A DNA stretch of 32,782 bases from the NCBI GenBank assembly GCA_900314795.1, contig OMWP01000025.1, positions 1-32,782 on the forward strand, written 5' to 3'. The position numbers and the translations under genes were made by a program. The stretch is from an uncultured Eubacteriales bacterium. Its GTDB lineage: Bacteria > Bacillota > Clostridia > Oscillospirales > Acutalibacteraceae. The notes under the pieces are model-generated. The model did not search any database and was not told the DNA's origin. It saw nothing but the letters and a program-made list of their open reading frames with translations. Below are positions 1 to 32,782 of this stretch, one piece after another (position 1 is the first letter of the stretch; each line of letters begins with the position of its first letter).

Positions 1-75
1 GCTTCGCTCAAACAATCTATACAATTCATCCGCCTCCTTTCGGAGGCACCTTCCTTTCCCAAAGGAAGGCTTTGA
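1..75. repeat. Tandem hairpin dispersed repeat, cut by the window edge
   Basis: Two adjacent perfect hairpins are visible. The first has stem GCCTCC/GGAGGC (32-37 with 42-47). The second has stem CCTTCCTTT/AAAGGAAGG (49-57 with 61-69). There is no U-tract directly after the second stem, so it does not look like a simple terminator. The two-hairpin layout resembles the REP-like intergenic repeats common in Ruminococcaceae genomes; that comparison is from memory. The left end may lie outside the window. Confidence 0.45.
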
Positions 76-94
76 TAGGTTTTTCTACAGTCTG

Positions 95-126
95 AGAGCC
101 CATCCGCGAGGATGGGCTCTTTTTTA
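95..126 (+). terminator. Rho-independent terminator upstream of thrH
   Basis: An 11-bp perfect stem (AGAGCCCATCC at 95-105 with its complement at 110-120), a GCGA tetraloop and then a run of T at 121-125. It probably ends a plus-strand transcript coming from the left of the window. Confidence 0.8.
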
Positions 127-135
127 CCTGACAAC

Positions 136-164
136 TTGACAAAAGGCGCTGTCTGTAGTTTAAT
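136..164 (+). promoter_or_regulatory. Sigma-A type promoter of thrH
   Basis: A perfect -35 box TTGACA (136-141), a 17-bp spacer and a weak -10 box TTTAAT (159-164). It lies between the terminator and thrH, and an AAGGAAGG ribosome binding site follows at 191-198. Confidence 0.55.
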
Positions 165-206
165 GATACTGTAAAGATTTCACTAAGCAAAGGAAGGTAA
201 ATACTT

Positions 207-806
207 ATGAACATTGTATGTTTGGACTTAGAGGGCGTATTGGTTCCCGAGATCTGGATCGCGTTTGCCGAGGCTTCCGGTATTCCGGAGTTAAAGCGTA
301 CCACCCGCGATGAACCCGATTATGATAAGCTGATGAAATATCGTCTGGATATCCTCAATCAGCATGGTCTGGGACTCAAAGAGATCCAGGAGACGATCGC
401 GAAGATCGACCCGATGCCCGGCGCAAAGGCATTCTTGGATGAGCTGCGTGCCACCACACAGGCGGTCATCCTCAGCGACACCTTCTCCCAGTTCGCAAAG
501 CCTCTGATGGAGAAGCTCGGCTGGCCGGCGATCTTCTGCAATGAGCTGGTCGTTGACGAAAACGGCAAGATCACCGATTATAAGCTCCGTTGTGAAAAGA
601 CCAAGCTGACCACTGTCCGCGCACTCCAGTCCTGCGGCTTTGAGACGATTGCGTCCGGCGACAGCTTCAACGATCTCGCCATGATCCAAGCGAGCAAGGC
701 GGGTTTCCTGTTCCGTGCGCCCGAAAGCATCAAGGCGGATTATCCCGACATCCCTGCTTGCGACACCTATGACGAGCTGTTGACCCTGATCAAAGCGGCG
801 CTCTAA
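207..806 (+). CDS. thrH: ThrH: bifunctional phosphoserine phosphatase / homoserine phosphotransferase
   Basis: This 199-residue HAD-superfamily protein matches the ThrH family almost from end to end. The start LDLEGVLVPEIWIAFAE carries the nucleophile Asp7 and Glu9. Motif II is LSDTF, and motif IV is GDSFND near residue 151. Known ThrH enzymes dephosphorylate phosphoserine and can move the phosphate to homoserine, linking serine and threonine synthesis; they are cytoplasmic. The ATG at 207 follows AAGGAAGG at a good distance. The gene is monocistronic, with its own promoter in front and a bidirectional terminator behind it. Length is normal for the family (about 200 residues). The family call is firm; the actual in vivo substrate is inferred. 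Confidence 0.9.
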   Translation: MNIVCLDLEGVLVPEIWIAFAEASGIPELKRTTRDEPDYDKLMKYRLDILNQHGLGLKEIQETIAKIDPMPGAKAFLDELRATTQAVILSDTFSQFAKPLMEKLGWPAIFCNELVVDENGKITDYKLRCEKTKLTTVRALQSCGFETIASGDSFNDLAMIQASKAGFLFRAPESIKADYPDIPACDTYDELLTLIKAAL

Positions 807-843
807 TGCTATCATGTAGGGGAGAGCTGTTTCCTCCCGATAA

Positions 844-872
844 AAAAGCACCTCATTTCGAGGTGCTTTTCT
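844..872. terminator. Bidirectional terminator between thrH and folT
   Basis: An 11-bp perfect stem, AAAAGCACCTC (844-854) with GAGGTGCTTTT (860-870), and loop ATTTC. The A-rich left flank and T-rich right flank give a U-tract on both strands, fitting the convergent genes on either side. Confidence 0.8.
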
Positions 873-1427
873 TTATGCCTTGATAACCTTGATTCTGTTG
901 AGCAGGGGCTTGATCAACCGTGTGATCAGCACTTCGATCACGCCGAACGGCACCAGTACTGCCGCACGATAGAGCAATAATGTAAAATAGGGGATATTCA
1001 TCATCCCGCTGAGGATCAGCGTGATCAGCGGCAACGAACACAGCAATAGTGTCGCGGCCTTTGCGATGATGATATCTTTGAGCTTGAACTCACTCTGATA
1101 CAGCACTACGCCGTAGATGATGCCCTCCCACACATAGCATGCCGTCAACGCGGGGTTCATCGAGAAAGCGGTCGGATTTGCCAGAATGATGGACAGTACA
1201 TCGCCCGCACCCGATACGATCGCCGCACATACAGGACCGTACAGATAGGCGGTGATCACGATCGGAATAAAGGAGAATCCGATCTTTACGAACGGCATGA
1301 TCGCCAGCGTAAAGTTGGTGAAGATACCGAGGATGACCCTCAGCGCGAGCATCATCGCACAGATGGCGAGCGTCTGCACATGGGTCAGTTCTTTAGATGA
1401 GTCGGCGAATTTTTTGAAAATTGACAT
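873..1427 (-). CDS. folT: FolT: folate-family ECF transporter S component
   Basis: An integral membrane protein of 184 residues with five or six hydrophobic segments. It resembles the folate-family S components of energy-coupling-factor transporters (for example ALRVILGIFTNFTLAIMP, then a stretch ending SGAGDVLSIIL). The S component binds the vitamin and must pair with EcfA1/EcfA2/EcfT, which are encoded at 17989-20506 in this window. The start is the ATG at 1427, because a perfect AAAGGAGG lies just upstream. A longer reading frame to 1523 would run into the leader RNA. The leader contains a probable tetrahydrofolate riboswitch, which independently supports folate as the substrate. The gene ends three bases from the shared terminator with thrH. 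Confidence 0.85.
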   Translation of the reverse strand: MSIFKKFADSSKELTHVQTLAICAMMLALRVILGIFTNFTLAIMPFVKIGFSFIPIVITAYLYGPVCAAIVSGAGDVLSIILANPTAFSMNPALTACYVWEGIIYGVVLYQSEFKLKDIIIAKAATLLLCSLPLITLILSGMMNIPYFTLLLYRAAVLVPFGVIEVLITRLIKPLLNRIKVIKA

Positions 1428-1432
1428 AAAAA

Positions 1433-1511
1433 GACCTCCTTTGCGCATCTCTTGGGCAAGCATATTTATCAATAAAACGATGATTTGCTTGCTTCTATCG
1501 CATAAGGAGGT
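1433..1511 (-). promoter_or_regulatory. Anti-Shine-Dalgarno element in the folT leader
   Basis: On the minus strand the leader contains ACCTCCTT (complement of 1504-1511), directly downstream of the riboswitch aptamer. It is the exact complement of the folT ribosome binding site AAGGAGGT (complement of 1433-1440). Between them a GCAAGCA/TGCTTGC stem can form and would bring the two together. The layout suggests ligand-dependent masking of the ribosome binding site. Confidence 0.5.
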
Positions 1512-1519
1512 TTCCGTAT

Positions 1520-1612
1520 GCAACAGCGGGATGCAAAGAATACACCGCAGAGCACGCGTGCCCTTTTTCCGTCCCAGACTGAATGTCAGCTTTTTGAAGC
1601 ATTGTTAGTTGC
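1520..1612 (-). ncRNA. Tetrahydrofolate (THF) riboswitch aptamer
   Basis: Read on the minus strand, the 3' part carries GCGGTG, six bases, and then TTGCATCCCGC. This is close to the conserved 3' core of THF riboswitches (GCGGUG, then UUGCAUCCGC). An outer P1-like stem GCAAC/GTTGC closes the region (1608-1612 with 1520-1524). AATGC/GTATT can form a P2-like helix. GGGACG can form most of the expected pseudoknot with CATCCC. The position directly upstream of folT is the classic location. The 5' half is less well conserved than the 3' half, so a covariance search should confirm it. Confidence 0.7.
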
Positions 1613-1635
1613 TTCCATCAAGCGTCAGTCGTTAC

Positions 1636-1660
1636 TGAAAAAGCGGCGTGCCGCTTTCGT
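1636..1660 (-). terminator. Terminator of the yfhO-to-licD operon
   Basis: Perfect 8-bp stem AAAGCGGC/GCCGCTTT (1640-1647 with 1650-1657) with a two-base loop. On the minus strand it is followed by a run of T. It lies about 170 bp downstream of licD and just upstream of the folT riboswitch. Confidence 0.55.
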
Positions 1661-1728
1661 TCTGCCGTCAACTCCCCGTACGGCAAACACTTAACGCGTA
1701 TTCTTTTACTCTGTTTAATATTTATATT

Positions 1729-1775
1729 GTCATTGCGAGGGCTGATTTCATCAGCCTGTGGCAATCTCAACCGAT
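1729..1775. repeat. Dispersed palindromic repeat, copy 1 (GTCATTGCGAGG type)
   Basis: Starts GTCATTGCGAGG and ends GGCAATCTCAACCGAT. Between the ends is an inner stem GGCTGAT/ATCAGCC. A second copy with the same ends but a different inner stem lies at 14701-14750. Repeats with GTCATTGCGAG ends are widespread in bacterial genomes (general knowledge). This copy sits between licD and the folT leader. Confidence 0.75.
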
Positions 1776-1824
1776 TGATAAACCGACATCCATTATACTC
1801 CATTGATCATAAATGTCAATCCTT

Positions 1825-2670
1825 TTATCGGCAAGGCTTCTCCAGATCCAGCGCCACCAGGTCATGGTGCGGTACCTGCTTATCCTCCGGCGGCAGCTCC
1901 ATATAGTCGCCGAACGCCATTTTCAGATAAGCGTCATAGCCCTTCGGAATCGGCATCTGTAAGCCCTCGAACTCATGATAGATGACCTCGGCGAACGCTT
2001 CCTGCGGATATTCATTGACCATATATCCCGGACCCGCACAAAGCTCTGTGCTCTTTTTGTGGGTGCGAAAGCCGTAGCGGGTCATCTTTTTTTCGTGCTT
2101 TTTCCAGATCTTGGTGCGTCTTTCGCGGGACGGAACCAGCTTAAGCAGTACCGAACTGACAAATTTGATCAAACCGCCGTGCTTACTGGGCACCACCTCA
2201 GTGATATACAGGCTGTACATCATCGCGTGATAATACTGCCAATAGCGCTGCCATCGACTGTCGGGACAACCGTCCAGCGGAAAGACATCCGTCACGATAC
2301 CGTGCGGCACATCGATATCTTTCTGGTTCTCTTTGACCATCGTTGCCGAGGTGTCGACCAGTGTCGCAAAGCTGTTACCGGTGAACACCTTGTCGCCGTC
2401 GGTTTTCAGCATCAAAAATCGCTCGTTGCTCTCGTGCTGTTTCCAGAGTCTGAGCATCCGCTCATAATCTCTGCGCGGCATCATCACATCGATATCGTCG
2501 TCCCACGGGATAAAGCCGTTGTGTCGGATCGCTCCGATGACGCATCCTCCGAGCAAAAAATAGGTTAACTCATGCTTTTTACAAAACTCATCGAAATACA
2601 CCAGCGACTCGAGCTCCTTGAGCTGTAATTGTCTGAGGGTATCTCTGTCTACATTAATGATCTCGCTCAT
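1825..2670 (-). CDS. licD: LicD-family phosphotransferase
   Basis: A 281-residue LicD-family protein. The family motif GGCVIGAIRHNGFIPWDDDI is intact near residues 41-60; it contains the metal-binding aspartates of the nucleotidyltransferase-like fold. LicD proteins transfer phosphocholine or other phospho-groups from a nucleotide-activated donor to cell-surface glycans such as teichoic acids. It is the last gene of the minus-strand operon and overlaps the glycosyltransferase gene by 4 bp (ATGA), so translation is probably coupled. The family is clear; the transferred group (choline, ribitol phosphate or other) cannot be read from the sequence. Confidence 0.85.
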   Translation of the reverse strand: MSEIINVDRDTLRQLQLKELESLVYFDEFCKKHELTYFLLGGCVIGAIRHNGFIPWDDDIDVMMPRRDYERMLRLWKQHESNERFLMLKTDGDKVFTGNSFATLVDTSATMVKENQKDIDVPHGIVTDVFPLDGCPDSRWQRYWQYYHAMMYSLYITEVVPSKHGGLIKFVSSVLLKLVPSRERRTKIWKKHEKKMTRYGFRTHKKSTELCAGPGYMVNEYPQEAFAEVIYHEFEGLQMPIPKGYDAYLKMAFGDYMELPPEDKQVPHHDLVALDLEKPCR

Positions 2671-3761
2671 AATACTTCTTCATTTTCATCGTCATAAATG
2701 ACGGTATTCTTCTTGACTGCTTCTTTGATCTCCTCGATCCTTCTCTGTGCGCTGCCGTCAAGGCTGTGTTTCCAGAACGGCAGCTTGATCAGTCCGATCA
2801 ATGTACCGATACCGTAGCTGATGTGCAAAACGGGGAAGAGCAGCGGCAAGATCAAAAACAGCGGATTGATGGTCTTTTTGATGACAAACGCGCCGACGGT
2901 ATTGACGAAGTTGAACATCGTATACATCGCCATGATGACAGCGAAGAATACCGGCTGATTCAGAAACGCCCATAATAATAATGTACCGATGATACTCAGC
3001 AAAAACACAAAGGGGATAAAGTGGAAGTAGCTCAGGCATCCGGGACATACGCCCAGCGTCAAGCCGACCCAGTATCCGTTGCCGTATTTCTGCTTGATCA
3101 TGCGCGAAAAGGTGCTCCTTGTATGCTGGAAAGAGATGATCTCGGGACAACAGCACATCTTGTAACCCGCCTGTCGGATGCGGTAATGCAGTTCGTTGTC
3201 CTCTGTTCGCCCCAGATCCTCATTGAAGCCGCCGACCTTGGCGAATACCTCGCGTTTATACGCCGCATGGAACAGACTGTCGTGATATTCTTTTTGTGCG
3301 GCAGGTCTGCGGTAATCCGCGACAGAGGATCCGAACAGGCTTTCCTCGGCTGCCAACAGGGTCTTTGTCCATGGGTTCGGGTTGGCACAGATGTTGGGAC
3401 GACCGCCGCCGACGATGTTCTCGCCCTCTTGGATGTTGAACACATTGCGGGAGACGAATTGGCGCGGGATCTTGGAATGGGCGTCAACACGGATGATGAT
3501 GTCGCCTGTCGCGTGTTCGATCGCGACATTCCAAGCGCACGCCTGATTCTTACCGCTGGTTTTGTAGATCTTCACATCATAAAAACCGTTATCGGTGTTT
3601 TTAAACTCTTCCATCACGTCGTGGGTATGGTCGGTAGAATTTGAGTCGATCATAATGACTTCGATCTTACTGTGAGGATAATTCTGATCCTCAAAATCTC
3701 TGAGCAAGCCCTGTAGCGCTTCTTCTTCGTTACGAGCGATCGTACATAGTGAAACTCTCAT
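2667..3761 (-). CDS. Family 2 glycosyltransferase with C-terminal membrane segments
   Basis: A 364-residue protein. The N-terminal GT-A domain starts MRVSLCTIARNEEEALQGLL, with VIMIDSNSTDHT for nucleotide binding, the metal-binding motif RVDAHSKIP and the acceptor-side motif EDNELHYRIR. Three or four hydrophobic segments from about residue 240 to 330 anchor it in the membrane. This layout resembles ExoA-like transferases that extend lipid-linked glycans at the inner face of the membrane. The ATG follows the stop codon of the DUF975 gene without a gap, and the 3' end overlaps licD. With YfhO and LicD it suggests assembly or decoration of a surface glycopolymer. The sugar is unknown. Confidence 0.85.
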   Translation of the reverse strand: MRVSLCTIARNEEEALQGLLRDFEDQNYPHSKIEVIMIDSNSTDHTHDVMEEFKNTDNGFYDVKIYKTSGKNQACAWNVAIEHATGDIIIRVDAHSKIPRQFVSRNVFNIQEGENIVGGGRPNICANPNPWTKTLLAAEESLFGSSVADYRRPAAQKEYHDSLFHAAYKREVFAKVGGFNEDLGRTEDNELHYRIRQAGYKMCCCPEIISFQHTRSTFSRMIKQKYGNGYWVGLTLGVCPGCLSYFHFIPFVFLLSIIGTLLLWAFLNQPVFFAVIMAMYTMFNFVNTVGAFVIKKTINPLFLILPLLFPVLHISYGIGTLIGLIKLPFWKHSLDGSAQRRIEEIKEAVKKNTVIYDDENEEVL

Positions 3762-4535
3762 TTAATTATTCTCCTCCAACGCTGCTTTTGTCATCCATTT
3801 TGCGCTGATACAAAGTGATTGTGTCATATAGGGGATGACATACAGCATAGGCAGAATCAACAGACACAGTAACAGCCACGGTGTAAAACTGAAGATCAGC
3901 TTTGCTGCACTGCCGGTTCTGTGCTTCATGATATACTTGTTATACTGGAATACTTCTTTCGGAGTGAAATCGGGGTTATCCGCGCTGACAGTGAATACAG
4001 TGAAATAACGCAGTGAATAAAGCGTTGTTGTGATCGTAGATAATAACGCGAGGATGAAGTAAACCTCGTTGTACAGAAATGTTTTGCTGAATTCGGGTGC
4101 ATATACGGATCCGATGATAACATACGCGATCAGCGGAGAGAAGAGGATCAACGCCGGCAACAGCATCCGAATGATAAAGCGCATATTCAAACCCAGTGCA
4201 CTGATATATCGTCCCGATCCGAAATAATAGAAAACATCCTTCATATCGATCGTTTCCGAGTATGCGGCTATATAAAAGGCACGGATGTAACCGTTGATGA
4301 TCGGCGAAAACAAGAAACCCATGATGATCTCTACAGGATAACCGATCGAATATACCAGAAACGTACTTGTTGTTTCATCGGATACGAATTGGGGCACTAC
4401 ACAGGAGATGACCGTAGTGGTACCGTCAATGATATAATACGGTATCAAAATGATCGCTAGCGCGGCGATCGCTTTGACATAATTGTGTTTCAGTATATCG
4501 CGTGCCTGTGACTTGATAATTGATTCAGCGGACAT
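3762..4535 (-). CDS. DUF975-family integral membrane protein
   Basis: A 257-residue protein with about six hydrophobic segments. The segment SLRYFTVFTVSADNPDFTPK, followed by EVFQYNKYIMKH, fits the conserved region of DUF975 membrane proteins as I remember it. The function of the family is unknown. AAAGGATGA acts as its ribosome binding site and overlaps the stop of pepV, and the gap to pepV is 6 bp. It directly abuts the glycosyltransferase gene, so it is a full member of the envelope operon. No catalytic residues can be pointed to. Confidence 0.7.
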   Translation of the reverse strand: MSAESIIKSQARDILKHNYVKAIAALAIILIPYYIIDGTTTVISCVVPQFVSDETTSTFLVYSIGYPVEIIMGFLFSPIINGYIRAFYIAAYSETIDMKDVFYYFGSGRYISALGLNMRFIIRMLLPALILFSPLIAYVIIGSVYAPEFSKTFLYNEVYFILALLSTITTTLYSLRYFTVFTVSADNPDFTPKEVFQYNKYIMKHRTGSAAKLIFSFTPWLLLCLLILPMLYVIPYMTQSLCISAKWMTKAALEENN

Positions 4536-4541
4536 CTTTGA

Positions 4542-5903
4542 TCATCCTTTGGTGTAAAGATTATACATGCTTTCCAGACAGATCTGAGCATGCTGGAAGA
4601 ATTTTTCAACATTGATACACTCGTTGGCGTTATGAATGTTGCTGACTTCTCCCTTAAATACCGGCCCGAACGCAACGCCCTTCCCGCCGAGCTTGCGCGC
4701 GTAAGTACCGCCTCCGGTGGTATAGAGGTTCGGCTTTTCGCCCATAACTGCCTCATAGGAGTCGGAAAGAATACGGACGATATCGGAATCCTTCCCCATA
4801 TACAGTGGCTTTAGATGCGACAGCACCTTGACATGGACGCCTTCTTTCTCTGCCTGACGGGTGATTTTTTCTAAAACCTTCTCACCGTCGGCAGTGACCG
4901 GGTAGCGGATATCCATCGTGCAGGTGGCATAGCCTTCGTCGATATGGATCGTTCCGACGTTGACCGTCAGCGGACCGGATTCTTTATCTCTCATTTTGAC
5001 GCCCAGCATCACGCCGTCGGTATCGACGCCGACATAATGACTGATAAAGGAGGGGAGAGTGCCCATCGTGGGAAGCGAAAAGTTAGAGGTCAAAAGATCG
5101 ACCAGTGCCGTAGCGGCATTCAATCCCTCATCGGGATTGGCCGCATGGGCAGCTTTACCGCGCGACAAGACCATCATACCGTCGATGGTATAATAAAACT
5201 CAAAGGAACCTTTTTTGGCGTCAGCGAGACGTGCCAGCTGATGATCCTCGTTTTCGGTGCAGTCGAGAAGAGCATAAGCGGTGTCGGGAACCGCATTGGT
5301 CGTCTTACCGGAATGGAACTGAGTCAGCGTGGTGCCGTCATGAGTGTCTGCATACAGCTCTAATTGTAAAATACCCTTTTCACCGATACAAATACCATAT
5401 TCCGAATCAGGGGTAAAGGAGAGATCCGGCATCGGCTCATACTCAAAGTACTTATCCATATCGGACATGCCGCGCTCTTCATTTGTGCCGAAGATCGCGC
5501 GCAGGGTGTTCTTGCCGACGACGCCGTTATCCTTGAGTGCCTTCAGACAGTAAAGATTGATCAGCGCAGCGCCCTTGTCATCGGTAACGCCGCGACCGTA
5601 CATATATCCGTTGTCACCGATGGATAATTCAAACGGCAGTGAATCCCAATTGTTGCCCTCGGGAACAACATCCAGATGTGCCAGTACGCCGCAGAGCTTA
5701 CCGCCTTCGCCCAACTCGGCGTGTCCCGCCGCATTTTCAATGCTTTCCGCTTTCAGACCGAAGCTGATCGCTTTTTTCATCATCCAATCGAGCGCTTCCT
5801 TACACCCGTCCTGGATCCCTGTGACGGACTTGATCGCAATCAGCTCGGACAGATCGGTGATGATCTCTTCTTTGTAATCGAGTATTTTTTCGCCGAAACT
5901 CAT
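4542..5903 (-). CDS. pepV: PepV-type M20 dipeptidase
   Basis: A 453-residue member of the M20 zinc metallopeptidases, with length typical for PepV. Visible motifs in order are HLDVVPEG (zinc ligand and catalytic Asp), GRGVTDDKG (bridging Asp), GTNEERG (catalytic and zinc Glu pair), PDSEYGI (zinc Asp), HAANPDEG in the lid domain, and GGGTYAR near the C-terminus. Such enzymes cleave dipeptides with an unblocked N-terminus, including beta-Ala-His, in the cytoplasm. AGGAGG lies in front of the ATG, which overlaps the yfhO stop by 4 bp. A peptidase inside an envelope operon is unusual; it may process cell-wall dipeptides or simply be a passenger. Confidence 0.88.
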   Translation of the reverse strand: MSFGEKILDYKEEIITDLSELIAIKSVTGIQDGCKEALDWMMKKAISFGLKAESIENAAGHAELGEGGKLCGVLAHLDVVPEGNNWDSLPFELSIGDNGYMYGRGVTDDKGAALINLYCLKALKDNGVVGKNTLRAIFGTNEERGMSDMDKYFEYEPMPDLSFTPDSEYGICIGEKGILQLELYADTHDGTTLTQFHSGKTTNAVPDTAYALLDCTENEDHQLARLADAKKGSFEFYYTIDGMMVLSRGKAAHAANPDEGLNAATALVDLLTSNFSLPTMGTLPSFISHYVGVDTDGVMLGVKMRDKESGPLTVNVGTIHIDEGYATCTMDIRYPVTADGEKVLEKITRQAEKEGVHVKVLSHLKPLYMGKDSDIVRILSDSYEAVMGEKPNLYTTGGGTYARKLGGKGVAFGPVFKGEVSNIHNANECINVEKFFQHAQICLESMYNLYTKG

Positions 5904-8395
5904 AGCTTCCTCCTCGTTTTTTTGGTGTTCTGTTTTATTCTGTATGTTCTGCGGAATTGTCGTTTGGCACGAAAACCCCTGAAGATAATCAAATAGATCG
6001 CCAGCGCGACTACTGCAACGCCGGAAATAACGGCGCCCTGTTTTAACAAAGGCGTATGATACACAAATTTGATCTCACTGGTTGTGTGACCGGGTACGCG
6101 TACCGCCATCAGTCCGGTGTTGACTTCTTCGATATCTGCCTTTTCACCGTTGACAGTTGCCGTCCAGCCTTCATCATACGGAATGCTGAAGAATAACAGA
6201 TTGTCATCCCCGTCGTTCCTGAATTGCGCCTCAAAGCCTTCTTTGGTGTAGTTGAACGAAGAACAAGAATGTTCCTTCAGCTTTTCGGCGTCTGTTAAAT
6301 AGGTGGACTTATCATAAAGAAATTGCGATGTAATGCTGTCAAAGCCTTCATATTGCGGATAATAGATATCCTGTGGCTTGTTGGGATCATGCGAGAAGTT
6401 CAGGTTGAGATACTTCCCGTCGGTATAGCCGGTGATATCCGCGTACTTTTCCATCTGCTCCTGTGACAGTACCATGGCTTTTAACAACAGCAGGTGATGT
6501 ACATCCTTGGCTACATCCGTATATTCTTCCTTTGTGATGAACCGATCATAGGTGAATCCCATCGGAATATAGTAGTCGTTTTCATAGATATCGAATCCGT
6601 TTTCGGTTCTGAGATAATGATAGCCGGGCATGAGATTTTCATTCTCACTCGGTAAGGTTTCCATATTGTTCTCAGCAAACAGATATTTGACGGATAATAA
6701 ACCTCTCAATCCATAAAAATCTGTAGACGGTCGCGAGCCGACATCGCGCTGAACGCCGACGTTTTTATAGAAGTTCATCAACGATCCCGGTACAATACTA
6801 TGGAACGCCTGGATATTAGGGATCTGCCAGAACATTCCCATATTATCGGAGGTTTTATAAAAGTCAGATCGAACATCTTTTACATCATTGAGCGTGATAT
6901 CCTTGCCGCCGTTCAGCGCGTAGTTGATCATAAACTCATCGTCGCGATCGGCATAACTGCGTGCCGACCACATATACATCGTGCTGTAGGTCGCGACAAA
7001 CAGGCTCAAAGAGATCACTGTCACCCGGAAGAACCATTTGCGTTTCTTTCGGTAACAAAAATAGATGATGAATGTCAGTATCAGACCGCAGATCGTCGCA
7101 ATGACGAAGACCCAAAAGCGCTTGGGCGATTCTGCGATGCCGATTTTTAATGATTTGATGGGCTTATCCTCATCCTCGGGCATCAAACCGATCAAAACGG
7201 AGATGACCAAAGTGATGATGGCGGTCGGATAAAAGCCGTGTTTGAATTCGGTGATGTTGAAGTTGTCGAGCGCTTGTACCGTGACCAGCGTCATCAACAG
7301 CGTCAGCATATAAAACCATCGGGCGTAGTAATTATTGTTCAGACATTGGAAAACGCTGTTGAGGATCGGGACACACGCCATGATGAGCAGGATGATGATC
7401 ATCCTGCGGAAGAAGCCGCGTTTTTTGTCCCGCAGATGTGCGATCACAAATGTCATAGAGAACATCGGGATGTATGCGGCAACAGAGGACCATTTCGCTC
7501 CTGCGGACGGGGTGAAGTTATTCTTTGCCGGTACATCACCGGGGAAGAACATGCTGACTAAGATCTGCATGTATCGTTGACCTTTCGGATAGACAACGGC
7601 GTCCCAGCCATACAGGAATTCCGATACGCGATAGTTGCCGGTAATGGCGGCGATTGACGGCAGCAGCAGTAACATCGACATCCCGAAGCCCGCCACACAT
7701 TCAAACGCAAGCAAGAAGAATTCCCGCAGGCGAAAGCGATAAGACCTTGAGATCAGCTTGATAACATAGTAGATGATCACAAAGACGACCTGTCCGAAAA
7801 AGAAGTAGTAGTTGACCGTAGCGGATGCGAATACCGCCAATGCGACGACGCCTTTGCGCTTTGTCTCGTGAAACTCATCTAACGCCGCTAAGAGCAGCGG
7901 AAAGATGATGATCGCTTCGTGAAAATGAAAGAAGAATATGTTGTATACGGAGAATCCGGAAAACGCGTATAATACGCCTCCGATGACAGCGTATTTCTTG
8001 TGACGCACATATCTGCGAATGTAAAGATAGGCGGAGAGCGACGCGAGCCCTAATTTCAGCATCAGAAGGGGGCCGATACAGTAGGGCACCCATGAAGAGG
8101 GGAGAGGAACGGTCAGCCAGAAAAACGGAGAGCCGAGCACATAAAAGCTGTAGCTCCCGATGAAATTAGCGCCTAAGTCGGTGAGGTGACTCCAGCCCAT
8201 TTCGCCGTTTTGGATCGAATCATGTGCCAATTGATAAAACGGGATCTGCTGGACGTTAAAATCACCGTAGTACAAGAAATAGCCCTTGTCATAGATCATA
8301 ACGGGTATGACAAGGATCGCCGCAAGAAGGAACGCCCATAAAAAAGCAAACAGTGCATAAGGTTTTTTATCGTTTTGTAATCGATTCAAAACCAT
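5900..8395 (-). CDS. yfhO: YfhO-family multi-pass membrane protein (GT-C-like)
   Basis: An 831-residue protein with about a dozen membrane segments in the first 550 residues and a soluble C-terminal region before a last membrane segment. The early YYGDFNVQQIPFYQ loop, the NNNYYARWFYML region and the C-terminal SIPYDEGWTATVNGEKADI block are typical of YfhO/bacterial membrane protein YfhO, a GT-C-like group linked to glycosylation of lipoteichoic acid in Bacillus and Listeria. The ATG at 8395 was chosen because AGGAGG lies just upstream. The longer frame to 8506 lacks such a site and is hydrophilic. It is the first gene of the five-gene operon that ends with licD. Confidence 0.85.
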   Translation of the reverse strand: MVLNRLQNDKKPYALFAFLWAFLLAAILVIPVMIYDKGYFLYYGDFNVQQIPFYQLAHDSIQNGEMGWSHLTDLGANFIGSYSFYVLGSPFFWLTVPLPSSWVPYCIGPLLMLKLGLASLSAYLYIRRYVRHKKYAVIGGVLYAFSGFSVYNIFFFHFHEAIIIFPLLLAALDEFHETKRKGVVALAVFASATVNYYFFFGQVVFVIIYYVIKLISRSYRFRLREFFLLAFECVAGFGMSMLLLLPSIAAITGNYRVSEFLYGWDAVVYPKGQRYMQILVSMFFPGDVPAKNNFTPSAGAKWSSVAAYIPMFSMTFVIAHLRDKKRGFFRRMIIILLIMACVPILNSVFQCLNNNYYARWFYMLTLLMTLVTVQALDNFNITEFKHGFYPTAIITLVISVLIGLMPEDEDKPIKSLKIGIAESPKRFWVFVIATICGLILTFIIYFCYRKKRKWFFRVTVISLSLFVATYSTMYMWSARSYADRDDEFMINYALNGGKDITLNDVKDVRSDFYKTSDNMGMFWQIPNIQAFHSIVPGSLMNFYKNVGVQRDVGSRPSTDFYGLRGLLSVKYLFAENNMETLPSENENLMPGYHYLRTENGFDIYENDYYIPMGFTYDRFITKEEYTDVAKDVHHLLLLKAMVLSQEQMEKYADITGYTDGKYLNLNFSHDPNKPQDIYYPQYEGFDSITSQFLYDKSTYLTDAEKLKEHSCSSFNYTKEGFEAQFRNDGDDNLLFFSIPYDEGWTATVNGEKADIEEVNTGLMAVRVPGHTTSEIKFVYHTPLLKQGAVISGVAVVALAIYLIIFRGFRAKRQFRRTYRIKQNTKKTRRKL

Positions 8396-8494
8396 TTTTG
8401 TTCCTCCTGTAAAAGACTTTACGCGCGTGACAAAATGTGTTAAAATACCTTTGTTACAGTTGACGCAACAAACAAACGCACTTTTAACTGATAT

Positions 8495-8503
8495 ATTATA
8501 ACA
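8495..8503 (-). promoter_or_regulatory. Extended -10 promoter of the yfhO operon
   Basis: On the minus strand TGTTATAAT gives an extended -10 box, 100 bp upstream of the yfhO start. No good -35 box is seen at 16-18 bp. The 166-bp gap between yfhO and the divergent HD nucleotidase gene must hold the promoters of both; the plus-strand promoter is not clear. Confidence 0.4.
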
Positions 8504-8561
8504 CATAATATTTGAAAATGCACTAAAAATTTAAAGTTTTTGTCAAATTAAAGGAGATTTC

Positions 8562-9137
8562 ATGATGAACCGATTTTTTGCTATGATCTCACGGATGAAA
8601 TACATTGACCGTTGGGGGCTGATGAACAATACAAAAACCGAGAACATTTCCGAACACAGTCTTGAAACAGCGATCCTCGCTCATGCGTTGGTCAATATCG
8701 CGAATGTACGGTTGAATGAGCATCTTGACGCAGATAGGGCGGCTGTGATCGCGATGTTTCATGATGCGAGCGAGATCATCACGGGGGATATGCCCACACC
8801 GATCAAGTACTATAACCCTGAGATCAAGAATGCGTACAAAACGGTTGAGAAGGTCGCTGAGCAGCGTTTGTTCTCGATGCTGCCCGAGGATCTGCAGCCG
8901 GTGTATCGTCCGGTGATATCGAACGAGGACGCGGTACTGGAACAATATGTCAAGGCGGCTGATAAGCTTTCCGCTCTGATCAAGTGTATCGAGGAGGTTC
9001 GCATGGGGAATAATGAATTCCTGAAAGCAAAGGAATCTACCGAAAAGGCGATCGAACAGATGGAGCTCCCCGCTTTGAAGGTCTTCATGGAAGAATGTAT
9101 CCCTTCCTATTATCTGACCTTGGATGAATTGGGATAA
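8562..9137 (+). CDS. yfbR: YfbR-like HD-domain 5'-deoxynucleotidase
   Basis: A 191-residue HD-superfamily phosphohydrolase. The N-terminus is RWGLMNNTKTENISEHSLET, which holds the first metal-ligand His. MFHDASEIITGDMPTPIKY holds the HD pair and the GDMPTPIKY motif typical of the YfbR subgroup. ADKLSALIKCIEE gives the last Asp. YfbR removes phosphate from deoxynucleoside 5'-monophosphates in dNTP turnover. AAAGGAGA lies in front of ATGATG; the first ATG is used here, but the second is equally possible. The gene is divergent from yfhO. The family call is firm; the substrate is by similarity. Confidence 0.88.
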   Translation: MMNRFFAMISRMKYIDRWGLMNNTKTENISEHSLETAILAHALVNIANVRLNEHLDADRAAVIAMFHDASEIITGDMPTPIKYYNPEIKNAYKTVEKVAEQRLFSMLPEDLQPVYRPVISNEDAVLEQYVKAADKLSALIKCIEEVRMGNNEFLKAKESTEKAIEQMELPALKVFMEECIPSYYLTLDELG

Positions 9138-9171
9138 CCCTGTTCTTTTGTGCAAGTTATTACGGTTGTAT

Positions 9172-9259
9172 GATATAATGTCCTATAAGTTGTAAAAAAA
9201 GTATGAATTTCGACATTTTTTCCTTTATAGAAAATTAAATAATTCTTTTTGAGTATAAT
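9172..9259 (+). promoter_or_regulatory. Promoter region of the LCP gene
   Basis: Two TATAAT boxes are present. The first (9174-9179) has the extended form TGATATAAT. The second (9254-9259) is 70 bp upstream of the gene. Neither has a strong -35 box. The 191-bp gap between the HD nucleotidase and the LCP gene shows no clear terminator or other feature. Confidence 0.4.
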
Positions 9260-9328
9260 ATAAGAATGATTTATTATGTGTGAGTATGTCCGCTTACATG
9301 GATTATTTAACGAAAGGCGGTATCTTAT

Positions 9329-10561
9329 ATGGCAAGATATGATGATGATTTTATCGATATTTCTTCATCTGATGATGTGAATAAGATATACGACGATAGA
9401 GACAGACGCGAGCCGGTAGCGCGTAAGCCGAAAAAGAACAAAGGCCTCGGTCGAAGGATTTTTGTTCTGGTTCTTTCCCTGATCATGCTTTTGGTCGGTT
9501 CCGGTTTGGTCTATTACTATAAGGTGCTGGATTCGATGCACTATAAGGAATTAGAGCCTGATGCGGCTCCTGCCGCTACCGGCGTCACGACTGAAACAAC
9601 GGTTTCCGTTGCTAACGGCGGCAACACGCTTTTGTCGAGCGATAATGTACTGAATATCCTGCTCTTCGGACAGGATTCTCCCGCAACCGAAGAAGATCAC
9701 GGACGTTCCGATACGACGATCCTGCTCTCTATTGATAATGTTCATAAAAAACTAAAACTGACTTCTTTCCAGCGCGATACCTATGTCAGTATCCCCGGAC
9801 ACGGCGAGAACAAGATCAATTCCGCATTCACATACGGAGGCGAGAGACTGTCGATTGATACGATTGAAACCAATTTCGGTATCAAGGTCGATAAGTACGC
9901 AACGGTTGACTTCTCTTCATTCAGAGAGGTTATTGAAGCGCTCGGCGGCGTCGATATCGAGTTGACGTTGGAAGAGATCAAGTATATCAACGCGCAGATC
10001 GATGTCAACGACCAGACCGATGTTACCTCATTCCTGAAGTATGATGAGACGAAAGAGAAACAGATGGTTCATCTTGACGGCTATCAGGCGCTTTGGTATG
10101 CACGCGATCGCGGTGAGGAGAGCTTGGGCGGTAATCCCGAATACAGCTTCTCCGGCGACGACTGGGATCGTACCTCCCGTCAGCGTAATTTGATCCAGAC
10201 GATCGTAAAAAGTCTGCGAGAGAAAGCTTCTTTGACTGAGCTTGTCTCTATTGCGAACAAGATCGGTCCTCTGGTGACAACAAATCTGAAAAAAGGCGAT
10301 ATCACCTTCCTGGTATCCAATATGATGACCTATATCAAATACGATATGGAAGAATTATCCTTACCGACTCAGGATAAATGGGGCTACGGTATGACCCCCG
10401 ACGGTCAGAGCGTTATCGCGATCCACGACTGGGACGGCGTCCGTAACGATGTAGCAAAGTTTATCTATGAGGATTCGGTATCCGGCGGCTCATCCAAATC
10501 ATCCTCTTCGAGTCCTGCCGCTTCTACCGCTTCGCCTACTGTTAATTCTGTAGCTCAATAA
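9329..10561 (+). CDS. LytR-CpsA-Psr (LCP) family glycopolymer ligase
   Basis: A 410-residue protein. It has a charged cytoplasmic N-terminus (about 1-40), one membrane helix (about 42-65), then the extracellular LCP domain. Typical pieces are NILLFGQDS, RSDTTILLSID, SFQRDTYVSIPGHGENKINS, ALGGVDIEL and a late RQRNLIQTIV. LCP enzymes transfer teichoic acids or capsule from undecaprenyl carriers to peptidoglycan. The C-terminal 30 residues are rich in Ser, Ala and Thr and look like an exposed tail. AAAGGCGG serves as ribosome binding site, and a terminator follows the gene. It fits well with the neighbouring envelope genes and gtrA-like. Confidence 0.9.
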   Translation: MARYDDDFIDISSSDDVNKIYDDRDRREPVARKPKKNKGLGRRIFVLVLSLIMLLVGSGLVYYYKVLDSMHYKELEPDAAPAATGVTTETTVSVANGGNTLLSSDNVLNILLFGQDSPATEEDHGRSDTTILLSIDNVHKKLKLTSFQRDTYVSIPGHGENKINSAFTYGGERLSIDTIETNFGIKVDKYATVDFSSFREVIEALGGVDIELTLEEIKYINAQIDVNDQTDVTSFLKYDETKEKQMVHLDGYQALWYARDRGEESLGGNPEYSFSGDDWDRTSRQRNLIQTIVKSLREKASLTELVSIANKIGPLVTTNLKKGDITFLVSNMMTYIKYDMEELSLPTQDKWGYGMTPDGQSVIAIHDWDGVRNDVAKFIYEDSVSGGSSKSSSSSPAASTASPTVNSVAQ

Positions 10562-10567
10562 AGTATG

Positions 10568-10600
10568 ATCGCGGAAGCCCCATTCGGTTTCCGCGATTTA
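10568..10600 (+). terminator. Terminator of the LCP gene
   Basis: Stem ATCGCGGAA (10568-10576) with TTCCGCGAT (10589-10597), a 12-base loop and a short T run. It lies 7 bp downstream of the stop. Confidence 0.7.
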
Positions 10601-10629
10601 ATATGTAATGGTTTAATAATGAGGGTTTT

Positions 10630-11106
10630 ATGAGTAACAAAAAGAAAGAAATCATCCGTACAATCAAATTCGTCTTGTTCTCCGCATCCGCGGGCATTAT
10701 CCAGATCGTGTCGTTTACTCTGTTGACAGAGTTTTCGGGCTTCAGCTACTGGCCGTGTTATCTGATCTCTTTGGTATTATCGGTACTGTATAACTTCACG
10801 ATCAACCGTAAGTTTACCTTTCATTCCGCGGCGAATGTCCCGATCGCTATGCTGAAGGTCTTTATCTACTATTGCATCTTCACACCGCTGTCCACGATCG
10901 GCGGTAATTATCTCGTCGAAACATTAGGCTGGAACGATTATCTGGTCGAGATCCTCAGTATGCTGTTAAATCTGGTCACAGAATTCCTGTATACCCGATT
11001 TGTTGTCTACGGCAAGCAGGTGGATAATGACGAGAAATACATAGAAAAAGAAGTCGAGCGCTCCAAAAAGGAACTCGAAAAGAATCACAAAGAATTGAAT
11101 CAATAA
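10630..11106 (+). CDS. GtrA-family membrane protein
   Basis: A 158-residue protein with four hydrophobic segments and the GtrA/DPMS-type signature YLISLVLSVLYNFTINRKFTF. Members are thought to help move or use lipid-linked sugars across the membrane. The last 30 residues are charged and probably cytoplasmic (many Lys and Glu, maybe a short coiled coil). GAGGG precedes the ATG. It stands between two terminators, so it may have its own promoter in the short gap, although none is obvious. Confidence 0.85.
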   Translation: MSNKKKEIIRTIKFVLFSASAGIIQIVSFTLLTEFSGFSYWPCYLISLVLSVLYNFTINRKFTFHSAANVPIAMLKVFIYYCIFTPLSTIGGNYLVETLGWNDYLVEILSMLLNLVTEFLYTRFVVYGKQVDNDEKYIEKEVERSKKELEKNHKELNQ

Positions 11107-11115
11107 GGATAAACG

Positions 11116-11157
11116 AAGGCTGCCACAAAGAATGTGACAGCCTTGTCTTTTTTTATT
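11116..11157 (+). terminator. Terminator of the gtrA-like gene
   Basis: A 12-bp stem with one mismatch (AAGGCTGCCACA with TGTGACAGCCTT), followed by a long T run at 11148-11154. It separates the gene from the convergent amylase gene. Confidence 0.8.
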
Positions 11158-11164
11158 TGGTTGT

Positions 11165-12814
11165 TTATCCGATTTTCTCGAATCTTCTCATCTTTTTGCC
11201 ATCTCTTTCGATGATCTCTTGGAACATTTTGTAGGGGCGTACCCATAGCTCATGCTCGCCGTACAGCGCGCGGTAAATGACCATCAACTCAGTCGTTTCA
11301 CTGTCCTTGGCAAAGTCAACGACCTCATATTCGTTGCCCTTGAAATGCCTGTAACGACCCTTGACGATCTCTTCGGGGACTAACTCAGGCTCTTTCTCCT
11401 CAACCGGAGCAGGTGTGCGTTCGGGGATGGGGATCTGCACATCGTTTTCGTTGTCAGAGAAGTCGATACGGAAGGAGCCGTCGTTCGCGACAAGGATCAT
11501 GGAGCTCATCGGCGGTATGTTGATCTCACACCAGCCGTTGCAGTTGTATTGCCGATTGTCGTTGAGCACATCGGTCAGAACACCGTTAAAGTCAGTGTTG
11601 ATGCCGATGTTTCGCGGTTCATTGCTCTGGTTGAGCATGATATAAACCTTCTGATGATCGGTTGTCATCGAGAAGCACATGTGCTCAAGCTGGATCTGCT
11701 CATTCTTATACTTACCATATTGCAGCGCTTCTAAGCTGTGCTTGATCTTACCGAGCTTGCAGATGTGCTCAAACAGTGAGAAATCGGGATTTTCCAACGC
11801 GTTCAGATTCAGTTCTCTTCTCAGATCGTCATCGGAATGACGCTGCTTTTTACCTTCCATACCGAACTCGCTGCCGTAGTAGACAGAGGGTACACCCGGC
11901 ATCGCGTAAAGCATGGTATAAACATTCTTCTGCAAGGTCTTATCACGAATGATACTCGCCAGTCTGGTCACATCGTGATTGTCCGCAAAGTTGTACATGT
12001 AGATGTTCTTGTACATACCCCAGTCGCCGACCTGACGATCAACAGAATGAGCGAATTCAAAATAATTGCGGTCATTATGACTGGAGAAAAGCCCCTTGTA
12101 GATCTCGTAATTGGTGACGGAATCCAGTGTTTCCGCATTTGCCAGACGGTTATAATCACCGCCGACGATCTCTCCGAACATCCAGAAATCGGGCTTTTTC
12201 TCCTTCGTAACGCCGCGCAGACGTTTGAAGAAGTTCACATCCATGACGTTAGCGGCGTCGAGGCGAAGACCATCGATATCAAACTCGTCGATCCAGTAAC
12301 GTACCGCATCAAAAAGATAATTCAATACATCCTCGTTGTTCAGGTTCAGCTTGACCAGATCATAGAAGCCGGCCCAGCCCTCATAGCTGAAGTGATCGCC
12401 GTAGGGGCTTTGCTGATCGAAGCGAATGTTCTGGAACCAAGAGGTGTAGGGGGAACCCATCCCTTTTTCCTGAATGTCCTTGAAGGCGAAGAAATCACGT
12501 CCGACATGGTTGAATACACCGTCCAAGATCACGCGGATACCGTTTTGATGCAGGGTCTCGCAGATCCTTTTGAAGCTCGCGTTATCTCCCAGACGGCTGT
12601 CGATCTTTCTGTAATCGATCGTATCATAACCGTGGCGGGTGCTCTCGAATACCGGATTGAACAGGATGCAGTTGACGCCCATCTTCTTGAAATGGGGGAT
12701 AAAGTCATAGATCTTATCCAAGCGGTAGTTCAGTTGAAAATCATTGTCCTTCGGTGCTCCGCAGAAGCCCAAAGGATAAATATTATAGATGACTGTGTTA
12801 TGAATCCAGTGCAT
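11165..12814 (-). CDS. GH13 alpha-amylase-family enzyme with a C-terminal DUF1653 domain
   Basis: A 549-residue protein without signal peptide, so probably cytoplasmic. The GH13 signatures are complete: DGVFNHVG (region I, Asp98), GLRLDAAN (region II, nucleophile Asp186), MFGEIVGG (region III, acid Glu215) and FADNHD (region IV, Asp281). It probably acts on maltodextrins or glycogen. After a Pro/Glu-rich linker (about 450-480) the last 65 residues match DUF1653: GRYRHFKGNEYEVVDFA and ALYGEHELWVRPYKMF. DUF1653 normally occurs as a small stand-alone protein, so this is an unusual fusion. The start is the ATG at 12814, which has AAAGGAGGT in front; 21 extra upstream codons lack one. Confidence 0.88.
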   Translation of the reverse strand: MHWIHNTVIYNIYPLGFCGAPKDNDFQLNYRLDKIYDFIPHFKKMGVNCILFNPVFESTRHGYDTIDYRKIDSRLGDNASFKRICETLHQNGIRVILDGVFNHVGRDFFAFKDIQEKGMGSPYTSWFQNIRFDQQSPYGDHFSYEGWAGFYDLVKLNLNNEDVLNYLFDAVRYWIDEFDIDGLRLDAANVMDVNFFKRLRGVTKEKKPDFWMFGEIVGGDYNRLANAETLDSVTNYEIYKGLFSSHNDRNYFEFAHSVDRQVGDWGMYKNIYMYNFADNHDVTRLASIIRDKTLQKNVYTMLYAMPGVPSVYYGSEFGMEGKKQRHSDDDLRRELNLNALENPDFSLFEHICKLGKIKHSLEALQYGKYKNEQIQLEHMCFSMTTDHQKVYIMLNQSNEPRNIGINTDFNGVLTDVLNDNRQYNCNGWCEINIPPMSSMILVANDGSFRIDFSDNENDVQIPIPERTPAPVEEKEPELVPEEIVKGRYRHFKGNEYEVVDFAKDSETTELMVIYRALYGEHELWVRPYKMFQEIIERDGKKMRRFEKIG

Positions 12815-12849
12815 ACTATGTACCTCCTTTTCTGCACAAATACTATATG

Positions 12850-12877
12850 AGTATAGCATTTTTTGCCGTAAAGTCAA
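12850..12877 (-). promoter_or_regulatory. Promoter of the amylase gene
   Basis: On the minus strand, -35 TTGACT (complement of 12872-12877), a 16-bp spacer and -10 TATACT (complement of 12850-12855). It is 36 bp upstream of the ATG. Confidence 0.6.
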
Positions 12878-12884
12878 ATAATTG

Positions 12885-12913
12885 TTGTATTAATCGTCGG
12901 TTTGTGCTAATAT
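12885..12913 (+). promoter_or_regulatory. Possible promoter of the 12956 membrane-protein gene
   Basis: -35-like TTGTAT (12885-12890), 17-bp spacer, -10-like TAATAT (12908-12913). It is back to back with the amylase promoter in the 141-bp divergent gap. Confidence 0.35.
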
Positions 12914-12955
12914 AAGAAGCGTGATAATCAAGAAATCGACATTTGAGGTGCTACT

Positions 12956-13441
12956 ATGGCGAAATATTTTGATAAAGATGAGGTCAAAGAGTCAAGCTCC
13001 GAGAAGAAAGTCCGCATTTTTTTGGCGGTGATGTATTTTCTTTTGGTTCTGGCTATGGTATGGATGCCCTTGATGTATGGTCCTGTCAATGATGAAGGGC
13101 AGTATTCCATCCTCACTGCTGTCAATCTTTTGATCCAGCCCAACGGTTACGGCAGCGGCGGTCAGGTGATGACTGCGGTATACGGTGCGATAATGGTGAT
13201 TTTACCGATCGTATCCTTCTTCTTTTTCATTCTGGATAAGAAATCCAAGGTCAAGTATATCATCAGCTACATCACCTGTATCCTAAGCGCTATCGTGATT
13301 TGCTTCGGCCCCGGTTCTTCGATTGCCTATGGAGGCATCATCAGTCTGCTCTTGATCCTCGTTATCATGTTTATGACCACACAAGGCTTCCAGGCGACCC
13401 GTATGAGAGAAAGAGCCGCCGCAGAAGAGAAAACCGAATAA
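12956..13441 (+). CDS. Small multi-pass membrane protein of unknown function
   Basis: A 161-residue protein I do not recognise. After a charged N-terminus (1-20) it has four likely membrane segments (about 22-42, 68-92, 98-114 and 120-140), and it ends in a short charged tail rich in Arg and Glu. GAGGTG precedes the ATG at a proper distance. It is followed after 39 bp by a lipoprotein gene on the same strand, so the two may be co-transcribed. Confidence 0.7.
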   Translation: MAKYFDKDEVKESSSEKKVRIFLAVMYFLLVLAMVWMPLMYGPVNDEGQYSILTAVNLLIQPNGYGSGGQVMTAVYGAIMVILPIVSFFFFILDKKSKVKYIISYITCILSAIVICFGPGSSIAYGGIISLLLILVIMFMTTQGFQATRMRERAAAEEKTE

Positions 13442-13480
13442 CTTCTTATTGCACGATCCCGCGCATATACTGTCTTGGTG

Positions 13481-13846
13481 ATGGTTATGCGCGGTAAGTT
13501 TATGTTGGTAGTGATTCTTTTGGTTGCTGTACTCAGTTTGACATCCTGCGTCAAAAGTATTCAGTGTCCCTCAGATGAATTGAAGATGTACACATGGAGC
13601 GGTACTTTTGATAACGACGCCGATGTGATTTTATCCTTTACGCAGTCGAACGGTTATCTTGATATCGAGAGCGGCGATGAATCGCTGCATATTGGCGGAT
13701 TATGTATGCTGACGGACGATTCAATACTGATCTTTGATGATGACAGCGGTATGAATTATTCTTTTGGCTATCGTTTGTACGGCGATCGGGTAGAGCTGAA
13801 CCGTGACGGTAATGTGTTGAGTCTGAAAAAAGACGATCCCGATTGA
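13481..13846 (+). CDS. Small predicted lipoprotein
   Basis: A protein of about 121 residues with a lipoprotein signal peptide: a basic start, a hydrophobic core and a lipobox LTSC with Cys23. The mature part is rich in Asp and beta-prone residues and resembles a small beta-sandwich; I do not recognise the family. The start is uncertain. TTG 13475, GTG 13478, ATG 13481 and ATG 13487 are in frame and none has a strong ribosome binding site; 13481 is chosen as the first ATG. A role at the outer face of the membrane is inferred from the lipobox only. Confidence 0.65.
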   Translation: MVMRGKFMLVVILLVAVLSLTSCVKSIQCPSDELKMYTWSGTFDNDADVILSFTQSNGYLDIESGDESLHIGGLCMLTDDSILIFDDDSGMNYSFGYRLYGDRVELNRDGNVLSLKKDDPD

Positions 13847-13870
13847 ATTACTTATAATTCTCCTACACTA

Positions 13871-13899
13871 TTGTAAAATGAAGTTGAATTTGCTATAGT
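13871..13899 (+). promoter_or_regulatory. Promoter of the formate/nitrite transporter gene
   Basis: -35 TTGTAA (13871-13876), spacer of exactly 17 bp, and extended -10 TGCTATAGT with the hexamer at 13894-13899. It is 42 bp upstream of the ATG. Confidence 0.6.
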
Positions 13900-13940
13900 A
13901 ATGTCGCGTTAAAGGACAAATAAAAGAAGGGTTCGATAAA

Positions 13941-14582
13941 ATGAAATTTGTAAAAAATCTGTTTTCCGCCGTATTAGCGGGTATTATGATCTCGTTCGGC
14001 GGAGCGGTATACCTGGCATGTGTTGCGATTGAAAAAGCACCGCTCGGCGCGATCATGTTCTCACTGGGACTCTCGGTGATCCTGATCATGGGCTTCTTGC
14101 TGTTCACCGGCAAAACCGCTTATCTGCTCGAGAACAAGCCGTCCTACATCCCGTATCTCTGCACGATATGGCTCGGCAATATCCTCGGCTGTATGCTGAT
14201 AGGCACGCTCGTCATGTTCGCTAAACCGAATCTCGCCGAGACCGCTAAGACGTTATGTGAAGCTAAGCTCACCCAGTCCTGGTGGCAGACCATCATCTTA
14301 GGCGCGTTATGCGGCATCCTCGTGTATATCGCGGTGGATTATTTCAGGAGCGATAAGGATAAAAAGTCGCTCCCCAAGTATCTTTTGGTGTTTACCTGTG
14401 TGCCCGCGTTCATCCTCTGCGGCTTTGAGCACAGCGTAGCGGACATGTTCTATTTTGCCGCGTCATCCGCTTATTCGCTGTATTCCTTAAAGGGTATCGT
14501 CTACATCCTTTTGGTATCGCTCGGCAACCTGATCGGCGCGGTAATGTTCCACATGGTGAAAAAAGCCGTTTTATCAAAATAA
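13941..14582 (+). CDS. Formate/nitrite transporter (FNT) family channel
   Basis: A 213-residue protein with six membrane segments. The FNT signature GFEHSVADMFYF is near residue 154, LGNILGC lies between segments, and SLGNLIGAVMF is near the C-terminus; these match the family's pore and filter regions. FNT channels move formate, nitrite, acetate or hydrosulfide as small anions. It is shorter than the usual 260-280 residues but has all core parts. Formate is a reasonable substrate for a fermenting organism, but this is inference. AAGAAGGG serves as ribosome binding site, and the gene is a single unit with its own promoter and terminator. Confidence 0.85.
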   Translation: MKFVKNLFSAVLAGIMISFGGAVYLACVAIEKAPLGAIMFSLGLSVILIMGFLLFTGKTAYLLENKPSYIPYLCTIWLGNILGCMLIGTLVMFAKPNLAETAKTLCEAKLTQSWWQTIILGALCGILVYIAVDYFRSDKDKKSLPKYLLVFTCVPAFILCGFEHSVADMFYFAASSAYSLYSLKGIVYILLVSLGNLIGAVMFHMVKKAVLSK

Positions 14583-14602
14583 TTGCATAAATATCATGGG
14601 TG

Positions 14603-14632
14603 AAAAAGTCGCAGTTTGGTGCGACTTTTTTC
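14603..14632 (+). terminator. Terminator of the FNT gene
   Basis: 11-bp stem AAAAAGTCGCA (14603-14613) with TGCGACTTTTT (14620-14630), a six-base loop and a T run. Confidence 0.85.
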
Positions 14633-14641
14633 ATTTTATTG

Positions 14642-14670
14642 TTGCTATAAGACTGTATTTGTGTTATAAT
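14642..14670 (+). promoter_or_regulatory. Promoter of the ruvCAB operon
   Basis: -35 TTGCTA (14642-14647), 17-bp spacer, perfect -10 TATAAT (14665-14670). It lies 144 bp upstream of ruvC. The dispersed repeat copy 2 sits in the transcribed leader. Confidence 0.6.
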
Positions 14671-14700
14671 AAACTGTCAAATTATGCGTAATATTTGTTT

Positions 14701-14750
14701 GTCATTGCGAGGTTCGGCACTATCGCCGAACCGTGGCAATCTTAACCGAT
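14701..14750. repeat. Dispersed palindromic repeat, copy 2 (GTCATTGCGAGG type)
   Basis: Starts GTCATTGCGAGG and ends GGCAATCTTAACCGAT, as in copy 1 (1729-1775). The inner stem is GGTTCGGC/GCCGAACC instead of GGCTGAT/ATCAGCC. The outer ATTGC/GCAAT pairing is kept. It sits in the leader of ruvC, between the predicted promoter and the start codon. Confidence 0.75.
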
Positions 14751-14813
14751 TATGAGAGAGGTATATTCTTTCTCAAACATTCGAATGCGTATTCATTACA
14801 AGGAGTTGAGCTT

Positions 14814-15323
14814 TTGGTTATCCTCGGTATCGATCCCGGTTATGCGATCGTCGGGTGGGGTGTAATTGAATATAAAGGCACCTCGCACCGTCCCGTCGCG
14901 TTCGGCGCGATCACGACCGAGGCGCATACGGATTTCAACATTCGTCTCAAGCAGATCTATGACGATACCGTTGAGCTGATCGGGCATGCTAAGCCCGATG
15001 TGATGTCGATTGAAAAGCTCTATTTCAATACCAATACCACTACAGCCATCCAGGTGGCGCAGGCGCGCGGCGTGATCCTATTAGCCGCAGAGCAGGCGCA
15101 TATCCCTGTTTATGAATACACACCCCTGCAGGTCAAGACCGCTGTGACAGGCTACGGCAGGGCACATAAACCGCAGGTCATGGAGATGACTCGCAGACTG
15201 CTGCATCTCAAAGAAGTGCCCAAGCCCGATGATACCGCCGACGCGCTTGCGCTCGCGATCACACATACGCAGGCGGCCGGTACGACCCTGCGCAATACGA
15301 TGATGAAACGAGGAATCAAATAA
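14814..15323 (+). CDS. ruvC: RuvC Holliday junction endonuclease
   Basis: A protein of 169 residues, normal for RuvC. VILGIDPGYAIVGWGV holds the first catalytic Asp (Asp7), MSIEKLYF the catalytic Glu, and PDDTADALALAITH the C-terminal acidic pair. RuvC cuts four-way DNA junctions made by recombination. The start is taken as TTG at 14814, because AAGGAG lies 8 bp upstream and the protein then begins exactly at the family start. The in-frame region back to 14733 overlaps the dispersed repeat and is unlike RuvC. The stop overlaps the ruvA start by one base. Confidence 0.93.
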   Translation: MVILGIDPGYAIVGWGVIEYKGTSHRPVAFGAITTEAHTDFNIRLKQIYDDTVELIGHAKPDVMSIEKLYFNTNTTTAIQVAQARGVILLAAEQAHIPVYEYTPLQVKTAVTGYGRAHKPQVMEMTRRLLHLKEVPKPDDTADALALAITHTQAAGTTLRNTMMKRGIK

Positions 15324-15913
15324 TGATATATTCCGTCAGAGGTAACCTGATTTTGATGGACGCGGGCTTCGCTGTAGTCGAATGCGGCGGCGTCGGTTAT
15401 CGGGTACAGACCTCGATCACGACCCAAAAACAGCTCAAGCTGAATACCGAGACCATGCTCTATACCTACATGAATGTCCGTGAGGACGCGATGGAGCTTT
15501 ACGGATTCGCTTCCAAGGGCGAGTTATCTACCTTCAAGATGTTGATCGGTATCACCGGCGTCGGCCCTAAGGTGGCGCTGGCGATTTTGTCAGATCTTAC
15601 GAGTGAGCAGATCGCGATGTGCGTTTCCTCGGGCGACAGTAAGACCTTGACACGTGCCAACGGCGTCGGACCCAAGCTCGCCCAGCGTATCGTCCTCGAG
15701 CTGAAGGATAAGATCAAAGGTGTGGTCGATACAGCAGGCTTTGATGTTAGCAAGGGCAGTGTGATTACCGATACAGGCAATGTACCGAAGGCGGTCGCGG
15801 CACTTGCGGTGCTGGGCTATTCCGCCGCCGACGTCACACCGATCCTGTCTAAGCTTGACCCGAGTATGTCGGTCGAAGCGATGATAGCGGCGACCTTAAA
15901 GCAGATGGCATAA
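15323..15913 (+). CDS. ruvA: RuvA Holliday junction DNA-binding subunit
   Basis: A 196-residue protein with the RuvA layout. It has an N-terminal OB-fold ([10 protein letters not shown] at the start), two helix-hairpin-helix motifs ([13 protein letters not shown] and [20 protein letters not shown]) and a C-terminal domain III ([15 protein letters not shown]) that contacts RuvB. It forms tetramers on Holliday junctions and targets the RuvB motor. It overlaps ruvC by one base and is followed by ruvB after 64 bp. Confidence 0.95.
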
Positions 15914-15977
15914 TTGCATAGGGGAGGAGTTGATCCTCCCGATCAATTTGAATCACTTTTTCGAAAGGATCAGTGTC

Positions 15978-17042
15978 ATGGATTATAACACGGATTTTGA
16001 GATGGATTTTGAGGATCGTATCATGGATACCTCCGAGATCCCATCCGACGCGATCGATTCGGATAACCCTCTGCGACCGAAAACGCTGGAGGATTATATC
16101 GGTCAGGATAAAGCAAAAGAGAATTTGAGAATATTTATTGAGGCGGCAAAAAAGCGCGGCGAGTCACTTGACCATGTGCTGTTATACGGCCCTCCCGGAC
16201 TGGGTAAGACGACGCTCTCGGGTATCATCGCCAATGAAATGGGCGTGAATATCCGCATCACCTCGGGTCCTGCCATCGAAAAGCCCGGTGATCTGGCGGC
16301 GTTGCTCACCAACCTGAACCCCGGCGATGTGCTGTTCATCGATGAGATCCACCGCCTGTCACGATCTGTTGAAGAAATCCTCTATCCGTCGATGGAGGAC
16401 TTCGCCATTGATATTATCACGGGCAAGGGACAGATGGCGGCGTCCTATCATCTACCGCTGCCGAAGTTTACTTTAGTCGGCGCGACGACGAGAGCGGGTC
16501 AGCTGACCGCACCCTTGCGCGATCGCTTCGGTGTGGTATTGCGGCTCGAAATGTATACGCCCGAGGAACTGGCGAAGATCATCACCCGCTCCGCAGGGAT
16601 CTTAGATATCAAGATCGATGAAGAAGGCGCTTTGGAGCTCGCTTCCCGATCCCGCGGGACACCGCGTATCGCTAATCGTTTGTTGAAGCGCGTGCGCGAT
16701 TTTTCCGAGGTCATGTCCGACGGTGTGATTACATTAGATGTAGCGCAGACGGCACTCGACAGACTGGAGATCGACGAGCTGGGTCTGGATCAGAACGACA
16801 GGCGCATGCTCGAGGCGATGATCAAGTACTATCGCGGCGGCCCCGTCGGACTGGAAACGCTGGCGGCAGCGATTGGTGAAGAAGCCGTGACTATCGAGGA
16901 CGTTTATGAACCGTATCTGATGCAGATCGGCTTTTTGTCCCGTACACCGCGCGGACGCTGTGTCACCGCGGCGGCGTATGAGCACCTCGGCTACAAGGTT
17001 CCTGCCAACACCGCGGCGGCACAAGGCAGTTTATTTGATTAA
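15978..17042 (+). CDS. ruvB: RuvB branch-migration ATPase
   Basis: A 354-residue AAA+ protein. It begins with the family start [19 protein letters not shown] after a 35-residue acidic extension. Walker A is GPPGLGKTT, Walker [10 protein letters not shown], sensor [10 protein letters not shown] and the arginine finger region APLRDRFG. The C-terminal winged helix contains [16 protein letters not shown] and [12 protein letters not shown]. It drives branch migration with RuvA. The ATG at 15978 follows AAAGGA at 8 bp; an upstream in-frame extension to 15930 has no ribosome binding site. The 35-residue N-terminus is slightly long for the family. Confidence 0.95.
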
Positions 17043-17068
17043 AGATTGTCAAAAAGAGAGAAACTAAT

Positions 17069-17932
17069 ATGCGTAAAACAATCGATTGGAGCGATTATGA
17101 GCTCATAGATTCCTCCCGCGGCGAGCGCTTAGAGCGCTGGGGCGACGTCATCCTGATTCGTCCCGATCCGCAGGTCATCTGGAACACCGAGCGCAAAAAC
17201 CCGCTCTGGCATAACGCTCACGCCCGCTACATCCGCTCACATACGGGCGGCGGTAAGTGGCAGATGTTCAAAAAAGTTCCCGCCTCCTGGCAGGTCAAAT
17301 ACAGAGATCTGGTGTTCAACGTCAAGCCAATGGGCTTCAAGCACACCGGCGTCTTTCCCGAGCAGGCAGTCAATTGGGATTTTGCGGGGGATATCATCCG
17401 TAAATCCGATCGCCGGCTCAATGTCCTCAACCTCTTTGGTTACACAGGCTGTGCGACGATCGCGTGCCTTCATGCGGGCGCAAAGGTCTGTCATGTTGAC
17501 GCGGCAAAGGGTATGGTCAACTGGGCAAAGGAAAACGCGATCTCTTCCCGTGTCGCCGATCAGCCTGTACGTTGGATCGTCGACGACTGCGCAAAGTTCG
17601 TTGCCCGTGAGATTCGTCGCGGACACAAGTACCATGGTATCATCATGGATCCTCCTTCCTACGGACGCGGTCCGAACGGTGAGATCTGGAAGCTCGAGGA
17701 GCGTATCTATGAATTTGTAGAGCTGTGCTCGGGCGTGCTTGCAGATGACGCCGAGTTTGTAATTTTGAATTCTTACACTACGGGGTTATCTCCCTCGGTG
17801 ATGGAATATATTTTGGGAACGGTCATCAAAAGCCGATTCGGCGGTACTGTATCATCCGATGAAATCGGACTGGACGTTACCGAGTCGGGCTTGACTCTTC
17901 CTTGCGGTTCTACCGCGATATGGCGCAGATGA
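17069..17932 (+). CDS. SAM-dependent methyltransferase (RlmI/RlmK-like)
   Basis: A 287-residue class I methyltransferase. The SAM-binding motif is NVLNLFGYTGCATIACLHAG, the acidic end of the second strand HVDAAKGMVNWAKEN, and the catalytic motif IIMDPPSYGRG. This catalytic motif is typical of RlmI/K-type enzymes that methylate cytosine or guanine in 23S rRNA. The N-terminal part (about 1-100) is a conserved accessory region without a recognisable PUA domain. It follows ruvB by 26 bp and is probably in the same transcript. The exact target base cannot be given. Confidence 0.8.
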   Translation: MRKTIDWSDYELIDSSRGERLERWGDVILIRPDPQVIWNTERKNPLWHNAHARYIRSHTGGGKWQMFKKVPASWQVKYRDLVFNVKPMGFKHTGVFPEQAVNWDFAGDIIRKSDRRLNVLNLFGYTGCATIACLHAGAKVCHVDAAKGMVNWAKENAISSRVADQPVRWIVDDCAKFVAREIRRGHKYHGIIMDPPSYGRGPNGEIWKLEERIYEFVELCSGVLADDAEFVILNSYTTGLSPSVMEYILGTVIKSRFGGTVSSDEIGLDVTESGLTLPCGSTAIWRR

Positions 17933-17988
17933 TTTGATTTCCTGTATATGTTGAATTCAAATCATACTGTTGGTTATTTGGAGAGTAT

Positions 17989-18840
17989 ATGGATTATATT
18001 TCTGTACAAAATGTTACATTTCAATATGAATCGCAGGATGACACCGAAACTGTATCGAAAAAGCAGGTGCTTAACGATATCAGCTTAGAGATCAAAAAGG
18101 GTGAATTTGTCGCGATTCTCGGGCATAACGGATCGGGTAAAAGCACAATTGCAAAGCACCTGAATGCGATGCTGCTGCCCTCTTCGGGCAAGGTTTTCAT
18201 CGACGGCATGGATACAGCTGATGAAAAGCTCACCTATGATATTCGCCGCAAGGTCGGTTTGGTGCTACAAAACCCCGATAACCAGTTGGTCGCGAGTATT
18301 GTCGAGGAGGATGTCGCGTTCGGCCCCGAGAACCTTGGGATCCCGTCCGACGAGATCCGTGAGAGAGTTGATGAAGCGCTCAAAGCAGTCGATATGGCTG
18401 ACTATCGCCTCCACGCGCCGCATAAGCTCAGCGGCGGTCAGAAGCAGCGTGTCGCGATCGCGGGCATCATCGCCATGAAACCCGATTGCATCGTACTCGA
18501 TGAACCGACCGCAATGCTCGACCCCAAGGGCAGGCAGGAGGTCATGGACACCATCCTTAAGCTCAACCGCGAGAATGGCATCACTATCGTGATGATCACG
18601 CATTATATGGAAGAAGCGGTGCTTGCCGACAAGGTCTATGTGATCGATAACGGAAAAATGCTTACCTCGGGTATACCGCGTGAGGTGTTCTCACAGGTAG
18701 AATTGCTCAAAAAGCACCGTTTGGATGTTCCTCAGGCTACGGAGCTTTGCCATAAGCTGCGCGCCTGCGGCGTAGAGATCAAAGAACTTCCCTTGACCGA
18801 GGAAGAATGCACCTCCATGCTCAAGGAGGTGCTCCGATGA
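17989..18840 (+). CDS. ecfA1: EcfA1: ATPase of the ECF vitamin transporter
   Basis: A 283-residue ABC ATPase. Walker A is GHNGSGKST, the Q-loop region LVLQNPDNQLV, the signature LSGGQKQR, Walker B CIVLDEPT and the H-switch VMITHYMEEA. The Q-loop and PDNQLVA pieces are typical of the EcfA1 (CbiO) subgroup. It pairs with EcfA2 and EcfT to power several substrate-binding S components such as FolT (873-1427). GGAGAG is the ribosome binding site. Its last bases overlap the ecfA2 start by 4 bp. Confidence 0.93.
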   Translation: MDYISVQNVTFQYESQDDTETVSKKQVLNDISLEIKKGEFVAILGHNGSGKSTIAKHLNAMLLPSSGKVFIDGMDTADEKLTYDIRRKVGLVLQNPDNQLVASIVEEDVAFGPENLGIPSDEIRERVDEALKAVDMADYRLHAPHKLSGGQKQRVAIAGIIAMKPDCIVLDEPTAMLDPKGRQEVMDTILKLNRENGITIVMITHYMEEAVLADKVYVIDNGKMLTSGIPREVFSQVELLKKHRLDVPQATELCHKLRACGVEIKELPLTEEECTSMLKEVLR

Positions 18841-19700
18841 GTTTACTCAGCGTTAAGGATGTTTCCTTTGTCTATTCACAGAAAACGCCGTTTCAGCATA
18901 CGGCGGTCGAGAATGTCAGCTTTGATGTGGATCAAGGCGATTTCATCGGCATCATTGGGCATACCGGTTCCGGTAAATCCACACTGGTGCAGATGCTCAA
19001 CGGCTTGTTGAAGCCCACATCCGGTTCCATCACACTGGATGGGATCAATATTTGGGATAAGCCCAAGGAGATCAGAAAGATCCGATTCAGGGTCGGTCTG
19101 GTGTTCCAGTATCCCGAATATCAGTTGTTTGAGGAAACAGTCGAAAAAGATATCTCCTTCGGTCCGATGAATATGGGATTGAGTGAAGAAGAAATAAAAG
19201 AGCGCGTACACAAAGCCGCTCAGTTTGTCGGATTAGACACCGAACTCCTGCAAAAATCTCCGTTCGATCTGTCCGGCGGTGAAAAGCGCCGTGCCGCGAT
19301 CGCCGGTGTGATCGCGATGGATCCCGATATCCTGATCCTCGACGAACCCTGTGCGGGGCTGGATCCCTTGGGTAGGGATGTTCTTCTTGCCCAGATCTAC
19401 CGCTATCATCAACAGCGTGGCAATACCGTATTGCTGGTATCCCATTCTATGGAGGATGTCGCGGCAGTATGTGACAAGGCGCTGGTGATGAATCGCTCTC
19501 ACCTCGAGATGTACGACACCTGTGATCGTATCTTCTCACAGGGGGATCGTTTGGCGACAATGGGACTGCGTGTACCGCAGATCACCGCGATCGTTGATGA
19601 TCTGATCGCGGCGGGATTTCCGCTCAATCAAGGTACGCTCACGGTCGAGAATGCCGTTCACGATATCACGGAGTATCTGAAAAAGGAGGGGCGTCTATGA
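18837..19700 (+). CDS. ecfA2: EcfA2: second ATPase of the ECF vitamin transporter
   Basis: A 287-residue ABC ATPase. Walker A is GHTGSGKST, the Q-loop region LVFQYPEYQLFEETV (typical for EcfA2), the signature LSGGEKRR, Walker B LILDEPCAGLDP and the H-switch LVSHSMEDVA. The ATG at 18837 overlaps the ecfA1 stop (ATGA), and AAGGAGG lies inside the end of ecfA1, so translation is coupled. A longer frame starting at 18807 is not needed. It forms the asymmetric ATPase pair with EcfA1. Confidence 0.93.
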   Translation: MSLLSVKDVSFVYSQKTPFQHTAVENVSFDVDQGDFIGIIGHTGSGKSTLVQMLNGLLKPTSGSITLDGINIWDKPKEIRKIRFRVGLVFQYPEYQLFEETVEKDISFGPMNMGLSEEEIKERVHKAAQFVGLDTELLQKSPFDLSGGEKRRAAIAGVIAMDPDILILDEPCAGLDPLGRDVLLAQIYRYHQQRGNTVLLVSHSMEDVAAVCDKALVMNRSHLEMYDTCDRIFSQGDRLATMGLRVPQITAIVDDLIAAGFPLNQGTLTVENAVHDITEYLKKEGRL

Positions 19701-20506
19701 GAGATATTACCCTCGGACAGTACTTTCCCGCGGACTCGGTGATCCATCGGCTTGATCCGCGTGTCAAGATACTCAGTTTGATTGCTTACATCGTACTGGT
19801 TTTCTGTACGTTCAATTTTATTTCATTGGCATTTATGGCGGCAGTCGTTCTTTTGATCGTATTGCTGTCGAAGGTGCCGCTGAAGATGTATCTCAAAAGC
19901 CTCAAGGTGATCATCGTCATCGTGATCATCACCTCGCTCTTGAATCTGTTCTACGGAACAGGTGAGCCGATTTTTCAATGGGGCTTTATCAAGGTTACAT
20001 GGGCGGGTATCCATAATGCGATATTCGTTTGTGTGCGCATCATCTGCTTGATCCTGTGCAGTTCCGTGTTGACGTTTACCACATCGCCGACGGATCTGAC
20101 AGATGCGCTCGAGCGATTGATGAAGCCGCTGACGATTTTTCATGTCAAGGTGCATGAGATCGCGATGATGATGACGATCGCGCTTCGCTTTGTGCCGACC
20201 TTGCTCGAAGAAACCGACAAGATCATGGCGGCGCAAAAGGCACGAGGCGCTGATATGGAAAGCGGCAATCTGATACAACGAGTCAAAGCATTAGTCCCGA
20301 TCTTGGTACCGCTGTTTGTATCGGCTTTTCGACGCGCCTATGAACTGGCGGTCGCGATGGAATGTCGCTGTTACCGCGGCGGAGAGGGACGTACCCGCAT
20401 GAAACAGCTCCACCTTGCCAAGCACGATTATATCAGCATCGTGTTTACGCTGTTGGTGATCGCGGGCGTTATTTTGATGAATATATTTTTGAAATTCACT
20501 GTATGA
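19697..20506 (+). CDS. ecfT: EcfT: transmembrane coupling subunit
   Basis: A 269-residue membrane protein. It starts LGQYFPADSVIHRLDPRVKI, typical of EcfT, and has about six hydrophobic segments. It carries two conserved Ala-Arg-Gly-like coupling helices (AQKARGAD and AMECRCYRG) that contact the ATPases. It couples ATP hydrolysis to toppling of the S component. The start overlaps the ecfA2 stop and its own stop overlaps the truA start, each by 4 bp. Confidence 0.93.
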   Translation: MRDITLGQYFPADSVIHRLDPRVKILSLIAYIVLVFCTFNFISLAFMAAVVLLIVLLSKVPLKMYLKSLKVIIVIVIITSLLNLFYGTGEPIFQWGFIKVTWAGIHNAIFVCVRIICLILCSSVLTFTTSPTDLTDALERLMKPLTIFHVKVHEIAMMMTIALRFVPTLLEETDKIMAAQKARGADMESGNLIQRVKALVPILVPLFVSAFRRAYELAVAMECRCYRGGEGRTRMKQLHLAKHDYISIVFTLLVIAGVILMNIFLKFTV

Positions 20507-21243
20507 GAAATTTACTTTTGACTTTATCCTATTGCGGAAAGAATCTGCACGGCTGGCAGATACAGGACAACGCTTTGACTGTGCAAGAGGTCTTTCAAAA
20601 CGCGCTGTACCAAATCATTCATGAACGTCCCGATATCAAGGGCTGTTCACGAACCGACAGCGGCGTTCACGCCAATATGTATTGCGTTTCGATGAAGATC
20701 GCGCATCCCATCACCGAGGATCACCTGATGATGGCGATGAATCGTTATCTTTCCGATGATGTTGCGGTCACCGATGTTCGACAGGTGCCCGACGACTTCC
20801 ATGCGCGTTATTCCTGTAAAGGAAAGGAATATGTTTATAAGGTATGGAACAGCCGTGTGCGCAATCCTTTTCTGCAGGATCTGGCGCTGCATTATCGCTA
20901 TGAGATGGATATCGACAAGATGAATCGTGAAGCGCAGGCTTTTGTCGGCACGCATGACTTCACCTCTTTCTGCACGCTGGATAAGCGAGAAAAAGGAGAT
21001 TTTACTCGTACAGTAAAGTATTTTAATATCAAAAGAGAGGGCGATCTCGTTACCTTTACGGTAGCGGCGGACGGCTTTCTCTATAACATGGTTCGCATCA
21101 TGGTGGGCACACTGCTGGCGATGAATAACGGCAGGATCGAATTTGGCACGCTTCCTCGGATCATTGAGGGCGAAAACCGTAAGCTCGCCGGACCGACCGC
21201 GCCTTCATGCGGATTGTATTTGAACAAAGTATTTTATCAGTGA
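20503..21243 (+). CDS. truA: TruA: tRNA pseudouridine(38-40) synthase
   Basis: A 246-residue protein. It starts RNLLLTLSYCGKNLHGWQ, and the catalytic Asp52 lies in GCSRTDSGVHA. GFLYNMVRIMVGTLL is the typical C-terminal motif. TruA makes pseudouridine at positions 38-40 of the tRNA anticodon arm. The start is the ATG at 20503, overlapping the ecfT stop; an ORF extending back to 20362 in this frame is only a shadow of ecfT. The ecfA1-ecfA2-ecfT-truA order is a well-known conserved Firmicutes cluster. Confidence 0.93.
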   Translation: MRNLLLTLSYCGKNLHGWQIQDNALTVQEVFQNALYQIIHERPDIKGCSRTDSGVHANMYCVSMKIAHPITEDHLMMAMNRYLSDDVAVTDVRQVPDDFHARYSCKGKEYVYKVWNSRVRNPFLQDLALHYRYEMDIDKMNREAQAFVGTHDFTSFCTLDKREKGDFTRTVKYFNIKREGDLVTFTVAADGFLYNMVRIMVGTLLAMNNGRIEFGTLPRIIEGENRKLAGPTAPSCGLYLNKVFYQ

Positions 21244-21278
21244 TATCAGTCAATAATAAACCTGAATCGGGTGAAAAT

Positions 21279-22832
21279 ATGGATGAAAAAGGAAGACGCT
21301 TTGCCGATGATGAAAAGATCATCGATTTCAAAGACCCGGAACAAGATACAGCGGTCGAAGAAAACGCAAAGCATAAGCAAGATAAAAGATTAAAAGATAA
21401 AAACGCAAAAAAGCTGCAAAAGCTCTTGAAGAAGCAAAAGAGAAAAGAATTGCGCGCTCGAAAAAAATTCCCGGATGAAGAAGATCTCGAGGATGAAAAA
21501 ATCGATGAGTCCGCGCAAGAAGAGCCATCCGAGAAGATTCCTGACAATGAACCTTCCGAAGATGATACTGCGGATGTCGAGAGCGATAGGGAAGAGGATC
21601 AAGAAGAGAGTGACGAAGAAGCGGATGAGCAGGAACTTCCCGCTGAAAAACATTCTTTCGGGCACGTTAAGCAGGATCCTCCTGCTGCCAAAAAGAAGTT
21701 TCCTGTCAAAAGGATCATAGCAGTAGCTGTGATCGTCGTGCTGCTGTTCTCTGTTGTATTCTTTGCTTTCAATGCCGATAGATTCTCTCTGCATAATATT
21801 TCCAATTTCTTTAAGTATGGGGTGTTCAATCAGCAGAGTGAAGAAAAGTTCCCTTTGGATATCAAGGGAGAACGTGTCAACGCCGGAAATTTTGATTGTA
21901 TCGGTCAGGATATCTGCTACGCTTCCGATACCAAGACGAAGCTGCTCAATAATTACGGCAGGGCACTTTATACCGAACAGCATGCTTTTATCAATCCGGT
22001 GATGACAGTCAGCGATAAAGGTGCGCTTGTGTATAACCTCGGCGGTACCGGCTATCAGCTGATCGATAAAGAAGGCAATGTTTACAGCGCCGAGTCTAAG
22101 GATAACCTTTTGACAGCAGATGTCAATAATAACGGAACATATGCGCTGGTGACGCAGAGCAGCGGCTATCTGTCAAAGCTTTATGTCTATAACGAGAACT
22201 CTGAACAGATTTTTGCATATTCATTCGCTGATTATTATGTTACCTCCGTTTCGCTGAATTCCTCCGGAACCAAGGCTGTGGTAGCGGGACTTTCGGCTTT
22301 GAACGGCTCTGAAACAGCAGCCCTGTATGTGCTTGATTTTACGCAGGAAAAGCCGCTGCAGGTCAAAGAAATCGAAAATGATATTCTGTATAAGGTAGAA
22401 TATCTCAGTGATAAGTATGCCTGTGCGATCGGAAAGAATGCTTCCTATGTTTTGAACACCGGCAAGGATGGTGATCTTCAGACAAAATCGTATGAAGGAC
22501 GTAATTTAACGGCATTTGATATCAACGATGATACCAACACCTACACGGTATCTCTTTCCGGATCGGGTGACGGCAGAAACTGTGATATACTGTCCTATTC
22601 CGTTAACGGAGATGATGTAAAATCGTTTTCTGTTGATAAAAAAATCATTAATCTATCTACATACAAGGGCAGAGTTGCGCTGTTGAGCGGCGATTCGGTC
22701 ATGCTGTATTCCAAAGACGGTAAATCGTTATCGGAAAAAGAACTGAATTCCGACCCGCACTCCGTCGTGATGTACACTTCTTCCGACGCTTATATCCTCT
22801 GTACGGGATATATCGATTCCGTCGCTCTGTGA
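21279..22832 (+). CDS. DUF5711-family membrane-anchored protein with extracellular propeller-like domain
   Basis: A 517-residue protein. The first 140 residues are extremely charged and probably cytoplasmic. They start with a Lys-rich stretch (about 30-65) and then become very acidic (about 66-120). One membrane helix follows (about 144-163). The remaining 350 residues look like repeated beta-strand units (for example YVTSVSLNSSGTKAVVAGLS), as in a beta-propeller, and resemble DUF5711 proteins of Ruminococcaceae. The function is unknown. The start at 21279 is chosen over an in-frame upstream one that lies inside truA. Its stop overlaps the next gene region, so it is coupled with cvpA-like. 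Confidence 0.7.
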   Translation: MDEKGRRFADDEKIIDFKDPEQDTAVEENAKHKQDKRLKDKNAKKLQKLLKKQKRKELRARKKFPDEEDLEDEKIDESAQEEPSEKIPDNEPSEDDTADVESDREEDQEESDEEADEQELPAEKHSFGHVKQDPPAAKKKFPVKRIIAVAVIVVLLFSVVFFAFNADRFSLHNISNFFKYGVFNQQSEEKFPLDIKGERVNAGNFDCIGQDICYASDTKTKLLNNYGRALYTEQHAFINPVMTVSDKGALVYNLGGTGYQLIDKEGNVYSAESKDNLLTADVNNNGTYALVTQSSGYLSKLYVYNENSEQIFAYSFADYYVTSVSLNSSGTKAVVAGLSALNGSETAALYVLDFTQEKPLQVKEIENDILYKVEYLSDKYACAIGKNASYVLNTGKDGDLQTKSYEGRNLTAFDINDDTNTYTVSLSGSGDGRNCDILSYSVNGDDVKSFSVDKKIINLSTYKGRVALLSGDSVMLYSKDGKSLSEKELNSDPHSVVMYTSSDAYILCTGYIDSVAL

Positions 22833-22840
22833 GGTATTAT

Positions 22841-23539
22841 ATGATATTTGATTTGATTGTTGTTTTGATATTTGTCGGATTGATCGCGTTGAATGTTTAC
22901 CGCGGAGCCGCCAGATCGCTTGCTCGTTTCATAGCGAGTCTGATCTCGTATTTATCTGCTACTGCGATCGGACAGTGGTTATCCTTGCTGTCTTATAACG
23001 CTATCGTAAAACCCGCGATGGAAAAAGCTGTTACCAATGCGGTAAACGGTGTCACCAATGAAGCCGCCGACAGTATCGTATCGGCTCTTCCGACTTGGCT
23101 GACGGGTTTAACAAATCTGAAGGCGGAGGATCTCACCAACGCGCTGTCCGAACCTATTTCGAATGCCACTGACACGATCACCGGGGCTGTTAATACCGCT
23201 GTCAAGCCTGTTGCCTGCGGTATATTGACTTTCTTTATCACGATCATGGTATTTTTGCTTTTTATGCTGATTTTGCAAAAGATCCTGGTAAGACCGTTGG
23301 CTCGTTTGTTCCGATTCCCGGTTTTGAATGTGGTCAATCGCGTCGGCGGAGCGGTGATCGGTTTGATCGACGCCATTTTGCTTGTCTGCATGGCCGCATA
23401 TCTGATAAAGCTTGTTCTGGTCAATGTCGGATCAAATTCTTCTTGGTTCAATGAGACCACAATTAACAATTCCTTCATATTCAAACACTTCTATAGTGGT
23501 AATATATTTACATGGATCGGTTCTTTGATCTCAAAATAA
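22841..23539 (+). CDS. CvpA-family membrane protein
   Basis: A 232-residue protein with an N-terminal hydrophobic region (MIFDLIVVLIFVGLIALNVY) and the small-residue-rich segment RGAARSLARFIASLISYLSA, as in CvpA proteins. It has two more hydrophobic segments near 130-155 and 170-200. CvpA proteins are linked with envelope integrity in several bacteria, but their molecular role is unclear. The middle part (about 50-125) is Ala/Asn/Thr-rich and probably outside the membrane. The ATG at 22841 with GAGG upstream is preferred; a GTG at 22829 overlapping the previous stop is the alternative. Confidence 0.75.
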   Translation: MIFDLIVVLIFVGLIALNVYRGAARSLARFIASLISYLSATAIGQWLSLLSYNAIVKPAMEKAVTNAVNGVTNEAADSIVSALPTWLTGLTNLKAEDLTNALSEPISNATDTITGAVNTAVKPVACGILTFFITIMVFLLFMLILQKILVRPLARLFRFPVLNVVNRVGGAVIGLIDAILLVCMAAYLIKLVLVNVGSNSSWFNETTINNSFIFKHFYSGNIFTWIGSLISK

Positions 23540-23637
23540 GCGCACAAGTTGCGGTTGTAACAAATGATCTGTTTCATGGATTTGATTCATAGTCATAAGG
23601 TAAGGTAAACTCAATGGATGTATTTGAGGAAAGAGAA

Positions 23638-24291
23638 ATGAGTAACGAAAAGAAAAACGAGGTCATCAGCAAAGATTTGATGACTATACCTAATGCGATT
23701 TCGTTTTTCAGAATCATACTGATCACACCGTTTGTCGCATTATTCATCGTCGGAAGGTATCTCACAAACGATTACACACCTGCTATCGTCGTTCTGGTGA
23801 TCTCCGGTATTTCTGACTTTTTCGATGGTTTTATCGCACGCAAGTTCCATCAGGAATCCGAGCTGGGCAAGGTGCTTGATCCGTTGGCGGATAAACTGAC
23901 GCTGATCGCGGTCGGCGTTTGTCTGATCTGTATTGAGCCGTATGTTCTTCCTTTGATGATCATTATGGTCGTCAAGGATATCCTGATGATCATCGGCGGT
24001 ACGGTCATCATCAATCAGGGCATTATCCCGCCTAAGTCGTCATGGTACGGAAAAATCAGCACCTTCATGTTCTATGTTTCTGTCGTACTGGTTGTATCGA
24101 TGGCAATCTTTGGTTTTCGGAACGAGCCCCTTTCATTAACGATCCTCGGCGTGACAGCCGGCATGATGATTTTTGCATTGGTCAATTATGCGATCATCTT
24201 TTTCAGAATACAGAAGCAACAGAAGGAAAAGAAGAAGAATAAAGAAGCTTCATCCCCTTCTGTACAGGCTTCGATCACTACTAAAAAGTAA
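23638..24291 (+). CDS. pgsA: CDP-alcohol phosphatidyltransferase (PgsA-like)
   Basis: A 217-residue membrane enzyme. The complete CDP-alcohol phosphotransferase motif is visible in SDFFDGFIARKF and GKVLDPLADK (D-x2-DG-x2-AR, then G-x3-D-x3-D). The family makes phosphatidylglycerol phosphate from CDP-diacylglycerol and glycerol 3-phosphate, the first step to phosphatidylglycerol and cardiolipin. The start at 23638 follows GAGGAAAG; an upstream ATG at 23614 would add eight residues and has a weaker site. The C-terminal 25 residues are Lys- and Ser-rich. Related enzymes of the same fold cannot be excluded. Confidence 0.85.
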   Translation: MSNEKKNEVISKDLMTIPNAISFFRIILITPFVALFIVGRYLTNDYTPAIVVLVISGISDFFDGFIARKFHQESELGKVLDPLADKLTLIAVGVCLICIEPYVLPLMIIMVVKDILMIIGGTVIINQGIIPPKSSWYGKISTFMFYVSVVLVVSMAIFGFRNEPLSLTILGVTAGMMIFALVNYAIIFFRIQKQQKEKKKNKEASSPSVQASITTKK

Positions 24292-24303
24292 AGGAGAAGG
24301 CAT

Positions 24304-26652
24304 ATGGTTTGTTCAAGATGTCAAAAACGCCCCGCTGTTGTATTTGTATCCAGTAACAAGGACGATCAGCAACCCCGCGGTTATTGTCTGCTGTGCGCGA
24401 AAGAGCTGGGCATCAAGCCTGTAGAAGATATCATCAAGAAGATGGGCATCTCTCCCGATGATCTTGAGTCCGTTCAGGAGCAGATGGACTCCATTATGGA
24501 GAATATGGGAGAAATGGGTGATATGTCCGAAATTGCTCAAAATATGGGAATCCAGCCCCCTGATCCCAACAGCGATCCTGCTGATAATAATGCTGAAAAT
24601 AACGAGGAGGAAGACGGTTTTACCCCCGGCGGCGCCCCTTCTTTCCCGAATTTCTTCAACATGTTCAACAACGCCAACAAAGCGAATAACAACGCTGATA
24701 ACGGCGATAAAACCGGCAAAGGAAAAAAGCCGAATCGGAAAAACCGTAAACATATCGGTCTTTACTGCGAGGATTTGACCGCTAAGGCTCGTAAGGGCAA
24801 TATCGATAATGTCATCGGCAGAGATAAAGAGATCGAGCGTGTGATCCAGATTCTCTCCCGCCGTACAAAAAACAACCCCTGCCTGATCGGTGAACCGGGC
24901 GTTGGTAAAACCGCCATCGCGGAGGGACTTGCGTTGCGTATTGCAAAAGGTAATGTGCCTCACCGTTTGAAGGATAAAGAGATCCAGTTGCTTGATTTGA
25001 CAGCACTGATCGCCGGCACACAGTTTCGCGGACAGTATGAGAGCCGCATCAAGGGATTGACCAAAGAGGTCAAAGAGGCGGGCAATATCATTTTGTTTAT
25101 CGATGAGGTGCATAACCTTGTCGGCGGTGGTGACAGTGAGGGTACCATGAATGCCGCGAACATCCTCAAACCCGCGTTATCCCGCGGCGAGATCCAGGTG
25201 ATCGGCGCGACCACCTTCAACGAATATCGTAAGTATATCGAAAAGGATTCAGCTCTGGAACGCCGCTTCCAGCCCGTTAAGGTCGCGGAGCCGAGCGTCG
25301 GCGATACCATCGATATCCTGATGGGTATCAAGGGATATTATGAGAATCATCATAACGTCAAGGTAGGGGAGGACATCATCCGCAAAGCGGCGGTCTTTTC
25401 CGAAAGATACATCACCGACCGCTTCCTGCCCGATAAGGCGATCGACCTGTTGGATGAAGCGTGCGCCTGCGCCTCTCTGCGCAACAAAGAACGTGAGACA
25501 TATGAATCCTTGATGGATGAGAAAAAAGCGCTTGAAACCTCAAAAGAAGCGATTTCCGGCGAGGAAACGGTTGACTATGAAGCGTTGGCGACTGTTAAAT
25601 CCGAGTTGGCGCGTGTCGATGAACAGCTTGAAGGCTTTGATGAAACGACGCTCACTGCTGAAGTTACCGAGGTCGATCTTGCAAATGTCATCGAGCTTTG
25701 GACGGGGATCCCGCAGTCCAGAGTCCGTGAAAATGAACTGTTGAAGCTCAAGGATATTGAGGATTCCCTGAAAAAGAAGATCATCGGTCAGGATGAAGCG
25801 GTAGATGCGCTCGCCAAGGCGATCAAGCGCTCCCGTGTCCAGATCTCACCCCGCCGCAGACCGGCTTCCTTTATCTTTGTCGGTCCGACAGGTGTCGGTA
25901 AAACAGAGTTGGTCAAGGTGCTGTCGCTCGAGCTGTTTGACACCCCCGAGACCTTGATCCGACTGGATATGTCCGAGTTTATGGAGAAGCACTCTGTCTC
26001 TAAGATTATCGGTTCCCCTCCCGGCTATGTCGGCTATGATGAGGCGGGTCAGGTCACCGAGAAGGTGCGCCGCAGACCGTATTCGGTGCTGTTGTTCGAC
26101 GAGATCGAAAAAGCACATCCCGACGTCATGAACATCCTGCTCCAGATTTTGGATGAGGGTAAGCTGACCGACGCGCATGGCAGAACCGTTGATTTTTCCA
26201 ATACCGTTATTGTCATGACCTCAAATGCCGGTTCGACGAATCGCGAAAACGCCCTCGGTTTCGGCAAAACACAAGAATCAGCCGAACGCGACAGTGTGAT
26301 GAAGGGGCTGCGTGAATTCCTCCGTCCCGAGTTCATCGCTCGTGTTGATGAGATTATTATCTTTAAGAGCCTGAACGAGGATGACTTTGTCAAGATTGCC
26401 GATCTGATGCTCGGCGAGTATGTCGAAACCCTGCGTGAAAAGGGCATTGAATTCCGCTTTGATGAAGCCGCCTGCAAGTACCTTGCCGAAAAATCCTGCA
26501 ACGGTCAGTCGGGCGCGAGAGATCTGCGCAATCTGATCCGTAAAGAGGTAGAGGATAAGATCACCGAGCAGATGATCCTGCACGGCGAGGGCGGTATTTC
26601 CGCTATCGCGCTTTCGGCAAGTGACGATGGCTTGACCGTCGAGACGATCTGA
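24304..26652 (+). CDS. clpE: ClpE-like AAA+ unfoldase (Clp protease ATP-binding subunit)
   Basis: A 782-residue Hsp100 protein. An N-terminal zinc finger has Cys3, Cys6, Cys28 and Cys31, as in ClpE. A long Asn/Asp/Gly-rich linker follows (about 90-150). AAA domain 1 has Walker [10 protein letters not shown] and Walker [10 protein letters not shown] middle coiled-coil/UVR-like region lies at about 400-460. AAA domain 2 has Walker [10 protein letters not shown] and Walker [14 protein letters not shown]. The LGF tripeptide in ENALGFGKT is at the place where ClpC/ClpE contact ClpP. The classic ClpN double repeat is absent, which also fits ClpE. It unfolds damaged proteins for ClpP. AAAGGAGAAGG is the ribosome binding site. 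Confidence 0.88.
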
Positions 26653-26678
26653 TTACGAAAATTATATCAATATAGCAA

Positions 26679-26708
26679 CATGCGGGGCGAATCTATTCGT
26701 CCCGCATG
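26679..26708 (+). terminator. Hairpin downstream of clpE-like, possible terminator
   Basis: A long stem, CATGCGGG with CCCGCATG outside and CGAAT with ATTCG inside, joined by one G-T pair. There is no clear T run after it, so it may be a processing or weak termination signal. Confidence 0.4.
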
Positions 26709-26715
26709 AATGATG

Positions 26716-26743
26716 TTGACATAATTGAAAAATGTGGTATACT
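26716..26743 (+). promoter_or_regulatory. Promoter of the tRNA-Gln gene
   Basis: Perfect -35 TTGACA (26716-26721), 16-bp spacer, -10 TATACT (26738-26743). It is 11 bp upstream of the mature tRNA end, as is usual for tRNA genes. Confidence 0.75.
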
Positions 26744-26754
26744 ATTACTGTTGT

Positions 26755-26829
26755 TGGGAAGTAGCCAAGTGGTAAGGCAACGGACTTTGACTCCGTCATT
26801 CGTGGGTTCGAACCCCGCCTTCCCAGCCA
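26755..26829 (+). tRNA. tRNA-Gln (UUG)
   Basis: A complete cloverleaf. The acceptor stem is TGGGAAG/CTTCCCA (26755-26761 with 26819-26825). The D arm contains AGCCAAGTGGTAAGGC. The anticodon stem ACGGA/TCCGT encloses loop CTTTGAC with anticodon TTG at 26787-26789. The T arm is GTGGGTTCGAACCCC. The discriminator is G and the 3' CCA is encoded (26827-26829). The gene marks the border between the housekeeping run and the accessory island. Confidence 0.95.
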
Positions 26830-26853
26830 TACTAAGTGAATAAAAAGATATTC

Positions 26854-26890
26854 ACGCCAAAAAGCCCGATTCTATCGGGCTTTTTGGCGT
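26854..26890 (+). terminator. Strong terminator after tRNA-Gln
   Basis: A perfect 17-bp stem (26854-26870 with 26874-26890) and a three-base loop TCT. The inner part AAAAAGCCCGAT pairs with ATCGGGCTTTTT, so a U-rich stretch lies in the 3' arm. Confidence 0.85.
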
Positions 26891-27218
26891 CTAAAGAACT
26901 CGTTTTCAGTTGCATGAAACATAGATATTTTTCGGGTATTTTCCCTGTCTGTCGGGTTTTGATCCCTCGAATAGCTAGTTTTTCTACTTTATACTCTTTA
27001 AAATAAACCTGTTTTTCGTACCAAGATTATCACAAATTGTAACATATATGTAGTATTACATTATTTTTCGGTTAACAGCTACTCGGCAGTGCTGATGTAA
27101 AGAACTGCACCGTACTATCTTCTAAGAAATGAAGGAAATTAGCCCCAAAAGGGTAAAGTTATCGCCCGAAAGGGCATATGATCCTCCATAGCTCAGTCGG
27201 TAGTGATGGCGTCTAGAT
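26891..27218. other. AT-rich intergenic stretch with a tRNA-like 5' fragment
   Basis: No gene is visible in this 328-bp stretch. The left part is AT-rich and featureless. A small hairpin GCCC-GAAA-GGGC lies near 27163-27174. At about 27181-27204 the sequence CCTCCATAGCTCAGTCGGTAG looks like the acceptor and D arm of a tRNA, but no anticodon or T arm follows. This may be a remnant of an integration event near the tRNA-Gln gene. Confidence 0.45.
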
Positions 27219-27233
27219 TTGCACCGTACTATC
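27106..27233 (+). repeat. 14-bp direct repeat pair, 114 bp apart
   Basis: TGCACCGTACTATC occurs exactly at 27106-27119 and again at 27220-27233. The second copy is at the 5' edge of the VirB4 remnant frame. The 114-bp unit contains the tRNA-like fragment. It could be a duplication or an insertion with a long target repeat. Confidence 0.6.
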
Positions 27234-27656
27234 CTATCCTTTATGAGCAACCAGCTTCTCGGCGAAGGTCACACGGCTGCATCTATTGATGAGCTGTACT
27301 TGTTCCTTACTAACATGACCGCAATCGAATATATCCGCAACGCCATGAAGCGTGTGCGAAAGAAAGAATCCTCGATCATTCTGGCGTCCCAGAACATCGA
27401 GGACTTTTTGATTCCCTCTATTCGAGAGTTTACAAAGCCGTTGTTCTCCATCCCCACGCACCAGTTCCTGTTTAATGCCGGACAGATCAATCCCAAGGAA
27501 TATATGGATGCTTTGATGGTGGAGCCGTCTGAGTACGAACTGATTAAGTATCCTGAGCGAGGAACATGTCTGTATCGTTGCGGTAATGAAAGATATCTTC
27601 TTCAGGTCATCGCGCCTGATTACAAAGCGGCGATGTTCGGTAATACTAATCCTTAA
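27219..27656 (+). pseudogene. C-terminal remnant of a VirB4/TraE-type conjugation ATPase
   Basis: An open frame of about 140 residues matching only the C-terminal end of a conjugative type IV secretion ATPase. The Walker B-like piece is SIDELYLFL, followed by EYIRNAMKRVRKK, LASQNIEDFLIP and KPLFSIPTHQFLFN, as in VirB4 proteins of Firmicute integrative elements. Walker A and the whole N-terminal part (several hundred residues) are missing. The frame opens with a poor TTG at 27219, and the first ATG is at 27243. The last four residues NTNP and the stop come from a MITE-like insertion. Without it the frame would end GKAGGR at 27933. The gene is a relic of a lost conjugative element. Confidence 0.8.
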
Positions 27657-27917
27657 TAAAATGTTTTAATCAGATATTAGTAATATATTTCGGATAGCGC
27701 GACGGGAGACGCAGACAGGCTTGAGGTGTTGTCCAAATCTTTGATTTGGCTAACAACACCCATGCAACAACACTCCAAGAGCGAAGCGATTGGCTTAGTG
27801 TCACTGCTGGCGCCCCAACCGGATAAGCCTACCGAGTACAGCGAACGACGACGACAACAAAGCTATACGAAATATAGCGCAATAGATGATAAAGTTTTTT
27901 ATTAAGGATTAGTATAA
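27641..27917. mobile_element. 271-bp MITE-like element with 18-bp terminal inverted repeats and TAA target duplication
   Basis: The ends TACTAATCCTTAATAAAA (27644-27661) and their perfect reverse complement (27897-27914) form 18-bp terminal inverted repeats. The element is flanked by TAA on both sides (27641-27643 and 27915-27917), a target duplication. Cutting out the element and one TAA restores the VirB4 frame to GKAGGR and a stop, which supports a true insertion. There is no transposase gene inside. Internal structures are a long hairpin at 27725-27760 (GGTGTTGT with ACAACACC outside, CCAAATC with GATTTGG inside), GGCTTA/TAAGCC, and GCTATA/TATAGC at 27862-27878. It could be moved by a transposase elsewhere in the genome, and its RNA could be highly structured. 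Confidence 0.75.
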
Positions 27918-27936
27918 GGCAGGCGGTAGATAAATA

Positions 27937-27966
27937 ATCCACCCTTCTGAGATAAGAAGGGTGGAT
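27937..27966 (-). terminator. Terminator of the ubiquitin-dockerin gene
   Basis: Perfect 12-bp stem ATCCACCCTTCT (27937-27948) with AGAAGGGTGGAT (27955-27966) and a six-base loop. On the minus strand the 3' flank is TTATTTAT, a weak U-tract. Confidence 0.65.
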
Positions 27967-27971
27967 AAAAA

Positions 27972-30038
27972 TCATATTTCTTCCCCGATAGAATAGGGGA
28001 TCTTCATGCCTGAGAGCCAACGCTGAATCCATGTTGCGTCAATAATTGAGATTTCACCATCTGCGTCCGCATCGGCGGCAGTTTCGCTGAAGGTTTCCGG
28101 TACTTTCATATCTAATAAAAGCCGCTGAATCCAAGATACATCGAGAATGGTAACTTTTCCGTCACCGTCAGCGTCGCCGAGAATGGCGGGAGGGACAGCC
28201 TGAGTGGACAGCGAAACAGCCAGCGACATCCGCCCGAAGGCTTCCTCCACCGTTGCGCCGTTCGCGGTCACGACGGTATCTTCATCCATCCAGTAGCCGA
28301 AATCGGGATTGAGCAGGCAATCAACATAGTAGGTTCTGCCTTTCTCAAAAGTCCCTTCAAAGTCAGTGTATTCATCGTTGCTTTTGGTGTACCATTTAGT
28401 ATACTGGAATTCGGGATCGGTATAGAACGAATAATGCGCGCCCTTTTCAACAGTCAATACGGGAGCGGGCGACTGAATACCGTCTGTTATGGTAACGGTT
28501 GTTCCAATAATGGGCTGAGCGAGCGTCAGGGTGAGCTCCTTGATCTTGGTGTAGAAGCAGGCGTACACGGTCATATCGGATGTAACGATCGTATCGAGCA
28601 GAGCGCCTGCGTCTTCAATTAATTCATCTGCGTCGGCAAATTCATCCAGCGGCTTTGTCGCAAGTTCGCGGAAGATATAGTCCTCGGTCTCCATTGCGCC
28701 GAGTGTCTCAAATACTCCTGCGTTATCAAGCGCGTCAAAGAACCTTGCGCCGCGCAGTACATCTACGGAAAGATCCTCTCCGTACTCGCCGCAGTCAATG
28801 GCGACGGTACAGTAGGGCGATGCGAGCCTCACCTCAGTTGCGCCGGAGCCGTCTTCATTGACGATGGCAGGCCTGCCGTACCATGTTCCGACAGAGCCGC
28901 CCTTCGGAGCAACGATCTCCATGTCGTCAGAGAGGGTGATCGCTCCTGCATAGGAAGCTACGGCGATGTTGTCGCAAGTTACATCAACCGATGTTTTCGT
29001 TCCGCTGATGCGGATACCTTCATCACCCATAGCGTACAAGCCTATGTCTTTACCGTTGCTGAGGGTGATCCTGCCGCCGGCGACAGAGATAGCTTCAGCG
29101 ACGATTCCCTGTTTATAGTTATTCACAGCCATCATACCGCCGGACATGGTAAAGCGATCTGCATAGACGCCGCTGCCGTACATCGTCATATCGTCTTGCA
29201 AATAGTCGGCGTCAATGGTGATCTCTCCGCCGTTTACGGTCATTTCCGCACATTCGAAAGCAAATGTGTTGATCGTTTCGCCAAATCTGCTCCCTTGTAT
29301 TTTTGCGTCGTAACGACCGCTGTTTATCGTGATCGCTTTATTATAGGAGAATACAGGCTCGTTAAAGCCGTCTAGGGTCAGGCTTCCGTCAGATTCGGAA
29401 GAGAAGACCATGTTTCCGAATGAGCTGATGGCTGTGCTTTGGCGCATTTGTTCTCCGTTTTGCTCATAATCTGCATTCAAATAGTTTTCTCCCGACAAAA
29501 GGATGTTGAGGTTGTCGAGGCGCGAGTGTATCAAAGCACCGTAATATTCACCGTTAATGCCTTGGACGTTATCGAGCATCAGTGTGGCGGTTTCGGGATC
29601 ATAGACAGCAGATCCCTTTATCACGGAGGGAATCTCATTGCAGTTCTCGGAGGTGACCTGTATGCCGCCTACCCAAAGGTTGTAACTGATAACATTGTCT
29701 TCGCCTCTGAGGCGCAGTACCAGGTGCAGGGTAGATTCCTTCTGAATGTTATAATCCGCGAGGGTGCGTCCGTCCTCGAGCTGCTTACCGGCAAAGATCA
29801 GCCTCTGCTGATCCGGTGTGATCCCCTCTTTTTCCTGTATCTTACTCTTGATATTCTCGATTGTGTCATTGGATTCGACATCAAGCGTGACTGTCTTTCC
29901 GGTCAGGGTGCGGACAAATATCTGCATTCCTGTCGGAGCAAGCGCAACATTTGCCGCAGTCGCGCTCACAGAAAGAGCGCCGAACAGCACGCATACGGAA
30001 AGAAGCACAGCAAATACTCTCTTGGTGATCTTCTTCAT
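27972..30038 (-). CDS. Secreted ubiquitin-domain protein with C-terminal dockerin
   Basis: A 688-residue protein. A signal peptide (1-29) ends SATAA. A full ubiquitin domain covers residues 38-113, starting [12 protein letters not shown] and ending HLVLRLRGE. By eye 65 of 76 residues equal human ubiquitin; the changes are K6R, I13V, E16D, P19S, S20N, V26I, A28S, D32E, P37T, S57A and G76E. Next comes a long beta-helix-like region (about 115-400; [23 protein letters not shown]). A beta-sandwich-like part follows (about 510-615). The end is a type I dockerin with two calcium loops, [12 protein letters not shown] and [12 protein letters not shown] (about 621-680). The start at 30038 has AAGGAGG 7 bp upstream. 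A LytTR regulator is divergent. The domains are clear; a role as host-directed ubiquitin mimic displayed through a cohesin is inference. Confidence 0.92.
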
Positions 30039-30088
30039 AATCAATCCTCCTTGTGTTCTGTTCAGGTCAGTATCTTCATTACGATATC

Positions 30089-30118
30089 ATTGTACTATAT
30101 CACGATTTCCGTCGTCAA
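30089..30118 (-). promoter_or_regulatory. Promoter of the ubiquitin-dockerin gene
   Basis: On the minus strand, -35 TTGACG (complement of 30113-30118), an 18-bp spacer and -10 TACAAT (complement of 30089-30094). The putative LytTR operator starts 9 bp upstream of the -35 box. Confidence 0.55.
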
Positions 30119-30126
30119 TAGATTTT

Positions 30127-30160
30127 CGAAAAAGACTTGTATTTTTGCGAAAAGAACTTG
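30127..30160. promoter_or_regulatory. Putative LytTR operator (two direct repeats, 21-bp period)
   Basis: CGAAAAAGACTTG (30127-30139) and CGAAAAGAACTTG (30148-30160) are near-identical 13-bp direct repeats with starts 21 bp apart, two DNA turns. On the minus strand they read CAAGTCTTTTTCG and CAAGTTCTTTTCG, close to the LytTR/AgrA half-site pattern. The pair lies upstream of the ubiquitin-gene -35 and overlaps the -35 of the regulator gene. Confidence 0.6.
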
Positions 30161-30186
30161 CCCCGCTACAGGCTTTTTGATATAAT
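30158..30186 (+). promoter_or_regulatory. Promoter of the LytTR regulator gene
   Basis: -35 TTGCCC (30158-30163), a 17-bp spacer and extended -10 TGATATAAT with the hexamer at 30181-30186. The -35 box overlaps the second operator repeat, which suggests autoregulation. Confidence 0.65.
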
Positions 30187-30215
30187 GACAGCAATAACAA
30201 ATCGGGAGCAAGAAG

Positions 30216-31040
30216 ATGAACCAACAACAGATTGCCGATCTCTCGGCTGAACTGATTATGAAATACTATGATAACGACTATATGCCGTTCCTGATGCACA
30301 TGGACGATGACGCGCTATGGTACGGTCCCGCCGAGGGACAATTCCTGCACGGTAGGGAAAAGATGATCGAGGTATGGAACGCCGAGGACCACTCTCTGTC
30401 CTTTTCCTTGGGAAATATCGAGGTCATGCACACAAGCGCTCATCCTTCGTCCTGCGATGTGATGTTGAGTTATCACGTTACTACGCACTATCCCGATCAC
30501 CATGACATCACCCTGTATCAGCGCCTGCTCCTGACTTGGTGCGAGCGTATGATTGAGGATGAGAACGGCAGCAAAGAGAAACAGCCAAGGATACTGCTCT
30601 GTCATATCTCCAACCCTCATTCCATGCATGAGGAGGATACGATATATCCGAAAAACTTTCATCAGATCTATTACAGCAGCGCTTCTCTCAGACAAAACGG
30701 TGATCGCATCCACTTCCACGGACTTGACCGTTCGGATTACTTTATCCTTTCCGATACCGTTGTATATATCGAAGCGGCTCACGAGAGCAGACACAGTATC
30801 CTGCATACTGTCGATGGAGAATCGGTCGAGGTGTTTACAAGTGTATCTGCGCTTGAAAAAAGATATCATCATCTGTTCCTCAGGTGTCATCAGAGCTATC
30901 TGGTCAATCCCGGTTATATCCGAAACATTCGGCGGTTTAAGCTGACGCTGTCTGATGGCACTCAGCTGCCGATCCCTGAGAAGAAATATACAGCTTTTCG
31001 CGATATGGCGATTCAGCAGTTTTCAAGCAAATCCTTGTAG
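30216..31040 (+). CDS. LytTR-family transcription regulator with NTF2/SnoaL-like N-terminus
   Basis: A 274-residue protein. The N-terminal half (about 1-120) looks like an NTF2/SnoaL-type ligand-binding fold (ALWYGPAEGQFLHGREKMIE). The C-terminal part (about 170-270) is a LytTR DNA-binding domain: DTVVYIEAAHESRHSILHT, then FTSVSALEKRYHHLFLRCHQ, SYLVNPGYIRNIRRF and a final TQLPIPEKKY. There is no response-regulator receiver domain, so it probably senses a small molecule directly instead of phosphorylation. GGGAG is the ribosome binding site. It is divergent from the ubiquitin-dockerin gene and shares the putative operator, so it is the likely regulator of that gene. Confidence 0.85.
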   Translation: MNQQQIADLSAELIMKYYDNDYMPFLMHMDDDALWYGPAEGQFLHGREKMIEVWNAEDHSLSFSLGNIEVMHTSAHPSSCDVMLSYHVTTHYPDHHDITLYQRLLLTWCERMIEDENGSKEKQPRILLCHISNPHSMHEEDTIYPKNFHQIYYSSASLRQNGDRIHFHGLDRSDYFILSDTVVYIEAAHESRHSILHTVDGESVEVFTSVSALEKRYHHLFLRCHQSYLVNPGYIRNIRRFKLTLSDGTQLPIPEKKYTAFRDMAIQQFSSKSL

Positions 31041-31102
31041 ACAATATCTGTATGATCTGTTATCATAATGAATAATCAGACTTGAAACTGAGGGTGAAAG
31101 AT

Positions 31103-31285
31103 ATGGAGTACGGGTATTCGATCCTGATGGGGATTTTTGCCGGTCTTATTCTGATTTATGTCGGGTTGATGGCGCTGACTAAAGACTATAAAATGTTGCC
31201 CTTTCGTGCAACCGTGTCAGTACAGCCGAAAGACGAGAAACGGTATATGAATATGGCTTGGAACGAAGATCATGCGAGGGGTTGA
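31103..31285 (+). CDS. Small single-pass membrane protein
   Basis: A 60-residue protein starting MEYGYSILMGIFAGLILIYV with one hydrophobic segment (about 5-28), followed by a basic stretch KDYKMLPFRATVSVQPKDEK. The ATG at 31103 follows GAGGGTGAAAG; an in-frame upstream ATG at 31082 has none. I do not know a function. It might be a C-terminally truncated copy of a longer family, but this cannot be shown here. It is the first of four closely spaced plus-strand genes. Confidence 0.5.
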   Translation: MEYGYSILMGIFAGLILIYVGLMALTKDYKMLPFRATVSVQPKDEKRYMNMAWNEDHARG

Positions 31286-31290
31286 GTGAT

Positions 31291-31458
31291 ATGAAAAATG
31301 TACCGTTCAAAAAGCAAAGCAAAAAAGAACAGCGTAGATTCCACGCTCGGCTGAGAAGAGATTAGAACGGCTTGAAGCCGACCACCAGAGTGGTAAAGAG
31401 CAAAATGGTTTACGATAGAAGGAAACTGCAGAAACCAAGTGCGAATGATGGTGAATGA
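31291..31458 (+). pseudogene. Small basic ORF interrupted by an in-frame TAG
   Basis: Starting at ATG 31291 the frame reads MKNVPFKKQSKKEQRRFHAR and four more residues, then a TAG at 31363-31365. Read through the TAG, the same frame continues for 30 residues with similar basic character (NGLKPTTRVVKSKMVYDRRK) to a TGA at 31456-31458, two bases from the next start. The most likely reading is a former 55-residue protein in which a Trp codon (TGG) became TAG. A true 24-residue peptide is the alternative. Confidence 0.5.
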
Positions 31459-31459
31459 G

Positions 31460-31906
31460 ATGGACGATATCAAAACTTTGAGAGCAAATGAAACATGGCA
31501 GAGAGCCGGAGCTTACTCCGTCAGGATTCAGGGGATGAACCGCCAGCACCATATCTCTTTGCAAGAGGAATTCGATGAGCATGACGGCGATAAGAGCAAA
31601 TACATCGTTCTGATAGACGACACCTATCCTGTTGCAACTTGCCGTTTCTATGAGCTGGATGAAAATACGGTTCTGGTCGGACGAGTCGTAGTTCTTCCCG
31701 AATATCGAGGAAAGCATCTCGGCTGCAGAGTGATCGCAGAAGCTGAAAAGTGGATTGCAGAACTCGGCTATACAGAAATAGTAATCGACGCCAGATTGGA
31801 AGCGACAGGCTTTTATGAAAGGCTCGGATACAAGCAAAGAGACGGTGAAGTTTTCAAAAGTTGGAAATTTGATTGTACAAGAATGGTTAAAAGGATAAAC
31901 GTATGA
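31460..31906 (+). CDS. GNAT-family N-acetyltransferase
   Basis: A 148-residue protein of the GNAT fold. The acetyl-CoA-binding region is VGRVVVLPEYRGKHLGCRVI, with the Arg/Gly pattern R-G-K-x-L-G. GFYERLGYKQRDGE is the typical end. The ATG at 31460 follows GGTGA; upstream in-frame ATGs at 31439-31445 overlap the broken small ORF and have weaker sites. The substrate (amine, antibiotic, peptide or other) cannot be read. The stop overlaps the start of the next acetyltransferase by 4 bp, so the two form a translationally coupled pair. Confidence 0.85.
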   Translation: MDDIKTLRANETWQRAGAYSVRIQGMNRQHHISLQEEFDEHDGDKSKYIVLIDDTYPVATCRFYELDENTVLVGRVVVLPEYRGKHLGCRVIAEAEKWIAELGYTEIVIDARLEATGFYERLGYKQRDGEVFKSWKFDCTRMVKRINV

Positions 31907-32460
31907 TGAAAACCGAACGAGAAAAAATGACAAATGCCGAACCCTTTTTGACGAACGATCCTCAACTCATGGAGGACAAGAAAAACGCGCGGATCCTTTG
32001 TTCCCGTTTTAATGATTCGCCCGAGGATGAATCTGTCAGAAAGTCAATACTGAAAGAATTGCTGGGAAGCTGCACAGAAAACATCGCCGTAAAACCTCCG
32101 TTTCACTGCGACTACGGATATAACATCTTTGTGGGCGATGATTTTTTCATGAACTTTGACTGTGTATTTCTGGACGCCGCTCCGATCAGAATAGGCACAA
32201 ATTGTATGATAGGACCAAAAACGTGTATTTACGCAATCGGTCATCCTCTTGACGCGGAAGGACGAAGAAAAAAGATCGGTATTCCTAAGCCCGTCAATAT
32301 TGGTGATAACGTCTGGATCGGAGGAGGGGTAACGATACTCCCCGGTGTCACGATCGGCGATAACACTGTTGTTGCCGCGGCTTCTGTTGTGACAAAATCG
32401 TTTCCCGAAAATGTAGTAGTTGCCGGGAATCCGGCACGAATCATTAAGCACCTGAAATAA
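31903..32460 (+). CDS. Sugar O-acetyltransferase of the maltose/galactoside (hexapeptide) family
   Basis: A 185-residue left-handed beta-helix acyltransferase. The N-terminal part (about 10-70) matches the Mac domain of maltose acetyltransferases. The hexapeptide repeats include GDNVWIGGGVTILPGVTIGD and NTVVAAASVVTKSFP. The catalytic His is in YAIGHPLDAEGR. Such enzymes acetylate sugars with acetyl-CoA in the cytoplasm. AAGGA serves as ribosome binding site. It overlaps the GNAT gene. The N-terminal 10 residues are Lys/Glu-rich and could belong to a shorter product from an internal ATG. Confidence 0.9.
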   Translation: MMKTEREKMTNAEPFLTNDPQLMEDKKNARILCSRFNDSPEDESVRKSILKELLGSCTENIAVKPPFHCDYGYNIFVGDDFFMNFDCVFLDAAPIRIGTNCMIGPKTCIYAIGHPLDAEGRRKKIGIPKPVNIGDNVWIGGGVTILPGVTIGDNTVVAAASVVTKSFPENVVVAGNPARIIKHLK

Positions 32461-32517
32461 AACAATGGGCAAGTCAGCGCAATTAAATTAAATAGTCAGT
32501 CGATAAGGAGAGTAATT

Positions 32518-32562
32518 ATGAGTAGAAAACTTATATTTATGGATTTGTTACTATATAAATGA
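32518..32562 (+). pseudogene. First codons of a HAD-type hydrolase, cut off
   Basis: After a good AAGGAGA the frame reads MSRKLIFMDL and then LLLYK and a stop. The first ten residues are those of a typical Cof-type HAD hydrolase (R-K-L-I-F-x-D-x-D-G-T), but the sequence leaves the family right before the second Asp. The break is near 32548. An insertion or deletion has removed the rest. Confidence 0.55.
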
Positions 32563-32782
32563 AAAGGCAAGTGCTATCGGTAGTGAATCGATTTTGTTCG
32601 TGGGTTCAAAACTCCGGCAGATTTGGTGTTCGAGGGTTCAAAACTGTACGGATTTTGAGCGAAAAAAATCTTTTTTGTACATCAATCATAACCACCCGTA
32701 AAACGGGTGGTTTGCTCTGGGGCTATAAGCCCCTGTTACTGACCCGCGTCTCAAGGCGCGGGCTTTAACTTTGTTCAAGCCT
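32563..32782. mobile_element. Hairpin-rich tail, possibly the end of an insertion element
   Basis: No gene is visible. The left part (32590-32660) has two imperfect direct repeats (GTTCGTGGGTTCAAAACT and GTTCGAGGGTTCAAAACT) that look like tRNA T-arms. Then come three strong hairpins in a row: AACCACCCGT/ACGGGTGGTT (32690-32712), GGGGCT/AGCCCC (32719-32733) and CCCGCG/CGCGGG (32743-32762), followed by CTTTAACTTTG. Such hairpin clusters occur at ends of IS200/IS605-like elements and their guide RNAs. The assignment is tentative because the region is cut by the window edge. Confidence 0.35.

Follow-up and report, generated by a model that had tools for sequence, protein, structure and literature searches.

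A dockerin-bearing surface-type protein of an uncultured gut- or rumen-type Firmicute carries a near-eukaryotic ubiquitin, one of many secreted-like bacterial ubiquitins

Ubiquitin is taught as a hallmark of eukaryotes. The closest known bacterial counterpart is BfUbb of Bacteroides fragilis, which reportedly targets a periplasmic prolyl isomerase. It is a characterised secreted ubiquitin that acts on bacteria (PMC5705921). A secreted bacterial ubiquitin is already known in BfUbb; among the papers listed by our searches of the open-licence literature, none dealt with a tethered, surface-anchored bacterial ubiquitin as the first module of diverse surface proteins, and none linked ubiquitin with a dockerin in Ruminococcus in the manner seen here.

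The window, that is the whole stretch of DNA analysed here, comprises 32,782 nucleotides of an uncultured Eubacteriales bacterium (assembly GCA_900314795.1, contig OMWP01000025.1). The gene under study lies on its minus strand, from an ATG at 30038 to a stop at 27972-27974, and encodes 688 amino acids, or 690 with an upstream TTG (Table 1). The preliminary description of this DNA gave no strand and had recognised a signal peptide, a 76-residue ubiquitin with about 65 residues identical to human ubiquitin, a beta-helix-like middle and a two-loop type I dockerin in a single open frame behind a good ribosome binding site. Our analysis of the sequence agrees and confirms the frame. The predicted exported protein begins with a signal peptide and a ubiquitin of eukaryotic type, continues with a likely beta-solenoid and module X, and ends in a type I dockerin. 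The signal peptide was called by a hydrophobicity rule and inspection by eye, with an inferred cleavage site, and supports export. The dockerin has two duplicated calcium-type loops and a Dockerin_1 match in Pfam (E 1.1e-9; 38.7 bits against a cut-off of 22.9). In the predicted structure, whose model was built from four sequences, long strands run through residues 118-370 with block pLDDT of 51-93, except 41 at residues 191-200; the label beta-helix is likely. Residues 396-688, the stretch of module X and dockerin, have pLDDT below 50, and since ubiquitins took up the fold-comparison lists, these lists say little about the solenoid and the remaining parts.

Table 1. Features of the ubiquitin gene and its surroundings in the window (positions of the forward strand)
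Feature	Position	Strand	Basis or remark
tRNA-Gln	26755..26829	+	near ubiquitin gene also in L104, L196, L199
VirB4-like conjugation ATPase remnant, C-terminal end	27219..27656	+	NCBIfam NF045975 E 5.7e-11
Terminator-like hairpin 3' of gene, 10-base arms	27939..27964	-	by eye
Type I dockerin, residues 613-688	27975..28202	-	two calcium-type loops; IL and II at positions 10-11
Module X, residues 406-612	28203..28823	-	common to surface proteins without ubiquitin
Likely beta-solenoid, residues 114-405, confident model to about 370	28824..29699	-	model strands; no Pfam match
Ubiquitin domain, residues 38-113	29700..29927	-	PF00240; 65/76 identical to human; G76 to E
8-residue spacer NVALAPTG, signal peptide to ubiquitin	29928..29951	-	translation; cleavage site inferred by eye
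Predicted signal peptide, residues about 1-29 (MKK...ATAA)	29952..30038	-	hydrophobic core rule (sister row L076) and translation by eye
Shine-Dalgarno AAGGAGG	30046..30052	-	7 bases before ATG
Direct repeat ACTTG-N16-ACTTG, 21-base period	30135..30160	.	divergent intergenic region; candidate LytTR site
Divergent LytTR-domain regulator	30216..31040	+	Pfam LytTR 2.9e-15

The ubiquitin domain matches PF00240 above the curated cut-off (E 1.8e-29) and is nearly identical to eukaryotic ubiquitin, the changes from the human protein being K6R, I13V, E16D, P19S, S20N, V26I, A28S, D32E, P37T, S57A and G76E; the identical domain of a sister genome (G012) has 65 of 76 residues in common with human ubiquitin. 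The window protein matches 430 distinct PDB sequences at E up to 0.01, and the 60 matches listed are all ubiquitins, polyubiquitins, fusions or engineered variants; in the fold-comparison list, the window ubiquitin is about 84-88% identical to unmodified eukaryotic ubiquitins and 58% identical to the B. fragilis structure 8hm2. The claim of a eukaryote-type ubiquitin in a gut- or rumen-type Bacillota genome is thereby supported, and the alternative named with it, a generic bacterial ubiquitin-like fold (we considered the YukD, ThiS and MoaD type), is ruled out by the identity to human ubiquitin. At the C-terminus there is no free or processable Gly75-Gly76: residue 76 is glutamate and the chain continues for 575 residues. 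This loss of G76 speaks against entry into conjugation and for non-covalent binding. The E2 profile reached about 19.7-19.8 bits in the window's genome, below the cut-off of 27. An E2-like protein there (192 aa, L254:1387-1962, minus strand, contig C66, GTYC motif, UQ_con below cut-off) lies on another contig than the ubiquitin gene, has no signal peptide by eye and is possibly a bacterial E2-fold protein unlinked to the window. ThiF has two matches above cut-off in this genome, likewise in 11 of 14 control genomes.

Comparison of six genes shows strong purifying selection on the ubiquitin at the sequence level. Its omega was 0.00-0.15 in 14 of the 15 pairs, which are not independent, and in each of the 14 no other mature module among the four had so low a value; the solenoid gave 0.21-0.50, module X 0.16-0.26 and the dockerin 0.17-0.40 where defined. 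In the exceptional pair (G123-G057) the ubiquitin had one change of each kind, an omega of 0.28, and was not the most constrained module. Among 81 distinct secreted-like domains, many of them picked by similarity so that the counts are biased, L8 is kept in 79, R42 in 75, I44 in 76, K48 in 73, H68 in 74, V70 in 73 and R72 in 75, and G76 in only 13. The 24 profile-gathered sequences of the window's genus gave a similar picture (L8 23, I44 22, V70 22, H68 21, K48 21, G76 3), and lysines 27, 29, 33, 48 and 63 are kept in 21-24 of them. We take L8, I44, V70, H68 and K48 to be recognised surface residues of eukaryotic ubiquitin. When the I44 patch was compared with random surface sets, with assumed sets of buried and patch residues, its conservation in the N-terminal class was not significant (3500 of 20000 sets reached it for 23 genus sequences, 1934 of 20000 for 69 others). 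The patch was kept better than random sets in the internal class (226 of 20000, a figure that ignores kinship), and in its twelve divergent copies, two of them identical, residues 40-72 are conserved at 0.64 as compared to 0.34 for residues 1-39.

The protein is no lone curiosity beside B. fragilis, as the preliminary description might have left one to think. With the window's genome included in each count, PF00240 has 41 matches in the genus, spread over 33 of its 161 genomes; it occurs in 5 of 394 genomes sampled from the order and in 5 of 398 sampled from the phylum (4 above cut-off). The 41 genus matches comprise 25 N-terminal domains (the window's included), 12 internal and divergent ones and 4 fragments. 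A scan of 84,980 species genomes gave at least 324 relatives; we retained the best 80. These, together with the loci of the genome searches and the R. albus locus, made 131 sequences, 113 of them distinct and 82 secreted-like by a rule that asks for a hydrophobic core, no fewer than 40 residues identical to human ubiquitin and a distance to Met1 of at most 30; the 24-sequence genus set leaves out the window's own ubiquitin and four genus fragments (G109 twice, G020, G107). The 82, many of which are MAGs, include 24 from the genus, 20 labelled Bacillota, 17 Pseudomonadota, 7 Verrucomicrobiota, 2 Actinomycetota, 2 Bacteroidota and one each of Planctomycetota, Myxococcota, Cyanobacteriota and Methanobacteriota; four were placed only by kinship to the window and two are unlabelled (the R. 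albus plasmid and KSB1). The cyanobacterial sequence (L131) is close to a Methylophilaceae one (L130) in sequence and architecture and is likely misbinned. Relatives from strains, not MAGs, include Dyella sp. OK004, Dyella acidiphila, Rhodobacter amnigenus, Sphingomonas canadensis, Methylolobus aquaticus and Conexibacter sp. Left outside the 82 were, for example, L126, L127, L134, L137, L155 and L171; these are either probable contaminants of eukaryotic origin or frames that lack a signal-peptide-like segment. Two Ruminococcaceae MAGs (L143, L152), also outside, are exceptions with a near-intact ubiquitin 113-151 residues into the frame. Three MAG contigs labelled Actinomycetota (L160, L173, L185) carry ubiquitin frames that have no signal-peptide-like segment and are followed by a similar GVVTYQ stretch, two such frames per contig in L160 and L173.

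A ubiquitin tree, as the preliminary description had proposed, was built on 72 columns; no branch of it is starred, and it points to neither a particular donor nor a number of transfers. In this poorly supported tree the ubiquitins of the genus are scattered over four places or more, which is no more than a hint of several introductions. The ubiquitins of Verrucomicrobia UBA7008 (L122) and Coriobacteriaceae RUG13877 (L123), which belong to other phyla, resemble those of Ruminococcus, and this likeness hints at transfer between bacteria.

The secreted-like ubiquitins have a recurrent anatomy. An AxA-type cleavage-like site directly abuts Met1 in 62 of the 82. Their C-termini mostly have no GG (71), while 6 have GG and run on, 4 end on GG and 1 stops early; no sequence of the genus set ends on GG. 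The four that do (L133, L146, L163, L164) are perhaps still conjugatable, and in this group the ubiquitin of Dyella sp. OK004 is identical to the human one at 75 of 76 residues. What follows the ubiquitin is often the lineage's own anchor or surface module. In Ruminococcus it is a dockerin alone, or a solenoid and then a dockerin. Of ten proteins tested from Pseudomonadota and Verrucomicrobiota, 8 continue with an autotransporter barrel. Ten further proteins, among them one ubiquitin-free control (L195), had SLH (2), InlB/Flg_new-type repeats (4, two also with SLH), a T9SS-type tail (1), YDG/MBG (1), GLUG (1) or no other notable family (2). Divergent internal ubiquitin-like domains between InlB/Flg_new-looking repeats were also seen in the same genus (L085-L090, L092, L095, L096, L098 and L100).

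As for the dockerin, the search for cohesins that the preliminary description had suggested was successful: two cohesin proteins above the Pfam cut-off are encoded in the window's genome, and one of them ends, by eye, in a sortase-like SPKTGD, a membrane segment and basic residues. Docking of the window protein to the cell wall is plausible on these sequence features. The same genome has 53 dockerin matches, and among the 30 examined, seven, the window's included, carry IL/II pairs in both loops, at positions which we take to have a role in cohesin recognition. The other six proteins of this kind (partial frames) have CBM26 in three, one of them below the curated cut-off and one also with an esterase; LRR, peptidase S41 and Cthe_2159 each occur in a single protein.

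The genomic setting of the gene recurs in relatives. The window's genome (2.53 Mb, 67 contigs, 99.75% complete) has one ubiquitin match. In G012 a full-length gene, 92% identical, lies between the same LytTR gene and tRNA-Gln at this clpC-side locus; tRNA-Gln and clpC-side DNA also adjoin the ubiquitin gene in L104 (G043) and L199 (G103), and in G103 the LytTR gene beside it is seen as a remnant only. Named strains have ubiquitin frames on a plasmid or on large contigs, Ruminococcus albus 7 carrying its ubiquitin protein on plasmid pRUMAL01. The VirB4-like remnant of the window covers positions 760-893 of the 894 of NF045975 and scores far under the whole-protein cut-off. Against plasmid records, the locus at 26700-32782 gave only tRNA-sized or contig-end matches (20 of 23 records listed). 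The contig end itself (32684-32781), with no annotated feature, matched 8 of the 20 listed records at about 81-89% and is probably the start of an rRNA gene. Ubiquitin was found in two plasmid records, of R. albus 7 at 80% and of Pseudoalteromonas at 46% (E 1e-3), and in no phage record at E 1e-3.

The neighbouring LytTR regulator occurs in 29 of 161 genus genomes (31 matches) and co-occurs with ubiquitin (33 genomes) in 17, which gives a Fisher p of 4e-7 in a statistic that ignores kinship. A ubiquitin protein lies beside it at 8 of the 31 loci, and at 9 the place is taken by a module X and dockerin protein with no detectable ubiquitin. G026 has a dockerin protein without module X there, and the protein of G167 bears a ubiquitin-like domain of divergent sequence. 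At the other 12 we saw none of these proteins in the corresponding position; among them, G171 and G006 do have a dockerin protein close by, differently arranged, G146 and G013 are near a contig end, and G168:C6, G169 and G109 were viewed without wide flanks. The ACTTG pair of 21-base period is present in all ten intergenic regions picked for alignment, eight with ubiquitin and two from the nine module X and dockerin loci, and shuffles of the window's intergenic region gave a pair at 20-22 spacing in 12 of 20000. Synonymous distances between the window gene and that of G103 differ along the gene (signal peptide 0.58, ubiquitin 0.28, solenoid 0.07, module X 0.07, dockerin 0.35), a pattern suggesting that modules have recombined. 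These comparisons of loci show the ubiquitin in an exchangeable N-terminal slot beside the LytTR regulator. The plasmid of R. albus 7 (L105:3383-10273) has a cluster of small secreted look-alike proteins and a PI-PLC-domain gene, followed by a dockerin protein. Several of the neighbouring secreted proteins have a similar C-terminal domain by eye, and just one of them has a ubiquitin between signal peptide and C-terminal domain.

The function we tentatively prefer is that of a displayed, non-conjugatable ubiquitin which binds proteins of eukaryotes, of grazing protists and possibly of a host, non-covalently. The protein would be exported by Sec with a eukaryote-derived ubiquitin as its first folded module, its dockerin would dock to a wall-bound cohesin, and the ubiquitin would then project from the cell and bind ubiquitin-recognising proteins as a decoy or ligand. 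That G76 is lost while the body is under strong selection speaks for a non-covalent mode of action. The likeliest partners would come from eukaryotes in contact with the bacterium, grazing protists first and perhaps the animal host as well, since the fold stays near eukaryotic ubiquitin while the conjugation tail does not. Closeness to eukaryotic ubiquitin, in lineages which we presume to share habitats with protists, likewise favours eukaryotic partners. Against this, extracellular display alone does not reach the eukaryotic cytosol, the I44 patch of the N-terminal class gave a non-significant result, the pair G123-G057 departs from the constraint pattern, and BfUbb acts on bacteria.

The main rival, which we consider unlikely, is interbacterial antagonism of the BfUbb kind, in which the displayed ubiquitin would inhibit neighbouring bacteria through an envelope protein. 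The abutting cleavage-like site of most of the 82 sequences fits it, as do LytTR regulators, which often control competition genes. BfUbb itself is secreted, cut exactly before Met1, has no terminal glycine and inhibits B. fragilis strains (PMC5705921), which shows that a ubiquitin made by bacteria can act on bacteria. But BfUbb is a free protein of 76 residues and the window ubiquitin is tethered and much closer to eukaryotic ubiquitins than to 8hm2. Bovine ubiquitin is moreover inactive on B. fragilis in that account (PMC5705921), so a near-eukaryotic sequence is not required for that activity.

It is improbable that the ubiquitin is just a fast-folding, tough cap that aids folding or resists proteases and has no partner. 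In the 82 sequences it does occupy the position next to the signal peptide, though the selection rule favours that, and the divergent copies between repeats resemble stalk modules; however, its omega is below that of the neighbouring modules, surface residues are kept, the five lysines included, and a cap would not call for 85% identity. That the protein imitates extracellular ubiquitin at receptors of the host, or a self antigen for immune modulation in the animal gut, is more doubtful still, as the same design occurs in lineages such as Methylotenera, Dyella and Sphingomonas, which we take not to be gut genera. Extracellular ubiquitin has reported immune effects, debated as acting via CXCR4, and Ub 1-74 is said to bind without activating, but ubiquitin signalling through CXCR4 is disputed (PMC10892293). 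An artefact at the 5' end of the gene, through contamination or misassembly, is suggested by the draft state of the genome and by database loci that resemble eukaryotic contaminants (L126 has four head-to-tail ubiquitins); it has next to no chance of being right and is rejected by the single open frame with its bacterial ribosome site, the synteny with relatives and the ubiquitin frames of named strains.

More broadly, it is possible, though we hold this with some doubt, that many phyla have repeatedly captured eukaryotic ubiquitin, disabled its tail and placed it as the outermost surface module, a common device to deal with neighbours that use ubiquitin, grazing protists among them, and that in Ruminococcus it is an interchangeable passenger of a LytTR-controlled display locus. 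If such tethered, non-conjugatable ubiquitins are indeed recurrent, they would point to a so far unrecognised kind of interaction of bacteria with cells that use ubiquitin, and would provide natural, displayable ubiquitin baits. The question is tractable in cultured R. albus 7, since its plasmid carries such a gene.

As compared to known systems, the window protein shares with eukaryotic ubiquitin (PF00240) the fold, most residues and six of the seven lysines (K6R), and differs in its signal peptide, G76E, the C-terminal fusion and the missing GG processing site. The internal ubiquitin-like domains of the same genus share the family match and the surface-type proteins, some with a dockerin, and are divergent, internal in position and conserved in one half. 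With the dockerin proteins of the Ruminococcus cellulosome and amylosome it has in common the type I dockerin, some of their cargo bearing CBM26 starch-binding modules. The secreted ubiquitin-extension effector of Globodera rostochiensis likewise has a signal peptide, a ubiquitin and a C-terminal extension; it belongs to an animal parasite and its extension is cleaved (PMC5705921), whereas the window protein is bacterial and tethered. BfUbb is bacterial and exported as well, with a ubiquitin fold and no terminal GG, and its cleavage site at Met1 is like that of most of the 82 sequences, whereas the window protein appears to have a spacer. BfUbb is a free antibacterial protein of a single domain, and the window ubiquitin, closer to the human form (65/76) than to BfUbb (58% to 8hm2), is fused to surface modules.
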